The position numbers and the translations under genes were made by a program. Under the pieces are notes generated by a model. That model saw only the letters and a list, made by a program, of their open reading frames with translations. It searched no databases and was not told the origin of the DNA. DNA of 57,230 nucleotides from a virus. The stretch is taken from the IMG/VR virus record IMGVR_UViG_3300025327_000033, positions 1 through 57,230 of that record. One strand, written 5' to 3'. This document shows positions 1-57,230 of the stretch, one piece after another (the first letter of the stretch is position 1; each line of letters opens with the position of its first letter).

Positions 1-126
1 TGCCCACACAGCAGCCGCCTGCGCCGTCTCGAACACGCGCAGCCGGCGGTCCTCGTCGTAGAACGTCTCCCGGCCGTCGACGACGATGTAGCCCTGCTGT
101 CCGGCATGCCACTCGATCGCCAGCCG
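1..126. repeat. Terminal direct repeat, left copy
   Basis: These 126 bases are identical to 57098-57223. The copies diverge at base 127 (tggtgtg) against 57224 (ggagacg). An open gene reads through the join, which argues for a circular assembly with redundant ends or a circularly permuted genome. A true packaged terminal repeat is less likely but not excluded. The length is close to a common maximum assembler k-mer. Confidence 0.95.
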
Positions 127-147
127 TGGTGTGCTCTCCCGTTTCAC
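1..147 (-). CDS. Hypothetical protein spanning the circular junction (5' part)
   Basis: I do not recognise this protein. It starts with GTG at 145-147, overlapping the MTase stop as GTGA. It reads to base 1 and continues on the other side of the junction to the TGA at 57011-57013, giving 77 residues in total. It begins MKREST and ends QPQLL. The middle (IEWHAGQQGYIVVDG..TFYDEDRR) looks like a small beta-rich fold, and the C-terminal tail is acidic. Translational coupling to the upstream MTase is likely. The intact frame across the join is the best evidence that the sequence is circular. Confidence 0.75.
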   Translation of the reverse strand, partial: MKRESTPRLAIEWHAGQQGYIVVDGRETFYDEDRRLRVFETAQAAAVWA

Positions 148-1700
148 TTGGCCTTCTCTCTCTCTGGATGCAGCCCGGCGCGCTCGAGGCGCTCCAGCGT
201 TGCCGCCACGAACTGAGGCTCCAGCTCGATGCCCACGCCCCGCCTGGCCAGCTCCTCGCACGCTAGGAGTGTTGCGCCACTGCCAAGGAATGGATCCAGC
301 ACCGTCTGTCCCGGCGAGGTCGAGTTCTCAATCGCCCGCAGCGCCAGGCCCACGGGCTTCTGTGTCGGGTGCAGATAGTCCTTGTAGGCGTCCACTCGCA
401 CGTGCCAGACGTCCGTCTGCGAGTCGTCGACGATCCGGATCCGCTCTACTTTGCCGTCCAGGATGAACCGCCTGTCCGTCCTGCGTGGCTTCACCGCTCG
501 GACTTCCACCGCCTTCCCGCCTGGCCCGATAAGCACTACGCCGGATCCCAGCATCGCTTCGTCGGCGTTCCCGACGTCGGGAGCCTCTGTGGCCACCTCC
601 CACACCGTCGTCTCTCCCGCCGGAGGCCGCATCGGCCTCCGGCCCTGGCGCACGGCGTAGATGCACGTCTCGTGCGCGTACGCCAGGTCCGCGAAGCTCA
701 GCGTCGGCCGATTCTTGACCCATATCACCAGGTGGGCCACGCGCAGGCCGTTGCGCTTCAGGGCGTCGTAGAACACGTCCATCGTGGTCTCGGCGCACCA
801 CACGTAGTGTGCTGCCTCGGGCTTGCTCCGCCGGGCGATCTGTTTGAGCGCCCCGAGCAGCATCCCCCTAAAGCCCTTCAGGCCCTCGGCATCCCAATCT
901 CCCCTCAGCGCTTCCCACTTCCCGTTGTGATCCCGATAGGCGATGCCGTAGGGCGGATCCGTGTACACGAGGTCCGCCTTATCCCGGCCGAGTGCCCGCT
1001 CGTACGTCTCCGCCAGCGTGCTGTCCCCGCACACTAGTCGGTGACTCAGTCCGGCGTCACTGTGGCTCCTGGCCGTCCATGTGTCCCCCCGGCGCACCCG
1101 CCACTTCGCCTGCAGTTCGTCGTTGCCTGGCACCGTCGCCGTCGGTCGCTTGCGCTTGCTCGACAACATGGCCGTCAGCCGCCTGGCGTCGTCGCTATCG
1201 AAACCGGTCCCGGCCAGCCCGGGCGTGCGCCGCATGGCCTTGCTCAGCGCCTTTAGCAGCTTGGGCTCGTGCCAGCCGCCGAGTTCCACCAGCCGATTGT
1301 CCGCCAGGGTGTACGCCTTGCCGTCCTCCGGGCCCAGGCGGATCCCCCGCACGACGGGAGCCAGCCACATGCCGTCGGCGTCGACAGCGATGCCGGCGGG
1401 CCGTTCTTCCTCGGCCGCCATCGCCTGGCGCAGCCGCTCGAGCCGGCCGTGGCCTGCCAGCACGAGCCCGGTCTCCTCGTTGATGAGCACCGGGCTGACG
1501 AATCCGAAGCGCGCCATGCTTTCGCTCAGCGCGCCCATATCGTGGTCCTTGCTGTTCTCGGGATCCGGCCGCAGCGCGTCCAGCCGCATGTGCTCGACCG
1601 TCAGTTGTGTCCCCCCTGGGGTTCCCGGCTTCGCCCTGGTCACGCCGGCATCATAGCACGACTTCGGAGGTAGACGGTGACATGCCAGCCCCGCCAACAT
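144..1700 (-). CDS. ParB-like nuclease domain fused to beta-class DNA methyltransferase
   Basis: This is a predicted SAM-dependent N6-adenine or N4-cytosine DNA methyltransferase. The N-terminal ~130 residues look ParB/sulfiredoxin-like (RPDPENSKDHD, then VLAGHGRLERL). The catalytic DPPYG lies near residue 248 and the SAM-binding DPFLGSGAT near residue 469. Motif IV therefore precedes motif I, as in beta-class enzymes (family knowledge). No restriction gene is adjacent, so it is probably an orphan enzyme protecting phage DNA or regulating genes. The ATG at 1700 was chosen for the AAAGGG six bases upstream. GTG starts at 1733 and 1643 and an ATG at 1589 are alternatives. It overlaps the junction-spanning gene by GTGA. 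Confidence 0.85.
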   Translation of the reverse strand: MLAGLACHRLPPKSCYDAGVTRAKPGTPGGTQLTVEHMRLDALRPDPENSKDHDMGALSESMARFGFVSPVLINEETGLVLAGHGRLERLRQAMAAEEERPAGIAVDADGMWLAPVVRGIRLGPEDGKAYTLADNRLVELGGWHEPKLLKALSKAMRRTPGLAGTGFDSDDARRLTAMLSSKRKRPTATVPGNDELQAKWRVRRGDTWTARSHSDAGLSHRLVCGDSTLAETYERALGRDKADLVYTDPPYGIAYRDHNGKWEALRGDWDAEGLKGFRGMLLGALKQIARRSKPEAAHYVWCAETTMDVFYDALKRNGLRVAHLVIWVKNRPTLSFADLAYAHETCIYAVRQGRRPMRPPAGETTVWEVATEAPDVGNADEAMLGSGVVLIGPGGKAVEVRAVKPRRTDRRFILDGKVERIRIVDDSQTDVWHVRVDAYKDYLHPTQKPVGLALRAIENSTSPGQTVLDPFLGSGATLLACEELARRGVGIELEPQFVAATLERLERAGLHPEREKAK

Positions 1701-1743
1701 GCGCCGCCCTTTACCGCTGGCCTGACCTCCCACCAGATCCCGG

Positions 1744-2091
1744 CTATCCGACGATCAGGCTTTCCCAATCCGCCGTGAGCGTCTGGTGTTCCCCTGGCGC
1801 GACCGGCGGCTCCTGATCAAGATCCTCGCCGTCCAGCCAGTCCCTGGCTCGCAGGGCTGCCTCAAGCACGTTCAGGCCCTGGCCATCGACGTAGTCGTCC
1901 GCCGTCTCGTCCGGGCTGAACCTGTCCTCGATCATGCCGCTGCTCAGCCCCAAGCGCAGCACTGTCACCTGGGCATCGATCGCTGCGCGGTGATCGTCTC
2001 CGAACGCACTGTGCGCACGCACCCTGGGCTTCATGGCCTCCAGCGCGTCGGCTTCGGCCTTCACTCTCTCCGGCGTTGGCTGCTCGCTCAT
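1744..2091 (-). CDS. Hypothetical acidic protein
   Basis: Not recognised. It has 115 residues, is rich in Asp/Glu and probably helical (ERVKAEADALEAMKPRVRA). It has no membrane segment or cysteine motif. The ATG at 2091 follows GGGAGGG. It lies directly upstream of the MTase in the same leftward run. Confidence 0.6.
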   Translation of the reverse strand: MSEQPTPERVKAEADALEAMKPRVRAHSAFGDDHRAAIDAQVTVLRLGLSSGMIEDRFSPDETADDYVDGQGLNVLEAALRARDWLDGEDLDQEPPVAPGEHQTLTADWESLIVG

Positions 2092-2126
2092 ACCAGGGGC
2101 CCTCCCGGTCCCCTCTCTGCCATCGA

Positions 2127-2351
2127 TCATCCCCTCCTCCCCGGCGGCTCCGAGGTAGCTAACTCTGCCAAGGCCCTCGTCAATTCAACGTCGCTATCGT
2201 TCCATTCTGCTATGGTGTCTCCGGACAGGATGGCGCTGCCTATCTTGCTTCCTCGTAGGACAGCTTCAATGGCCTTTTTGTAACGGGCTGTGATAGCTGG
2301 AAGTCGCTCCAGCTCCCGCACCCGCTCCTTCGGCGTCAGTTCCCCGGCCAT
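2127..2351 (-). CDS. Hypothetical small helical protein
   Basis: Not recognised. It has 74 residues, begins MAGELTPKERVREL and is charged and helical throughout (ITARYKKAIEAVLRG). Its start overlaps the end of the upstream gene by 16 bases, which suggests coupled translation. Confidence 0.6.
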   Translation of the reverse strand: MAGELTPKERVRELERLPAITARYKKAIEAVLRGSKIGSAILSGDTIAEWNDSDVELTRALAELATSEPPGRRG

Positions 2352-2818
2352 GTCATGGTCTCCAGCCTTCCCTGGGGGATCAGCATGGCGATCTCGTGAT
2401 GGCTGGTCACCCGCAGGTACTTGCGTTCGACGGCCTTGATCGTCACGCCTCGCTGCTCGCCGTCGACGATCGGTTCCGGCAGCAATTCCGCCACCTCGCC
2501 AGGCCTCAGCAGGCAGACACGCGCCGGCCCACCGACTTCCTTGGTGGCACACACCAGCGCGACAAAGTCTCCGTTCGCTCGCAGCCGCCGAGCTTCGTCG
2601 GCCGGGAAGTTGAACGTCCAGGCCACTCCCCGTTCTCTCACCAGCGGCCGGGCGGCCATGCTCGTCTTGATCAGCAAGTCGCACTCGTCGTTGACCCGGT
2701 ATCGGGCCCACGTCGCGCCCGGGCTGGTCTCGATCATGCGCAGCGTCGTCGGACGATCGCTCCTGACCAGTTTCGTCAGCACGATCCCGTGCAGGTACTC
2801 GAACTTGGCTACTGCCAT
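2336..2818 (-). CDS. Hypothetical protein
   Basis: Not recognised. It has 160 residues with mixed alpha/beta composition and Val/Leu-rich strands (VALVCATKEVGGPARVCLL). A good ribosome-binding site, GGGAGGTGAG, sits directly before the ATG, which fixes the start. There is no signal peptide or membrane span. It is in the leftward accessory run, directly after the zinc-finger-like gene at 2821-3390. Confidence 0.65.
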   Translation of the reverse strand: MAVAKFEYLHGIVLTKLVRSDRPTTLRMIETSPGATWARYRVNDECDLLIKTSMAARPLVRERGVAWTFNFPADEARRLRANGDFVALVCATKEVGGPARVCLLRPGEVAELLPEPIVDGEQRGVTIKAVERKYLRVTSHHEIAMLIPQGRLETMTWPGN

Positions 2819-2820
2819 TC

Positions 2821-3390
2821 TCACCTCCCTTTTCCTGCAAGCAGCCGCTCGTGAGCGGCGATGACGTCGTTGACCTCTCCGATCGTCAGGTCTCCCCTGG
2901 CGATCCGCACCAGCATCGACTCGCCGTCCTCGTAGCCGTCGGCCCAGGCCGACGTAGCCACGTCCTCGAGCGCCTCGAGCAGTTCCTGGAGCGCCGCCTG
3001 TGGGTTGCCCGCCAGAACAAAGCGATAACTGTAGGACTGGCGATCCAGGGACTGGCCGTGCCTGGGAGCTATCTTGACGACGTTCCACGTGTGCCGCGCT
3101 TCGTCGTCCAGCCGTGTGCCCCCCAGCGCCACCAGCGTTGCGTGCAGCGCCGCGGCCAGCCGCTTGCTGGCCACGCTGTACTCGCTGACCTTCCTGTGTC
3201 CATCGGGCCACGGATAGATCGTCAGGTCACTGACCAGGTGGAACACGCTTAGTTTCTCCCCGGGCTTCGCCTGGCGCAGTCGCCGACCGTCCCGCACGTC
3301 CGCGGCGCACGTGCCACACAGCGCAGTCATCAGCAGCGTGGTTTTGCCGCAGCCGCCGACGCATGGCACCGCCTTCAGCCGCTGACTCAT
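2821..3390 (-). CDS. Hypothetical protein with N-terminal zinc-finger-like cysteines
   Basis: It has 189 residues. The N-terminus holds two Cys pairs, CVGGC (about residues 10-14) and CGTC (about 25-28), which look like a zinc ribbon. The embedded GGCGKTT superficially resembles a P-loop but lacks the GxxxxGK[ST] spacing and has no Walker B partner. The rest is alpha/beta with an acidic C-terminal half. Function unknown. The start overlaps the previous stop by ATGA. Confidence 0.6.
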   Translation of the reverse strand: MSQRLKAVPCVGGCGKTTLLMTALCGTCAADVRDGRRLRQAKPGEKLSVFHLVSDLTIYPWPDGHRKVSEYSVASKRLAAALHATLVALGGTRLDDEARHTWNVVKIAPRHGQSLDRQSYSYRFVLAGNPQAALQELLEALEDVATSAWADGYEDGESMLVRIARGDLTIGEVNDVIAAHERLLAGKGR

Positions 3391-3590
3391 ACTCGCCTCC
3401 GCTCATACTCGATTGCTGCCTTCTCGGCCAAATCCGCCTGTTTTGACGCCTCCAGGATCCGGTTGAGCACTCCGTCGTGCCGGTGGTCCCACCGATGCAG
3501 GGCGTCCACGGCAAAGCGCAGGCGCGTCCTGGTCTCGTGATCCGGGTGGGTCTCGATGGCCCGCTGCAGGCTGTCAAAGGTTCCGCTCAT
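3387..3590 (-). CDS. Hypothetical small helical protein
   Basis: Not recognised. It has 67 residues, is highly charged and His/Arg-rich (HRWDHRHDGV) and is predicted all-helical. It overlaps both neighbours by ATGA, the mark of a tightly coupled operon. Confidence 0.6.
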   Translation of the reverse strand: MSGTFDSLQRAIETHPDHETRTRLRFAVDALHRWDHRHDGVLNRILEASKQADLAEKAAIEYERRRV

Positions 3591-3853
3591 GGCCGGCGCT
3601 CCGTGGCATCGATGATGTACTGCAGCAGCGCCGCCTTCCCGCTCTCGAAAATCCGTCTGGCGATCTCCAGGTCCTCCTGGGCCCGCCCAGCGTACTGGAA
3701 AGGCCCCGTCGATCGCAGCAGGGCGTCGGCCTTGGCCGCCTTCTGTTTCGCCTCCTCGAGAGCCTTGGCGTCGACGGCCACGCCGATGGCCAGCTCTTGC
3801 AGGCGCTCAATGAACTGCTCTGGAGTTGGTCGCACGCGCGCCCCGTTTGTCAT
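3587..3853 (-). CDS. Hypothetical helical protein
   Basis: Not recognised. It has 88 residues with long amphipathic helices (AVDAKALEEAKQKAAKADAL) that could form a coiled coil. The ATG at 3853 overlaps the stop of the preceding small gene as ATGA. Confidence 0.6.
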   Translation of the reverse strand: MTNGARVRPTPEQFIERLQELAIGVAVDAKALEEAKQKAAKADALLRSTGPFQYAGRAQEDLEIARRIFESGKAALLQYIIDATERRP

Positions 3854-3987
3854 GGCCGCCACTTTCCTGCCGGCAGATCCGGGAACAGCGCTTGCCCTGC
3901 CGCGGCCTCGAGCTTCTGGCCATCCGCGGCGATCGCCTGGGTCTCGCCGGCCGGCCAGCCAAACTCGCCTGAGCTCGTCTCTCTCAC
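3850..3987 (-). CDS. Hypothetical 45-residue protein
   Basis: This short gene fills the gap between two coupled genes. It has a GTG start at 3985-3987 overlapping the upstream TGA (GTGA) and a stop overlapping the downstream ATG (ATGA). It begins with RETSSGEFGWPAG after the start and ends in GKWRP. Overlap at both ends and codon usage like its neighbours support it as real. Function unknown. Confidence 0.55.
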   Translation of the reverse strand: MRETSSGEFGWPAGETQAIAADGQKLEAAAGQALFPDLPAGKWRP

Positions 3988-4370
3988 GGCATCCTCTCCC
4001 GCACTGCATCACAGAACGTCATCAGCTCGCCCACGTCCCAATCGCCGTTGGCGTCGGGCTTCGGGCACTGGACCAGCATTCGCCTGTCGTCGCGCCAGGC
4101 CTCGATGTGTGCCTCGGCTTGCCAGAGCGACTTCCCGCCGGCCCGGCGATACGCCGCAACTATGCTGGCCAGGGTCTCCGGCGTCTCGAGTGCTGCCGAC
4201 GTCACCGGCGACGCCGCCTCGGCGATCAGTTTGCCGGCCTCCTCCTCGATCTCCGCCAGGCGTGCCCGCACCTCTTTGGTATCGATCCACGCCGTGTCTT
4301 CGCCGTTGGAGGCGGCCAGCGCCTCGAGCGTGGTCAGGCGATCGTAGGCTTCCTTGAGCTTCGTCGTCAC
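3984..4370 (-). CDS. Hypothetical helical protein
   Basis: Not recognised. It has 128 residues. The N-terminal half is a likely coiled coil (KEVRARLAEIEEEAGKLIAEAA), followed by a Trp-containing region (WQAEAHIEAWRDDRR). It starts with GTG overlapping a TGA in the preceding frame. It may be a small accessory or DNA-associated protein, but no domain is recognised. Confidence 0.6.
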   Translation of the reverse strand: MTTKLKEAYDRLTTLEALAASNGEDTAWIDTKEVRARLAEIEEEAGKLIAEAASPVTSAALETPETLASIVAAYRRAGGKSLWQAEAHIEAWRDDRRMLVQCPKPDANGDWDVGELMTFCDAVRERMP

Positions 4371-4451
4371 TCGTCATCCTCCTCGTCGTCGTCCCGCTCC
4401 GCCATGTGCGGGGCCGGCAGCATCTTCAGTATCGCCGCCCCGATCGCCTGC

Positions 4452-4640
4452 TCATCGCTCGATCCCCTCGGTCAGGCGGTAGGCGGACCTGACCAGTTCG
4501 TCAAGATCTTTCTCGGACAGCTCATCGACAACCTGCTCCACCTTGGCCACTTTGGCGGTCCGGGTCACAACCTGTACCGCCGCTCGGTCGATGATGCGCC
4601 GGATTCGGCGCGCGTGCCACTTCTGTTTCCCTGTGAACAT
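4452..4640 (-). CDS. Hypothetical basic small protein
   Basis: Not recognised. It has 62 residues with a strongly basic N-terminus (GKQKWHARRIRRIIDR) and an acidic helical C-terminus. This split charge pattern is seen in small nucleic-acid-binding proteins (inference only). The 81 bases downstream hold a micro-ORF noted under findings. Confidence 0.5.
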   Translation of the reverse strand: MFTGKQKWHARRIRRIIDRAAVQVVTRTAKVAKVEQVVDELSEKDLDELVRSAYRLTEGIER

Positions 4641-4665
4641 CCCTATCCTCCTCTCCCTAGGTCGC

Positions 4666-5052
4666 TCATGGCCGCGCCGCCACTCTGGTGATGAACCTGG
4701 TGTGCGGGCTGTAGATGGTCACATAGCGATTTGTCTCCGTGCCGTCAGCTCGCACAACCTGGCCCCTGATCTCCAGCTCGTCTTGCCATCTGATGGCGAA
4801 CCGCAGGATCCGGCACCTGTGCGTGATCAGTCGCAGGTCGACTCGTCCCTCTTCGCTGTGCCACTCGATGACGTCCCCGACGCCCACCCCCCAGCACCGC
4901 CTGGCCACGACCTCTCCGATGGCGTTCTCTGCGTCGGCCTCGGCTCCCTCGGCCTTCTCCAGCGCCGCCTGGGCATCGACCCGGGCCGCCTTGGCTCGCC
5001 TGTAGGCGTCCTCGAGAGCCCTATCCGCCGCAAGCGTGCCCTTGATCGTCAT
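4666..5052 (-). CDS. Hypothetical protein, helical then beta-rich
   Basis: It has 128 residues. Residues 1-48 form a long Ala/Glu-rich helix. The rest is beta-rich (GVGDVIEWHSEEGRVDL, LEIRGQVV, RYVTIYS). The ATG overlaps the stop of the DUF6166 gene as ATGA. The fold of the second half is unknown. Confidence 0.6.
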   Translation of the reverse strand: MTIKGTLAADRALEDAYRRAKAARVDAQAALEKAEGAEADAENAIGEVVARRCWGVGVGDVIEWHSEEGRVDLRLITHRCRILRFAIRWQDELEIRGQVVRADGTETNRYVTIYSPHTRFITRVAARP

Positions 5053-5534
5053 TGCGGGCTCCCCGCCGCCTGCGACAGCGGCCGCGTCTCTTCCTCGCGG
5101 CGCTTGCCGGCAATCCAGGCGTCGACCGCCGTGCTCTCGAGCGTCCACGCAAACTCTGGCGCGACGACCACCGTCGGGCCCGGCAGCTCGGCGATGATCT
5201 CGCGCTTGAATGCCTGGTGGTACCGCGCCGCCTGCGGGCACCTCTCGGCGTCGAAGGCCCGGGCTTCCGTCGGTGTTTGGCGCTCACCAAAGTGGTCCGC
5301 CAGGATACTCAGCGCCAGGTCGGCCGGCCCGCTGCCGTGGTATCCCCACTCAAATCCCGTCGGGCTGTGCCAGACAACATGGCGCAGCGGCTCGGCGGGG
5401 CCGGCGACCATCAGCAGCCGAGTCACCGTCGTCTCGCCATCGGGCCTTGTCGTCTGCACATGGTCCTCGCTGAATGCCTGGACCGTCACTCGGCATCCGT
5501 CCGGCGCTCTCGTCCCTGTGTAGATCTTGATCAT
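5049..5534 (-). CDS. DUF6166 family protein
   Basis: It has 161 residues. The opening (IYTGTRAPDGCRVTV) and the core FEWGYHGSGPADLALSILADHFGE match what I recall of DUF6166, a family of unknown function common in phages and plasmids. A strong ribosome-binding site, AAAGGAGG, lies eight bases before the ATG. A long inverted repeat (5568-5593) sits just upstream, suggesting separate expression control. No catalytic motif is visible. Confidence 0.7.
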   Translation of the reverse strand: MIKIYTGTRAPDGCRVTVQAFSEDHVQTTRPDGETTVTRLLMVAGPAEPLRHVVWHSPTGFEWGYHGSGPADLALSILADHFGERQTPTEARAFDAERCPQAARYHQAFKREIIAELPGPTVVVAPEFAWTLESTAVDAWIAGKRREEETRPLSQAAGSPQ

Positions 5535-5567
5535 CCTGTGCCTCCTTTAGGGCTGGTGCGCCCTGCT

Positions 5568-5593
5568 CCGGGTCGGTCCCATGACCGGCCCGG
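5568..5593. other. Inverted repeat upstream of the DUF6166 gene
   Basis: Arms of 11 bases (5568-5578 and 5583-5593) pair with one mismatch around a CCAT loop. It lies between two leftward genes. There is no T-run, so it may be an operator, an RNA processing site or a rho-dependent pause rather than a classical terminator. Confidence 0.55.
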
Positions 5594-5612
5594 CTCCACG
5601 ACGCGCCTGACT

Positions 5613-5852
5613 TTATCCTGTGATTGCTGCTGGCCAGATCGCCGCGTAGACGTCGGCGAAGATCTCCGGCGTGATGAGCAGTCGCCTGAGAAGGTGCTCG
5701 AGCTCGTACTTCGTCGGCTTGCACTGGCTCCGCAACTCGACCCAAAGCTCATTCGAGAGCGTTCTCTGTAACTCGATGACGGCCGGGGATGGCTCCAGCA
5801 TCCCGGCGTCGTCCAGATCCAGGCGCAGTTCCTGGGCGCGCCCCGTGATCAC
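5613..5852 (-). CDS. Hypothetical small protein
   Basis: Not recognised. It has 79 residues, helical with an acidic N-terminus and a hydrophobic C-terminal segment (ITPEIFADVYAAIWPAAITG) too polar to be a clear membrane span. The GTG start overlaps the LuxR-type gene stop (GTGA). Confidence 0.55.
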   Translation of the reverse strand: MITGRAQELRLDLDDAGMLEPSPAVIELQRTLSNELWVELRSQCKPTKYELEHLLRRLLITPEIFADVYAAIWPAAITG

Positions 5853-6151
5853 CGCTGGCCTCCGGTCCTCGCGCTTGCCAGCACGTCCTCGATTTTCTCA
5901 AACACCAGCCTGGGCAGTTCGTTCTTTCGCACGCCCAGCTTGTGACACACCACCTTGATCGCGTTGGCGGCCGTGTTGCGGGTGACCCCCATCGATGCGC
6001 TCACCTGAACATACGTCGCTCCCCGCGATGCCTGCCTGGCGATCAAGCGCTCCCGTGGGGTCAGCAACTCGGCCTCGTCAGCGAAGGGGTCCGCCAGGAT
6101 CTCCTGGATCCTCTTCGTGGCCCGCAGGCCCTTGGCCTCCTCGATCGTCAT
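5849..6151 (-). CDS. LuxR/GerE-type helix-turn-helix protein
   Basis: It has 100 residues. From about residue 30, LTPRERLIARQASRGATYVQ.. VTRNTAANAIKVVCHKLGVR matches the LuxR C-terminal HTH pattern. A conserved LTPRE opens the domain, followed by a recognition helix and KLGV. The first 28 residues are a short helical arm, and no receiver or autoinducer domain is present. It is probably a DNA-binding regulator of phage transcription. ATGA overlap couples it to the large upstream gene. Confidence 0.75.
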   Translation of the reverse strand: MTIEEAKGLRATKRIQEILADPFADEAELLTPRERLIARQASRGATYVQVSASMGVTRNTAANAIKVVCHKLGVRKNELPRLVFEKIEDVLASARTGGQR

Positions 6152-7527
6152 CCCTCGCCTCCCGCCGTGTTGGCCGCCGCCCGGGGGATAAGGCCCTTGG
6201 CCTCGGCCCGGCCCACCACGATCGTCCAGGCCTCGAATTCCGTCGGGCCCATCGTTCCGGCCTGGGCTCGCACATCGATCCGCTCGGACCACTCGTTCAC
6301 CCAGGCGGCCGTCGCCCGCTTGGCGGTCTCCAGCGCCGATAGCGTCTCCCCGTCCTGCGCTGCCCGCGTCCTGGCCGCCGTGTACTTGCCGCACCACGAC
6401 GCCAGCCATTCGACCACGTCGCCTGGCTCGAACGGCGAGTACCGCAGCAGGAGTTCGACCTCTTTCCCCTTCGTGCCTTTGGGCAGCACGTCGCCGGCCA
6501 TGAGCGACTCGATGATGTCCTTGGGCCATGCCGCTATGGCATCCGGCTTCGCGCTTGCAGCCGGCCGCGCACTCGTCGACGGCGCATCCGCCGGCACGTC
6601 GGTCGGCGTCACCGGCAGACCGTTGCCTTCACTCTCGCTCTCACCTGCGCCTTCGTCGCTGTCGCCGAGGTCCCGGATGAGCTCGCCTTCGATTGCTTCG
6701 TCCTCGTCCACGGCCGCCCGACTGGCCGGCAGACGCATGATGGCTCCCGGCTCGAGGCTCGGCGTGGCGCTTGCCTGCAGTGCCATCAGCCGCTGCCTCA
6801 CCCAATTCGGATCCGCCTCGATCGACAGCAGGCTCTTGGTCATCCGCTTGCGCTCGCCCGTCCCTGGATCTGGCCGGATGATCTCTTTCGGCCGCCGTCG
6901 CAGCACCAACGGGATTCCCACCAGGCCCTGCTGGCCACCCAGCAGCCGGTAGGCCTCGAGTTGCTCGCTCAGGTGGACGATGTCGTACACGCTGCCAGTC
7001 AGCACCGTGACGTACGCCGCCCGGCGGAGCACCGGCAGCAGCGCCTTCAGTCGGCCGGCCGGCTTGCACATCAGTGGCTTGTCGTGCGCGGGCCCGTACA
7101 TCAGCACCGGCTTGCTGCCGTCGCAGGCCCGGCGTTCTCCGGTGTCGACCTCGAGGCCGCCCTTGACGGACGGCGCACCCCTCTTGGGGTCGTATTCGTA
7201 TTGCACCCACTCGCCGTCGCATCTGTGGATCATCCCGCCAGCGAGATAGGCTTCGCGCCAGGCCTCGAAGTTCTCCTCTACGCTGGGGAACGGCAGCAGA
7301 ATGTCGATCTCGTCCGGCTTGCCCTCGGCCGCCGTGCCATAGTGCTTTTCGAAGATAGCCTTGGCCTCCGCCTCTCGCTCGTCGAACTCAACCCGAAAGT
7401 ACGTGAGGTCCTGGCCGATCCGAGTCGTGCGGCCGCTGGCGTCTCGCGGCGCTGCCCCACCCTTGCGGATCCGCCCAATTTCAGGAAATTTCGCATGTCG
7501 ATCGGTGAGTCCTTTTATGGGTGACAC
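6148..7527 (-). CDS. Possible recombination directionality factor-like protein (gp3-like)
   Basis: It has 459 residues. The N-terminal ~250 residues (SPIKGLTDR..FPEIGRIRKGG, then GQDLTYFRVEF, LLPFPSVEENFEAW, GGMIHRCDGE) resemble, from memory, the gp3-like family that includes the phiC31 recombination directionality factor. A low-complexity acidic/Ser-rich linker follows (about 290-330), then a helical C-terminal domain (WPKDIIESLMAG.. GDVVEWLASWCGKYTAAR). The GTG at 7527 was chosen because AGAGAGG precedes it and it clears the HNH gene. No serine integrase is visible, so the role is uncertain. An RNA-guided or single-strand-binding role cannot be excluded. Confidence 0.5.
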   Translation of the reverse strand: MSPIKGLTDRHAKFPEIGRIRKGGAAPRDASGRTTRIGQDLTYFRVEFDEREAEAKAIFEKHYGTAAEGKPDEIDILLPFPSVEENFEAWREAYLAGGMIHRCDGEWVQYEYDPKRGAPSVKGGLEVDTGERRACDGSKPVLMYGPAHDKPLMCKPAGRLKALLPVLRRAAYVTVLTGSVYDIVHLSEQLEAYRLLGGQQGLVGIPLVLRRRPKEIIRPDPGTGERKRMTKSLLSIEADPNWVRQRLMALQASATPSLEPGAIMRLPASRAAVDEDEAIEGELIRDLGDSDEGAGESESEGNGLPVTPTDVPADAPSTSARPAASAKPDAIAAWPKDIIESLMAGDVLPKGTKGKEVELLLRYSPFEPGDVVEWLASWCGKYTAARTRAAQDGETLSALETAKRATAAWVNEWSERIDVRAQAGTMGPTEFEAWTIVVGRAEAKGLIPRAAANTAGGEG

Positions 7528-7538
7528 GAATTGCCTCT

Positions 7539-7931
7539 CTAGCGGAAGTGTTCCGCTGTATGGCATCGGGCGCACAAGCGCTCGATGTTCGACGGCTCAT
7601 TGTTCCTTGGGTTTCTGTCCTTGTGGTGCCGAACCACTCGGGCCTGATCGGGCGCAATCCCACATCGATTGCATGGCCCTATCGGGAAGGCTTTCCTGGT
7701 TCGGCTCCTGGCTGCTTGGGGCTTTACGTCATTGCCCTTCCAGTTCCAATGTGCTTCGCCCTTCGGGGCCTTGCCACGATTGAATTCGTTCGCCCCCGGT
7801 TTCAGCCATGGCGTCCCTTTGGCGGCCTGTGCCAATCCGAAGCATCGTTTCGAACAGTATTTCGCCTTCGGATGCCTGCTGCGATCGACGGCCTCGTCTC
7901 CACATTGCTTGCACCGCCCGATGCGCCTCAT
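7539..7931 (-). CDS. HNH endonuclease with N-terminal zinc finger
   Basis: It has 130 residues. An N-terminal CKQC..CSKRC zinc finger is followed by HWNWKG, a motif often seen in phage homing-type HNH proteins. The HNH core is CNRCG..RHHKDRNPRNNEPSNIERLCARCH, with the metal/catalytic His at HH and the second CxxC. The gene is noticeably less G+C-rich than its neighbours, which fits acquisition. It is nevertheless ATGA-coupled to the upstream gene and so looks settled in the operon. Confidence 0.85.
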   Translation of the reverse strand: MRRIGRCKQCGDEAVDRSRHPKAKYCSKRCFGLAQAAKGTPWLKPGANEFNRGKAPKGEAHWNWKGNDVKPQAARSRTRKAFPIGPCNRCGIAPDQARVVRHHKDRNPRNNEPSNIERLCARCHTAEHFR

Positions 7932-8230
7932 CGCCGCTCCTCGCCCCATAGGGCTGTCTTGATGGCCCGCAGCTCGTCGGCCGCCAGTGGCGGCGGTGCG
8001 AGCTCTGGGTAATTGGCGATCACCTTGTAGTAGTCGGCCAGGTCCCGCTCCCTGGCGGCCTCGACTGTCGTCTCGCTGATGTGGCCCCCCGGCTGGCAGC
8101 CCTTCAGGCACTCCACGCGCCAGTCGACCTCGCCTGGCTGGCCCGGCACTGCATGCCCCATCAGAACGACCGGGCCCCAGCACTGCGCACATCGCCTGCG
8201 CCGCGCCTGGCCCCACGGCATCCTTGTCAC
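7928..8230 (-). CDS. Hypothetical Cys-containing protein
   Basis: It has 100 residues, a basic N-terminus, then CAQC (about 14-17) and C..GC (about 41-46), which could form a zinc site. The C-terminal half is helical. The GTG start overlaps the upstream stop (GTGA) and its stop overlaps the HNH ATG. Function unknown. Confidence 0.6.
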   Translation of the reverse strand: MTRMPWGQARRRRCAQCWGPVVLMGHAVPGQPGEVDWRVECLKGCQPGGHISETTVEAARERDLADYYKVIANYPELAPPPLAADELRAIKTALWGEERR

Positions 8231-8478
8231 AGCGGCATCTCCTGTTGCTGCACGCTGGCCCCGACTTTGTATTGGGCGTCCGGGTTCTCGGCCTTTGCGT
8301 CGTCGATCCAGCGCTTCACCATCGCCCGGGTGTTCGCCTCGGCTCGCAGCCGGCCGACGCCGTGATTCCATCCCTGGCATACGCACTCACATACCGGACC
8401 GGCGGCGTCGTAGCACCTGCTGTCGCACCGCCGGCCCGTGCCATCCGAGTTGCTCTCGACGATGAGCGCCGGGCTCAC
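8227..8478 (-). CDS. Cys-rich phage protein
   Basis: It has 83 residues, beginning SPALIVESNSDGTGRRCDSRCYDAAGP and then CECVCQG. The spacing of five Cys and the NHGVG motif match a recurring phage/plasmid protein of unknown function (family recalled, not searched). The GTG start overlaps the zinc-finger gene upstream. Metal binding is likely. Confidence 0.65.
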   Translation of the reverse strand: MSPALIVESNSDGTGRRCDSRCYDAAGPVCECVCQGWNHGVGRLRAEANTRAMVKRWIDDAKAENPDAQYKVGASVQQQEMPL

Positions 8479-8747
8479 GCGCCTGCCTGCCGACGCTCGG
8501 GCAAATTGCCGAAGGCCGTGCGGAACCGTTCTTCGCTGGCCTGCTCCGCCTTCGCCTGGGCGTCGACCGGCTGGTACGCCCGGATGATGGCGTCGTCGAT
8601 CTCAAGCGTCGTCTGCGCGCTGCCGAAACCGTGCGCGGCCCGCAGGTGGACCACCATCGGCTCTCGCGCGCGCAGTGCTCCGCACTTGGCGCACCGGAAC
8701 ACCGTGAGATCCGCCGATGCCTCGAGCACTCCTGCTGCGTCCGCCAT
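8475..8747 (-). CDS. C2H2-like zinc-finger protein
   Basis: It has 90 residues. CAKC (about 19-22) with HLRAAH (about 34-39) is a compact CxxC-x11-HxxxxH finger. A helical acidic tail follows. The leader carries the AACACAGGG element and a hairpin at 8770-8786, as do several other genes of this run. Possibly DNA- or RNA-binding. Confidence 0.65.
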   Translation of the reverse strand: MADAAGVLEASADLTVFRCAKCGALRAREPMVVHLRAAHGFGSAQTTLEIDDAIIRAYQPVDAQAKAEQASEERFRTAFGNLPERRQAGA

Positions 8748-8769
8748 TTGCGTCTCCCTTCCCTGTGTT

Positions 8770-8786
8770 GCGGTCCGGTTGACCGC
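8770..8786 (-). promoter_or_regulatory. Leader hairpin upstream of zinc-finger gene
   Basis: The sequence GCGGTC-AACCG-GACCGC (minus-strand sense) forms a six-base-pair stem, followed by AACACAGGGAAGGGAG and the start codon. An identical 17-base hairpin lies at 10300-10316 before another gene, so the element is duplicated. Confidence 0.6.
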
Positions 8787-8792
8787 TCCCTG

Positions 8793-8818
8793 GCCGGCCG
8801 CACACGAGTGCGGCCGGC
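8793..8818. other. Perfect 11-bp inverted repeat
   Basis: Arms 8793-8803 and 8808-8818 pair perfectly around ACGA. It sits between the stop of the gene at 8855-9205 and the leader of the next gene. There is no U-tract on either side, so a rho-independent terminator is not proven. It could be a pause, processing site or operator. Confidence 0.65.
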
Positions 8819-8826
8819 GAAGGCAG

Positions 8827-8854
8827 TGGTCACTGGTCAGTGGTCAGTGGTCAG
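8827..8854. repeat. Tandem heptamer TGGTCA(C/G) x4
   Basis: TGGTCAC (8827-8833) is followed by three exact TGGTCAG copies (8834-8854), immediately after the stop of the upstream leftward gene. The short period of 7 fits a small iteron-like or slippage-derived array. Confidence 0.8.
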
Positions 8855-9205
8855 TCACTCGATGACTTCGCCCATGTCCTCGAGTTCCTGTCGTCCCCTG
8901 CCGGGGCTCGTCAGGCTCCAGCCACACCAACACCGTTCCAGCCGCTGGGTTACCCGGCCGTCCCGGTTGACGTGGGCGTGCAGCCCGCAGCCCGTGCAGA
9001 CGTGGGCCGCACAGTGGTCGTTGAACTCGAACATGTGGAGCCCCGTGTTCGGATCCACATGCACGCACGCCGTGCGGCCGAACTCGGCCTCGAGCAGCGC
9101 CTCATCGGCCCGCTCTGCCGCCTCCTCGGCTGCGCAGTCGGCGGCATCGTGCTCGCTGTCCGGGTACAGGTCGGGCCCACTGAGGTCAGCGCCTTCGTCG
9201 GTCAT
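8855..9205 (-). CDS. Cys/His-rich protein, probable zinc binder
   Basis: It has 116 residues with an acidic N-terminal helix (AAEEAAERADEALLEAEF) followed by a Cys/His region: CVHV, HMFEFNDHCAAHVCTGCGLHAHV, then CWCGW. These ligands suggest one or two zinc sites. ATGA overlap with the upstream gene. Function unknown. Confidence 0.65.
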   Translation of the reverse strand: MTDEGADLSGPDLYPDSEHDAADCAAEEAAERADEALLEAEFGRTACVHVDPNTGLHMFEFNDHCAAHVCTGCGLHAHVNRDGRVTQRLERCWCGWSLTSPGRGRQELEDMGEVIE

Positions 9206-9675
9206 CGCTTCTTCGCTTCCTGCTGGGCCTGCTTGATGAACACCAGCGCCAGGTTTGCATCGCCCTTCGGGCTCTCCAGCTGCTCCAGCGCCAGACCGAG
9301 GCTGCCAGCTATGTTGACGAACCTCAGGTATGCCTGGTCCAGCTGGTGTGCGATGTCCTTGGCCTGGACCTTCCACAGCGCCAGGTCCTTCTCGAGGTTG
9401 CCCTGGTCGGGAACCCACCCTGCCGGCGACCGCTTCGCACCGGCCTCCGCCGGCAGTTCGCCGCCGACGGCCGGTGCGAGCCCGAGCGTCTCCAGCAGCT
9501 CCCTCAAGTCGTCGACTCGCTGATCGAGCTCGTCGTTGAGGCTTGTGATCGTGCCGAACGCCGGACCGTCATCGAGCCCCTGGATCATCAGGATCCTGGC
9601 GGCCTCGGCTTCAGCCTGCGCCGCCTTCAGCGCGTATGCCAATCGACGGATCTGTCTCTCGATCTTCTCGTTCAT
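9202..9675 (-). CDS. Hypothetical helical protein
   Basis: It has 157 residues, almost entirely helical with coiled-coil potential (NEKIERQIRRLAYALKAAQ; LNDELDQRVDDLRELLETL). A short Pro/Gly linker lies near residue 80. The leader has GACACGGGAGG, a variant of the repeated leader motif. The ATG at 9675 is the only usable start after it. Possibly a scaffold or regulator. Not recognised. Confidence 0.6.
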   Translation of the reverse strand: MNEKIERQIRRLAYALKAAQAEAEAARILMIQGLDDGPAFGTITSLNDELDQRVDDLRELLETLGLAPAVGGELPAEAGAKRSPAGWVPDQGNLEKDLALWKVQAKDIAHQLDQAYLRFVNIAGSLGLALEQLESPKGDANLALVFIKQAQQEAKKR

Positions 9676-9748
9676 CCCATCCTCCCGTGTCAGGGCCGGA
9701 TCGCCCACCGAGGCCGGTGACGTCTCGTCGTCGCCGGCCCGTGGTCGG

Positions 9749-9988
9749 TTATCCGGTGCGGTCGATCGTGCTGCGCTTCCGATGCGGGCTCGTCTCTCCC
9801 GCTGCCCGCCTTGCGGCGTCGGCCGGCTTCAGCGGCCCAGCCTTCACACATCCCGGCTGGCTGACGACGGTCTCTGGCGGGTAGCCATACATGCGCTCGA
9901 ACGCCTCCCGGGCCACGTCCTCCGGCGTGCCGGCGTCGTACATGATGAACAGGCCCTTGCCGTTTCCGTTTCCGTTGCGTTTGGCCAT
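9749..9988 (-). CDS. Hypothetical small protein with Asn-Gly repeat
   Basis: It has 79 residues. The N-terminus reads MAKRNGNGNGKG, encoded by a short hexameric repeat, then DAGTPEDVAREAFERMYGYPPE. It is led by a GACACGGGG variant of the shared leader element. Function unknown. Confidence 0.6.
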   Translation of the reverse strand: MAKRNGNGNGKGLFIMYDAGTPEDVAREAFERMYGYPPETVVSQPGCVKAGPLKPADAARRAAGETSPHRKRSTIDRTG

Positions 9989-9997
9989 CCCCGTGTC

Positions 9998-10282
9998 CTA
10001 TGAGTTGAGGCGGGCCAGCCGGCGACCATCCTGCAGCGTCTTGGCATTGGCCTGGCAAACCTCGGCGACGCGGTCGAATGACTCGCTCGCGTGCAGTACC
10101 TCGCCAGCAACCGTCCGCATTCCATCGGTGAACACGGTCGTGCGCTTGCTGTGGCCGTCCCTGATCGTCGTACCGGCGTGCCCGATCCCGGCGACGACCA
10201 TCGCCGCGTAGACCGGGTCACTAGTGCTGGCCACGTACTCACCATCGAACGTGTAGACCTTCCACCTCGGTGATGCGCCCAT
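9998..10282 (-). CDS. Hypothetical small protein
   Basis: It has 94 residues, beta-rich at the N-terminus (WKVYTFDGEYVAS) and helical after. The start follows GACACAGGGAC and the duplicated hairpin at 10300-10316. Not recognised. Confidence 0.6.
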   Translation of the reverse strand: MGASPRWKVYTFDGEYVASTSDPVYAAMVVAGIGHAGTTIRDGHSKRTTVFTDGMRTVAGEVLHASESFDRVAEVCQANAKTLQDGRRLARLNS

Positions 10283-10299
10283 GTCCCTGTGTCTCCTGG

Positions 10300-10316
10300 G
10301 CGGTCCGGTTGACCGC
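10300..10316 (-). promoter_or_regulatory. Leader hairpin, second copy
   Basis: This is the same 17 bases as 8770-8786 (a GCGGTC/GACCGC stem), again just upstream of an ACACAGGG element and a start codon. Conservation of the loop as well as the stem suggests a sequence-specific function. Confidence 0.6.
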
Positions 10317-10358
10317 TCCCTTCCGGGGCCGACACCGTCGGTCCCGGCGTGGCAGCGT

Positions 10359-10661
10359 TCAGCGTCCGTTGGCGATCTCAACGAGTTGCCTTGCGTACTT
10401 GGGCAGTTTCTTGCTCAGCAGAGCGTCCTGCTTTTCGCTCAGCGTCCGGCCGGCCATGGCCTGTTCGGCGAACGACGTCAGGATCTCGGCGTCGACGCCA
10501 CTGAAGCCGCGGCCATTGTGCTCGGTGGTGACGTGCGATGCCTGCTCGGTTGTCGTCTGCCGCTCGTACAGCGCCAGAAGCGCTCGCACCCTGGCCCGGC
10601 GATTCTCCGCCAGAAGCGTCCTGACGCGCTCGGCGGTCCACTCGGCGGCCTGCGCGTTCAT
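10359..10661 (-). CDS. Small protein with helicase-associated-like motif
   Basis: It has 100 residues. The segment GRGFSGVDAEILTSFAEQ..GRTLSEKQDALLSKKLPKYARQL resembles a short motif I recall beside SNF2-type helicases and in other phage accessory proteins. No helicase motifs are present, so it may be a free-standing copy. ATGA overlap with the upstream gene. Confidence 0.5.
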   Translation of the reverse strand: MNAQAAEWTAERVRTLLAENRRARVRALLALYERQTTTEQASHVTTEHNGRGFSGVDAEILTSFAEQAMAGRTLSEKQDALLSKKLPKYARQLVEIANGR

Positions 10662-10978
10662 CGCACCACCTCGGTTGTCGGCGGCAGCGCCTCGAGTTGG
10701 CGCACGACGTCGTCGACGACTTCCTGCTCATCCGGGGCGGCGTCGAGGCATGGCCCCCGGTCGTATTCAAAGACCGGCATGGTCATCCGCATGTCGCTCC
10801 GTCGGAGCGGGCGCTCGATGTACAGCTTGCTGATCCGCCCGCCCGCCATCCCGAATTCGGCGCTGGGCTCGTCCCACACCATCGCCTGTCCGCGCAGTCC
10901 GCCGCGAATGGCAAACCGCACCCAGCCGTTCTTCCGTCGGTGGTCCCGTGTGATGCTGATCTGGTGTCTCGTGGCCAT
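10658..10978 (-). CDS. Hypothetical protein
   Basis: It has 106 residues with a basic beta-rich N-terminal half (RHQISITRDHRRKNGWVRFAI) and an acidic C-terminus. GACACAGGGAGG lies upstream of the ATG. The frame is open further upstream (to a GTG at 11299), but composition there does not look like this protein. Confidence 0.6.
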   Translation of the reverse strand: MATRHQISITRDHRRKNGWVRFAIRGGLRGQAMVWDEPSAEFGMAGGRISKLYIERPLRRSDMRMTMPVFEYDRGPCLDAAPDEQEVVDDVVRQLEALPPTTEVVR

Positions 10979-11295
10979 TGCGGCCTCCCTGTGTCTGGCT
11001 CGTCTCATCAGGCCGGCGGTAGCCATTCGCCGGCGACGTCGGTGGCCATTGACGATGACGCGCGTCCAACCGCATGGCCATCGACGTTTCGACCTGGGAG
11101 TGGCCCTCGGCGCACGGGCGGCTCTCGGCTGGCATTCCCCCGTCCGGTTTCCCTGAGGCGTCCGCGGTCTCCCGAGTGAGCCGCAGGTCTCCGGCTGGGG
11201 TGACGCCGACATCTGGCCGGCCTCGTGCGCTGTTGCCGCTCCCACCGGCGGGCCCGACGGGTGTCGGGCTCGCAGGGTCGATGCGTCAACCGCTG
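10979..11295. other. Intergenic stretch without a confident gene
   Basis: 317 bases. It holds the hairpin GCCCGAC-N4-GTCGGGC (11252-11269) and a GACACAGGG leader element at its left end. On the minus strand a very Arg-rich 93-codon frame ends at 11008, and an in-frame extension of the next gene starts at a GTG overlapping the previous stop. Neither is convincing. Confidence 0.5.
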
Positions 11296-11487
11296 TCACT
11301 CGCCTTGGCGCTCCCATTCAACATCGAGGTCCGGCTCGGGGCGCTCTTGCCGCCGCGGAGGAGGCAGCGGCCCGTGCGCCTGCGGGAGCGGACTCTCCGG
11401 CATCTGTGCCGGGCCGATATCGACGCCGCTCCTCGTGCGCTTGCTTGTCCTGGGCGGCCATTGCGGATTGAACGGGTTAGTCCGCAT
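11296..11487 (-). CDS. Hypothetical Pro/Arg-rich small protein
   Basis: It has 63 residues, low-complexity Pro/Arg/Glu (PLPPPRRQERPEPDLDVE). The ATG lies 11 bases inside the end of the upstream gene. It is probably disordered. Weakly supported apart from the overlap and codon use. Confidence 0.45.
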   Translation of the reverse strand: MRTNPFNPQWPPRTSKRTRSGVDIGPAQMPESPLPQAHGPLPPPRRQERPEPDLDVEWERQGE

Positions 11488-11785
11488 CTTCTCGTCCTCC
11501 CGGCCATTCGGCCATGATGTCTTCCGGCTCGCGTTCCTCGGCGACGATGCCGGTGTTGCCGTAGGCGTCCCTGGCCAGCCGGTATTCGATCATCCGTCGC
11601 TCGCGCCTGGGCTCGAAGCCAATCACCGTTCGGCCGATCGCCTTCCCGCGCCATCCCAAGCGCCTGGCGGCGGAGATCGCTCTCTGGCAATCCGCAGGCC
11701 GGCTTGTGTACACGTGATCGCTGGCCTTGCGGCAGACTCGGATCCCGTAGAGCCCGACCACCACAAAGCGTTTGCTGTTGTCCAT
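11477..11785 (-). CDS. Hypothetical protein
   Basis: It has 102 residues, an alpha/beta pattern with an N-terminal strand (KRFVVVGLYGIRV) and a basic middle. The GACACAGGGAGAGCG leader precedes the ATG. A short GGGC/GCCC hairpin lies upstream. Not recognised. Confidence 0.6.
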   Translation of the reverse strand: MDNSKRFVVVGLYGIRVCRKASDHVYTSRPADCQRAISAARRLGWRGKAIGRTVIGFEPRRERRMIEYRLARDAYGNTGIVAEEREPEDIMAEWPGGREDAD

Positions 11786-11911
11786 CGCTCTCCCTGTGTC
11801 GGGCCTGTTTGCCCGCGCCGCCCGGCGACTCCCTTGCCTCTGAAGTGATCGTTGGCCAGGTGGTTAACGCAATGTCGTTCGCGTGTCGTCGGGCGGGGCC
11901 GGAGTTCAGGC

Positions 11912-12193
11912 TCAGCCTCGGATGAGCTTGCCGATCCAGGCCTCGGCTTCGTCGCTACTCTTGAAGGTGCGCTCAAGCGTGACGCTCGTGTAGTAATGCG
12001 TCTCGGTCCCGCCTCCGCGCACTCGCACATCGTTCACTTCGACGTGGACCATCTTGCGGGTCGTGCTCGATCCCTGCGTCTCCCACTCGGCCCGGGCGCT
12101 GTAGACACCGTCCTGCTCGACATGCTGCAGGCCGTTCGTTGCCTGGCGCACCACTTCGGCTGCTTGCTCTTGCTCCGTCAGTTTGGTAGCCAT
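11912..12193 (-). CDS. Hypothetical protein
   Basis: It has 93 residues. A helical N-terminus (TEQEQAAEVVRQATN) is followed by beta strands (MVHVEVNDVRVRG..THYYTSVTLERTF) and a C-terminal helix. GACACAGGGAGAGCA precedes the ATG. Not recognised. Confidence 0.6.
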   Translation of the reverse strand: MATKLTEQEQAAEVVRQATNGLQHVEQDGVYSARAEWETQGSSTTRKMVHVEVNDVRVRGGGTETHYYTSVTLERTFKSSDEAEAWIGKLIRG

Positions 12194-12261
12194 TGCTCTC
12201 CCTGTGTCTTGGGCTCGTGTTGCCCTTGCCGGCTCGGACTGTCGTCCGGGCCGGCCGGGGT

Positions 12262-12507
12262 TCACCAGCAGTTGGCGACGACGTCCTCGAGCACTTCCGC
12301 TTCCCGCGGCGTGCAGACCGCCATGATCGTTGCGACCTCTTCGTCGCCGATCAGATCCGGCTTCGCCCAGGCAATGGCCTTGGCGGCCGTCAGGCCGGTC
12401 CGCATCTGTCCGAGGTGGCGTTCGACTTCCCTGGCGACCCACTGGCCGCTCGGGCGGTCGACCGTGCCGAGGAACACCTTCGTCTGATGCAGGAACCTGG
12501 TAGCCAT
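12262..12507 (-). CDS. First gene of the leftward early run, hypothetical
   Basis: It has 81 residues, helical (VAREVERHLGQMRTGLTAAKAI), ending VLEDVVANCW. The ATG at 12507 was chosen because GACACAGGGAGAACGACG precedes it. It is the first confident gene downstream of the 12.9 kb promoter, after a ~390-base leader. Early products of this kind often modify the host, but nothing in the sequence shows this. Confidence 0.6.
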   Translation of the reverse strand: MATRFLHQTKVFLGTVDRPSGQWVAREVERHLGQMRTGLTAAKAIAWAKPDLIGDEEVATIMAVCTPREAEVLEDVVANCW

Positions 12508-12905
12508 CGTCGTTCTCCCTGTGTCACCGGGCGATCCCCGGTCGACGGCGCAGGGCAGGTCACTCGGAGCCATGGCCTCGAGTCGTCTCTCCCGCCTGCG
12601 TCGTCGACCGGGCCCGACGGAAGTCGGGCCGGTTTCACTCTCTGTTGTCGTGTGGGGGTTTCCCCAGGGGGGCTGTCCGGTGCGGCTCCCATCGCCGTCC
12701 TGCCCTGGGTTCTCTTTCGTCCTGGTCCGCTCGGTCCGGGGGGATCCCGTTCGGCTGTTTGGCTTGCCTGCGGTGGGAGTCCGCCTGTGCGTTCCGGGGG
12801 TCTACATCGGCCCTTGCTCCGCCTTCTCTCGCCCACCTTCGGCCGCCGTCCTGGCCTCTGGTCCGTCTCGATCGGTTGGTAAGGTCCCTGTGTCCTACGC
12901 CCATC
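12508..12905 (-). other. Long untranslated leader downstream of the strong promoter
   Basis: About 390 bases between the promoter and the first confident leftward gene. The transcript strand is purine-rich. It has a GACACAGGG copy at its 5' end (12886-12894) and a perfect eight-base-pair hairpin at 12611-12630. No open frame with a good start was found. It may be a regulatory leader or encode a small RNA. Confidence 0.5.
12611..12630. other. Perfect inverted repeat GGCCCGAC/GTCGGGCC
   Basis: An eight-base-pair stem with a four-base loop in the early leader. A related hairpin (GCCCGAC/GTCGGGC) lies at 11252-11269, so the element recurs in leaders of this operon. There is no T-tract. Confidence 0.6.
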
Positions 12906-12934
12906 ATTATCGCCGAGCCGGCCCTTTTTGTCAA
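12906..12934 (-). promoter_or_regulatory. Near-consensus sigma70 promoter, leftward
   Basis: In minus-strand sense there is a perfect -35 TTGACA (12929-12934), a 17-base spacer and a -10 GATAAT (12906-12911, one mismatch to TATAAT). The region is locally A+T-rich in an otherwise G+C-rich genome. Transcription would start near 12899 and run left into the early run. Confidence 0.85.
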
Positions 12935-12955
12935 CGTCCGGCTGTCCCTGGGGGC

Positions 12956-12976
12956 CCGATTTTGTGCTCAAATCGG
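12956..12976. other. Inverted repeat CCGATTT/AAATCGG
   Basis: A perfect seven-base-pair palindrome with a seven-base loop, about 20 bases upstream of the -35 of the leftward promoter. The location suits an operator for a phage regulator (inference). Confidence 0.45.
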
Positions 12977-12990
12977 CTCTCATCAGCCTC

Positions 12991-13155
12991 TCATAATCGG
13001 CTGTGGCCGGCTACCGGCCGGGCGGCCCTTTTCGGTCTTCCCGTCGTCGGGAACGGTGCTATCATGCAGCGGGACCGCTCGGCGGCTACCACCTCGGGCC
13101 TTCGGCCTGCGGCCTTCCTGAGAGTGGGCTTCCCACCTGCTCTCGCCTTCTCCAT
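12991..13155 (-). CDS. Possible 54-residue basic protein
   Basis: The ATG at 13155 lies seven bases after GACACAGGGA, the leader element of this genome. The product (MEKARAGGKPTLRKAAGRRP..., ending GHSRL) is strongly basic. It lies upstream of the mapped promoter, so its own promoter is unclear, and composition alone does not prove it. It could instead be part of a divergent regulatory region. Confidence 0.35.
   Translation of the reverse strand: MEKARAGGKPTLRKAAGRRPEVVAAERSRCMIAPFPTTGRPKRAARPVAGHSRL
13057..13065 (+). promoter_or_regulatory. Candidate extended -10 promoter, rightward
   Basis: TG-C-TATCAT fits an extended -10 element, about 150 bases before the first rightward gene. No good -35 is seen. 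It is the best candidate found for transcription of the 13.2-20.2 kb cassette. Confidence 0.3.
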
Positions 13156-13218
13156 CGGAAGGTCCCTGTGTCGGGCTGTGGGTCCTGACGGCCCGAGGTT
13201 GAAGTCGCCGAGCCACCG

Positions 13219-13470
13219 ATGGAGCCACCTCTTCATTCCGCCCCTTCCCGTGTTCCGTTGCCCCGCCTCGAGGCGCTCGCTCGTCAGTTGGGATCCCTCG
13301 ATGTCGTGAGCCTTACGCCAATCCTGGTGCGGGACGTCGTCTGGCTCGTGAACGTCGCCAGGGCGGCCGATGCCTTCCTCGAGGCGCTCACTCAGATGCG
13401 CATCGGCTTCGGCCAGCAGGCCGACGTCCATGGGGCCGAGGACGAGTTGCGGAGAACACTCCGCTCATGA
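13219..13470 (+). CDS. First gene of rightward cassette, hypothetical
   Basis: It has 83 residues, helical after a Pro-rich N-terminus (LEALARQLGSLDVVSL.. VVWLVNVARAADAFLEAL). It ends at an ATGA overlap with the winged-helix gene. Not recognised. Confidence 0.6.
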   Translation: MEPPLHSAPSRVPLPRLEALARQLGSLDVVSLTPILVRDVVWLVNVARAADAFLEALTQMRIGFGQQADVHGAEDELRRTLRS

Positions 13471-13862
13471 GACGCCGCGCCCGGCCAGCCCTCAACTTCG
13501 AACTCCCGTCCCGGGCCCGGGCGCGCTCGACGGATCCACCGACATCCTGGCAGGCCGCTGCCAGCATCGCCGGTATCCGTGACTCTCAGGCGAAGATCTA
13601 CTCGATCCTGCTGCGACATGGTCCGCTGCACGACGAGGCAATTCTGCCGCTGTTCGTTGCCGCCTTCGGTTCGATCTCGCCGTCCGGCTGTCGCTCTCGC
13701 CGTGCCGAGCTCGTCGACGCCGGCCTGGTGCAGCCCTTCCGTGGCGAGCCGCATCTCGTCGTCCTGCCGTCTGGCCGATCCTCCGTCAGGTGGGCCGCCA
13801 TCCCCATCACTGACTGGCAGGCGGCTCGTGCTGGGCTGCCAGTCCAGCCGGTGCTCCTGTGA
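13467..13862 (+). CDS. Winged helix-turn-helix protein
   Basis: It has 131 residues. DPPTSWQAAASIAG, SQAKIYSILLRHGPLHDEAIL, SPSGCRSRRAELVDAGLV and a C-terminal strand pair form a MarR/ArsR-like winged-helix pattern common in small phage regulators. The recognition helix would be around SPSGCRSRRAEL. It is likely a DNA-binding partner of the replication genes that follow. The GTG of the next gene overlaps its stop. Confidence 0.65.
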   Translation: MRRRARPALNFELPSRARARSTDPPTSWQAAASIAGIRDSQAKIYSILLRHGPLHDEAILPLFVAAFGSISPSGCRSRRAELVDAGLVQPFRGEPHLVVLPSGRSSVRWAAIPITDWQAARAGLPVQPVLL

Positions 13863-14587
13863 GCCTCGAGGCCATAACCGCCGCATGGCGCAACTCGCGC
13901 CAGAAGGGCGGCGCGCTTCTGGTGGTCCTAGCTCTTGCCGACTACGCCGACGACAACGGCCTCTCTTGGCCATCGATCGAACGCTTGGCTTCCAAAGCCA
14001 GGCTCTCCGACCGGCAGACTCAGGCTGTCCTTCGTGATCTGGCTACCGCTGGCGAGATTGCGATCGAACGGGGGCGTGGTCCGAAGGGGGCCAATCGCTA
14101 CCGCATACTCTTGCCCATCCACTGGGGTGCAGTTTCTTCACCCCCAAAAGAGGCCGGGGTGCAGCCCGCCACGCCTGGGGGTGAAGTTTCCAGCACCGAG
14201 GGGGTGTTGCCCACCTCACCCGAATCCTCCAGAGATTCCCTCATGGATTCCACCAGTAAGAGGGCGCGGCGCAAGCGCCGCGCCCGCCCGGGTGTCCCTG
14301 CTGCCGTCGAGTTGCATCGCCGTATCACAGGCGTGTACCTCCCGAAGGTGACCTGGCCACGGGTGGTCCGTTCGGTCGGCGACCGCCTCTTGCCCTGGGG
14401 CCGCCTCTGCAAGTCCTGGGTATCCCGCGGCTATCGCCCCTCCAATCTGGAGGGCCTGCTCGATGCCTTCACAAACGGCGCTGGCGGCCCCCGCCGTCCG
14501 CCGCGAGTCGGTGGCTCCCGGCCTTCGGGGCTCGACGTCCTGCGGGGCGTCCATTCCGCATCCAAGGAGCGTGAGCGTGGCCATTGA
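13859..14587 (+). CDS. HTH replication-initiation-like protein
   Basis: It has 242 residues. Residues ~18-90 (GGALLVVLALADYADDNGLSWPSI..LASKARLSDRQTQAVLRDL..AGEI) match the HTH_36-type domain of phage replication proteins. A Ser/Arg-rich linker and a second helical domain with WGRLCKSWVSRGY follow. It probably binds the origin and starts replisome assembly. GTG start overlapping the previous gene. It is followed by the loader-like gene, the usual initiator/loader order. Confidence 0.65.
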   Translation: MSLEAITAAWRNSRQKGGALLVVLALADYADDNGLSWPSIERLASKARLSDRQTQAVLRDLATAGEIAIERGRGPKGANRYRILLPIHWGAVSSPPKEAGVQPATPGGEVSSTEGVLPTSPESSRDSLMDSTSKRARRKRRARPGVPAAVELHRRITGVYLPKVTWPRVVRSVGDRLLPWGRLCKSWVSRGYRPSNLEGLLDAFTNGAGGPRRPPRVGGSRPSGLDVLRGVHSASKERERGH

Positions 14588-15197
14588 CGAACCCGATCGC
14601 CAGCGTGTGCTAGAGCGCCTGGCTCCCCTGGTCGCTGCCTTCCCGAACTTCCATCCCGATCCGGCCACGTTCGAAGCCTACGTGCTCGTCCTGGTCGACG
14701 TGGATCCACTGCTGCTTGAGGCGGCCATCCTGCAGCTCATCAGTCGGCCGCTGGAATTCATGCCGTCGCCTGGCCGGATCCGGGAGGAGGCGCTCGACCT
14801 CATGGACGGCCGGCTTTCCGGGCCCGATGCCTGGGCGCTGGTCGCCCAGGAGCTCCGACGTGGAGTTGGTCACTTCACGGGCCCGGTCGTCGCTTACGTC
14901 CCCGGATCCGACCAGCCGGTGACTTCGTATGGCGAGGAGCCCAGGGTCCCGCCTGATGTCCAGCGTGCCGTCGACGCCGTCGGTGGGTGGTCGCGGCTCA
15001 GGTCGTCCGATAACTACTCCGCCGATCGGGCCAGGTTCCTCGAGGCCTATGCCGTCTACGCTGATCGCTCGCGCAACGATGCCCGGATGTTACCTGCCGT
15101 ACGCCAGGTCGTGTCCGCCCTTGCCGGCCGCATGCAATCACCGGCCCTACTTCCGAAGGAGGCCCCCCTTGCTCGCCGCTCTCTCGACTCTTCCTGA
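14577..15197 (+). CDS. Candidate replicative helicase loader (G39P-like)
   Basis: It has 206 residues. The N-terminal 85 residues (LERLAPLVAAFPNFHPDPATFEAYVLVL.. then FMPSPGRIREEALDLM) follow the pattern of G39P/DnaI-N type helicase loaders: paired helices, an aromatic-Pro motif and a PSPGRIRE turn. The rest is unassigned. The GTG at 14577 follows AAGGAG by seven bases and overlaps the initiator gene. No AAA+ motifs are present, so it would act like G39P rather than DnaC. Confidence 0.5.
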   Translation: MAIDEPDRQRVLERLAPLVAAFPNFHPDPATFEAYVLVLVDVDPLLLEAAILQLISRPLEFMPSPGRIREEALDLMDGRLSGPDAWALVAQELRRGVGHFTGPVVAYVPGSDQPVTSYGEEPRVPPDVQRAVDAVGGWSRLRSSDNYSADRARFLEAYAVYADRSRNDARMLPAVRQVVSALAGRMQSPALLPKEAPLARRSLDSS

Positions 15198-15405
15198 CAC
15201 CACAAGGTATCCCCTGTCGCTGGGCTGGCAGTCGTCGTCGATCTCAGGCGGCTGCATGAGTTGCACGCAGCACACTCTGCCCTCCGGCGACACCGTTTCG
15301 CACACTGTTCTGGTCCTCCAGCTCTCGCGCAACGGCTTCATTGCCCGGCTCTGTCGCCTGTGTGCTCGCCGGCTGCGCGTGATCATGTCTGGAGCGGTCG
15401 CCTGA
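15169..15405 (+). CDS. Cys-containing small protein (TTG start)
   Basis: It has 78 residues. The start is TTG, six bases after AAGGAGG; no ATG/GTG is as well placed. CMSC and CRLC pairs about 35 residues apart suggest a zinc site. ATG of the next gene overlaps its stop (TGATG). Confidence 0.55.
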   Translation: MLAALSTLPDTTRYPLSLGWQSSSISGGCMSCTQHTLPSGDTVSHTVLVLQLSRNGFIARLCRLCARRLRVIMSGAVA

Positions 15406-15746
15406 TGCCGCTCCCCCTGCAGTATCCATGGCCCGTGAAGCCCTTGACTTCCGTCTTCGATCTCCGAGTGGGAGACCGCGTCCCAGCGATCCCCTCGGTA
15501 CCAGCCAATGCCGCGCAGCCAGGTTGTGCCAACTGTCTTGATCACGGGATCGTCTACGCCTATGAGGTGAAGTCCGGCGGCGGCAAGGTCCACTACTTCG
15601 ACGACGGCCGGAACTTCCCGCGCATGATGTTTGCCGAGTTGCTCTCGGCTCCCTGTCCCGTGTGCCGGCATCCTGCGGCCCCGCCAGCACAGCCCGAAGG
15701 GGCACGCACGACGGTCGATCTCAACCAGGAGGAATTGCCGCTGTGA
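15405..15746 (+). CDS. Hypothetical protein with two CxxC pairs
   Basis: It has 113 residues. CANC (about residue 44) and CPVC (about 87) could bind zinc. An aromatic mid-region (VHYFDDGRNFPRMMF) lies between them. It ends in an acidic tail whose codons double as the ribosome-binding site for the next, GTGA-coupled gene. Confidence 0.6.
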   Translation: MPLPLQYPWPVKPLTSVFDLRVGDRVPAIPSVPANAAQPGCANCLDHGIVYAYEVKSGGGKVHYFDDGRNFPRMMFAELLSAPCPVCRHPAAPPAQPEGARTTVDLNQEELPL

Positions 15747-15991
15747 TCCCCACGCTCGCCGAACTCGAGGCCACGTTGCTGCGTCGCTGGCTGGGCTTCG
15801 CCGCCAGTGCCATCGGGGGCTCTGGCACCGGGGCTGCCCTGGGTGCCTCACTGACGGGCTTGTGCGGGCCCGCCGCAGGCTTGTTCATCCTGGCGGGCTG
15901 CGCGTCCGGCCTGCTGGTGTCGGCGCTCGTGCTGCTCTACTGGTCCGTCTCGCTTCGCCTGGCGTATCGCCGGGCCACAAAGGAGGTCTGA
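15743..15991 (+). CDS. Small membrane protein
   Basis: It has 82 residues with two predicted membrane helices: about 20-45 (Gly/Ala-rich, GFAASAIGGSGTGAALGASL) and about 45-70 (AAGLFILAGCASGLLVSALVLLY). The tail is basic. The GTG start overlaps the previous stop and AGGAGG precedes it. Its role in the early cassette is unknown; membrane anchoring of a replication complex is one possibility. Confidence 0.6.
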   Translation: MIPTLAELEATLLRRWLGFAASAIGGSGTGAALGASLTGLCGPAAGLFILAGCASGLLVSALVLLYWSVSLRLAYRRATKEV

Positions 15992-15992
15992 G

Positions 15993-16388
15993 TTGTCGCA
16001 CCCGCAGTACGTCTGCACTCGCTGTAGGTTGCCGATGCGCATGAACTCCATCGGCGTCGACGTCATTCTTTGCTTTCAGGATCCACCAGTACCCTACGAG
16101 TTGTGGACCGGCGACGAATGGGAGTGCCTCTCATGCGGATCCACGCTCGTTGCTGGCTGGTCCGCCACATGCACAGCGCACTTCGAACCCGACTTCGTTG
16201 CCAAGATCCGGCTCTGCCTGGAGGCGCGGCCCTTGAAGCTGCGCGTTGAATTCGAATCCCAGGCCGCTCAGCGCAATGCCATGGCGGCCATGGGCTTCGC
16301 CTACGCCGTAGAAGGCGGTGTCCGCCGGTTGTCCGATCAGCGTTTCGATCAGGCGTTCATTCGTCAGTGGCTGACGGTGCTGGCATGA
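15993..16388 (+). CDS. Zinc-ribbon protein (TTG start)
   Basis: It has 131 residues. The N-terminal CTRC..CLSCG ligands span about residues 8-48 and look like a split zinc ribbon. The remainder is alpha/beta. The start is TTG after AAAGGAGGTCTGAG. Function unknown. Confidence 0.6.
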   Translation: MSHPQYVCTRCRLPMRMNSIGVDVILCFQDPPVPYELWTGDEWECLSCGSTLVAGWSATCTAHFEPDFVAKIRLCLEARPLKLRVEFESQAAQRNAMAAMGFAYAVEGGVRRLSDQRFDQAFIRQWLTVLA

Positions 16389-16425
16389 AGCAACCCCGTC
16401 CGATCCCGGTCGGGGGCACGCCCTG

Positions 16426-17187
16426 ATGGCCAGGCACTCGGCTATCGAATGGACCGACGCAACCTGGAATCCCTGGCGGGGCTGCTCTATGGTGAGCCCC
16501 GGGTGCGCTCGGTGCTACATGTTCCGCGATATGCGACGCTGGGGTCTCGATCCCGAAGTCGTGGTCCGCAGCTCGCTGAGTTCCTTCCTCCATCCACTGT
16601 CCTGGCATCGCTCGGCTACCCAGGGCGGGCTGTTCGTCTTCACGTGCTCGTTCTCTGACTTTTTTCACCCCCACGCCGACGCCTGGCGTCTCGAGGCCTG
16701 GGACGTCATCCGCCAGACGCCCGGGCTTACGTACCTCGTTCTCACGAAGCGCCCGGAGCTCGTTGCTGCCAGGTTGCCGCCTGGCTGGCCCGCTGGCTTC
16801 GAGCACGTCTGGCTCGGCGTCTCAGTGGAACTCCAAGCCTACGTCGGGCGCATCGAGACCATCCTCGAGGTGCCGGCCGCCATCCACTTCGTGTCCGCCG
16901 AGCCTCTGCTGGGGCCGCTGAATCTCGATCCCTTCCTGGTGGGATCACCACGGATCGACTGGGTCATCGCCGGCGGCGAGTCCGATCCGTCGGAGCGGGG
17001 TCCCCGATGGTGCGCGCCGGAGTGGCTGCGGTCACTACGCGACGACTGCCGGGCCACGCGCGTTCCCTTCTTCCTCAAGCAGCTCGGCGGTCGCACCCGG
17101 AGCGACGGATCCTGGGGCGGCCGCCTACTCGATGGTCGGTCGCACTCCGAGCGCCCGTCCGCCCGCACCCAAGGAGGTGCCTCATGA
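16426..17187 (+). CDS. Phage Gp37/Gp68 (DUF5131) family three-Cys protein
   Basis: It has 253 residues. The opening SAIEWTDATWNPWRGCSMVSPGCARCY is diagnostic of the Gp37/Gp68 family. C-x6-C-x2-C resembles a radical-SAM-like cluster motif. Further family signatures are TKRPE, WLGVSVE, SAEPLLGP and WVIAGGES. Known members are widespread in phages; the biochemical function is unsettled, and a nucleic-acid or nucleotide modification role is suspected. The usual partner TcmP is not seen nearby. The last 25 residues look extended relative to typical members. Confidence 0.85.
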   Translation: MARHSAIEWTDATWNPWRGCSMVSPGCARCYMFRDMRRWGLDPEVVVRSSLSSFLHPLSWHRSATQGGLFVFTCSFSDFFHPHADAWRLEAWDVIRQTPGLTYLVLTKRPELVAARLPPGWPAGFEHVWLGVSVELQAYVGRIETILEVPAAIHFVSAEPLLGPLNLDPFLVGSPRIDWVIAGGESDPSERGPRWCAPEWLRSLRDDCRATRVPFFLKQLGGRTRSDGSWGGRLLDGRSHSERPSARTQGGAS

Positions 17188-17897
17188 CCGTTCTCGACGC
17201 GCCGGCCGAGGCCGGCATCATCCCTGGCCTCGAGGGTTATCCCGAGTTCAGGTTCGATCCCGTGCAGCTGGCCTTCATCGGTCAGGCCCCGCCTGGCTTC
17301 GGCGACCTCTCCCAGCTGGCGCGGGTCTTCGAAGACTTCGGCAACGCCGAGGGTTTCTACCGCGGCGACCTCCTGATGTACATGATCATCTGGCACGGCG
17401 AGGAGCGAGCCCTGCAGTTGTTCGATCCCCTGCACTGGCGCGTGAAGAGTTGGCAGAACTCGCTCTCCGTCGTCCGCCGCATGCCGCCCGACGACTGGCG
17501 CGAGGCCGATGGCGGCTTGTGGGTGCCGGCCCCTGGTCTACACACTCGCCGCCGGCAGGGCCCAACGTACTCGCACCATGCCGAGGTCGCCTACCTCGAT
17601 CCTGCAGCGCAGTCTAAGTTCCTGCAGTTGGCCATCGACAACGGCTGGTCCGTTCGCCAGCTGCGCGAACAGGTGCAGGCGGCCAAGCCTGCGAAGGATG
17701 GGGAGGGCGGGCAGCAGGTTGAGTTCCAGACCAACCCCATGTCCGTCCGGGCCTCGAAGCTCGCCGAGAAGGTCGAGCGCCTCTCGAAGGACTGCACGGT
17801 CACGGCCGCTGTTGTCTTGCTCGAGGAGGCAGCCGAGCGTCTGCGCCGCGCCAGTGTGCTCATTGCAAAGGATGGCGGGGATGACGAGTCTGAGTGA
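17184..17897 (+). CDS. ParB/HTH-like regulator, uncertain
   Basis: It has 237 residues. The central part (WQNSLSVVRRMPP.. THSHH-type TYSHHAEVAYLDPAAQSKFL..AIDNGWSVRQLREQV) is a pattern I recall in phage and actinobacterial regulators with ParB-like helical domains. The C-terminus is coiled-coil-like (KLAEKVERLSKDCT). AAGGAGG precedes the ATG, which overlaps the Gp37/68 stop. Confidence 0.5.
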   Translation: MTVLDAPAEAGIIPGLEGYPEFRFDPVQLAFIGQAPPGFGDLSQLARVFEDFGNAEGFYRGDLLMYMIIWHGEERALQLFDPLHWRVKSWQNSLSVVRRMPPDDWREADGGLWVPAPGLHTRRRQGPTYSHHAEVAYLDPAAQSKFLQLAIDNGWSVRQLREQVQAAKPAKDGEGGQQVEFQTNPMSVRASKLAEKVERLSKDCTVTAAVVLLEEAAERLRRASVLIAKDGGDDESE

Positions 17898-18151
17898 CGC
17901 CTTCTTGGATCCGCTTCCGTTTCCGCTGCCGAGCGGTCGGCCGTGATGCTGTGGCCTCCAAGCGCGCCGTCCGCCGGCGTCAGTGCCAGCGCAAATTCCG
18001 TTACCGGACCCAGGCATCGGCTGACGTCGATCGCCGACGCCTGATCCGCCAGGCCATCCGCGCTGGTCGCAACCCGCGACTAAACGTCTATCGCTGCCGC
18101 TGGTGTGGCGGCTGGCACGTCGGCCACTGGAAGTCAGGAGGTGTCTCGTGA
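17894..18151 (+). CDS. Zinc-ribbon protein
   Basis: It has 85 residues, Arg-rich. The C-terminal YRCRWCGGWHVGH with an upstream CQRKF gives a C..CxxC..H..H set of ligands common to small phage proteins. Probably nucleic-acid-binding. GTG start with GTGA overlap. Confidence 0.65.
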   Translation: MTPSWIRFRFRCRAVGRDAVASKRAVRRRQCQRKFRYRTQASADVDRRRLIRQAIRAGRNPRLNVYRCRWCGGWHVGHWKSGGVS

Positions 18152-18576
18152 GCCGCGGACTACTCACAATCATCTGCGCTTTCTTCTACGGCGTCGGCGT
18201 GTTCTCCGGCCTGTTGCTCATGGGCGGGCCTTTCCGGCCCGCACCATCCGACGCTCCCCCCGTTGAACCGGCATCTACTCCAGTCACGGCGTGCTCGATG
18301 GAAGATCCCCTCGTCGTGGCCATGATGCAGGAGGCGATCCTGCAGACGGCCGATGTCATGAACGACCTGTGGTTGCCAGCGCTCGATCAGTGCCTGGCCG
18401 CGAAGACGGGTGCAGATCTCTGGCGATCAGAGGCGATCGGGTTGGCTCGCGGCTGGGTGAACTCGGATCAGCTTGCCGCTCGCGTCACGCAGATCGGTTA
18501 CGACCTTCTCTGGTGCATCTCCGTGGCCGCAGATCCCCTCGGGGATTGCTTGTCGATGCTGCATAGCACGCCCTAG
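18148..18576 (+). CDS. Membrane-anchored protein with extracytoplasmic domain
   Basis: It has 142 residues. A signal-anchor helix spans about residues 5-28 (LLTIICAFFYGVGVFSGLLLM), then a Pro-rich spacer and a helical domain with three Cys (C..C..C) outside the membrane. Possibly a superinfection or membrane-targeting protein; not recognised. GTG start overlapping the previous stop. Confidence 0.6.
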   Translation: MSRGLLTIICAFFYGVGVFSGLLLMGGPFRPAPSDAPPVEPASTPVTACSMEDPLVVAMMQEAILQTADVMNDLWLPALDQCLAAKTGADLWRSEAIGLARGWVNSDQLAARVTQIGYDLLWCISVAADPLGDCLSMLHSTP

Positions 18577-18578
18577 CC

Positions 18579-18737
18579 ATGCGTCGCTCGTTTCTCGTCG
18601 CGCTGTTCGTTGGCCTGTCAATCTCTTTCGGCGTAGCATCTGGCCTCCAGACCGTTGGTACGTCTCCGATGTGGGCTTTGGCCATCGGCTTCATGGCTGC
18701 CGGCCTGTTCATCGCCGTCGCCGACAAGGGGGACTGA
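18579..18737 (+). CDS. Small membrane protein, 52 residues
   Basis: The peptide MRRSFLVALFVGLSISFGVA begins a first membrane helix, and WALAIGFMAAGLFIAV forms a second, with a positively charged N-terminus. It fits exactly between two genes, with its TGA abutting the next ATG. Function unknown. Confidence 0.6.
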   Translation: MRRSFLVALFVGLSISFGVASGLQTVGTSPMWALAIGFMAAGLFIAVADKGD

Positions 18738-19178
18738 ATGGGCCTGATCTTCAGCCCCGAGCTCTTGCCTGGCGTGATGTCCGGAGCGAAGACGTGCACG
18801 CGCCGCCTGGCGCGTGCGACCGATTTGTTCTTCGGGCCGCACTGGACTGCCCTGTCCGTCGGGCTCGCCTGGGTGCGCCTCGCACCCGGCGGCAGCCTGT
18901 CCGGCGTGCTGAGCGTTCAGCGCGGAGCGCGCTTCCTGTGGGTCGTCGGTCGTACCTATGCCATCCTCCCTGGCCGCGGTCGCAAGGCCGTTGGCCGCCT
19001 GTACCTGACAGGGCTTCGCCTCGAGCCCGTGCAGTCCATTCTGGCCGCCGACGTCCGAAGCGAGGGCTTCCTGTTCCTCGAGGACTTCATGGCCACGTGG
19101 GATGCCCTTCATGGCGCGGGCCAGCGCTGGCAGGACAATCCCCTCGTGTGGGTGCTCGCGTTCAAGAGGATGCTGTGA
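18738..19178 (+). CDS. ASCH-domain protein
   Basis: It has 146 residues. Family features are the N-terminal FSPELLPGVMSGAKTCTRR, the middle YAILPGRGRKAVGRLYLTGLRLEPV, then DVRSEGFLFLEDF..W..LHG and C-terminal WQDNPLVWVLAF. ASCH domains (PUA-like fold) bind RNA, and some have ribonuclease activity. This is the typical phage form. Its role here is probably RNA-related in early infection. Confidence 0.8.
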   Translation: MGLIFSPELLPGVMSGAKTCTRRLARATDLFFGPHWTALSVGLAWVRLAPGGSLSGVLSVQRGARFLWVVGRTYAILPGRGRKAVGRLYLTGLRLEPVQSILAADVRSEGFLFLEDFMATWDALHGAGQRWQDNPLVWVLAFKRML

Positions 19179-19747
19179 CTGGCTGGGGTGCCAGTTCACC
19201 ACCGCGCCGGGCCCGCAGATCCGCCGCCGGCCGCGGCAAGGGCTTCGAAGCCCTGGTGCAGCTGACGCTCGATCGCTACGCCAAGGCGGGCCTGCTCGTC
19301 GCCCGTCGCATCGACACCGGATCCCGGGCTGTGCGGCAGGGATCCCAGGTGCGCCTGATCCCGACGCCGTCGCCGCCGGACTTCGTAGCCGTTCTCGCGG
19401 GCGGCCGATCCATGGTGTTCGACGCCAAAGAGGAGCTCGACTACACGTGGTCCCTCGATCTGCGCGCCACGCATCAGCTGGAGTTCATGGCCAGGTGGGC
19501 GACCGCCGGTGCTCTTTGCTTCTTCCTCGTCGAATGCCGGCCGTTGTCCATCGTCGTCGCCCTGCGGGTCCCGCCCGGGCTGAGCGATGACCTCCGCTTG
19601 CGGCCTGCCGTGAACTTTCGCCGCCCCGAGACCTGCATCTGGCCCTACGTTGTCGTCCACAGCGATCCCTCGGCGTATGGCCAATACGACTGGCTCCCGG
19701 CCGTGCTCACTCGGTGGAACAAGCCGCTCGATCAGGACGTTGGCTAG
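19175..19747 (+). CDS. recU: RecU-type Holliday junction resolvase
   Basis: It has 190 residues. The order GRGKGFEALV (about 19-28), PPDFVAVLAGG with Asp69, VFDAKEE with Asp83 and Lys85, and HQLEFMARW..CFFLVE matches RecU, which cleaves four-way DNA junctions with a metal-dependent PD-(D/E)XK-type site. In a phage it would resolve recombination intermediates and branched DNA before packaging. GTG start overlapping the ASCH stop. A long tail follows the core. Confidence 0.8.
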   Translation: MTGWGASSPPRRARRSAAGRGKGFEALVQLTLDRYAKAGLLVARRIDTGSRAVRQGSQVRLIPTPSPPDFVAVLAGGRSMVFDAKEELDYTWSLDLRATHQLEFMARWATAGALCFFLVECRPLSIVVALRVPPGLSDDLRLRPAVNFRRPETCIWPYVVVHSDPSAYGQYDWLPAVLTRWNKPLDQDVG

Positions 19748-20193
19748 TGGGCGTTCAGGCCGGTTCAGAAAGGCCCGCCCTGCCGATCTATGCAGTATCG
19801 GGTGACACGGTGCGCCAGGCTCTCGCCGCCTTGCTGGGCCAGGCTCCAACCCGTTCGAGGTTCCGCTGGTTGGCGCGCCGGATGTCAGCGACTGCCGGCC
19901 GGGCCCGTCCATGGACTTGGCGCTACGTCTACTCAGTCCACCGCTCGCCAGCGTTCAGGGCCGGCCGGGCGTTCTCGGCCGCTGCCGTGGCTCTCGCGGC
20001 CGAACTCATCGACGGCGCTTCGCCGTTCTCGGCATGGGAGTCCCGGGAGGTATTCGTTCCACCGGGATCCCCCCTGCCATCGAGCGGTGGCATCGTGATG
20101 GGCCAGCGCAAGGACTGCCCGGTGTGTGGCCAGGTGTTCGTCCCCAACGTCCCATGGCGCACGAAGTGCCCGGCGTGCTCTCCCCATCGATGA
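19747..20193 (+). CDS. HTH-like and zinc-ribbon protein, last gene of the rightward cassette
   Basis: It has 148 residues. The middle (VRQALAALLGQ.. WRYVYSVHRSPAFRAGRAFSAAAVALA) looks HTH-like. The C-terminus is a clear zinc ribbon (CPVCGQVF..KCPAC). The GTG start shares its first base with the recU stop. It may be a transcriptional regulator made late in the cassette, though this is not shown. Confidence 0.55.
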   Translation: MGVQAGSERPALPIYAVSGDTVRQALAALLGQAPTRSRFRWLARRMSATAGRARPWTWRYVYSVHRSPAFRAGRAFSAAAVALAAELIDGASPFSAWESREVFVPPGSPLPSSGGIVMGQRKDCPVCGQVFVPNVPWRTKCPACSPHR

Positions 20194-20208
20194 GACCCTG
20201 AAAGCGAA

Positions 20209-20240
20209 GGGCCCCCGGGTTTCGCCCTGCCCGGGGGCCC
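20209..20240. terminator. Bidirectional hairpin between convergent gene blocks
   Basis: Arms GGGCCCCCGGG (20209-20219) and CCCGGGGGCCC (20230-20240) pair perfectly with a 10-base loop. The hairpin lies exactly between the end of the rightward cassette and the end of the leftward late genes. T-tracts are weak (TTT in the loop only), so it may stop transcription mainly by hairpin strength and collision avoidance. Confidence 0.7.
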
Positions 20241-20280
20241 AAGCACGTGGAGGAGAGCTCGCGCACCCGGCGCGGAACTC

Positions 20281-20649
20281 TTATCGCTTCGGAGCCAGCA
20301 GCGCCCCGACCTTCCCACCGATCCCGCCCAGCACGGGCTGAAGGAACTTGTCGTAGTACACCTGCGCCGCGACGCTGAGTGCCCCGGCCCATAAAATCAC
20401 CGCCGTGCCTGCGGCGAAGATCCCGCCAACAAACGCCACCGGGTCATCTGTCGTCGGCAGCGCCGGCAGGGCCAGCGGTGTATACACCGCTGTCACGGCG
20501 ATCGCTGCGCCAAAGCAGAGCCAGCGGATCACCTTGATGCTCGGCTTCGGCTGCTTGAACACGCCGATCCAGACGATGTTGATCGCCTGAACGAGCACCG
20601 ACGGCACGAACGGAACGATTGCGATCTCGACGATCTGCTGCCAGTCCAT
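20281..20649 (-). CDS. Holin-like protein from internal in-frame start
   Basis: It has 122 residues starting MDWQQIVEIA. There are three hydrophobic helices (about 10-30, 42-60, 72-95) and a basic C-terminus. AGGAGG lies eight bases before the ATG. Holins permeabilise the inner membrane to start lysis. No stop separates it from the transglycosylase frame, so two products from one frame are proposed. Confidence 0.5.
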   Translation of the reverse strand: MDWQQIVEIAIVPFVPSVLVQAINIVWIGVFKQPKPSIKVIRWLCFGAAIAVTAVYTPLALPALPTTDDPVAFVGGIFAAGTAVILWAGALSVAAQVYYDKFLQPVLGGIGGKVGALLAPKR

Positions 20650-21570
20650 GTCCTGATGCCTCCTGGGCTCGGTTTCCGGCCCGTAGCATACTGCGGCTTT
20701 CGCCCGGCCACAAGTCGTGGACCGGGCGTCTGTCATGCCCTTGCTCTCTGTCTCTCCAGGCACCTCCTCGTCGGAACCCGGCGGTTCGAAGTCCGTCGGC
20801 TCCCATGTCTGCCCGGCGTCCAACACATCAGATTGGATCCACGGGATCCAGCATGCCAAGATGGTCTCGGCATACACCGCGCCTCCCCGCTGGCCGCACA
20901 CCTCTGGCCCCGTCCCGAACTGGGCAACGTTGCCGAGGCCGCACTGGTAGATGGCCAGCGCCGTTCGGCCGGCGTCCGAATACCAGAACTCGAGGTCCGC
21001 CTGGCGATGCTCCGCTATGACCAGGAGCGTCCAGTCGCCGCGGCCCTCATCGATCACCACCGCTCCCCGGGCTGCAAAGTCGAGGATGCGCAGCCCCTCG
21101 TAGATGTTCTTCCGGCTCTCCCACAAGTCGTTGGCTTCCTCGCAGCACCACAGGTACCTTGTTGGCATCACCTGGAAGAGACCTATCTCGCCAGCGGCAC
21201 CGCCAGCTGCCGGTGACCCGCGACTTTCGTGGGCGATGACAGCCAGGGCGACCACTCTGTTGGCCGCCCAATCGTCGTATCGTGGATCCTTCATGATCTT
21301 CCACCAGTGACGCAGGCGCGATGCCACGGTGTCGATCCACTCCTTGTCCATCCAGTCACTGGCGTCTGCATCGCATGGTAGATGGGGCGGCTCCGGGGTG
21401 GCCGTTGGGAACCACGTCGGGGTCGGTTGCCTGGTGTCAACGGCGCTTGGCGTGGCGGCCTCGCTGGTGCCGAGCCAGAACAACATGAATATCGCCGCCA
21501 GAACGAGCAACAGCGCGCAGTTCATGCCGGCCCTGGCGAGGCGCACGCGTGTGCTCCCGTCGTCGGGCAC
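20281..21570 (-). CDS. Membrane-anchored lytic transglycosylase with holin-like C-terminus
   Basis: It has 429 residues in one open frame. The N-terminal membrane anchor is at about 16-36. The SLT domain is at about 100-280, with the catalytic Glu115 in AVIAHESRGSP and GEIGLFQVMP following. A Cys-containing linker leads to a C-terminal part of ~122 residues with three likely membrane helices. The enzyme cleaves peptidoglycan; the tail resembles a holin. A good internal ribosome-binding site (AGGAGG) and ATG at 20649 could also produce the tail alone. The GTG at 21570 follows GAGGAG just after the previous stop. Confidence 0.7.
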   Translation of the reverse strand: MPDDGSTRVRLARAGMNCALLLVLAAIFMLFWLGTSEAATPSAVDTRQPTPTWFPTATPEPPHLPCDADASDWMDKEWIDTVASRLRHWWKIMKDPRYDDWAANRVVALAVIAHESRGSPAAGGAAGEIGLFQVMPTRYLWCCEEANDLWESRKNIYEGLRILDFAARGAVVIDEGRGDWTLLVIAEHRQADLEFWYSDAGRTALAIYQCGLGNVAQFGTGPEVCGQRGGAVYAETILACWIPWIQSDVLDAGQTWEPTDFEPPGSDEEVPGETESKGMTDARSTTCGRAKAAVCYGPETEPRRHQDMDWQQIVEIAIVPFVPSVLVQAINIVWIGVFKQPKPSIKVIRWLCFGAAIAVTAVYTPLALPALPTTDDPVAFVGGIFAAGTAVILWAGALSVAAQVYYDKFLQPVLGGIGGKVGALLAPKR

Positions 21571-21574
21571 CCCG

Positions 21575-21907
21575 TCACTCCTCGCCATCGAGCCACCCCC
21601 AGGCCTCAAGTGTGTTGCCCTGCTTCGTCCACTTGACGCGCAACTTGTAGCGCCGGCTGGGCACCAAGTTGATGACCAGTGCCGTCGTGATCACGCCAGC
21701 GCTTTCGGTGGTGTTACCGCTCAGGTACTTCCCCCCGCCGCCGACCGCGGCGAGGTCCAGTCGGCGACCCTGGTCGTCCTCGATCTCGGTGCTGGGTGCG
21801 CTCACAGCACCCGTGCCTGGCCAGTCGGCGGTGTCGACGGTGTAGGCCACAGCTTCGTTCCTGCCCTGGCCCCTCGGGGTATTCTTCAGCTGCCTCGTCT
21901 GTGCCAT
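21575..21907 (-). CDS. Fibre-tail adaptor-like virion protein
   Basis: It has 110 residues, all beta (AVAYTVDTADWPG, VITTALVINLVPSRRYKLRVKW, LEAWGWLDGEE). The pattern is like small adaptors that sit between fibres and the tail tip. It lies directly downstream of the repeat-rich fibre gene. Assigned by pattern and position only. Confidence 0.5.
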   Translation of the reverse strand: MAQTRQLKNTPRGQGRNEAVAYTVDTADWPGTGAVSAPSTEIEDDQGRRLDLAAVGGGGKYLSGNTTESAGVITTALVINLVPSRRYKLRVKWTKQGNTLEAWGWLDGEE

Positions 21908-21908
21908 A

Positions 21909-23444
21909 TCACACTCCCAGCTCGAGGTCTCTCGGCGGCAGGCGCATTGTAATCTCCCTGGGCGGCAGTTCGAGCGCCACGACCCGGGACGGCACAAACA
22001 GCGGCGTGGTGCCTTCGAAGGGGATCCCTGCGCTCTCCCATTGACCAGCGGCGGTTCCTGCGATCCCGAGCAGAGCCTCCCAAATGCCGGACGCCTGCTG
22101 CACCGCCCCCGATTGCAGAGCTTCCCATGCGCTGCTGCGGATCCCAGTGATGGTCGCCAGCGCCTCGTATTGGCCACCCGCAGTCTGGCTCGCGAATCCG
22201 AAGGCCTCGTGCAGGGCTGTGGCCTGGCCGGCTACGCTCTGCAGGCTCTCCCAGGATCCGGCTCGGGCGCTGGCTGTTGGCTGCGATGACTCGACTTGGC
22301 CAGTAGCCTGCGCCGTGGGCGCTGACAGTGCCTCGTGCTCGCCCGCCGACGCCTTGGCTGCGGGCCCAGCGGATTCCCACTGACCTGTCGCTTCCTGGGA
22401 GACTGCGCCCTCGACGACGAGGGATTCCCATTGGCCGGTGGCCGCCAGCGATGCCGAGGCCAAGCTCTCCCACGAATTGCTTCCTGCCAGGCTGACGGGA
22501 GCGACCGCCTCCATCTGCTCCGTCGCCGATTGTGTGACGGGCGCGCTGGCTTCCCATGCGCCCGCAGCCGTAAGCTGGGGTGCCACAAGGCTTTCGTGTT
22601 GTGCGGTCGCTGCCTGCTGCGCCGGCGACACCGCCTCGTGCTGGGCAACCACCGCCGGGCTCAGGCTGCCGGCGGCCTCGAATTGCAGTGTGCCCCCGGC
22701 GGTAATGCCCTGCAGGCTCTCCCACACGGCCGTGGCTGTTGCCTGCACGTCCTGCAGTCCCTCGTGCGCCCCAGCGGCCGTCTGCGCCAGTGGCTGCAGG
22801 CTCTCGTGTTGTCCAGTCGCAGTCGGGCTGAGACTCCCGGCCGCCTCTGACTGGCCTGTCGCGGTCGCGGCCAGGCCCAGCATGGCTTCGAACGCCCCGG
22901 CGCTCGCCGGGGCGAGACCGAACAGTGCTTCGTACTGACCGCCGGCGCTCGCCGTCGCCGGAAGGATCCACTCGAATTGCCCCGCAGCCGTCGTCGTCAC
23001 CACGCCCGAGGCTTCGAGCTGGGCATCCGCCTGCGCCGTCAGGCCCGTCAGGGCCTCGAGCTGCCCGGCTGCGGTTTGTGCCAGACCAAAGAGCGCCTCC
23101 AGCTGGGCGCTGGCGGTCTGTGCCGCCGGTTGCAGCGCCTCCAGCTGCCCACTGGCCGTCTGTGTCGCTGGCTGCAGCGCCTCCAGCTGGGCGCTGGCCG
23201 TTGGGTTGAGGCTGAATGCGGCTTCGAATTGACCGCCAGCGGTCTGTGCGGCGGCCGCCAGCCACTCGATCTGGCCACTCGCTATCTGCGAGAGCGATCC
23301 ATCCGCTTCGACCTGGCCGCTGGCCGTCGCGGCCAGCCCGAGGAGTGCCTCGTGCGCCCCCGAGCCAGCTTGCGCGACGTTCCCGTGGACGACCTTGTTC
23401 CGTCGCCTGATGAAGTCGCGCGGCCGCCGGTAGACCCACGCCAC
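21909..23444 (-). CDS. Virion protein made of ~31 tandem 14-residue repeats
   Basis: It has 511 residues. After an Arg-rich N-terminus, residues ~28-470 are tandem 14-mers of the form GQxEALxxxAxTAS. The Glu at position 4 of each unit is essentially invariant and aromatics often precede it (WESL, QFEA). Only two units have length changes (+3, +1). The C-terminal 40 residues (LELPPREITMRLPPRDLEL) are unrelated to the repeat and resemble tail-adaptor ends. Regular spacing suggests a solenoid or fibrous shaft. It is probably a tail fibre or decorating fibre between the tail genes and the lysis genes. Confidence 0.7.
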   Translation of the reverse strand: MAWVYRRPRDFIRRRNKVVHGNVAQAGSGAHEALLGLAATASGQVEADGSLSQIASGQIEWLAAAAQTAGGQFEAAFSLNPTASAQLEALQPATQTASGQLEALQPAAQTASAQLEALFGLAQTAAGQLEALTGLTAQADAQLEASGVVTTTAAGQFEWILPATASAGGQYEALFGLAPASAGAFEAMLGLAATATGQSEAAGSLSPTATGQHESLQPLAQTAAGAHEGLQDVQATATAVWESLQGITAGGTLQFEAAGSLSPAVVAQHEAVSPAQQAATAQHESLVAPQLTAAGAWEASAPVTQSATEQMEAVAPVSLAGSNSWESLASASLAATGQWESLVVEGAVSQEATGQWESAGPAAKASAGEHEALSAPTAQATGQVESSQPTASARAGSWESLQSVAGQATALHEAFGFASQTAGGQYEALATITGIRSSAWEALQSGAVQQASGIWEALLGIAGTAAGQWESAGIPFEGTTPLFVPSRVVALELPPREITMRLPPRDLELGV

Positions 23445-23891
23445 TCAACCGATCTCCTCGAAGATCATGCCAGCCGAAATGTTGATCGAGGCCGCGGGCG
23501 CTACCGCGAACCGCACTGCCAGGATGCCGGACGGCGCGACAACGATCCTTGCTTCTGGCACCGGCACATAGAACCACCCGTTCAGGATGTTGAACCCTTC
23601 CCGGCGTAGCTCGTCGCCTAGAGTGCCCTCCGCTGACATGTTGGTCCGGCACGTCCCGCCGAACGCCGCATCGCTCGGATTCAGTAGCCGGGCCGTGAAT
23701 GCAGTTCCCGTGCCCGCCGCTGACTTCCTCACAATCGACGCCACCTCCTGCGTGCTCGTCTCGCTGCCGTCCTGGCTGATCCACGCCTCGATGAGCCGCA
23801 GGATCGCATCACTCGGCGCAGTGACCTCCACGAGGCTCCTCTGTGTCGAGACGGCGACGCTCTCCATTTCTGCTACGTAGATTCGTCCCAT
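23445..23891 (-). CDS. Virion-associated beta protein
   Basis: It has 148 residues, beta-rich (GRIYVAEMESVAVSTQRSLVEV; ILAVRFAVAPAASINISAGM). It resembles a small family I recall in environmental phages next to fibre genes. No enzyme motif is visible. Confidence 0.5.
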   Translation of the reverse strand: MGRIYVAEMESVAVSTQRSLVEVTAPSDAILRLIEAWISQDGSETSTQEVASIVRKSAAGTGTAFTARLLNPSDAAFGGTCRTNMSAEGTLGDELRREGFNILNGWFYVPVPEARIVVAPSGILAVRFAVAPAASINISAGMIFEEIG

Positions 23892-23903
23892 GCCTATCTC
23901 CTC

Positions 23904-25436
23904 TCAGGCCGCGAGGCGCAAGGGCAGTTCATCGCCGCGCCGCGGCTTCATCGTGATCGGCGTGTTTCGCGCCCGCCGCGGCCTGGTGCTTGGCGGGAAG
24001 GTGACGCCGCTAGAGCTGTATTCGATGTGGAGCTTGGCGGCAGTGGTTGTCGAGTTGTTGTATGTCAGAACACCCAAATCACGATTCGAATTTGAGGTGT
24101 GCTGCTCAAAGATCAGTACCAGGGCATTGTTTTCGGCCCATCCCCCCTGGTCTACAATCTCCTGAATGATTGCCTTGATGTCAGCACCGGATGTTGGGCT
24201 GCCGTTGGGTGCTCCCCACTGCCATTCCTCTCCAGCAGTAGCCCCAAGGTCAGTTGAATCCCAATTGATTGTCGCCGTCGTCCTAGTGCGTCCATCTATA
24301 TCGTTGGCATTTGTGGTGAATGTCCCTGGATTGGCGGCCAATTCCCCACGTAATTGATGTTGTGGCTCATCCGTGGTGGTGGCTTGAATGAATACGCTCA
24401 TCCAAGCACTATCAATAGTGGCTCCGACTGGAACGCCAACTGTTGTCCAGCGATTGCCACCATGTTCTGTAGTTATATCTACGATGTAGTTGGCTCCAGT
24501 CAACAAGACCGAATCATTTGTTGCCTGAACAGCGTCGTCGGAGTCTGCCCCAACCTGCTCGTCAATCGTCACGTCAATTTCAACAGGATAATCCGCCGCT
24601 TGAAGCCAAGAGATCGGGATGCGATGCTCGACAAACAGGTTAGGCCCGGTCCTGCGAAGTCTGAACGTCCCGATCAGCTCATCCGGGTCCTGATCCTCGA
24701 CCGGCGCAGCGTTGGATCGCGGCAGGTTGAAGCTCCACAGGACTTCGCCCGTTGTGCTGTGACGGAACTCGACATAGCCCTGAGTATCGACCGGATTGTT
24801 GACCGCCCGGTTCCACAGGACACCATTCACGAAGATGTCGATGCCGTTTGAGACTTGGAAGATGAACTGCAACCGGGCGACTGGATTGCCGCCTGCGATG
24901 ATCTGAGCGGTTGGAGCAGGCCACCGTGAAGCCTGATCCACAATCAGGCGCTTGTCCAGGCGTGCGGTCTGCGCCTGCCAGCGGATGTCCATACCCGGCC
25001 CGAATGCGCCCTGCCACAACAGGACATCCTCGTTCTGTACGACTGCACTCACCGACTGCGGGTTGGCGATAGCCTGAATCTGGTCTAGGTCGTTCGTGTA
25101 CTGGAGTTGCTGGGGCTGGAAGGCGATGCTCTCGCCAGTCCCCGGATGGACGTACTTGACGATCTGGCCCGAGGAGAAGTCGGCCAGGGCGAATGCGTTG
25201 TAGCCAGCCTGCACCATCTGGAAGTCCCAGGGCGCAACGCCGGGCTGCCACGCGGTGTTGATCTCCTGATCCTCGGCAGGCCCATAGTGCATCGGGCCAA
25301 TGCCGATGTCCAGCATGAACTTGCTTGGAATCGTTGGGTGCTGGTGCTTGATAGAGTTGCGGAGACGCGCAACAACCGTGGCACCAGGCCACAGTTGTTG
25401 AGCCCTATCCCTGGCTTCCTTCGCAGGATGCGCCAT
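23904..25436 (-). CDS. Large tail fibre/host-recognition candidate
   Basis: It has 510 residues, mostly beta. The N-terminal region (WPGATVVARLRNSIKHQH.. WDFQMVQAGYNAFALAD) is probably the virion-attachment part. The C-terminal ~200 residues (TIDSAWMSVFIQATTTDEPQHQLRGELA.., LHIEYSS) look like a jelly-roll/lectin-like sandwich. The C-terminal coding half is clearly more A+T-rich than the genome, consistent with an exchanged receptor-binding domain. Ends in a basic tail. Confidence 0.6.
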   Translation of the reverse strand: MAHPAKEARDRAQQLWPGATVVARLRNSIKHQHPTIPSKFMLDIGIGPMHYGPAEDQEINTAWQPGVAPWDFQMVQAGYNAFALADFSSGQIVKYVHPGTGESIAFQPQQLQYTNDLDQIQAIANPQSVSAVVQNEDVLLWQGAFGPGMDIRWQAQTARLDKRLIVDQASRWPAPTAQIIAGGNPVARLQFIFQVSNGIDIFVNGVLWNRAVNNPVDTQGYVEFRHSTTGEVLWSFNLPRSNAAPVEDQDPDELIGTFRLRRTGPNLFVEHRIPISWLQAADYPVEIDVTIDEQVGADSDDAVQATNDSVLLTGANYIVDITTEHGGNRWTTVGVPVGATIDSAWMSVFIQATTTDEPQHQLRGELAANPGTFTTNANDIDGRTRTTATINWDSTDLGATAGEEWQWGAPNGSPTSGADIKAIIQEIVDQGGWAENNALVLIFEQHTSNSNRDLGVLTYNNSTTTAAKLHIEYSSSGVTFPPSTRPRRARNTPITMKPRRGDELPLRLAA

Positions 25437-25574
25437 CTAACCCCGGGACGCGGTTACGGATTGCCGCTCGTCAGGACGAATGTCGAGATCGTGACGACCT
25501 AGCCAGCCGTCAGGGTGTCGGAACGTCGCGTTGAGCGTGAAGTCAGACGACGCTACGACTTGTTGGATCGCCAC
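25437..25574 (-). CDS. Possible 45-residue protein
   Basis: The peptide begins with AIQQVVASSDFTLNATF after a GTG start and ends SVTASRG, with its stop abutting the ATG of the large fibre gene. Codon use resembles neighbours, but the ribosome-binding site is poor and no overlap supports the start. It may be a remnant of a fibre domain. Confidence 0.35.
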   Translation of the reverse strand: MAIQQVVASSDFTLNATFRHPDGWLGRHDLDIRPDERQSVTASRG

Positions 25575-25584
25575 GGGCTGGGCG

Positions 25585-26010
25585 TCAGTCGAATACGGGT
25601 GCCCGCCACTCGATGACCCGGCCGCAGCCTGGGCATTCGGCGGTGTGCAACTTGCCGTCGAGCGCCTGGGCCATGATCAGGTCGTTGACGTTGTATCCGC
25701 AGCCCTTCCTGTTGGCGACGTCGATCGCAGCGGCCCCGGCGTGGTCGCCGGCTGCAAGGGCCTCGGCGACCTTGCCCGCCGCTCCCTCTGCGAGCGGCCC
25801 ACGGCAGGTCCGCTTGATCCCCCGCACGATCGCCGCCTGTTCCTCTGTCGTGTCCTCAGGCCCGAGAACGTCTTCCAGCGAGCCAACGTCGCCGGCTCCG
25901 ATACTCATGACGTCGCCTTCCATCTTGGCCTCCTTGGCCTCGGCATTCCACTCTCGGGCGCTCAGAATGCCACCCGAGTCGGTCCTATCCCGCGGCAATC
26001 CCATCCACAT
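25585..26010 (-). CDS. Virion-region protein with C-terminal CxxC
   Basis: It has 141 residues. The N-terminus contains ILSAREWN, similar to the TAADWN motif at the start of other tail proteins here. A helical centre follows, then ECPGCGRVIEW at the C-terminus. Function unknown. A GTG three bases upstream is an alternative start. Confidence 0.55.
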   Translation of the reverse strand: MWMGLPRDRTDSGGILSAREWNAEAKEAKMEGDVMSIGAGDVGSLEDVLGPEDTTEEQAAIVRGIKRTCRGPLAEGAAGKVAEALAAGDHAGAAAIDVANRKGCGYNVNDLIMAQALDGKLHTAECPGCGRVIEWRAPVFD

Positions 26011-26015
26011 CACGG

Positions 26016-26750
26016 TCAGACGCTCGTGCCGCTCAGCTGCACCGTATAGCTGTTCTTGATCGGCGCGTCGCTGGCCAGCAGGTCCTGCTCGACCCACACA
26101 CCGATGGCACTTCCCGCCTCGAGGGTCGTCCCGGGCACATCCTGGTCGGTGGCGTCGTCGACGAACGTGACACTCCCTGGCAGCGTCTTGCGGTTGGCCA
26201 CACTCTGCGTTCCGTCCTTGCTGGCCTCTCCGCCGATGCGGATGCGGGTTGCTGGGTCAGCCGTCAGCCGGATCTTGGCGCTGTTCAGCGTGAGGCTGCC
26301 GTGGTTGTTCAGCCAGAAAATCTTCTCATAGCGTTCGACACTGGCGGCCTCGCTGGCCGAGTTCTGGAACTGCATCGACACGCTCGTGATGTTGAGCCCG
26401 ATGGTGGCCCGCGTGGCCCCGCCCGATCCCTGGCGCACCGTGACGATCCGGGTGGCACTCGAGGTCGTCGTGATCTTGGTGATGCGCTCAAACGTGGTGG
26501 TGCCCACCACTTCGGTCGTGCCGTTCAGGACCAGGGCTTCGTTCACCAGGGCCCCGGCGGCGTTGCGACCGTAGACCGTGACGGTCCGTGTGTCGGCCCC
26601 ATCGGAGATCACGGCGATCACGCTGTTGGCCGTCAGCTGTGTGAACTCCGGCTTGTTGGCGGCGTCTCGGGCTCCGCCGGAGGCGGACGTGTCGTCCTCT
26701 GGCCGGCTGGCCGCTCCCTGCAGTACGAGGTCAGTGGCTGCTATTGGCAT
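26016..26750 (-). CDS. Beta-rich tail/fibre protein
   Basis: It has 244 residues. Begins MPIAATDLVLQGAASRPEDDTS, a start seen in environmental phage tail proteins. Repeated beta strands with Thr/Val follow (TRTVTVYGRNAAG, ITTTSSATRIVTVRQG), suggesting Ig-like sandwiches. No cysteines or enzyme motifs. Likely structural. Confidence 0.55.
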   Translation of the reverse strand: MPIAATDLVLQGAASRPEDDTSASGGARDAANKPEFTQLTANSVIAVISDGADTRTVTVYGRNAAGALVNEALVLNGTTEVVGTTTFERITKITTTSSATRIVTVRQGSGGATRATIGLNITSVSMQFQNSASEAASVERYEKIFWLNNHGSLTLNSAKIRLTADPATRIRIGGEASKDGTQSVANRKTLPGSVTFVDDATDQDVPGTTLEAGSAIGVWVEQDLLASDAPIKNSYTVQLSGTSV

Positions 26751-26762
26751 GGCTGTCTCTCC

Positions 26763-27146
26763 CTATTCTGGTGGCGCGACCGACGGCTCGTGGCCGAGGG
26801 CTCGCAGTTGCCTGGTGAGTTCCAAGCCGAACGTCCGCCAGCTGTCGACTCGGCGCTCCAGGTTCTCGATCATCGTCCGCATATCGGCGTTGTCCGCCTT
26901 CAGTGCGGTTATCACCTGCTCTAGATCCCTGGCCGTTCTCTCGATGTCGTCAAGGCGGTGCTGCAGGCCCCCCAGCAGCCCTGTCGCTGTATCTGCTGCC
27001 TGCTTGGCCGCCGAGGCCAAGGACTCGGCAGCCGATCCCTCGTCGAGCTTGATCTGCGCCGGTGCCCGTCGGAGGCTGACCACGAGAGCCGCCAGGGATC
27101 CTGCGATGGCGACCAGCGTCATGATCGTCTGCAGTGTCAGCTCCAT
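26763..27146 (-). CDS. Membrane-anchored coiled-coil protein (spanin- or holin-like)
   Basis: It has 127 residues. One N-terminal membrane helix (about 6-24, TIMTLVAIAGSLAALVVS), then a long coiled coil (LQHRLDDIERTARDLEQVI..NADMRTMIENLERRV). Such topology fits an inner-membrane spanin or a hemolysin-XhlA-like protein. It neighbours another membrane protein and a hydrolase, so a lysis role is inferred. Confidence 0.55.
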   Translation of the reverse strand: MELTLQTIMTLVAIAGSLAALVVSLRRAPAQIKLDEGSAAESLASAAKQAADTATGLLGGLQHRLDDIERTARDLEQVITALKADNADMRTMIENLERRVDSWRTFGLELTRQLRALGHEPSVAPPE

Positions 27147-27421
27147 CAGCCCCTCCTGCGCGCCAGGGGCTCCGCTGCCAGCAGCGTCAGGAGCATGAGC
27201 GCGATGGGTCGGAAGAGATACGGGCCATGGGCCGCCGGTTCTACCACGCCGAACAGCGTTCCCAGGTACCAGCACGTGGCGAGCGCCGCCGTGCCAGCCG
27301 TGATCCGCCGCAGTGTTCGAACCCTGGGCGGTGCCGTTCCGGCGTCCCGCAGATTGGTGACTACCGCGAGGGCCCCGATCGCCGTGCCAGCGATTGCTGT
27401 CAACACGAGTGTCGGATCCAT
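27146..27421 (-). CDS. Small membrane protein, holin candidate
   Basis: It has 91 residues with three hydrophobic stretches (LVLTAIAGTAIGALAVV; ITAGTAALATCWYLGTL; LFRPIALMLLTLLAAEPL) and a basic C-terminus, a class I holin layout. It is placed between the hydrolase gene and the coiled-coil membrane gene. TGATG overlap downstream. Confidence 0.55.
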   Translation of the reverse strand: MDPTLVLTAIAGTAIGALAVVTNLRDAGTAPPRVRTLRRITAGTAALATCWYLGTLFGVVEPAAHGPYLFRPIALMLLTLLAAEPLARRRG

Positions 27422-28342
27422 TCACTGCGCCCCTCCTAGCGGAACGTAGCCCTGCGGGATGGCCCAGGCCTCGAGACCGGCCAGCCGCTGTTCGACTGTC
27501 GGCGGCGGTGGCCCCCACGTGCATGCCTTCCAGGCCGCCAGCTGCTCGGCGGTGGCCAGGTCGAGGCACCAGATCCCCACGCCGACGCACCTGGGGTCGG
27601 CGTGGGCCGCGTCGTGGAACGCCCGCAGTTGAGCCGACGTCGCTCGCCACCAGCCAGCGTGCAGATACGTGGGTCCGATCGGGACCGTCTTCAGCGCCTT
27701 GATGGCGTCGTACTCCGCTAGGCACCGCTTCAGCTGCAGGGCTCCGGCTTGTGGGTCAGTGGCCTCGACGAAGTACACCTGGGGCGCGTTGTAATCGCAG
27801 CGCTTGGCGAACTGGCCGAATGGGAACGTCCCATGCTGAGTCGGGAACCTGTAGCTGCAGAGCGCCGTCTCCAGCGCCGGCGTGAGCTCGAGGCGATCCA
27901 GGTACTTGTCGGCCAGCGTGGCCATGCCAACACGTTCAGGCGGTACTTCCTTGTACGATCCCTCAGCGTCCTCCCAGAAGTCGTTGTCGGCTCCCAGGGC
28001 AACCATGTCGGCGGCGATGTCGAGTGTGGCCTGCGCCTCGAGCAGGGCGATATCCCGATCGAGGTTAGCCGTTTCGGCGTCGGTCGATCGCCCGTACAGC
28101 CATCCCCATCCGTTCACGCGGATGCCGGCCGCCACGAGAGCTCGCACGCTGGGGGCCATCAGGTGCCAATTCTGATTGCCCGGGTAGTTGCTGGGGTTCT
28201 CCCAAAAGCGGAGGCTGCCGTCCTGCGTCTTGATCGAGACCCAGGCGAGCCCCAGGTTCTGGGCCATCGCAACCTGGCGGGCAGGATCTCCGCCGGCCCA
28301 GCCCCGCAGCTTCCACACCATCGCTCCCTTGCCCTCAAGCAT
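27422..28342 (-). CDS. TIM-barrel glycoside-hydrolase-like protein, endolysin candidate
   Basis: It has 306 residues. The alternating strands (GLAWVSIKTQDG, GIRVNGWGWLYG, DMVALGADNDFWED, APQVYFVEATD, TVPIGPTYLHAG, GVGIWCLDLA) suit a TIM barrel as in GH25-type and related hydrolases. Acidic residues at strand ends (GADNDFWED) could be catalytic. Adjacent holin-like genes favour an endolysin. The ATG at 28342 follows GGGAGGG. No signal peptide. Confidence 0.5.
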   Translation of the reverse strand: MLEGKGAMVWKLRGWAGGDPARQVAMAQNLGLAWVSIKTQDGSLRFWENPSNYPGNQNWHLMAPSVRALVAAGIRVNGWGWLYGRSTDAETANLDRDIALLEAQATLDIAADMVALGADNDFWEDAEGSYKEVPPERVGMATLADKYLDRLELTPALETALCSYRFPTQHGTFPFGQFAKRCDYNAPQVYFVEATDPQAGALQLKRCLAEYDAIKALKTVPIGPTYLHAGWWRATSAQLRAFHDAAHADPRCVGVGIWCLDLATAEQLAAWKACTWGPPPPTVEQRLAGLEAWAIPQGYVPLGGAQ

Positions 28343-28390
28343 TCGACCCTCCCGTGCCCCCTGTGAGTGTAGTCCGGTCTTCGTCTTTCG

Positions 28391-28510
28391 TCATCTCGCG
28401 GCTAAGATAACTCGATTGCTCACCTTCTGTGGCAGCGCAGTCTCATCCTGTCGAAGAATGGTTAGGAGCTCTTCGAGAATAACCGTCGCCTTTTCCTCGA
28501 TACCGTTCAT
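28391..28510 (-). CDS. Hypothetical 39-residue protein
   Basis: Begins MNGIEEKATVILEELLTILR and ends VILAAR; helical. GAGAGG precedes the ATG. It lies between a tail protein and the hydrolase gene. Size and position are typical of small lysis or tail accessory genes, but it is not recognised. Confidence 0.55.
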   Translation of the reverse strand: MNGIEEKATVILEELLTILRQDETALPQKVSNRVILAAR

Positions 28511-28519
28511 TCGCACCTC

Positions 28520-29269
28520 TCAGATCGCCACCAACTCTTGGTACCGGCGACGTAGGACGTTCGGCGGGATGAGGCCAGCTTTGAGGTCCCGCAGGAACTT
28601 CTGCTGCTTCTGGATCCACATCCAGACGCTTTGTGGGCCTGCTATGACCCCCTGCAAGTTCACCGCGGCCATGCCCGCACTCATGGACGGGCTGAAGGAC
28701 CAGCTCATAATGCCGTCGGTTGTGACCTGGGTGGAAACACCGCACCACGAGAACGGGTCGGAGCCGTGGGCCGCAGACGTTTGCAAGGTCTGATTGGCCC
28801 CAACCGAGGCGGCGTTGTCCCCGCCGGTGTCCGACCCCCCGGTGGTCTTCTGCATCCCGTCAACCGTCATGTCGCCAGCAACAACTCCGGTGCAGGTCAC
28901 ACTGATACTGGTGCTGCTGACCCATAGACCTTGGGTGTTGCCGATCCCCTTCATGCCCGACACCTGGAAGATGCCGAAGCCCTTGGGGATGCCGGCGTCG
29001 AAGGAGTTGACCACAGCGTTCGCGGTTCGGGCGACGCTGTCCGCTGCGTAATAGATGGCGGCACCGGGACCGCTGGACTGGGTGATGGCCAGCGTCATGT
29101 TCGACCCGTTCCAAGTCGGCGTCCCGTTGACGCCCGCCGCGGCGTGGCCGGTCGTGAACACCAGGATGACAAACCCGTTCGCGCAGTTGATGGTCGTGAA
29201 TGACTTAGTCTGGCTGGTGGTCTTTTGCAGCCCGGTGTGAGTTGCCGCGGAGGCGATCGCAACGCCCAT
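28520..29269 (-). CDS. Beta-rich tail/fibre protein
   Basis: It has 249 residues. The repeated pattern (VAIASAATHTGLQKTTSQTKSFTT, TPTWNGSNMTLAITQSSG, SISVTCTGVVAGDMTVDG, GIMSWSFSPSMSAGMAAVNLQG) is that of a common phage/bacterial beta-sandwich. The C-terminal basic helix (IQKQQKFLRDLKAGL) may attach it to the virion. Confidence 0.6.
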   Translation of the reverse strand: MGVAIASAATHTGLQKTTSQTKSFTTINCANGFVILVFTTGHAAAGVNGTPTWNGSNMTLAITQSSGPGAAIYYAADSVARTANAVVNSFDAGIPKGFGIFQVSGMKGIGNTQGLWVSSTSISVTCTGVVAGDMTVDGMQKTTGGSDTGGDNAASVGANQTLQTSAAHGSDPFSWCGVSTQVTTDGIMSWSFSPSMSAGMAAVNLQGVIAGPQSVWMWIQKQQKFLRDLKAGLIPPNVLRRRYQELVAI

Positions 29270-29271
29270 GG

Positions 29272-29724
29272 CTAGTCGTACTCCACACGCAGGGCGAGCG
29301 TCGCTCTCGTGATCCCCGAACACGAGTCGAGGTTTATCCGCAGCACATCTCCCAGGGCCAGGGCCTTGGTCCAACCTGTGAGTGTCGTGTCTTGGGACTT
29401 GATCGCACTCGAGATCGTCGGCTTGGCCGACGCTGTGATGGTGTCGGCGACCGTCGGTGGGAAGTTAGCGTACGTGTCCTTCCAGATATCGACGACCATG
29501 GATCCCGTCTGGTCGGCGAACAGGCTTGCCGCCGTGATCGAGCACTTGGCTGGCACCTCGACGTCCAGCTTGATGCCCGTGGTGATCACAACGCCCCCGC
29601 CGTCGAGGACGATTGACAACCCGTGAGGTCGGAGGGCGTTGGCGTTGTCGACGGTGTTGGTATTCCAGTCGGCCGCCGTGACGAGATCGCCGGTGCTCTT
29701 GCTGATGGGCGCTGACCAGGCCAT
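29272..29724 (-). CDS. Tail fibre-type protein with TAADWN N-terminus
   Basis: It has 150 residues. It opens with GDLVTAADWN, a frequent N-terminal motif of phage fibres. The body (VVITTGIKLDVEVPAKCSITAASLFADQTGSMVVDIWKD.., TLTGWTKALALGDVLRINLDS) matches a widespread environmental-phage beta domain. Likely part of the tail tip or fibre. Confidence 0.65.
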   Translation of the reverse strand: MAWSAPISKSTGDLVTAADWNTNTVDNANALRPHGLSIVLDGGGVVITTGIKLDVEVPAKCSITAASLFADQTGSMVVDIWKDTYANFPPTVADTITASAKPTISSAIKSQDTTLTGWTKALALGDVLRINLDSCSGITRATLALRVEYD

Positions 29725-29733
29725 CTGCGCCTC

Positions 29734-30276
29734 CTATCCCGGCCGCCGGGGCGGCAGTCCCTGGGCGGCGTTCTCGGCTTCCAGGTCTGCGAGGGTCTCG
29801 ACGGGCGTCCAGCGCAGTGTCGTCTGATCCATCACGGCCGCCTGGCAGCGGTTCAGCGGATTGGGCCTGGCCGCCAGACAGGAATCGATGCCCCGCCAGT
29901 CGGCTGGCACATTCAGCGGTCGGGGCCGGCCTCCAGTCAGGGCGTTCATGCACGAGAGACAGAAAAACTGGGCGAAGCCGGGCTCGACGGTCTCCTGGCC
30001 GCCGCATTCGCATCTGGCGATCCACCTGTTGTTCTCCACCCAGCAGTTGACGGGTGTTCCCGTGGGCGGCTCGTCCATCTCTGGCCACCACGGTCGTCCA
30101 CGACGCTCGAGCACGATGGAGGCGAAGTCCCTCCACGTTGCGTCGGGCCGCTGGACGAACTGCTGCCAGTGATCCTGACCGCGCCCGCATCTGTGCTCCA
30201 GGCGGTTCTGGTAGGCCTCGAGCTTAGCTCGTCGCAGATCCTGCATTCCCAAGTCGAGAACTGGTCGGTCGCTCAT
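29734..30276 (-). CDS. Zinc-ribbon protein of the tail region
   Basis: It has 180 residues. CEC..CLSC ligands near the centre (about 90-110) suggest a zinc ribbon. The rest is Pro/Trp-rich. The ATG at 30276 lies after GAGG just beyond the baseplate gene stop. Possibly a structural or assembly factor. Confidence 0.55.
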   Translation of the reverse strand: MSDRPVLDLGMQDLRRAKLEAYQNRLEHRCGRGQDHWQQFVQRPDATWRDFASIVLERRGRPWWPEMDEPPTGTPVNCWVENNRWIARCECGGQETVEPGFAQFFCLSCMNALTGGRPRPLNVPADWRGIDSCLAARPNPLNRCQAAVMDQTTLRWTPVETLADLEAENAAQGLPPRRPG

Positions 30277-30283
30277 GTCGTCC

Positions 30284-32965
30284 TCAAAAGCCTGCGAAGG
30301 TGGCAATTCCGATCTCGCTGGATCCCGTCACGCCGATCAGCCAGTAGTTCTCTGTGGCGGCCAGCACGACCAGCCAAGACGTGATCAGGAACAGGCCCTC
30401 TGCGGCCCGCTCGAACTCATATCCGACTCCCTGGATGACGTAGTCTCCCGAGATCGCCGCAACCGCCTCGCTCAGGGTGATCCGCTTCCCTGGCTCGATG
30501 GCCAGACCGCCGGCAAGTAGCGTCGCCGAGCGGTTGGCCACAAAGCTGACGCTGCGAACCCAATTGAGGGGGTTCTTGTAGCGAGCGAGCGTGGCGTCGG
30601 CGAAGTCTTTGGCCCGGGCCGGGCTCGTCTGATACGTCAGCTGCAGGTTGATCTCGCGCTCATCGTGCTGCTCTTGCGACGTGGCATCGGTCGCCTGCCT
30701 GTCGATCGGGTTGTACGTGCGGACGCCCCGCCCCTTGGCCCTCAGCTGCGTGACGTGCCCGCTGCTGCTGCCAACATTGAGGGCCTGGTACTCGGCCGAG
30801 TTTCCCCCCATGACGCTGTCTATCAGCTCCAGCTCGGCTTCCCTACCGCCGCCCCCCGAAGGCGTGGCCGAGAATTCATAGTTGATGACCTTTCCGACGA
30901 ATACCTCGTCGCCATACGCCGTCACGGCTCCGCCCGAGAAATCTCCGCTGTCGCCCCCGATGGCCACCCGGATCTTCGCCGTGCTGGCATCTCCCAGCGT
31001 CACCCTGGCTGCCACTCGCTGCCATCCCGTCGTCGGCGTTGTCACCGTCCCGATCGTGGTGGTCGCCAGCAGGGCGTCGGCGGCGGAGTATTCCTGCAGG
31101 AGAACCTTGAATGCCGTGGGCCAGGCCACGCCGACCCACACGTAGGCGACCACCAGTACGACGTCGTTCTGGAGGTACCCCGTGATCAGGCTCGTCTGCG
31201 CCCGGTAATACGCCGGGTTGGTCGTTCCGCTCGTCAGCAGCAGTGACGCTGCGCCCTTCTTCGATCTGCTCGTGGATCTGGCGACGGATCCGCCGGAGCC
31301 GTCGGTGGCAATCGACCAGCCAGCGACGTCCGTCTCGAACCCGCGATTGGGGCTCGTGTTCAGACCCTCTGGATCGTTCATGGCCGACCCGCTGATCTTT
31401 TGATCCGGGTTGTTCGGGTCCCGGTAATGCAGTGTCACCCTCTCCGTCTCGCCTGGGCCGACCTCGAGCGTGCTGTCCATCGTGGCCAGGATCTCGTCCG
31501 ACGTCGCCACCGTCCGTGGATAGGCACTCGCCCGGACCACATTGAAGATCAGCTCGGGATCCCGAATGACCTGCATGTCCTTGATGTCGGCCTGGCTGAG
31601 CGTCATCTGGCTCGTCTTGTCGATCACCCGGGCGTGCCTATTCTGGAAGCGCAGTGTTCCGCCGGCCACGGTGTCGGCGATCTGCATCAGAAAACCGAAC
31701 TCGCTCAGGACGGCCCGCTGCGCCACCTGTAGCATCGGCGTCCGGTTGTCCCGCACGTCGTCGAGGGCGAAAAGGAACGTCTCCTTACCGGCGTCAAAGT
31801 CCATGACCCTCGGGCCTTCGGATGTGTTGTCGACGAGGAGCTCGAGCACCTGGTCCGGGCGCTGGCTCTGCACCACGGGCAACTGCGTAGGCTTGGCCCT
31901 GCCGAACTGGTCGATCCAGTCGTACGCCAGGCAGCGCACCACGCGCTCCCGCTTGGTCCCTGGCACGGGATCTGCCTTCGCCATCCGGCCGAAGAACTTG
32001 TAGTACGTAACGCCGCTGTACGTCACCCGGAAGCGCGCATGGATCCCGATCTCCCAGCCGGCCAGGGCGTCGGCGTGGCCAACGCTGTAGCGCCCGATCT
32101 TCGCTACGCTGTTGCTCTCGCTGTTCAACATCGCCCATTCCATGCGGCCCATGCTGCCCACGCGATCCGTCGGGCCCTGCCCGGAGATCCCGTACTGGAT
32201 CCGCACGCGGTCCTTGTGAGACACATCCGCCGTGAGATCCGTCCACAACGGCCCCACGCCTGTCTTCCAGGTGGCACCGCTGATCGTTCCGTTGTTCGCT
32301 GTGCCGGCGCTGTCATTGGCCGTCGTGCCGCTGCCCTCGCCGAGCTTGTAGTAGTCGAGCAGCCCGGACTCGCTGCCCACCAGCTGCACGTCACGGTTGG
32401 CCATGATCTCGGCCGCCGTCCTGGCCGACGTCCAGAGCCTGACGTCTCGAATGCGGCCCTTGAAGTGGCTGTGGTAGGTCCCGCCAGAGTACGCCGCTCC
32501 AATCAGAGTGACTTCGCTGGGATCCACCAGGGCGAAGCCCGTCTGTGTCGCCGTCGCCACCTGCTCGCTGTCGACGTACAGGCGCTGCACCTTCGTGGTC
32601 TCGTTCCATGTCCCAGCGAGGTGATGCCACTGACGGAGCGTGATCTTGCGCGTGCCCTTGACTTCCTTCCACGCAGGCGTGCCATCGGTCGCCCGCACTC
32701 GAAAGGCCGGGAATCCCCCGGTGCTCTCGTCGGCCACCAGCTGTATGCCGTTTTCGGCCGTGGCGCGCTTGCTGCTCACGACGACTTGCTCAAGACCGCC
32801 CGTCTGCCGGCGTTCCATCCGCACCCAGGCCTCGACCGACACGTCCCCGGTCACGCCCGTCGGCGCGCTTGCGCTGTCGATCCGATCGTCCACGCCATCG
32901 AACGCCAGGAGAGCCTGATTGTTCAGCCTGACTTCAAAGGCGTATCCAGAAGGAAATGGCATCAC
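30284..32965 (-). CDS. Baseplate hub/Tal-like protein with LamG and carbohydrate-binding inserts
   Basis: It has 893 residues. Residues ~15-205 are a laminin-G/concanavalin-like jelly roll (SVEAWVRMERR.., WHHLAGTWNETTKVQRLYVDS, GRIRDVRLWTSARTAAEI). The middle (about 240-520) resembles tail hub/Tal proteins (FRVTYSGVTYYKFFGRM, CLAYDWIDQFG). About 530-690 looks like a CBM4/9-type sandwich (NRGFETDVAGWSIA..). The C-terminus carries strands for hub assembly. It immediately follows the tape measure, the usual place for Dit/Tal. The lectin-like domains suggest surface glycan binding. Confidence 0.7.
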   Translation of the reverse strand: MMPFPSGYAFEVRLNNQALLAFDGVDDRIDSASAPTGVTGDVSVEAWVRMERRQTGGLEQVVVSSKRATAENGIQLVADESTGGFPAFRVRATDGTPAWKEVKGTRKITLRQWHHLAGTWNETTKVQRLYVDSEQVATATQTGFALVDPSEVTLIGAAYSGGTYHSHFKGRIRDVRLWTSARTAAEIMANRDVQLVGSESGLLDYYKLGEGSGTTANDSAGTANNGTISGATWKTGVGPLWTDLTADVSHKDRVRIQYGISGQGPTDRVGSMGRMEWAMLNSESNSVAKIGRYSVGHADALAGWEIGIHARFRVTYSGVTYYKFFGRMAKADPVPGTKRERVVRCLAYDWIDQFGRAKPTQLPVVQSQRPDQVLELLVDNTSEGPRVMDFDAGKETFLFALDDVRDNRTPMLQVAQRAVLSEFGFLMQIADTVAGGTLRFQNRHARVIDKTSQMTLSQADIKDMQVIRDPELIFNVVRASAYPRTVATSDEILATMDSTLEVGPGETERVTLHYRDPNNPDQKISGSAMNDPEGLNTSPNRGFETDVAGWSIATDGSGGSVARSTSRSKKGAASLLLTSGTTNPAYYRAQTSLITGYLQNDVVLVVAYVWVGVAWPTAFKVLLQEYSAADALLATTTIGTVTTPTTGWQRVAARVTLGDASTAKIRVAIGGDSGDFSGGAVTAYGDEVFVGKVINYEFSATPSGGGGREAELELIDSVMGGNSAEYQALNVGSSSGHVTQLRAKGRGVRTYNPIDRQATDATSQEQHDEREINLQLTYQTSPARAKDFADATLARYKNPLNWVRSVSFVANRSATLLAGGLAIEPGKRITLSEAVAAISGDYVIQGVGYEFERAAEGLFLITSWLVVLAATENYWLIGVTGSSEIGIATFAGF

Positions 32966-35784
32966 AATCTCGGGTCGTATGTCGTCAGTTGCGTGGCCAG
33001 CACGCCGGCGAGGTCCTGCATGGTGCCTTGCCGACGCAGCTCATCCTTGATCTCGCGCAGCACCCGTGTCTGTTCTGCCTGTGCCCGCTGCTGTTGCTGC
33101 AGCTGTGACGCCAGTGCTGCCGCCTGCGCCTGTGCCACGCCTGCCAGGCCCGTCGTAGCCATGCTCACGGCCGCCTGCGTCGCCGCCTGGACGCCCTGGA
33201 CAGCCGCCGCTGCGTCTGTGGCTGCAGCCGCTGCCTCCGCAGCCGCGGCCGTCGACGTCGTCGTGGTCGACGTCGTCGTGGTCCCCATGGCCTCACGGAT
33301 CTGCGCCTGCTCCTCCCTGGTCTCGGTCTCCGTGATGATCACGGGCCCCGACCCGCCTGCGCCACCGCCCCCGGGGTCGATGGCCGCCCTCCGGCGCGGG
33401 GTGACGCCGGCGCTCATCATGGCCATGCTTTGCCGGTGCGTGTACACACGGCCGCTGGGCCCGATCATCTCCCAGCCACCCTCCCCGACCATCGTCCATC
33501 CCCCGCGCTGGGGATAGCCACCCCCGGCCTCCGGGACGAACCCGCCTCGGCTGCTGGCCCCCGCTACTGTGGGCCGTGTAGGCATTCCCGAAACAAAGAT
33601 CGACGCTTCGACGCTCATGCCGTCGATGGCGTTGAGGCCGCTGAGCACACCCTGCACCAACGAGTTGGCACGTCCCAGCTCGCCGGCGTTGACGAGCAGC
33701 AGGGCTTCGTTCATCTTCTGCGCGGCGTCCGCGGTTGTGTCGTCGATGAGACCCAGGCCATTGGCCAGCCCGACGAGGAAGTCGTATTCGGCATCGCTCA
33801 CGCCGTCGGCGGCGGCCTTCGTGGCCAGCAAGTCGAAGATCATGCGGTTAGTGGCGTCTCGATGAGCGTCCGCCGTGGCAGAGATCTGCGCCCCGATACC
33901 GTCGTAGGCCCCAATCAGATCGGCCAGGGCCTGCTTTTGGTCCTCGGTGAAATAACCCTGGCCAGTGATCGCCGCCAGGGTGTCACGCACGCCAGCCATT
34001 CGGTCTTGGGTTTTGCCGTAGCTCTCCTGAAGCGACTTCAGCTGCTCGCGCTGGGCATCGGTCAGGTGCGGTGTTGCCTGGAGAGTCTGGATCTTGTTCC
34101 TGTACAGGGCCAGGGTGTCGTCCATCCTCAGGTATTCCCTGCCCAGGTCCCTCACCTGCTGTTGCTGCTCCGGCGTGACGTATTTCCAGCCGGCCGCGTC
34201 CGCAATTTGGGTCATCAAAGCGCCCTGCGTGCCCTGCAGGTCCTCGATCTCCGCCCGGTAGTCCCGCACCGACTGCCCGAGCTTGCCCTCCATGGTGATC
34301 CCGAGCTCCGCCATGGCGTCGCTCATCTCGGCCGCTGCGGCGGCCTCGCGCTCGGTGCCTTCCGTCAGCAGCGCCAAGCCCCGGTACGCGGCGTACATCT
34401 CCTCTGTCCATCCCTGGGTGGCATCGATCGCCGCCCGGTTGGCTGCGTTGTTTTCCCACTGGGCCCGGGTCTGCACCACGATCGCATCCTTCAGTGTCAC
34501 AGCCACGTTGCGGCCGGCCCGGGCCTGGGCGTTGTAGCCCTCCTGGGTGATCATCGCCCGGCCGGTCAGGTCCTGGACCCGCCGCATCTCCGCCAGGTAT
34601 TCGTCGTACGTCTGCGCCGTGCGCGCCACTTCGCCCTGGTGCTCGCGGATGACCTCCGTCATCGTCGCTGTCTGTGCCTTTAGCTGCTGGTTGAACTGGA
34701 TGAGCTTGCTGATAGCGGCGGTCAGGGCGATCACGGCTGCAGCCACTGCGGCCGCTGTGCCCAGCGCCAGCGCCGCCGATCCGGCGTTGGCCAGGGCGCT
34801 GGTGGCGAAGCCGGCGCGCGTTCCGAGCACTGCCATGTTGCCGCTCATGCCGCCGACCAGGTTGCCGACCTTCGACAGGCCGTCGATGATGCCTGGCATC
34901 TTCGAAGCCAGCAGGAGCATGGTGCCCGACAGCGCTGTAACGGCCGTGGCTCCCGCCAGTGTGTAGCTGGCGAAGCGCTGGGTCTCCGGGTTGAGTTTGT
35001 TAAACCACTCCAGGCCGGCCGTCAGCGACATGATCAGCTCGCTGAATGCCGGGAGGAACGCCTGGCCGAGGGCCAATTGCGCTTCCTCGGTGAACCGGGC
35101 GAGCGACGTCATCTGCTTGCCGGCCGTCGTCATAGCCTGCTCGTAGGATCCGGCGATCCTGGTACCGGCCTCGAGGACGGCGTTGGAGGCGATCTGCTGC
35201 TTCTGGAGCTCCGTCAGACTCTCAACGGCAACGTCGTTGGCCTTGGCGAACCGCACATACTCCTGCTCGAAGTTCACCAGGATCCCGATCGTGCGCAGGA
35301 TCTCCGGCTGCCTGGTCACCATGCCGTGCACGAGGCGTTCGAACGCCTCGCTGGAATTGACACCGCCGATGACCGCGGCGTCCTGGGCCACCCGGGCGAT
35401 TTTCTGTGCGTCCGCCAGGTCGATGTTGGCCTGCGCCAACCGGATCAGCGATTGCCTGGCCGCCTGGGTCGTGATGCCCATCTTCCTGACTTCGGCTTCG
35501 TACTGGCCCAGCTGGCCAGCACTGTATCCGGCGTTCTTGCCGACAACCTGCAGCACCACGCCAAGCGTCTGCACCCGGGCCGCCAGGAGAGTGCTCTTGG
35601 CGATGAGCGCAGTGCCAACGGCGCTGAAGGCCACCAGGCCGAGGCCGGCCGTCTTCAGCTCGGACGACATCTCCCGGAACGTGCTGGTGATGCCCGTGGC
35701 TGCCTTCCGGGCGTTCTGCTCCATCTCGGCGAACGCACGGGAGGTATCGTTCTTCGCCTTCAGCGTGATGCTATGGTCGGTCAC
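32962..35784 (-). CDS. Tail tape measure protein
   Basis: It has 940 residues, largely helical. The N-terminal ~290 residues carry the TMP pattern (AVGTALIAKS, NSSEAFERLVHGMVTRQPEILRTIGI, LAQANIDLADAQKIARVAQDAAV). A hydrophobic stretch follows (about 330-380), then a long coiled coil. The C-terminal third is Ala/Thr-rich. TMP length sets tail length (known, about 1.5 angstrom per residue), implying a long flexible tail near 140 nm. ATGA overlap with the hub gene. Confidence 0.9.
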   Translation of the reverse strand: MTDHSITLKAKNDTSRAFAEMEQNARKAATGITSTFREMSSELKTAGLGLVAFSAVGTALIAKSTLLAARVQTLGVVLQVVGKNAGYSAGQLGQYEAEVRKMGITTQAARQSLIRLAQANIDLADAQKIARVAQDAAVIGGVNSSEAFERLVHGMVTRQPEILRTIGILVNFEQEYVRFAKANDVAVESLTELQKQQIASNAVLEAGTRIAGSYEQAMTTAGKQMTSLARFTEEAQLALGQAFLPAFSELIMSLTAGLEWFNKLNPETQRFASYTLAGATAVTALSGTMLLLASKMPGIIDGLSKVGNLVGGMSGNMAVLGTRAGFATSALANAGSAALALGTAAAVAAAVIALTAAISKLIQFNQQLKAQTATMTEVIREHQGEVARTAQTYDEYLAEMRRVQDLTGRAMITQEGYNAQARAGRNVAVTLKDAIVVQTRAQWENNAANRAAIDATQGWTEEMYAAYRGLALLTEGTEREAAAAAEMSDAMAELGITMEGKLGQSVRDYRAEIEDLQGTQGALMTQIADAAGWKYVTPEQQQQVRDLGREYLRMDDTLALYRNKIQTLQATPHLTDAQREQLKSLQESYGKTQDRMAGVRDTLAAITGQGYFTEDQKQALADLIGAYDGIGAQISATADAHRDATNRMIFDLLATKAAADGVSDAEYDFLVGLANGLGLIDDTTADAAQKMNEALLLVNAGELGRANSLVQGVLSGLNAIDGMSVEASIFVSGMPTRPTVAGASSRGGFVPEAGGGYPQRGGWTMVGEGGWEMIGPSGRVYTHRQSMAMMSAGVTPRRRAAIDPGGGGAGGSGPVIITETETREEQAQIREAMGTTTTSTTTTSTAAAAEAAAAATDAAAAVQGVQAATQAAVSMATTGLAGVAQAQAAALASQLQQQQRAQAEQTRVLREIKDELRRQGTMQDLAGVLATQLTTYDPRL

Positions 35785-36137
35785 TCTCTGCCCCTCAGCG
35801 CGTCACGCAGCTTGTAGATCGCTGCCACCAGCTCGGTTTCCTGCTCGGTCAGGGTCTTGAGATCCGTGCCGGCCTTGTGCATGGTGTGCATGACCGTGCG
35901 CAGCCAGAACGGACCTTCCACCTGGGCTGGCTCGAGATCGTCCATCTCCCACGGTAGGATCCGCCATCCATATTTCTCCGCAGCCTCGAGCCGCTCGAGG
36001 CTGCTTGGCTTCCAGCGGCTGGGCTTGTCGTCTTCCCCGCCGGGTCCGTATTCGCCGAAGTCGGCGGCGGCTAGGACCTCGCTGCTAAAGGGTTGGCCGC
36101 CGCCTGGTAGGCCTCCCCGAAAGTCCCCAGCAGCCAT
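35781..36137 (-). CDS. Tail assembly chaperone, -1 frame extension (T-like part)
   Basis: In the -1 frame relative to the upstream chaperone, overlapping it by 67 bases. It is probably made mainly as a frameshifted fusion through the CCCTTTA site at 36086-36092; a free ATG at 36137 is an alternative. The T-like part (ADFGEYGPGGEDDKPSRWK..WEMDDLEPAQVEGPFWLRTV) is acidic. Known G/GT pairs bind the tape measure during tail assembly. Confidence 0.8.
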   Translation of the reverse strand: MAAGDFRGGLPGGGQPFSSEVLAAADFGEYGPGGEDDKPSRWKPSSLERLEAAEKYGWRILPWEMDDLEPAQVEGPFWLRTVMHTMHKAGTDLKTLTEQETELVAAIYKLRDALRGRE

Positions 36138-36526
36138 GTCGCCGTGGCCGGCGGAACGTTGTCGATCGCCTGGGTGTTCTCGGCATCGGCTTTCACCCGG
36201 GCCACTCCAGCCTGGATCCGGGCCTCGTCTTCGGTTCGCCCAGCAGCCAGTGCCTCATCGTGGGCCGCCGCGGCCGCTGCCTCGGGATCCTGGTAACCGG
36301 GGAACTCGATTGCGTTCCCGTCTTCGTCGAGCACATGCCATCCGACGACTCGCTCCAGCAGCACGCGCACCATCTCGTCGCCGCTGAGGAACTGGTCCAC
36401 CTTCCTTCGGTGGGCGTACTTCCAGCCCCGCCGCTTATAGAGCACGAACTCGTCCTTGTGCGCCGGCAGAGGGCAGTTGATGCGAATGACTTGCGCGTCG
36501 CTCTCTTGTGCTGTTGGCCGCTTCAT
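36071..36526 (-). CDS. Tail assembly chaperone (G-like)
   Basis: It has 151 residues and ends 15 bases after the slippery site. It lies between the tail-tube genes and the tape measure, the conserved place of lambda G-like chaperones. N-terminal strands (VIRINCPLPAHKDEFVLYKRRGWKY) precede an acidic helical C-terminal half. The ATG at 36526 was chosen for a GGGAGG upstream. The frameshift ratio would set the amount of GT product. Confidence 0.8.
   Translation of the reverse strand: MKRPTAQESDAQVIRINCPLPAHKDEFVLYKRRGWKYAHRRKVDQFLSGDEMVRVLLERVVGWHVLDEDGNAIEFPGYQDPEAAAAAAHDEALAAGRTEDEARIQAGVARVKADAENTQAIDNVPPATATWLLGTFGEAYQAAANPLAARS
36086..36092 (-). other. Programmed -1 frameshift heptamer C CCT TTA
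   Basis: In the frame of the G-like gene the codons are AAC CCT TTA, giving an X XXY YYZ heptamer (C CCT TTA). Slippage to the -1 frame gives CCC TTT and then AGC, exactly the frame of the next open reading frame. The zero-frame TAG follows four codons later. Confidence 0.85.
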
Positions 36527-36569
36527 GTCCCACCTCCCGTGGGGTGACAGCCCGAGCAAGGGCGCGGCA

Positions 36570-36585
36570 GGCGGTCGGGACCGCC
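36570..36585. other. Inverted repeat between tail tube and chaperone genes
   Basis: GGCGGT-CGGG-ACCGCC forms a six-base-pair stem in the 117-base gap. There is no T-run on the transcribed side. It could reduce read-through from abundant tube mRNA to chaperone mRNA, or stabilise the 3' end. Confidence 0.45.
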
Positions 36586-36643
36586 GCTTTTCGGCTCGCG
36601 TAGCCTATCCGCGCCCAGGTTGGTGACGCCGGTGCGCTCACGC

Positions 36644-37084
36644 CTACGGCTTGGTCGTCCACCCCGGGGCCGTCGAGGTCGTGGGCCGCATGCTGGCCGC
36701 GATCGTCAGTTTGCCCTGGGGCGTCGCCGCGATGTTCAGCTTCGAGCACCAGAATTCGCCGGTGAACCGTGGGTCGCCCGTCGTGGGCAGTGCGCCCTGG
36801 CCGACGTCGATCGTCAGCGTCTTGCTGACCGCGCTCTGGCCGACGATGCCCTTCAGCACCTGGTACAGGCTGAGGGCCGTGGCATCGAAGTCCCCGGCGA
36901 TCTCCACCGGGAAGCTTGGCATGCCGGCGATCGAGCGCACCGCGCCATCGGTGAATCCCGTGGCATCGAGCTCGCCGTACTCGTCGGGGATGTCAACCGA
37001 GTTGACGTCCTTCGAGACGTCCCGAAGCACCGCTCCCGAGTCGTCGATCTGGACCTGCAGGTATTGCCCATTCAGCTTGGCCAT
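36644..37084 (-). CDS. Tail tube-like protein, copy 2
   Basis: It has 146 residues: MAKLNGQYLQVQIDDSG..DIPDEYGELDATGFTDG.., LTIDVGQGALPTTGDPRFTGEFW. This matches phage tail tube/major tail proteins and is related in layout to the next gene upstream (MAKLSGQF..YTELDHTAF, ..GDPSLAVASRQFKVTV). The gap before it is short (21 bases). Likely polymerises around the tape measure. Confidence 0.7.
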   Translation of the reverse strand: MAKLNGQYLQVQIDDSGAVLRDVSKDVNSVDIPDEYGELDATGFTDGAVRSIAGMPSFPVEIAGDFDATALSLYQVLKGIVGQSAVSKTLTIDVGQGALPTTGDPRFTGEFWCSKLNIAATPQGKLTIAASMRPTTSTAPGWTTKP

Positions 37085-37105
37085 GTTTCCTCCTGGCGGC
37101 GGCCG

Positions 37106-37876
37106 CTAGTTGGCGGCCAGCATGATGGCGAACGTCAGCTCGTCTGCTGCCGCGCCCGTTCGAGTGAGCAGGCACCGCCAGTAGCGGTCCAGGCTCGTCG
37201 TCTGCTTGATCCGCTCGCTGGTGCGGGTCGCCCCGTTGGCAGCGAACGTAATGTAGTCTGCCCACGCCGTTCCGTTCGGGCTGTGTTGGATCTTGATCGA
37301 GTACGTGTCGGTCCCCGGCGTGTCTTCGGTCGTCGCCTTGAGCACGTGCAGATAGCCGGTGCCGCCAGCGGCATAGGGCCCGACAGCGGTGTCGACGGTT
37401 GTGCCCGTCAGCGTGTTGGTGATCGTCGTGTAGCCCAGGACCTGACCGAGATCCGGCTTCTGGCCGACGGTCTTGAAATTGGCCTGGATCAGCATCTTGG
37501 CGTTCGGCTGTGCCGGCACTGTGACCTTGAACTGCCGGCTGGCGACTGCCAGACTCGGGTCGCCTGGCACCGGGCTCGCCCCCTGGCCGATCAGGACACT
37601 GAGGAGCTTCTCGATCGTGTTGTTCCCCGGCTCGCGCAGCGCCTTCCACACGCTCGTCTCAGGGCCTGGCGTGGCGTCCGGCTGCGGGTCGAAGAAGGAC
37701 TCGACCGACGCATCCAGCAACGGCATGCCGGCCTCGCTGCCCATCACGCCGTCCAGAAATGCCGTGTGGTCCAGCTCTGTGTACTCCACGCCCATGCCGT
37801 CAAAGGACCGAGTGCGTCCGCTGATGTCGTACCCATGAAACAGCACGGCGCAGAATTGGCCGCTAAGCTTCGCCAC
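37106..37876 (-). CDS. Tail tube-like protein, copy 1
   Basis: It has 256 residues, beta-rich. It shares the opening MAKLxGQ and the mid-motif GDPxxxxxxxxF with the downstream tail protein but is longer by an insertion around residues 150-240 (YSIKIQHSPNGTAWADYITFA.., RYWRCLLTRTG), which could be a surface domain. One copy may form the tube and the other a terminator or initiator. Overlaps the upstream gene by 14 bases. Confidence 0.65.
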   Translation of the reverse strand: MAKLSGQFCAVLFHGYDISGRTRSFDGMGVEYTELDHTAFLDGVMGSEAGMPLLDASVESFFDPQPDATPGPETSVWKALREPGNNTIEKLLSVLIGQGASPVPGDPSLAVASRQFKVTVPAQPNAKMLIQANFKTVGQKPDLGQVLGYTTITNTLTGTTVDTAVGPYAAGGTGYLHVLKATTEDTPGTDTYSIKIQHSPNGTAWADYITFAANGATRTSERIKQTTSLDRYWRCLLTRTGAAADELTFAIMLAAN

Positions 37877-38102
37877 CGCTCACCTCCTCGTTCCCGGCGT
37901 CGTCCGCCGGGGCTGTCCCGGCCTCGGCCTCGATCGCTCCCATTTGCAGCAGGGCTGCGATGTCGCCGGCGTTCCCGATGGCCGAGGCTCTGAGCCACTT
38001 GCCGCTCGGCTCGAGGCGCTTGCCCTCCGGGTTGTCGGGCGTACAGCCCGTGTTGCAGCCCACGAGGACCCGGTATCGGTTCTCGCTCATCACTGCCATC
38101 AC
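37863..38102 (-). CDS. Hypothetical small head-tail protein
   Basis: It has 79 residues. A short strand (YRVLVGCNTG) precedes CTPDNPEGKRLEPSGKW, then an acidic helical C-terminus. It lies between neck and tail-tube genes. GTG start with GTGA overlap. Not recognised. Confidence 0.5.
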   Translation of the reverse strand: MMAVMSENRYRVLVGCNTGCTPDNPEGKRLEPSGKWLRASAIGNAGDIAALLQMGAIEAEAGTAPADDAGNEEVSGGEA

Positions 38103-38599
38103 ACGACCTCCTTCACAAGGATCTCGATCTCGGCGTAATGGACCAACACGTCGCCGAACGTACGGAAATCCCAGCGCGCCGCCGGGCAGGGCGGGCCATA
38201 GAATTCTCCGGCTGCGCCCTGGTCCAGCCGGCTGCTGTGGAGCGCTGCGGCATCGTCCAGCGCCTGCTTGGCCGTCAGAGCCAGTGTCACGAACGTCTTC
38301 TCGCTGGCGTCTTCGTCACTGACCGCCATGTATCCGCGGATCCGGTAGCCGTAGCTCACTTCGTCTGTGCCGGCGGTCCCCGGTGGACCGAAGGTCAGTT
38401 GTTCCTGCGACATGTCTTCCAGGCTTATGCTCCAGCCCCGCAGCTGCGAGACGCCAGCGATGTCGGCCTGGTACATCGTCTGCAGGGCCTCCCAATCGTC
38501 GGCGAAGCGCTCGTAGTCGTGGACCTTGCCCATGTTGGCCACGCCATCGAGCACCGTCTTGATCGCCGCCCTGGCCTGGCCCTCGTGGAAGGCAGGCAT
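38099..38599 (-). CDS. Tail terminator/neck-like protein
   Basis: It has 166 residues with alternating strands (GWSISLEDMSQEQLTFG, VSYGYRIRGYMAVSDEDASEKTFVTLALTAKQALD, VLVHYAEIEILVKEVV). This is the layout of tail-completion/terminator proteins. Position between the HK97-gp10-like gene and tail tube supports the call. TGATG overlap. Confidence 0.55.
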   Translation of the reverse strand: MPAFHEGQARAAIKTVLDGVANMGKVHDYERFADDWEALQTMYQADIAGVSQLRGWSISLEDMSQEQLTFGPPGTAGTDEVSYGYRIRGYMAVSDEDASEKTFVTLALTAKQALDDAAALHSSRLDQGAAGEFYGPPCPAARWDFRTFGDVLVHYAEIEILVKEVV

Positions 38600-39135
38600 C
38601 AGGCGCTCACCTTCGCCATGCGCGCTGTCGCTCGCACTGTCGCCTGAGCGAAGATCTTGTCGACCCTGGTGCGGCCGCCGCCCTCCCAGGCCCGGCGGAA
38701 CATGTGGGCTCCGGGTGTGCCCCGCCTGGCGATCGCCGCCGCAATCGGCCACGCCAGAGTCTCGTCTCCAAACTTGCGCAGGGCCCACAGCTTGATCGGT
38801 GCGATCGGGGGCCAGTGCGGCCGAGTCCCGAACTCGACGTAGTTGGCGTATTCCCTGGGGCTTATCAGACTGGCACCGCCGTGAGCGTCACCGGCCCGAA
38901 CCTTGCCCACCAGCTCCGTGAGTGGGCTGCCTCGTACCTCGAAGCCAGCCGGGAATTCGATTGAGCTCCTGAGGATCCCGTAGTTGACTGGCGTCCGGGC
39001 GGCCACCATCGTCGTCAGCAGCATGCCCGACTCTTCCATCGCCCGCCGGATCTCGTCGTCGACGATGGCTTCCCATCCGGGGATGGCATTCGCCAGCGCC
39101 ACAAGCTCCGTAACGTCCACAGTGAACTCGATCAC
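38599..39135 (-). CDS. HK97 gp10-like head-tail joining protein
   Basis: It has 178 residues. The central YANYVEFGTRPHWPPIAPIKLWALRKFG is characteristic of HK97 gp10-like neck proteins (YVEFGT..). The flanking helices (VDDEIRRAMEESGMLL) also fit. It joins head and tail during morphogenesis. The GTG start overlaps the upstream connector stop. Confidence 0.75.
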   Translation of the reverse strand: MIEFTVDVTELVALANAIPGWEAIVDDEIRRAMEESGMLLTTMVAARTPVNYGILRSSIEFPAGFEVRGSPLTELVGKVRAGDAHGGASLISPREYANYVEFGTRPHWPPIAPIKLWALRKFGDETLAWPIAAAIARRGTPGAHMFRRAWEGGGRTRVDKIFAQATVRATARMAKVSA

Positions 39136-40364
39136 AGCCCGCCTCGGCGTCGTCCGTGGAACAGGTAGCCGCCGGCCGGCTGACTCGGCGTCATGCCCAC
39201 CAACGTCATCCCGGGCTTGCGCTCGGCTTCCTTGTCCAGCCCGAGCATCAGCTTGTATTCCTTCTCGAGGTCCTTGGCCAGGCTGCGGTAGAACTCGCCC
39301 TGCCGGCTGCGATCCGCCACGTCGGCGTTGAGCGTGCTTGAACGCTTCTGGCCGAACTTCGAGGCCACCCGCAGGCACGTCTTCGCTGCAGCCAGGTATC
39401 CGATCGCGGTCACGTGCTCGCCAGGAATGTCGATCGTGGGGGTCGGGGCCTCGATCCACGTGTAGGGATCCGCCACGAGCATGCGAACCAGTTCGGTTGC
39501 CGCGGGCCGATGCACCCGGAAGTACAGCCAGCTCCCGACGTCGGTCAGGTAGATCTCGTACTGATCCTCCCCCAGGAACACAGGCTGCTCGTCGGCTGCC
39601 ACATCCGCCGCCGGGTACTCGACGGACGCCGGCATGCCCAGCGTGCTCTGCCATCCCGGAGTGGACGCTGTCAGTCTCAGGATGCCCTGGCTCGCTGTGC
39701 CGAATGCCGCCCACATCGCCGTGGCGCTGTTGAATTGACTGACGTCGTTGACTGGCGATCCGCCCTGCTTCACCCCCAAAGCGATCTCGGACGTGCCGGC
39801 GGCGTACGTGTAGCCCGTGGCGGCCAGGGCGGCGTGATACGTTCCTGCCGGCAGTTCCTCGGGCTCGTCGGCCGAGAACGCCACCCAATCGTAGCGGCCG
39901 AGTGGCGCTCCGCCATCGCCGTCGATGTCGACCTCTTTGGACTTCATAACCAGGCTGACTGGCAACCCGGTCACGTCGGTGTAGATCTCGACGAAGGCCT
40001 CGCCGGCGACGGTTTCGCCCGCCCGCTGGAGCGGCATTCCAATCTCTCGGATGGCCATGCGCCGCGCCAGGCTGAACTTGATGCCCAGCTTCGTGTTGGG
40101 CCCGCTTGCCGTCAGTAGGGCGATACCGGCGTCCCGCAGGGTTTCGGCCAGGTCGATGGCTCGCCCGTGGAGCAGGTAGTACGCCCCGCCATCGCCGGCG
40201 AATTCGATTGCTCGCCGGCGCGGCACGTCCCGACCATACCTATCGACGGCCTCTCGGATCGCCCTGTCCCGATCGGCTGCGGGAATCGTCGTGTCGGGGA
40301 TCCCCTGCAGGTGGCTGTCGACCATCTGTCGCAGGATGGCGATGCCCGTCCTCGTGGCCATCAC
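39132..40364 (-). CDS. Head-tail connector with large beta insertion
   Basis: It has 410 residues. The two ends look like one connector-type protein: N-terminal RDRAIREAVDRYGRDVP with strands, and C-terminal VADPYTWIEAP..HVTAIGYLAAAKTCLRVASKF, STLNADVADRSRQGEFYRSLAKDLEKEYKLMLGL. Between them about 190 residues (about 120-300) are beta-rich (LPAGTYHAALAATGYTYAAG.., TEIYLTDVGSWLYFRV), an insertion that could face outward on the virion. Confidence 0.6.
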   Translation of the reverse strand: MMATRTGIAILRQMVDSHLQGIPDTTIPAADRDRAIREAVDRYGRDVPRRRAIEFAGDGGAYYLLHGRAIDLAETLRDAGIALLTASGPNTKLGIKFSLARRMAIREIGMPLQRAGETVAGEAFVEIYTDVTGLPVSLVMKSKEVDIDGDGGAPLGRYDWVAFSADEPEELPAGTYHAALAATGYTYAAGTSEIALGVKQGGSPVNDVSQFNSATAMWAAFGTASQGILRLTASTPGWQSTLGMPASVEYPAADVAADEQPVFLGEDQYEIYLTDVGSWLYFRVHRPAATELVRMLVADPYTWIEAPTPTIDIPGEHVTAIGYLAAAKTCLRVASKFGQKRSSTLNADVADRSRQGEFYRSLAKDLEKEYKLMLGLDKEAERKPGMTLVGMTPSQPAGGYLFHGRRRGGL

Positions 40365-40639
40365 GCAACCTGGTCGAGCATTGCCTTGGCACCCGCGCCG
40401 GTGATGACGACGTGGATGCCCTTGCTGAACACCAGGCCGCCCGGGTACTCAGCTCGGACGCTCGCCCCGCTGGCGGCCGCCTGCAGCTGCTCGATGATCG
40501 TGCCCGCCGCGGACGTGTTGTCGTACACCGTCAGGGTCGACAACGCCGCCGCCGGCGTCAGCGTGATCCCGCTTAGGGCTCCGGCTCCGGTGATCTTCGT
40601 CCCCGTACTCGAGGCATCGATCGGCTTGGCTGGTCCCAT
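40361..40639 (-). CDS. Small beta-rich head protein
   Basis: It has 92 residues (KITGAGALSGITLTPAAALSTLTVYDNTSAAGT.., GIHVVITGAGAKAML). This is a recurring environmental-phage protein found near capsid genes and probably a decoration or neck component. GTGA overlap with the connector gene. Confidence 0.5.
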   Translation of the reverse strand: MGPAKPIDASSTGTKITGAGALSGITLTPAAALSTLTVYDNTSAAGTIIEQLQAAASGASVRAEYPGGLVFSKGIHVVITGAGAKAMLDQVA

Positions 40640-40720
40640 GCTCGTCTCCCGTCATTGAAGGGCGCGGCCGGCGCTGTTCCGCCGCCCGCGCCCCGCTACG
40701 TCTGTCCCTTGCCTGCCGGC

Positions 40721-41377
40721 TCAGCTGCCGAGTGCCTCTACCGCCTTACGCACGGCCTTGATCTGCTTCCCGTTCAGACCGAGCGCCTTCAGCTCGTCAT
40801 TGCTCATGGCGACTAGGGCCCGTGGATCCTCGGCTTTGGCGGTCTCCAGGGCCTCGAGCACTTCCTTCGGCCACGCGGGCCCGCTGGCGGTCTCCGTGGT
40901 GCCTTCGGTGGTCCCGGGGCCGCTGGCGGCGTCTGCCCCCGCCTGCTCGTCGCCTGGGGGCGGCTGGGTCCCCGCCGGCGGCTCGGACGGGCGTTCGGCG
41001 GCGGGTCTCGCCTTGGCCTTCGGCATGGCCCCGAGCTCGGCCGTGGCCTGCTCGGTCAGCTTCGCCCGGATGGCCAGCACCAGCTGGACCTTGCCCTTGG
41101 CTGCCGGCGTGACTCCCAGGCTGTTGGCGATGCGCTCCAGCTCCTCCCGCTTCATGCTTTCCAGCGTCGGAGGAGCCCCTTCGAGCGCGACGTCAAGATC
41201 GTGGTTGTCGACGTCGACCTTCTTGACGCCTGCGGGCCCGTAGTCGATGAGCACCTTGTAGCGGGGCTCGCCCTCCCGGCCGATGTAGCTCTCGGCCTTC
41301 ACGATCTTCCCCCCGGCTGGCTTCAAGCCCGCTGTCGCCAATACGTCGGCGATCTGTTGCTTGCTCAGCTCTCCCAT
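40721..41377 (-). CDS. Head-region protein with SAP/HeH-like ends
   Basis: It has 218 residues. After an N-terminal beta part (YKVLIDYGPAGVKKVDVD), a SAP-like helix pair (LESMKREELERIANSLGV), a long Pro/Glu/Ala-rich disordered linker and a C-terminal HeH-like motif (LVAMSNDELKALGLNGKQIKAVRKAVEAL). Such proteins are found among head genes; the function is unknown and DNA binding is possible. Confidence 0.5.
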   Translation of the reverse strand: MGELSKQQIADVLATAGLKPAGGKIVKAESYIGREGEPRYKVLIDYGPAGVKKVDVDNHDLDVALEGAPPTLESMKREELERIANSLGVTPAAKGKVQLVLAIRAKLTEQATAELGAMPKAKARPAAERPSEPPAGTQPPPGDEQAGADAASGPGTTEGTTETASGPAWPKEVLEALETAKAEDPRALVAMSNDELKALGLNGKQIKAVRKAVEALGS

Positions 41378-41435
41378 GACTTCTCGCCTCCCGGCGTGGT
41401 TCGTTCGTCGTGTCCCGAGTGTCCTGCTTGGTCGC

Positions 41436-41777
41436 CTACTCGCCGACCAGGCCGATCAGCATGATCGTGCCCGTGAAGGTCGGCGTGGTGCCGGCGGTGT
41501 AGTTCTGGTCGAACGTGATGATCGATCCGGCGGCGATCGTCTTGGGCGCTGCCAGCGTGCGAATGCCGTTGGTCAGGTTGCTCAAGGCCGTGGCCCCTGC
41601 GATCTCGGTGCCGTCGTCCTTGATGTCCACCGACGCCGCCGACGGCGCGCCGGCGACGGCTCCGTCGAAGGCCACCGCCTCGAGCAGAAACGATTCGTCG
41701 ACACGCGTCAGCACCTGGTCGCTGCCTGCGGCCTGCGCCGACTTGTAGATCGGGATGTACACCTTGCGCTCGTTCAT
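41436..41777 (-). CDS. Capsid decoration-like protein
   Basis: It has 113 residues, beta-rich (FLLEAVAFDGAVAGAPSAASVDIKDDGTEI.., GSIITFDQNYTAGTTPTFTGTIMLIGLVGE). It lies directly downstream of the capsid gene, the common place for decoration or stabilising proteins. No enzyme motif. Confidence 0.5.
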   Translation of the reverse strand: MNERKVYIPIYKSAQAAGSDQVLTRVDESFLLEAVAFDGAVAGAPSAASVDIKDDGTEIAGATALSNLTNGIRTLAAPKTIAAGSIITFDQNYTAGTTPTFTGTIMLIGLVGE

Positions 41778-41868
41778 GCCGTTGTCTCCTGGTCCCTTGG
41801 TCGGCCCCGCTGCCTGGGGCGGCCCCCTGCCGCCCCAGGCCCGCTACGACCGAGCTTGGTTATTGAGG

Positions 41869-44862
41869 CTAGACGTTGCTCTTGTGCAGCGGCCGGAAGT
41901 CGCCGACCGGGGCCGTGTCATACGTCGAGCTGAAGCGCGCCCCGAACATGCGAGCCTTGTACCGCAGCGTGTCGTTGGTGAACATCGCTCCCGCGCGCTC
42001 GTCGTCCGCCGAGAACAGCTCGGGCGTCCGCCGGCCGCGCAGCCAGATCAGCCAGATCGCCGGGAACATCGCCGGGTCGGCGATGGCTGCCCAGTTGTCC
42101 GCATCCGTCCAGTGCGGCACCACGACTGGCTCGAACGTGCCCTGCAGGAAGCTGCGGGTCTGCATCTCGCCACCCGACGTGGCCCCGCCGCTCTCGCCAG
42201 GCACCAGCTCGGAGTTGCGGATCTGGTAGGCCGTGGCCTCCAGGTCGACCGGCACGAGCAGGTAGCGTGGCGTGATCGCCAGCTGCTGGCCTGCCCCGAG
42301 CGGCTGGTCGGTCTGCTTGCGCATCGCCGTCCGCACCGCCACGAACTCGGCGTAGCTCAGGGCGGCGGTCCGCAGGTTCGCGTGCCCGCCGGCCGAAGAC
42401 ACCGCCGTGGCGTTGAAGAGCGCACCGCTGTCGGCCAAGACAGGGCCGGTCGCCGTGTTCACGGTGAACACCCGGGCGACCAGCATGCCGATCTCGTTGT
42501 ACCAGGCGTTGGCCATCCGGGCGGGGATCGTGCGCAGCGTGTTCAGCTTGTCCCGCAGGAACGTTTCGAGCGTCACGCCCACGAACCCACCGCGCTTCAC
42601 GAACGACGCGGTTTCCTCTTCGTCTTCCATGTCGAGCTCGCCGTAGGCGTCACCCTCGCTCATCACGTTCAGGCCGCCGATGCCGAACACCCGGACCAGC
42701 GTTGCGTCGTCCAGGGTGTCGACGTCTTCCTGCCTGACGATCGGGTCCCACCAGCGCTGGCGGACGCTGTAGTCCGCTGCCAGCAGGACGTTGAGGGCAT
42801 TCTTGACGATACTCGACAGGCTTGAGGTCGTCAGCGACGCCTCGAGCAGGCGCTTGTTCGCCAGGCGGCCGTCGATGGCTGCATCGACGCCACCCATGAA
42901 GTCGTAGTACCACTCGCTCAGCCGGGTGGGAACCACCACGGCCGGAGCGCCGGCCTTGACGTGCCGGACGAAGGCTTCCGAGAACCGGCTGGGCGCGTAG
43001 TGGTCCTCCGCCCCGCCCTTCACGGCTTCCTTCGCCTTGGTGACCATCTCGGTGAACCGCGTGCTGCCGGCGATCAGCCGGACCAGCGCCATCTCGTACC
43101 TGTCAAGCTCAGTGACGGGGCTGACGTCAACCGACTCGGGCAGCCGGATGCTGCCGCTGGCGCTCAGCTCGCTCAGCGCCGCTCGGTGCTGGTCGATGCT
43201 TTCCTTCAGGTCCTTCGACTCGAAGGTCCGGCCCTTGAACTGGCCGGCGATCAGGCCCTGCACCTGCTTGGGCAGCCCGGATGCGGCGAGACTCTCGCTC
43301 AGCTCCGCCTCGCGGGCCTTCTGAGCGATTGCCTGCTCGGCCTTCACGGCTCGGGCGGCGGCTTCCTCTGCGCGGCGCAGCGCTTCGGTGACCGCGGGCG
43401 GCTCGCCTTTCGGCGGCTCGCCTTCGCCCTCGCCCTCGCCCTCGCCTTCGCCTTCGCCCTCAGGCTTCGGCTTGGTTGGATCCGCAGGCGGCGTGCCTTC
43501 CCTGACAGCCAGCTTTTCCTTCAGCGCCTTCACCTCGGCCGCAATGGCTGATGCGAACGCAGCCTGGGCTTCGGTGATGGGCCTGACGGCCTCGGCCAGC
43601 AACTCGGCGATCAGTTTCTTCAGTGCCTCGGGGTCCATATCTCCCATCTCCTTCAGAATGGCCCGGCTGGCCAGCAACCGGGCTAGGCGGCCTCCGGCGG
43701 CGGGGTCGCTCACGACGTCGACACTCAGCGCCCTGGTGATCTTCTCGATCACCTGGAATGTCTGCCCGCCGAGGGCCCGGATGGACCGCTCCATTCCGTC
43801 GCCCAGCGCATCGATCGACAGCCCGATGGCGCTCAGCACGCCAGCGTCGTGCGCTTCGACCAGCTTTTCCCGCATCGCCTTATCGATGAGTTTCAGCGTG
43901 GCCTTGACCGCGTGACCTGCTGCGTCCCACCACGGCTCGACCAGCACACCGACCCATTCCTCCCCGACGGACCGGGCTCCCCCTGATGCCTCGAATTCCT
44001 CGTCCGTCTGGTGGTTGTCGAACACCTTCACGCCTTCGAACAGCGGCGCTGCGCTTTCCAGCGCCTCAGCCAGATACAGCCGGCCGTTCTTGCTGCGGAT
44101 GTACGTCTCCTCGTCTTCGGTGATCAGGTCGGCCTCGGTCTCGGGCCCGATGATCACCACCTCCCACTCTGTCCCCCGTTCCTTCTTGTCCTTGGCCTCG
44201 ACCAACTGCAGCCGCAGGCTCTCGCTGACCGGCATCCAGCTCTGCTCAACCTTCGTCCACTTCGATTGGTCGGCGAACTCGATCTCGCCGTCGGCGTTGT
44301 GGCCGTAGCCGACCAGGTAGCACTCGCCGTCGTAGTCAGCGATAACCGCGTCTTCGTAGACCGTCCTCACCCACGTGTTGTGCGCCGGCTGGCCAGCCGC
44401 GGTGGGCTTGTCGAATTGTCGGTAGAAAGCCGAACGCACGTCCTCGACGAGCTCGCTCAGGTCCTTGCCGTGTGCGGTGGCTTCCTTCGTGCTGGCGTCG
44501 ACGACCTGACCGCCGGCGTACTTCTTTCCCTTGTTGGCCTTGGCAATGCGCCGGCCCATCGTGGCCCACTCGCTGTCGGTGTAGCCCCCGGCCGACTTGT
44601 TGCCCGCGTCGTTGAACCGCGTGATGGCGTTGATCGCTCTGGCTTCGGGCTCGAGGGGATACCTGTAGTTGACGGGGTCTGCGAACTTACTGTCCGGCAC
44701 ACTGGCGTACTCGGCCGGCCTGGTGACGTTGCCCCCCTTCTTGATCCCGATGCCGTACTTCTTTGCCCTGGCGGCCTGTGCCTTCTTGTCGGGATCCTCC
44801 GTAGCCTCGGTGACCCGACGGTGTGGCCTGCCTGCATGACGCAACGGTGGGGTGCTTGCCAT
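41869..44862 (-). CDS. Prohead protease-scaffold-major capsid fusion
   Basis: It has 997 residues in one frame. Residues ~25-120 resemble a DUF6582-type domain (KKAQAARAKKYGIG.. WATMGRRIAKANKGKKY). About 160-400 is a serine prohead protease: His284 in KVFDNHQ and Ser349 in IGLSIDALG. About 405-580 is helical scaffold with a (Gly-Glu)n tract near 468-482. About 640-997 is the HK97-fold capsid (RLSEWYYDFMGGVDAAIDG.. PRYLLVPVDLEATAYQ.. VPHWTDADNW.. RYKARMFGARFSSTYD). Normally these are two or three genes. Self-cleavage would be needed to release the capsid subunit. GGAGGCCAG precedes the ATG. Confidence 0.8.
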   Translation of the reverse strand: MASTPPLRHAGRPHRRVTEATEDPDKKAQAARAKKYGIGIKKGGNVTRPAEYASVPDSKFADPVNYRYPLEPEARAINAITRFNDAGNKSAGGYTDSEWATMGRRIAKANKGKKYAGGQVVDASTKEATAHGKDLSELVEDVRSAFYRQFDKPTAAGQPAHNTWVRTVYEDAVIADYDGECYLVGYGHNADGEIEFADQSKWTKVEQSWMPVSESLRLQLVEAKDKKERGTEWEVVIIGPETEADLITEDEETYIRSKNGRLYLAEALESAAPLFEGVKVFDNHQTDEEFEASGGARSVGEEWVGVLVEPWWDAAGHAVKATLKLIDKAMREKLVEAHDAGVLSAIGLSIDALGDGMERSIRALGGQTFQVIEKITRALSVDVVSDPAAGGRLARLLASRAILKEMGDMDPEALKKLIAELLAEAVRPITEAQAAFASAIAAEVKALKEKLAVREGTPPADPTKPKPEGEGEGEGEGEGEGEPPKGEPPAVTEALRRAEEAAARAVKAEQAIAQKAREAELSESLAASGLPKQVQGLIAGQFKGRTFESKDLKESIDQHRAALSELSASGSIRLPESVDVSPVTELDRYEMALVRLIAGSTRFTEMVTKAKEAVKGGAEDHYAPSRFSEAFVRHVKAGAPAVVVPTRLSEWYYDFMGGVDAAIDGRLANKRLLEASLTTSSLSSIVKNALNVLLAADYSVRQRWWDPIVRQEDVDTLDDATLVRVFGIGGLNVMSEGDAYGELDMEDEEETASFVKRGGFVGVTLETFLRDKLNTLRTIPARMANAWYNEIGMLVARVFTVNTATGPVLADSGALFNATAVSSAGGHANLRTAALSYAEFVAVRTAMRKQTDQPLGAGQQLAITPRYLLVPVDLEATAYQIRNSELVPGESGGATSGGEMQTRSFLQGTFEPVVVPHWTDADNWAAIADPAMFPAIWLIWLRGRRTPELFSADDERAGAMFTNDTLRYKARMFGARFSSTYDTAPVGDFRPLHKSNV

Positions 44863-44868
44863 CTGGCC

Positions 44869-44880
44869 TCCCGACGTCGG
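44869..44880. promoter_or_regulatory. Palindrome over the capsid ribosome-binding site
   Basis: CCCGACGTCGGG is a perfect 12-base palindrome immediately upstream of the capsid Shine-Dalgarno GGAGG. It could mask translation or bind a protein. It lies directly after the terminator hairpin. Confidence 0.45.
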
Positions 44881-44885
44881 GAACG

Positions 44886-44915
44886 AAAAACGCGCCGCTC
44901 AGTGCGAGCGGCGCG
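44886..44915 (-). terminator. Rho-independent terminator just before the capsid gene
   Basis: In minus-strand sense a perfect 10-base-pair G+C-rich stem (44891-44900/44906-44915) with a five-base loop is followed by TTTTT (44886-44890). It ends 23 bases before the capsid ATG and lies downstream of the candidate promoter, so capsid expression would require read-through or antitermination. Confidence 0.85.
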
Positions 44916-44971
44916 TGGGTCCACGGTTCACGCACCTGACCGCTGGCCTCTCGGCGCGGTCCTCACCGGCC

Positions 44972-45001
44972 AATTTACACCGCGAGCACCGGCGCTGTCA
45001 A
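44972..45001 (-). promoter_or_regulatory. Candidate sigma70 promoter for the capsid/tail operon
   Basis: Minus-strand sense: perfect -35 TTGACA (44996-45001), 18-base spacer, -10 TAAATT (44972-44977, four of six matches). It lies in the only sizeable gap of the late block, between a small membrane gene and the capsid gene. Confidence 0.55.
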
Positions 45002-45021
45002 GGGCTGTCGCTGGCCGTCGT

Positions 45022-45165
45022 TCAGGATCCGAGTGTCATCAGGAAGGCGAACAGGCCTCCGATGGCGATGGCCGCGACCACGAACATGGCGCACCTCGAG
45101 CAGCCTTCTCCGGTCTGCTGGCGCTGCTTCTCCGCCTCCTGTGCCGTCGCTGGTGCCTTTGTCAT
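45022..45165 (-). CDS. Small membrane protein, 47 residues
   Basis: It begins MTKAPATAQEAEKQRQQ, a charged helix, then CSRCAMFVVAAIAIGGLFAFLM, one membrane helix preceded by a CxxC pair. The ATG overlaps the upstream stop (ATGA). Location between portal and capsid genes; function unknown. Confidence 0.6.
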   Translation of the reverse strand: MTKAPATAQEAEKQRQQTGEGCSRCAMFVVAAIAIGGLFAFLMTLGS

Positions 45166-45380
45166 GCTCCCTCCGTGTAGTGTTCCCGCACGCGGAAGGA
45201 CTGCAGTCCGTCCTTGCCGCGCCCGTCCTTCACAACATACACCGCGTGGGCTCCGGCGTCCAGCTGCCGGATCCGCTGCAGCAGGTGGAGTTCGCCCTGG
45301 GTCAGACGCAGCTCGTGATCCGGCTTCGTCGGGTGCTCGGCACTGACATCGAGGTCGCCATTGCGCCAGCTGCTACGCAT
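45162..45380 (-). CDS. Hypothetical small protein
   Basis: It has 72 residues, mixed alpha/beta (RLTQGELHLLQRIRQL; AHAVYVVKDGRG). It overlaps both neighbours. The end GGA-type codons provide the ribosome-binding site of the membrane gene. Not recognised. Confidence 0.55.
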   Translation of the reverse strand: MRSSWRNGDLDVSAEHPTKPDHELRLTQGELHLLQRIRQLDAGAHAVYVVKDGRGKDGLQSFRVREHYTEGA

Positions 45381-45639
45381 CGCCGCCCATCGGTCTCATT
45401 GCCAGCGCCAGGGGATACGCCGTGAACAACATGGGCCGCCCCGGATGGCTGGCGTTGGTGTGCGACGCCATCCGAATCTCGCCGTCGACTCCGCTGCATT
45501 CCCATCCGCAGTGCGCGCACCGTCGTCTGAGGCACTTGGCCGCCAGGGCCCGACCCTGCTCCGTGGGCTCAATGGTCAGGAGCGGCCACAGCGGGTTGTC
45601 CCAATGCCAGTCGGCCTTCGCCGGCCGCGTGTCGTTCAC
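45373..45639 (-). CDS. Zinc-finger-like protein
   Basis: It has 88 residues. CLRRRCAHCGWECSG provides clustered Cys, with His residues in MASHTNASH, consistent with a zinc site. GTG start in GTGA overlap. Similar CxxCGW elements recur in this genome. Confidence 0.55.
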   Translation of the reverse strand: MNDTRPAKADWHWDNPLWPLLTIEPTEQGRALAAKCLRRRCAHCGWECSGVDGEIRMASHTNASHPGRPMLFTAYPLALAMRPMGGDA

Positions 45640-45923
45640 TTGGGCTGCACCTCGACAACCGTCACTCCGTACGTCTCCGCAACCCTAAACGTGCGCCCAT
45701 GCTCTTGACGAACAGTCCAGCGCTCCGGGATTCCACCAGGCAACGTCGTCGGCTCTCCCGTTGTGGCGTCCTTCGCGTTCCTGTGCGTTCCCAGCTCGAC
45801 CTCGTCGACCACCGTCGACGCCACAGATCGGAAGGCTGGAGCGAACTGCTCCAGCAGGTGCGCCATGTAACCGTCGAGAGCCGGGGCTCCCAGCCATGGG
45901 GCTTCCCAGCCAGGTGGTCTCAT
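45636..45923 (-). CDS. Hypothetical protein
   Basis: It has 95 residues. Helical N-terminus (YMAHLLEQFAPAFRSVASTVVDEVELG), then strands at the end (RTFRVAETYGVTVVEVQ). ATGA overlap with the previous gene. Not recognised. Confidence 0.55.
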   Translation of the reverse strand: MRPPGWEAPWLGAPALDGYMAHLLEQFAPAFRSVASTVVDEVELGTHRNAKDATTGEPTTLPGGIPERWTVRQEHGRTFRVAETYGVTVVEVQPK

Positions 45924-46135
45924 GTCACGGGATCCCTCGACGCCGCTCCAGTCGGTGCCCAGGCGATCTCGCATCCGCAGGCCGGGCAGAACGCCCACGG
46001 CCGCAGCAGCGGGCCCCGACAGCGCCCACACGCGCCGTCGGCGTTGTCAGCGACGGCCTGCAAGACAGTGATCAGCGCTTGCGATCGCCCGGCCAATCCG
46101 GACGCAGGCCGCCCACGCTCTCGCCGTCCAGCCAT
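45920..46135 (-). CDS. Zinc-ribbon protein
   Basis: It has 71 residues. C-terminal CGRC..CPACGC gives a four-Cys zinc ribbon. The N-terminal half is helical. It overlaps the preceding gene by 89 bases if the ATG at 46135 is used; a TTG further in is possible, so the start is uncertain. Confidence 0.5.
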   Translation of the reverse strand: MAGRRERGRPASGLAGRSQALITVLQAVADNADGACGRCRGPLLRPWAFCPACGCEIAWAPTGAASRDPVT

Positions 46136-46442
46136 CGATCCACTTACCTTCACGTCTGGCCTCCCGGGCCCTGCGGGCCCGCTCATCCGCTTTCGCCTTA
46201 TCCCACCGAGGCTGCAGCCGGCGCTGATATGCCTGCGCTTCGCTCGCTCGCTGGAAGACCCGCCGGCTGGGCCGCCACTCGCGGCTGCCCTCGGCCAGAT
46301 GGATGAGCGCCCTGTATTCCCGGCCCATCGTGGTCTCGATCCGTATCGTCCTTGCAGCGAAGTCCGGTCGCCGCCGCAGGATCCGGGGCACTGCATAGTT
46401 TACTGGCTTTGGCTTTCGCATCGGCTGCCACGTGTCTGTCAC
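46047..46442 (-). CDS. Basic helical protein
   Basis: It has 131 residues, strongly basic (RILRRRPDFAARTIRIE; RRLQPRWDKAKADERARRAREARREGKW). It could bind nucleic acid. GTG start with GTGA overlap to the upstream gene. Not recognised. Confidence 0.5.
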   Translation of the reverse strand: MTDTWQPMRKPKPVNYAVPRILRRRPDFAARTIRIETTMGREYRALIHLAEGSREWRPSRRVFQRASEAQAYQRRLQPRWDKAKADERARRAREARREGKWIDGWTARAWAACVRIGRAIASADHCLAGRR

Positions 46443-46690
46443 TCTATCCTCGTGGGATCCACTTCGAGCGGCGTCATCGAGATGACCTTGCCGCCGACGA
46501 AGTCCGCGCCCGCCCGGGCCAGCACGTCCAGGGCATCCCACTCGCTTAGCAGCCTAGCAGTTGGCCACGTCTGCAAGCCGGCGACGGTCTCGAGTAGCAT
46601 GCGCAGCCTGTCGTTGTCGCTGTGCCAGCCGTCGACGTCGAGCGTTGCCCGCGTCCCGTCCGGTAGTTCGATCGTTGCCTGCCTGGCCAT
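46439..46690 (-). CDS. Hypothetical small protein
   Basis: It has 83 residues: N-terminal strands (ATIELPDGTRATLDVDGW), then helices (RMLLETVAGL, LLSEWDALDVLARA). It directly follows the MuF gene. Not recognised. Confidence 0.55.
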   Translation of the reverse strand: MARQATIELPDGTRATLDVDGWHSDNDRLRMLLETVAGLQTWPTARLLSEWDALDVLARAGADFVGGKVISMTPLEVDPTRIE

Positions 46691-46692
46691 GG

Positions 46693-48546
46693 CTACCACC
46701 ATCCCCGGAGGAGCCCGACGATGAATGCGAAGTGGCCGGGATCCCGCTGAGCAAACTCCATCGGGTTGTTGTACAGATTCTCGACGCCCGTGCTGACGAT
46801 CTCCGTCTGACGCATGTTGGTCGGCCCCCACGACGGAGCGTTGTTCGGGTACAGCCTTCCCGTGTATGGCGTATACCACTTGTCTCGGTATCCCGTCTGC
46901 CACGGCGCGCCGCCCACCACGTGCATGTCCTCGCCTGGCATCCGCCTGCTGAGCTCGTACTCGATCGCTCGGGCCTGCAGGTGATGCCCGGTGCCGCCAA
47001 TGTTCTCGAGGTGGTGGCCGAACTCGTGGATGTACGTATCCAGGCCATCGGCGACGAACAGATTGGCTCTGCGAATAGCCGGGTCGTAATTGGCCGTCTC
47101 CAGAGCCTGCTGGTAGCTCGCCCTGATGGGCACAATGGCGTCACCGAAGACGTCCTTGCTCGTGATCGTCCGCAGGAAGTCCTGGGCCTCCCGGGCCCGG
47201 CCGCGTTGGAAAGCAGTCGTCCCCGGATCCCACAGCACTCGCCGCCATCCGGGCCGCTCTGCTGGCGGCAGCCGCAGGGCCCGCTGACCCGCAGACCGCG
47301 CGACGACTTGGGCCTTGATCAACAGCTTCTGTTTGTCTCTGAACGCGACCCTCAGCGCCTCGAGTACGTCCCTCTGATCCAGCCCGAATTCGGCGATGTG
47401 GTCCCGCAGAGTCCGCATTGCGACGTCGGCTTCCGCCTGGGCTGCCCGGACAGCCTTGCCCGCCCGCCTGGTCGCCCTGTCCATGCGGGCGACGACGTCG
47501 TCGATATCACTCTGGTGCTCCGCCATGACATCCGCCAGCAGGCGCTGCTGCGGTGTCAGGGTCACACCCCCCTGCCCACGGCGCATCTTCTCGCCTTCGA
47601 TCGACGCCTCGAGATCCGCCCCCAGCAAGTCCTCGAGCGGGCCCCAGGCCTCTCGGTAGGGCACACTGCGGCATCTGCAGTTGGCTCGCTCGCCGATCGG
47701 CAGCTGCGGATCTCCCGGGTAATCCGCCGGCGGGCCGCCTTCGCCCCCGACGTTGAATGCCTTATCGACCGGGCGCACCTGGCCGTGCGTGGCCAGATGC
47801 GTATCTCGCGTTCGGTCGTCGCCGGTCGCAAGCCAGACCTTCAGCAAGTCGGGGAAGCGCTGTGCGGCCCCCTGAAGGCCAATTTGTGTCGCTGCATTCT
47901 GCGCGGCGATCGTCTCGGTGCGCAGGATGAGTTCGGCCTTGTAGCTCAAGCCCGTCGAGCCCAGCTCTCGGAAGAGCCGCTCATTGCGAATCCCCACGAT
48001 GTGCGTGATCTGCTGCATGACTTCGAACGGCGTGAGCTCGCCGAGGAACCCGACTGCCACCACCTGGGCGATCTGTGCCCGCATCGCCTCCGTGATCGCC
48101 GTGATCCTGTCGAACGTAAATGCCTGGAACGCGTCGTGCGCCCGCAGCATCCGGGCTGCCGTGAAGCCCGGCGTCCCAGCGAAGCCCTCGGGTGCGTACC
48201 ATGCCGCTCCGGCTGGCGTTGTCCCGGCGGGCACGGGCTGACCGAAGCGAATGATGCGCTGGCCAAACGTCTCGCCGCTGACCCAGCTGGCCTCGAAGGC
48301 TTCCATGCCGCCGGCGACGATGTCCTCGGCTGCCCGGCGCACGATGCCGTCCACTTGGGCCCGGATCGCCGCGATGTCACCGCCGCGCCAAAGCTCGGCG
48401 CTCAAGGCAGTGCTGAGTTCGTTGTGGAGCAGGGCCAGTCTGTTGAACGCCGCTTGCACCGCCCGATCGCTCAGGCGGTTGCCGGCCACCAGCGTGTCGT
48501 AGATTGAGCGCCGGAATTCCGGAGTCGCCAGTGTCGCCAGTGCCAC
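46693..48546 (-). CDS. MuF-type minor head protein fused to an HExxH metalloprotease-like domain
   Basis: It has 617 residues. About 205-297 is the MuF core (ILRTETIAAQNAAT, VWLATGDDRTRDTH, PIGERANCRCRSVPY). After a coiled-coil-rich linker, the C-terminal ~120 residues contain IHEFGHHLEN (HEFGH at 507-511), a zinc metallopeptidase motif, with ENLY/NPMEF about 80 residues later as possible third-ligand region. MuF proteins sit next to the portal and some carry injected effectors (known). The protease could mature the head or act in the host. Confidence 0.75.
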   Translation of the reverse strand: MALATLATPEFRRSIYDTLVAGNRLSDRAVQAAFNRLALLHNELSTALSAELWRGGDIAAIRAQVDGIVRRAAEDIVAGGMEAFEASWVSGETFGQRIIRFGQPVPAGTTPAGAAWYAPEGFAGTPGFTAARMLRAHDAFQAFTFDRITAITEAMRAQIAQVVAVGFLGELTPFEVMQQITHIVGIRNERLFRELGSTGLSYKAELILRTETIAAQNAATQIGLQGAAQRFPDLLKVWLATGDDRTRDTHLATHGQVRPVDKAFNVGGEGGPPADYPGDPQLPIGERANCRCRSVPYREAWGPLEDLLGADLEASIEGEKMRRGQGGVTLTPQQRLLADVMAEHQSDIDDVVARMDRATRRAGKAVRAAQAEADVAMRTLRDHIAEFGLDQRDVLEALRVAFRDKQKLLIKAQVVARSAGQRALRLPPAERPGWRRVLWDPGTTAFQRGRAREAQDFLRTITSKDVFGDAIVPIRASYQQALETANYDPAIRRANLFVADGLDTYIHEFGHHLENIGGTGHHLQARAIEYELSRRMPGEDMHVVGGAPWQTGYRDKWYTPYTGRLYPNNAPSWGPTNMRQTEIVSTGVENLYNNPMEFAQRDPGHFAFIVGLLRGWW

Positions 48547-48756
48547 TCAGCCAGGCCCCCAGCCCTCGAGCTCCACGTGCTCGTGCCATCCGCATCCGTC
48601 ATGGGTGCAGACGACACTCGGCGTCACCCGGCCAGCGTGGCCGGCCCCGCACACGACCATCGCCGTGAACCGCCCGGTGTTGCCGATGCGCACCGGCCGC
48701 CAAGTCAGCGGCGTGTCTGGATCCAGCGTCGGGCGCAGAGCCCGCCTGAGTCTCAC
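48547..48756 (-). CDS. Small zinc-binding protein (GCGWHE type)
   Basis: It has 69 residues. Basic N-terminus, then VVCTHDGCGWHEHVELEGWGPG. The C-terminal motif recurs in the gene at 53561 (LLCPNGCGWHEWLLLDGWDPR), so the two share a zinc-binding element. GTG start overlapping the portal stop. Confidence 0.6.
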   Translation of the reverse strand: MRLRRALRPTLDPDTPLTWRPVRIGNTGRFTAMVVCGAGHAGRVTPSVVCTHDGCGWHEHVELEGWGPG

Positions 48757-50621
48757 GCCTCTTCCTCTTCGGGCTCCTCGTCTTCCTCGTCTTCCACTGG
48801 CTCCTCGTCGTCTGACTCTGGCTTCGTGCCTGGCGGCTTCCGGCCGTTCCCCCTGCCGGCCAGGGCCGCAGCAAAGTCGGCCCGGGCCTGCTTGTCCGCC
48901 TGCGACTCCTGATCGGCCTCCAGCGCCTTCTCGACGTCGATCTCTACGCCCAAAGTCTTGGCGACTGCCGCCAGAAGCTCAAGCGCAGGCCGCAGCGGCA
49001 GAATTCCCGCCAGGTGCGCCTTGTACACTGCCGAGACAACGTTGTCCAGGGCCGTCGCCGCCGCCGTCACGTCCTTGACCGTCATCTCGGGCAGCGTGAT
49101 GCTGAAGGCCTCCCGGGCGGCTTGCGTGACGGGTTGGCCGTCGACGGTCTGTTGCTCGCCAGCCTCATCGGTCACCGGAACCTCTTGGGGCAGCAGCCCC
49201 AGCGCCACCAGAATATCGATCTGGTACTGGCACATCTGCGTCAGCGCATCCTCGACGAACGCCTGGCGGCGGCGGAGCATCCGATACGTGGGCTCTCCCA
49301 TCTCGGCCGCTGTCGCCCGGTTGGTGTAACCGCCCTCGGCTACCCAGTGCTCTGGCACGCGCATGCCGCCGGCAATGAACACTCGCAACTGGCGCACGAT
49401 CGTCTCGATCTCGGCCGTCCGCAGTGTTGGATTCTTCGCCTCGAGCGTCGTGTTCTCGTTGTGGGCGTACACGCTGTTGGGCGGCGCGTTCTCCAGTTTC
49501 TTGGCCTGGTGTTGCAGGTTGCTCTCAAGCTCGGGGGCCGTCTCGCTCCCGCCCTTGATCTGCAGGTCCCACACGAACTTGCTGAGCATGGCCACGTGCT
49601 CAGCGGCGTCAAAGAATAGCTCGTCATAGCGATCGAGCCAGTCGATCATTGGCAGCAGGTCGGGCCGGCCCCGCGTGCCCGTCGAGACCTTGTTGATCTG
49701 GAACAGGAAGCAATCGCCGGCCAGGGGGACGCCAGCGAGCAGCTCGCCCTTTTCGATGACGGCCGAGCCGCTGGCCTGCTCCCTGAACCGCCATGCCTGG
49801 CCGCTGACCGTCTGGTCGCACCTGCTAACCAGCGAGGCCAGGGCCCGATGATCCGGGCGGCCATTCAGCCGCCCCAGGTTCTCTGTAAGCCTGGCGTAGG
49901 CCTCGTAGTCCCGGCGGCCTCGCATCGGCTTCTGCAGGCCGTCTGACTTGACGAGCGCATAGATCAGTCCTGTGCTCTCGGTGCCTTCCGGCTTGATTTG
50001 CACAGCGAGCACGTGCCGGCGATTGCCCGGCGCTGTGATGACGGCTTCGATTTGCGATGGATCCACTGGGGCCAGGCGCAGCCTGCCGTCGGCCTTGATT
50101 CCCTGGTCGCTGCCATCGCGCACGACGGCCAGCCGGAGCACCTCGCCGAACATGCCCAGCTCCCTGACAAGGGTCTCGGTGCCTTCGCCATCCATGTCGT
50201 TGACCGGATCGAACCAGAAGGCATCGAGCGCCTTTTCCACCTCCGGGTCTTCCACCGCCAGCGTTGCTCCGTCGCCGACGACGTAATCGACGATGATCTC
50301 GGTGAGGGCCTTGGCCAGGGGGTTGGTGTTCCACAGGCGATAGGCTGCCTGGATCGCCCGCTCTTGGCTGATGCTGCTGAGATCCCTAGGGGCCGCCCTC
50401 GTGCTGCGGTAGCCCAGCGCCAGGGGCTGGCCATCTGGCCCTGTGTAGGGCGGCTCGTCGTTCCCGCTGTAGTCCGTTCCCTCTCTGAATCCCGAGAGGT
50501 AACCCCTGCTCGATGCCGCCTTGATCGCATCGGAGATGCGGCGCTCGACGTCGTCCGCTGTCAGACCGCCGATCAGGTGGATCGTCCGCTCTCGCATGCG
50601 CAGTCCGCGTCTATTCGCCAT
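48753..50621 (-). CDS. Portal protein
   Basis: It has 622 residues. N-terminal Arg-rich part, the portal body (AIQAAYRLWNTNPLAKALTEIIVDYVVGDG.., EVLRLAVVRDG, GLIYALVKSDG; then FIAGGMRVPEHWVAEGGYTNRATAAEMGEP) and a long acidic disordered C-terminus (DDEEPVEDEEDEEPEEEEA). Twelve copies form the DNA entry channel (family knowledge). Next to TerL and MuF as in other siphoviruses. The ATG at 50621 follows GGGAG. Confidence 0.85.
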   Translation of the reverse strand: MANRRGLRMRERTIHLIGGLTADDVERRISDAIKAASSRGYLSGFREGTDYSGNDEPPYTGPDGQPLALGYRSTRAAPRDLSSISQERAIQAAYRLWNTNPLAKALTEIIVDYVVGDGATLAVEDPEVEKALDAFWFDPVNDMDGEGTETLVRELGMFGEVLRLAVVRDGSDQGIKADGRLRLAPVDPSQIEAVITAPGNRRHVLAVQIKPEGTESTGLIYALVKSDGLQKPMRGRRDYEAYARLTENLGRLNGRPDHRALASLVSRCDQTVSGQAWRFREQASGSAVIEKGELLAGVPLAGDCFLFQINKVSTGTRGRPDLLPMIDWLDRYDELFFDAAEHVAMLSKFVWDLQIKGGSETAPELESNLQHQAKKLENAPPNSVYAHNENTTLEAKNPTLRTAEIETIVRQLRVFIAGGMRVPEHWVAEGGYTNRATAAEMGEPTYRMLRRRQAFVEDALTQMCQYQIDILVALGLLPQEVPVTDEAGEQQTVDGQPVTQAAREAFSITLPEMTVKDVTAAATALDNVVSAVYKAHLAGILPLRPALELLAAVAKTLGVEIDVEKALEADQESQADKQARADFAAALAGRGNGRKPPGTKPESDDEEPVEDEEDEEPEEEEA

Positions 50622-50922
50622 CGCCCGCGCTCCCTTCCTCACGTGCCGCACCCGTCTGATACTGGTCGAAGTGTCCCGGTGCCTGCGTCACCCGCAAGTC
50701 GGCGAGCACCTGGCCATCGACGTCGATGCCCCAGCCTGCCGCCATTTGCAGAAGCAAACTGACGGGCTTGCCAGCGACCGCGACGATCGTCACGCCCTGG
50801 ACCGCGTGGCCTATATCGATGCCACAGAACTCCACTTTGCCTATGCCCCGGCCGTCAATGTCCAGCCGGAGGTTCGGTCTGCCGTTGCCCTCCGGCCCGG
50901 CCTTGGCGGTATCGTCTGTCAT
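50611..50922 (-). CDS. Hypothetical beta protein
   Basis: It has 103 residues. The body (NLRLDIDGRGIGKVEFCGIDIGHAVQGVTIVAVAGKPVSLLLQM) is beta-rich and of a type seen in small phage proteins near terminase and portal. It overlaps the portal gene by 11 bases. Function unknown. Confidence 0.55.
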   Translation of the reverse strand: MTDDTAKAGPEGNGRPNLRLDIDGRGIGKVEFCGIDIGHAVQGVTIVAVAGKPVSLLLQMAAGWGIDVDGQVLADLRVTQAPGHFDQYQTGAAREEGSAGDGE

Positions 50923-51212
50923 AGTGGGTACACCTCTTTCAGGATCCACAGCGCTGCTCGCGCGTGTGGCGGATCTGCGGTCTGGATTGCCCGCAGCAGC
51001 CACCACCCACTGACGCTGGTGCCGCCCGGGAGGTGATTCGTGGGCCGCTCGCCGTGTTTGATGATGCTCGCATGCACTCCCATTGCCCTGGCGAACGTCT
51101 CTTGCCCTTCGTCGAGTCGGCCCCTGGCTGCTCGTAGAGCATTGGCCATTCTCCGCCGGCGTTCGTGCCATTCTCGCACACCTGGGGGATCCGGCACAAG
51201 AGGCCGGGTCAT
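50919..51212 (-). CDS. XRE-like HTH protein
   Basis: It has 97 residues. EGQETFARAMGVHASIIKHGERPTNHL looks like a Cro/CI-type HTH (Q..FA..MGV....I). The flanking N-terminal segment is basic. It could be a late regulator or a DNA-binding packaging factor. ATGA overlap with TerL. Confidence 0.45.
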   Translation of the reverse strand: MTRPLVPDPPGVREWHERRRRMANALRAARGRLDEGQETFARAMGVHASIIKHGERPTNHLPGGTSVSGWWLLRAIQTADPPHARAALWILKEVYPL

Positions 51213-53035
51213 TGCCAGGTGCTCTTGCGTGCCCGCCGGCCGCCTGGCTCCACAGGCCCACGCTGCCACGTGGCCCGATCGCTCTGCGCCCCGCGCTTGC
51301 GGGCAGCCTTCACGAGAACCGATGTCTCGCCGGATGCCGGCGGCCCAATGATGTCCAGGGCTGCGTTGGCGTACAGATCCGCGTGAGCGAAGTGGTCGGG
51401 CCCGCTGTCGATCCAGCGTGCCACGGTGTTGCCGCCGGCCGTCTTCTCGATCACCCTGGTCAGCACTCCAAAGTGCCGGATGAAGTCAGGCACTGCGCTC
51501 GCCGTGCTCCCCGGGTTGGTGATCTCGCCGCCCTCATAGGCTGCTCGCAGCTGGTCGAAGTGGCGGGTGCGGTCGAGTTCAATGGCGTACTCCTCGCCCG
51601 CCTTCTCCCGGGTCGGCTCGTCATGCTTGGTGCCCTCCTTGCCGCCCACGTAGAAGGCCACCTTCACCTTGTGCCGCCATCGCTTAGCGAAGTCCAGCGA
51701 TGACTTGGCTTCGGGCAGGGCGTCGATGACCGCCTGGCGCACGCCGTACCGCTGCATCAGGTCGTCCAGGCGATCCCACCCTGTCTCGCCGATCCAGAGC
51801 GCCGGCCGCGTGACCTGGCGGTGCTTGCCGTCTTCGTCCTCGATCTCGACCACCTCCCAGCGCCGGATCACCACATGCAGCACCGCCCCAACATCGATGC
51901 CCATCGCCGTCCGCACGCCGCTCTCGGCCATTCCGTAGTCGCCCATGGACGCCCGCATCACGCTTTCGCTGAAGCCGCCGCCCCTGGGCTGGTAGGGCAG
52001 GCCCAGGTCCTGGTTCCACCACTCCTTGATCTTCGTCTCGTCCAGCGTCTGGCCGGCGCGGATCAGCCCGGCGAGATCTGCGTTCGGGCTCGCCAGCTTG
52101 TTCACGACGTAGCCGTGGATCTCTCGGCCGGGATGCCGAGCCACCCAGGACGTCTTCCCCCGGCGCACGTCCAGCGCCCGGCCGCAACGGTTGCACGCCA
52201 CAACGGGCTGGCTCGTGCCGCGCCGGCGAAACCACTTTAGCGGTCGGCCGGCGTCATCCGTCTCGCTGATCAGGTTGCGAAACGGATCCAGGCTCTGCCA
52301 GCGGCCGCAGCCCCCGCACTTGATCCGCCATTCCCTCTGGTCGCTCTCGGTGATGACGCGATCGATCCCGAAGTCAGGCAGGCTCGGCGTGCTGATGAAG
52401 CGTTGCCACTTCAGGGCCGAGTGTCCCAGCCGCTTTTCGCCCAGCGCCACCGCCCGCTGGTCCATCTCGTCCAGCTCGTCGAAGGTCACGAGGTCGACGG
52501 CCGCCACCTTCAGCTGCGGGGCCCGCCCGTCCTTGCGCACGCTGGCATGGCGCAGATACAGGAACCTGTCGCGGATCCTCTTGAGCGTTAGCCTGTCCGC
52601 CTGCCTGGCTCGGTGATCGCCGGTCTCGACCAGGGGCCTGACGATACCGGCGATGTACGGGCTGGCTTCGATGGCCAGCCCGATCCGGGTGGAACTGAAG
52701 TCCTGGACGTCGCCCGTGCCCGGCAGCAGGTAGAGCGCGTTGGCCCCCCGGGCGTCGCTCGCCCAAAAGGCATCGGTGATCGCCCACTCGCTCATGCCCA
52801 TCTGGCTGGCCTTCCGCACGGCGATCACCTGGTGCTCGTCTTCGTAGAGCCCGCGCAGGTACGGATGGTCCTCGAAGTCGAGTCGGACGTCGGGCCACAG
52901 GAACTCCCTGCGGGTCAGCGCCCAATCGATCCGAGCACCCGGCGACCCGCGGCCCGCAGCCGCTGGCCCGGTGGGTCGCCGCAGGCTGTCGATGATGTCG
53001 GCCGCCAGGACATCGGCGGCTGGGGATGCGTTCAC
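51209..53035 (-). CDS. Terminase large subunit (GpA-like)
   Basis: It has 608 residues. A Walker A variant (VRKASQMGMSEW, about 73-84) and Walker B/C (LVTFDELDEMD, about 182-192) form the packaging ATPase. A zinc-binding insertion (CGGCGRW..CNRCG) lies near 250-285. The nuclease half follows, with MGIDVGAVLHVV and late Asp residues. GpA-type terminases usually act on cos or pac sites. The GTG at 53035 was chosen for its GTGA overlap with the upstream gene. Confidence 0.9.
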   Translation of the reverse strand: MNASPAADVLAADIIDSLRRPTGPAAAGRGSPGARIDWALTRREFLWPDVRLDFEDHPYLRGLYEDEHQVIAVRKASQMGMSEWAITDAFWASDARGANALYLLPGTGDVQDFSSTRIGLAIEASPYIAGIVRPLVETGDHRARQADRLTLKRIRDRFLYLRHASVRKDGRAPQLKVAAVDLVTFDELDEMDQRAVALGEKRLGHSALKWQRFISTPSLPDFGIDRVITESDQREWRIKCGGCGRWQSLDPFRNLISETDDAGRPLKWFRRRGTSQPVVACNRCGRALDVRRGKTSWVARHPGREIHGYVVNKLASPNADLAGLIRAGQTLDETKIKEWWNQDLGLPYQPRGGGFSESVMRASMGDYGMAESGVRTAMGIDVGAVLHVVIRRWEVVEIEDEDGKHRQVTRPALWIGETGWDRLDDLMQRYGVRQAVIDALPEAKSSLDFAKRWRHKVKVAFYVGGKEGTKHDEPTREKAGEEYAIELDRTRHFDQLRAAYEGGEITNPGSTASAVPDFIRHFGVLTRVIEKTAGGNTVARWIDSGPDHFAHADLYANAALDIIGPPASGETSVLVKAARKRGAQSDRATWQRGPVEPGGRRARKSTWQ

Positions 53036-53271
53036 TGCGTCCGCTCGCCCAGGCCGGCGACGCCGCAGCCGCAGGTCGGGCACGGTCGGAGAATTGCCCG
53101 ATGCGCTTCAACCCATGCGGCGTCGTGCGCCTCGTCGGCGTGTACGTAGCCATTGGGTGTCTTGTGCCCGAAGCCGAAGCAGTTCGGGCAGTTCTCCCAA
53201 TGCCTTATCCGGCAACCGAACTCACATTCTCTGAGGGCCTGGCCACCGAGCCCTGTGCTCCCGGGGCTCAT
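53032..53271 (-). CDS. Cys-rich zinc-binding protein
   Basis: It has 79 residues with CEFGC, CPNC and CPTCGC pairs, a DnaJ-like zinc-ribbon arrangement. The ATG at 53271 overlaps the previous stop (ATGA). Function unknown; it immediately precedes TerL. Confidence 0.6.
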   Translation of the reverse strand: MSPGSTGLGGQALRECEFGCRIRHWENCPNCFGFGHKTPNGYVHADEAHDAAWVEAHRAILRPCPTCGCGVAGLGERTQ

Positions 53272-53564
53272 GGCTGCTGCGCCATCCATCTGTTGAGGCG
53301 ATCGCGGTCGTCGATCAGATCTCCCAGGTCCCGTATCAGGGCGGCCACGGCGTTCGCCTGCGCAGCCCGTACCTCATCGATCGTACTCGGCAGTGGCAGC
53401 GCGTTCAGCATCGCTTGCTTGGTCTCGGGCCCCCTCTGGCCGACAGCACTCGCATAGTCCTTGGCGATCCTGTCCCACTTGCGGATGGCTTCCGCAAGGC
53501 CCTCCCCCGACTTAGCCTTGTCGTAGCGATCCCTGATGGCTGCGAATTCCATTGGCGTTGTCAT
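53268..53564 (-). CDS. Helical protein
   Basis: It has 98 residues, all-helical and charged (FAAIRDRYDKAKSGEGLAEAIRKWDRIAKDY; VAALIRDLGDLIDDRDRLNRW). ATGA overlap with the gene upstream. Such small helical proteins near terminase may be packaging accessories; not recognised. Confidence 0.55.
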   Translation of the reverse strand: MTTPMEFAAIRDRYDKAKSGEGLAEAIRKWDRIAKDYASAVGQRGPETKQAMLNALPLPSTIDEVRAAQANAVAALIRDLGDLIDDRDRLNRWMAQQP

Positions 53565-54136
53565 ACGCTTGGCTCCTTCGCCTCTTCCACCTTCGGGCGG
53601 TCGGCCGCCAGGACGCGGTAGCGCCTCGCTGCATCGGCCGGCTCCCTGGCGTACCCGGCGATCTCGTCGACAAGCCGGGCGAGCGCCTCGGGAGGGCCAC
53701 CGACGCCGCGTTGCAAGAGCAGCACGTCCCGGTGGCCGGCAATGTCGGCGATGAAAGCCAGGGCGTCTCGCAGCTCGAGAAAGCCCTTGGCCACGATGTC
53801 GCCCGTGAGCGCCCGGCGCTTGGCGATATCGAGCAGCACGGCGGGCGGTGCTGGGTCGGCTCGACCTCGGTTCGGCCTGGCGCGAGGATCCCAGCCGTCA
53901 AGTAGCAGCCACTCGTGCCATCCGCAGCCGTTCGGGCACAGCAGACTCGGCGTCACTTTGCCGGCATCGTCGATCTGGTGCTGGCTCAGGCTCAGCACGT
54001 GGCCGCTCGGGTCGCACACGAGTGCGGTCTGCCGCCACTGGCCGAATGGTTCGTCTCCAGGCGGCCCGATCCACGCCGGTTTCCATGTGCCCACTGCCAG
54101 AAGGTCGTCGCGTCTTAGCGTCTGCGTCGGTGTCAC
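53561..54136 (-). CDS. Two-part protein with GCGWHEW zinc motif
   Basis: It has 191 residues. The N-terminal half carries VCDPSGHVLSL and LLCPNGCGWHEWLLLDGWDP, closely matching the end of the protein at 48547. The C-terminal half is helical (LELRDALAFIADIAGH.., ARLVDEIAGYAREPA). GTG start overlapping its neighbour. Confidence 0.6.
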   Translation of the reverse strand: MTPTQTLRRDDLLAVGTWKPAWIGPPGDEPFGQWRQTALVCDPSGHVLSLSQHQIDDAGKVTPSLLCPNGCGWHEWLLLDGWDPRARPNRGRADPAPPAVLLDIAKRRALTGDIVAKGFLELRDALAFIADIAGHRDVLLLQRGVGGPPEALARLVDEIAGYAREPADAARRYRVLAADRPKVEEAKEPSV

Positions 54137-54372
54137 TCTTGCCTCCGTTCGAGCTTACGCAGCTCCTCGGTCGCCCATTGGCGCTCGTTGATGTGCCCAC
54201 AGGCCGGGCATGCGTGATGCTCCGGCAGCAGCCCGCGCTTGCCGCACCTCCGGCAGTCCCAGCGCTCGCCCGTGCTGGGTAGCACGATCGGCTCGGCCGG
54301 CCCTCGCACATGAAGTTGGCGATCCACCAGCCCGCGGTTGGCTGGCAAGCTGTTCGATCCAAGGTTCTTCAT
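54133..54372 (-). CDS. Zinc-ribbon protein
   Basis: It has 79 residues. WDCRRCG..CPACGH is a classic four-Cys ribbon, followed by a basic helix. ATGA coupled to the nuclease gene, so it may be a partner of it. Confidence 0.6.
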   Translation of the reverse strand: MKNLGSNSLPANRGLVDRQLHVRGPAEPIVLPSTGERWDCRRCGKRGLLPEHHACPACGHINERQWATEELRKLERRQE

Positions 54373-54914
54373 TGCCCTGCCTTTGGCGCGGGCTCTGGCT
54401 GGATCCCGAGCGTCGCCCGCGCCGGCCCCTGGGTATCGATGGTGTACGCCACCACCGCCACTGCCTGGACTCCGCTGCCGATCCTGCGCATGGCGCTGAT
54501 GAGTAGTCTTGCCTCGTTTCCTGGATCCGTCTCGTGCCTGCCGCTGGGCAGCGCTTTTCGTACTCCTCGGCCGGCCGTGACCAGAAGGCCCCACCGGCTC
54601 CCGGCGTTCACGAGCGCCACCTCGGCCTGCGCCGCCAGCATCGTGGGCACCAAGTAGAACCTGGTCGTTCCCAAGCCTGGCCAGCCACCCCTGCGCCGGC
54701 TGGGCTTGTGGCCATCGGCCCGGAAGTCCGCCCATGTCCGCTTGCACTCGACCACGATGCTTTGGGCTCCGCTCCGCCATCCGATAGCGTCCGGGGTCTC
54801 GCCGACGGCGCTCGTCATCTCGGTGATGACCACGCAGCAACGCTGACTGCGTAGCCAGCGCCTGGCGATCGCCACCAACTCGGCATGTGTCAACTCCGCG
54901 CCCGTCCTACCCAT
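54369..54914 (-). CDS. PD-(D/E)XK nuclease-like protein
   Basis: It has 181 residues. Core: a leading helix (HAELVAIARRWLRSQ), then EMTSAVGETPDAIGW with the acidic Asp, SIVVECKRTWADF giving E-x-K, and RFYLVP. This is the arrangement of the restriction-endonuclease-like fold. It could cleave host or branched DNA, or support packaging. AAGGAG precedes the ATG at 54914. The C-terminal part is less conserved. Confidence 0.65.
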   Translation of the reverse strand: MGRTGAELTHAELVAIARRWLRSQRCCVVITEMTSAVGETPDAIGWRSGAQSIVVECKRTWADFRADGHKPSRRRGGWPGLGTTRFYLVPTMLAAQAEVALVNAGSRWGLLVTAGRGVRKALPSGRHETDPGNEARLLISAMRRIGSGVQAVAVVAYTIDTQGPARATLGIQPEPAPKAGQ

Positions 54915-55096
54915 CGCCACTCCTTCACCGGCCGCTCTGTCTTGTCGCTGGGGTCGAGCACGACAGTCTCGATCCGCTTGCCCACGACGTCGAGCACGAG
55001 ATAGCGCCTGCCGGTGCGGAACAACAGCACGTCCCCGACTTCGGGCGGCTCGCCCCAGGCCAGCCGGAGCGTCACCGGCTCGCCCGGGCGCTTCAT
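54890..55096 (-). CDS. Small beta-barrel-like protein
   Basis: It has 68 residues with the pattern GDVLLFRTGRRYLVLDVVGKRIETVVLD, as in small SH3-like barrels. ATGA overlap with the Tat-leader gene upstream. Function unknown. Confidence 0.55.
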   Translation of the reverse strand: MKRPGEPVTLRLAWGEPPEVGDVLLFRTGRRYLVLDVVGKRIETVVLDPSDKTERPVKEWRWVGRARS

Positions 55097-55500
55097 GTCC
55101 TCGCCGGTAATTCTCTCAGCAGGAAGCTCTCATTCGGCACCGGGTAGTCGGCGTATCTGCCTCTGGAGATTCGGATCCTGCCCGGCGTGTTGCGCGGGTT
55201 GCTGAGGATGCGCAGGCCCTTGATCTCCGCCGGGAACGGCATCACTACGTGGGCTGTCACTGGCTCCCCGTGCCCCGACGTTGCGCCTTGCAGCGTGATG
55301 TTTCCTCCGCTCTCGAACTCCAGCGTTGCAATGAACGACGTGGGGACCAGCGCGGTCTCTACTTCGAAGTACACGATATCGCCTTCGTCAAGCTCCAGCA
55401 GCGACGGCCCCGCTGGTCTGGCCAGTGGGCCCAACCTGGGAGCAACGACGGCGGCGGCGGTGGTGAGCGAAACAACCTTCAGAAAGTCCCGCCTATTCAT
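55093..55500 (-). CDS. Tat-signal protein with beta domain
   Basis: It has 135 residues. MNRRDFLKVVS followed by a hydrophobic TTAAAVVAP stretch and a basic/Pro end is a textbook twin-arginine leader, so export is predicted. The mature part (EGDIVYFEVETALVPTSFIATLEFES.., TAHVVMPFPAEIKGLRILSN) is a beta-sandwich-like domain. Tat-exported phage proteins are uncommon. It sits among packaging genes. ATG at 55500 chosen because only it starts the leader. Confidence 0.7.
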   Translation of the reverse strand: MNRRDFLKVVSLTTAAAVVAPRLGPLARPAGPSLLELDEGDIVYFEVETALVPTSFIATLEFESGGNITLQGATSGHGEPVTAHVVMPFPAEIKGLRILSNPRNTPGRIRISRGRYADYPVPNESFLLRELPART

Positions 55501-56296
55501 CCATGCTCCTCCCTCTGTTACTCTGCTCGGCCAGCTGGGCCATCCCACTGTTGGCAAGGCGCTTGCCGAATGCCTCGGCCACGTGGTCGAGGATGAATTG
55601 TCGCTGCCTCTCTGGTATCTCGGAGGCCGCTACGGCCTCCCGCACTGCGAATGTGAGGCCCCGGTAAAACGCTAGGGCCACCTCGAGGCGCAGGCTTTCC
55701 CTGCTCTTGTCGGCCGCCCGCACTTTAGTCTCGACGACCCTGCGGGTTTGCTCGATGACCGCCAGCACGCCATCCCAGGCTTCAGCCTCCGTTGCACCAG
55801 CGCCCAGCAGCTTCTCCAGCGCTTGCACGTGCCTCGTGACTGCCGCTTGGTCGTCTCGTCGGCCAGCCAGCTGCAGGCCCGCGAGCTCCGCCTGGGCCCG
55901 CTTCCACGCCCCCTTGAGATCAACATCGCCCGACCGCCTCAGCAGATCCTTCCGCCTGGCGATCAGCAGAGCGATCTCGTCCTCCATGCGCATCGCCTCG
56001 TCGATGCGCTGGAGGGTGGCCTTGTGGTCCGCCCGCAGCGCCTTTGGCACATACCGACTGCGGCCGCCGTGAACGAACTGCGGATGGCTCACCCCGCGCC
56101 TGGCCGTCCCGCCGGCACGCTTGCACCTGCCGTTCGCCATCGGGATGAAGGAGCACGGTGTGCCGTCTCTGGTGCGATGCCCGCAGATCCGCAGCTCCCG
56201 TCGCAGCTCATTGAGTCTGGCCTTGCCGAGCTCCCGAGTGTCGTGCGGCCAGCCTTTGGCGTCCAGCCACGCCGCCACCTGCGCCTTCGTTGCCAT
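55493..56296 (-). CDS. Candidate terminase small subunit / HGG-motif protein
   Basis: It has 267 residues. A short N-terminal helix region (VAAWLDAKGWPH.. ARLNELRRELRI) is followed by CGHRTRDGTPCSF..GRCKRAGG and HPQFVHGGRSRYV, a Cys/His and HGG pattern seen in some phage genes ahead of TerL. The rest is long helices (ATLQRIDEAMRMEDEIALLI..). TerS is suggested by helix content and position only. Ends four bases into the Tat gene. Confidence 0.45.
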   Translation of the reverse strand: MATKAQVAAWLDAKGWPHDTRELGKARLNELRRELRICGHRTRDGTPCSFIPMANGRCKRAGGTARRGVSHPQFVHGGRSRYVPKALRADHKATLQRIDEAMRMEDEIALLIARRKDLLRRSGDVDLKGAWKRAQAELAGLQLAGRRDDQAAVTRHVQALEKLLGAGATEAEAWDGVLAVIEQTRRVVETKVRAADKSRESLRLEVALAFYRGLTFAVREAVAASEIPERQRQFILDHVAEAFGKRLANSGMAQLAEQSNRGRSMDE

Positions 56297-56317
56297 AGCC
56301 CGGGATCAGCGGATGGC

Positions 56318-56788
56318 CTAGCGCCACTCGGAGGACGAGGCCGGGGGCGGCGGCAGGCGATCGAACAGGCCCACCATGAGGCTCTGCATCGCCTCCATCG
56401 CCCTGGCAGCCTCTTCCGTCGCAGCGCCCGTCGCCTGGACAGCACCTGTCATCAGCCGGGTCGTCTCGCCCCATCTGGCCTGACCAAGAATGAACCTGGG
56501 CTCGGCGTCGCCGAGGGCCGTCACTTCGATCGCCCCGGACGGGATCTCGGGCTGGCCAAACCAGGCCATGGGCCCCCCGCACGCCACACATCCGCCCCGG
56601 AGATCCCGCAGCGGGCTCGTGTGTGAGCAGTAGCTGCATGCGGTCGCCTCTGCGAGGAGATAATCGTGCCGGCCGATGTGAATCGTCAGCGCTCGCCAGC
56701 CGCCATCGAGCAATCCCGCCGCAGGCACGGTGTTCCAATCCGAAGCCGTGATCATGCCGCCCGGCGGTGGTGGTGGCAGGTAGCCCAT
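56318..56788 (-). CDS. Protein with TASDWN motif and CxxC pairs
   Basis: It has 156 residues. Opens with a Pro-rich PPPPPGGMITASDWN, like the fibre-type N-termini elsewhere here. Then CSYC..CVACGG zinc-type pairs and an Ala-rich helical C-terminus. It may be a virion protein encoded away from the tail block. TGATG overlap with the upstream gene. Confidence 0.55.
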   Translation of the reverse strand: MGYLPPPPPGGMITASDWNTVPAAGLLDGGWRALTIHIGRHDYLLAEATACSYCSHTSPLRDLRGGCVACGGPMAWFGQPEIPSGAIEVTALGDAEPRFILGQARWGETTRLMTGAVQATGAATEEAARAMEAMQSLMVGLFDRLPPPPASSSEWR

Positions 56789-56958
56789 CACGCTCGCTCC
56801 GCTCTCAGCAGCATGCGCACGATCTCCCTGTGCTGGAGCCGCCCCTTCTGCCCGCGGGCCCACATGGCTAGCTTGCGTGCCCCGTCGCGCTCCGGGCCCG
56901 TCATCTCGTGCAGCACCTTCTTGAGATCCGCATCGGCTCGCTTGCTTTGGTCTGTCAC
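56788..56958 (-). CDS. Small helical protein
   Basis: It has 56 residues starting with GTG after AAGGAGG (six bases). Charged helices (SKRADADLKKVLHEM; LQHREIVRMLLRAERA). Its TGA overlaps the next ATG. Too short for a domain call; strong ribosome-binding site and overlap support reality. Confidence 0.65.
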   Translation of the reverse strand: MTDQSKRADADLKKVLHEMTGPERDGARKLAMWARGQKGRLQHREIVRMLLRAERA

Positions 56959-56989
56959 TGCGCCTCCTTGTGCTCTCGCATGTAGGCCA

Positions 56990-57008
56990 GCGCCGCCGGG
57001 CGCGGCGC
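56990..57008. other. Weak inverted repeat near the junction gene stop
   Basis: GCGCCGC and GCGGCGC pair around a five-base loop just downstream of the 57011 stop. No T-tract; probably only a local stem. Confidence 0.3.
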
Positions 57009-57010
57009 TC

Positions 57011-57223
57011 TCACAGCAATTGAGGTTGGTCGCCCTCGCCTTCCGGCTCCGCCGGCTTCAGCTTCGTCACTTCGCTCATCCGCCCCAGGTGTTGGCCTGC
57101 CCACACAGCAGCCGCCTGCGCCGTCTCGAACACGCGCAGCCGGCGGTCCTCGTCGTAGAACGTCTCCCGGCCGTCGACGACGATGTAGCCCTGCTGTCCG
57201 GCATGCCACTCGATCGCCAGCCG
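57011..57223 (-). CDS. Junction-spanning hypothetical protein (3' part)
   Basis: This is the rest of the 77-residue protein described at 1-147. In this linear copy the frame is open from 57223, and the unique part is 57011-57097. It ends with an acidic tail (KPAEPEGEGDQPQLL) and TGA at 57011-57013. Confidence 0.75.
   Translation of the reverse strand, partial: RLAIEWHAGQQGYIVVDGRETFYDEDRRLRVFETAQAAAVWAGQHLGRMSEVTKLKPAEPEGEGDQPQLL
57098..57223. repeat. Terminal direct repeat, right copy
   Basis: Identical to 1-126. The last seven bases (57224-57230) do not continue the match. The final 10 bases, ccgggagacg, are the reverse complement of cgtctcccgg at 57164-57173, a possible fold-back artefact at the contig tip. 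Confidence 0.9.
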
Positions 57224-57230
57224 GGAGACG

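Follow-up and report, generated by a model that had tools for sequence, protein, structure and literature searches.

A family of phage repeat arrays built from 14-residue units with an invariant glutamate

The array gene and its repeat unit

The window analysed here, the whole 57,230-base stretch of an uncultured bacterial virus record, carries on its minus strand a gene for a 511-residue protein with a long tandem repeat array. The features of the gene and its surroundings are as follows.

26016–26750, minus: gene for a 244-aa protein, the first cassette gene
23904–25436, minus: gene for a 510-aa protein, between cassette genes
23445–23891, minus: gene for a 148-aa MxIY-type protein, directly upstream of the array gene
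23454–23459, minus: GAGGAG, candidate ribosome-binding-like site read from the sequence
21909–23444, minus: array gene, GTG start, 511 aa
23361–23444, minus: N-terminal leader, residues 1–28, Arg-rich and basic (from translation)
22005–23360, minus: 32 tandem units, residues 29–480, each with Glu at position 4
23092–23201, minus: repetitive stretch at the DNA level, 42-base period, 2.6 copies, 85% matches
22386–22436, minus: 17-residue unit, residues 337–353
22089–22133, minus: 15-residue unit, residues 438–452
21909–22004, minus: C-terminal tail, residues 481–511, plus stop (from translation)
21575–21907, minus: gene for a 110-aa protein downstream of the array gene, at the position of the homologues' BppU_N-like gene

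The GAGGAG motif lies 9 bases 5′ of the array-gene GTG, inside the 3′ end of the preceding gene. Internal stops ruled out a plus-strand reading of the same interval, and an overlapping minus-strand ORF of 632 aa (21886–23784) is a shadow frame, because its GC content is lowest at codon position 3.

The regularity of the array is pronounced. Glu occupies position 4 in all 32 units (residues 32, 46, ... 470), and 29 of the 31 Glu-to-Glu intervals are exactly 14 residues long, the exceptions being 17 (E340–E357) and 15 (E441–E456). The sequence-only reading had described this strict spacing with two length exceptions and the invariant Glu, both of which held; its tandem array stood as well, with the count corrected from about 31 units to 32. 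Residue identity at lag 14 reached 0.304, with similar values at lags 28, 42 and 56, against a background of about 0.10; in 1000 shuffles no lag exceeded 0.169. Much of the array consists of Ala, Gly, Ser, Thr and Gln, and 9 of the 32 units have Pro at position 8.

Further analysis of the codons revealed how the pattern is maintained. The invariant Glu is encoded by 22 GAG and 10 GAA codons, and unit-to-unit identity at codon positions 1, 2 and 3 was 0.479, 0.488 and 0.375, with chance values of 0.334, 0.283 and 0.332, respectively. Positions 1 and 2 are thus well above chance and position 3 is near it, indicating that selection on the protein maintains the pattern. The units are therefore old and constrained at the protein level, and an artefact of repetitive DNA is excluded. 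Around units 5–7 (23092–23201), the DNA-level repeat looks like a recent duplication.

Homologous arrays and the four-unit period

Searches with the array protein gave no match at E ≤ 1 in Pfam, PHROGs or NCBIfam, in keeping with the failure of the sequence-only reading to recognise a named family. No convincing chain was found among PDB sequences, no relatives were found in annotated phages by tblastn or in viral contigs by peptide patterns, and a literature search found no description of a 14-residue repeat. Scanning a viral collection with DNA patterns for several in-register units, however, identified at least three homologous arrays in other uncultured phages among the matches listed (L094, L127 and L262); other pattern matches were set aside as coiled coils or other repeats. 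When about 900 genomes, from the phyla to which three bacterial contigs belong, were searched with an array profile, two weak matches appeared, of which one was a coiled coil on inspection and the other had E 1.1e-5. The array protein of L127 matched no named family in Pfam, PHROGs or NCBIfam, and that of L094 matched only two PHROGs, both of unknown function (E 0.02 and 0.29).

The L127 array (307 aa) and its near twin in L262 each contain 17 units and the L094 array (326 aa) contains 14, so that unit number, whose variation between related genomes the sequence-only reading had proposed as a check, does differ between related cassettes (32, 17, 17 and 14). The three arrays share with the window array the 14-residue unit, the invariant Glu4 in every unit, the cassette partners and the four-unit tendency described below; they differ in their 14–17 units, in having His or Tyr rather than Trp, Leu or Phe at position 3, and in the placement of the cassette in the head block, and the N-terminal part of the L094 protein is also different. 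Across the family, Gly or Ala predominates at position 1, position 3 is aromatic, His or hydrophobic, position 5 is mostly Ala or Ser, and positions 6 and 9 are mostly hydrophobic, often Leu. Between L127 and L262 there are 27 synonymous and 15 non-synonymous codon differences, none of which alters the amino acid at unit positions 3, 4 or 5.

Comparison of units at increasing distances, with unit order permuted as the control, showed raised similarity four units apart in the window (z 3.57, p 0.0004) and in L127 (z 3.05, p 0.0024), with a weak rise in L094 (z 1.6). The combined z for distance four over these three arrays was 4.75 and no other distance was prominent; nine distances were examined and distance four was not specified in advance. 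The recurrence can be followed in an E-A/S-x-G type of unit, found at units 9, 13 and 17 of the window (also at 2, 24 and 32), at units 5, 9 and 13 of L127 and at units 6 and 10 of L094. The excess resides in codon positions 1 and 2 (z 3.6 in the window, 3.5 in L127) and barely in position 3 (1.0 and 1.5), which argues for a super-period that is mainly a property of the protein and not of recent block duplication. A higher-order repeat of four units, or 56 residues, is therefore likely, and this period is new here, being absent from the sequence-only reading.

A cassette shared by four phages

All four records have in common a cassette consisting of the 244-aa protein, a small MxIY protein and the array. 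The window 244-aa protein is 75% identical to that encoded at 919–1653 of L127 and 70% identical to its counterpart in the record of L094; used as a probe against about 700 genomes and against phage and plasmid records, it gave no match. The 148-aa protein groups with the MxIY genes 5′ of the homologous arrays (hhalign 96.7%, tblastn 32%). No relatives were found when the 893-aa and 148-aa window neighbours were used as probes of the viral collection. The 148-aa protein also gave a weak Pfam match to Potex_coat (E 4.7e-4, below the cut-off) and a match to a coat protein chain of satellite panicum mosaic virus (E 0.006), and may perhaps have a jelly-roll-like fold.

A BppU_N-like gene follows the array in three of three homologues. 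The L094 copy matches the Pfam family with E 7.2e-5 and 23.0 bits, just under the cut-off of 23.1, and the L127 copy is 64% identical to it. The 110-aa gene in the corresponding place in the window showed no detectable similarity to BppU_N or to the homologues' genes, and its assignment as a BppU_N homologue is unsupported. In the record of L094 the order is TerL, portal, a 245-aa protein, two small genes, two MxIY genes, one small ORF, the array, the BppU_N-like gene, head protease and major head protein. The L127 island includes a LamG-type gene (E 2.3e-13), with head protease and major head genes downstream. The cassette lies upstream of the head protease and major head protein genes in L094, L127 and L262, whereas in the window it comes after the tape measure and tail genes, just ahead of a transglycosylase gene. 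Because the cassette occupies different structural blocks, whether its products belong to the head or the tail is ambiguous. Elsewhere in the window, two adjacent minus-strand genes (36644–37084 and 37106–37876) each have matches to major tail protein families, phrog_9522 being common to the two, and a third (144–1733, minus) encodes a 529-aa protein with a ParB-like N-terminal part and a DNA methyltransferase.

Relatives of the window 510-aa protein carry other repeat arrays, fused to their C termini. In this family (the window and L002–L026), mean pairwise identity is 0.84–0.88 over residues 1–296 and 0.51–0.57 over residues 297–475, and a swappable repeat array comes next in many relatives, a layout suggestive of a conserved base bearing a variable domain. 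The fused 20-residue array of L012 differs from those of L014, L015 and L018 by exactly two units (EAASDAPSATLTQEAAIVEV) in otherwise near-identical proteins; barring an assembly effect, this would show directly that units are gained or lost. In L007 and L022, the first 1035 bases from the array junction are DNA-identical, whereas the 600 bases immediately upstream are only 18–65% identical in an ungapped comparison; this may reflect an exchange at the array boundary, or else the assembly may be chimeric. These fused arrays of 20–22 residues (L002–L024) resemble the window array in their phage virion-gene neighbourhood, strictly periodic Ala/Leu-rich units, acidic residue and variable unit number, but have another period and sequence and are fused to another domain rather than encoded by a gene of their own.

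Fold and probable role

Structure prediction was of low confidence both for the whole protein as a single sequence (AlphaFold2, pLDDT 44) and for eight units with 12 in-register alignment rows (pLDDT 47), the rows being drawn from the window and its homologues and chosen among trial sets for a gap-free MAFFT alignment. The regular solenoid or fibre proposed in the sequence-only reading is thus not established. The low-confidence models were helical, a feature that carries little evidential value. In all arrays, hydrophobic power was higher at period 3.5 than at periods 2.0–2.33 (0.21 in the window, 0.04 in L127 and 0.05 in L094). An array profile searched against the PDB matched designed armadillo proteins (E 4.6e-7) and the reversed profile matched none; this weak, direction-specific match is a hint of short helices that have Glu close to their start. 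Together, these weak hints favour short helices over β-strands: the G-x-x-E of each unit would start a short helix, with Glu as the helix cap and four units per structural repeat. Against helices count the two Gly or Pro residues per unit, which are unusual there, and the Pro at position 8 of some units. Armadillo-type solenoids have a three-helix repeat with a period of 42, whereas the window array has periods of 14 and 56; similarity three units apart was not raised (z 1.2, −0.18 and −0.54) and Pfam gave no match, and since a 42-residue period is not seen this is not an armadillo protein. An uninterrupted heptad coiled coil is ruled out by 2.0–2.4 Gly plus Pro per 14 residues across the arrays, and a collagen-like G-X-Y repeat by units that lack triplet Gly.

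We propose, with a probability of roughly 0.55, that the array is the rod-like shaft or spacer of an accessory virion fibre cassette, used for adhesion or decoration. The description as a virion protein in the sequence-only reading is supported as regards the structural-gene context; presence in the particle itself we infer from that context and the regular architecture. The array would be an elongated rod, longer or shorter according to its unit count, the small partner proteins would anchor the rod or carry binding domains, and the fibre would help the particle to attach to cells or glycans. What is known of the roles of decoration proteins and head fibres (PMC7602432, PMC6542822), together with the LamG- and BppU_N-like genes near the homologous arrays, makes attachment or decoration the most likely purpose. 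Our working analogy is the phi29 head fibre gp8.5, which is likewise accessory to the virion and has an elongated stem (PMC6542822; PMC7602432); gp8.5, however, is a trimer with a helix-turn-helix supercoil, and the window array has no sequence match to it. In siphophages, BppU N-domains serve to attach fibres and receptor-binding proteins to the tail (PMC7291167). The likeness to such baseplate fibres lies in the gene after the homologues' arrays; the array is not itself BppU-like, nor does the window downstream gene show a match.

Other readings of the array were weighed against this shaft. The 14-mer might instead fold into a pair of short β-strands that turn at Gly1 and at Gly/Pro8, forming a narrow β-solenoid or a trimeric β-spiral shaft, as the turn-like Gly at position 1, the Gly, Pro, Ser or Thr at position 8 and the Val-, Ile- and Leu-rich second halves of units in the homologues would allow. 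The viral fibre shaft of adenovirus, with about 15 residues per repeat, offers a precedent. The low hydrophobic power at periods 2.0–2.33 weighs somewhat against such a structure, since the strands of a β-solenoid would be expected to alternate in and out, as does, with little weight, the helical appearance of the models; PDB searches with the array matched no β-solenoid chain, and the interval of 14 in 29 of 31 cases departs from the repeat of about 15 expected of a triple β-spiral. We regard a β-structured fibre as possible but doubtful.

An intrinsically disordered or extensible linker, rich in Ala and Gly and Ser and without a regular fold, would account for the low pLDDT of both predictions and for the share of Ala, Gly, Ser, Thr and Gln in the composition; but a Glu4 invariant in all arrays, exact spacing in 29 of 31 intervals and a four-unit period exceed what a free linker needs, and make this account improbable. 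Least probable, and in our estimate very unlikely, is an internal or lysis-related protein instead of a surface fibre. The window array gene does stand just before the transglycosylase gene, and the basic leader could bind DNA or partners, yet the lysis neighbour is not conserved, given the position of the cassette upstream of the head protease and major head genes in the three homologues.

Together, these results identify a real, unclassified phage repeat family, of which the probable role is ordinary and the unit, the invariant Glu and the 56-residue super-period are unusual. More tentatively, and with the odds against it, the array may represent an undescribed fibrous or solenoid fold of Glu-capped 14-residue units in a four-unit repeat, serving uncultured phages as a length-adjustable shaft within a cassette that is found in different structural blocks. 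The fixed Glu and the 56-residue super-period pose a precise structural puzzle, and through the cassette several virion-region genes that lack annotation acquire a shared context. If the proposed role is correct, the array would be an unclassified repeat protein of the phage particle with a simple unit and a countable length, useful for studies of how fibre length evolves and usable as a modular rod.
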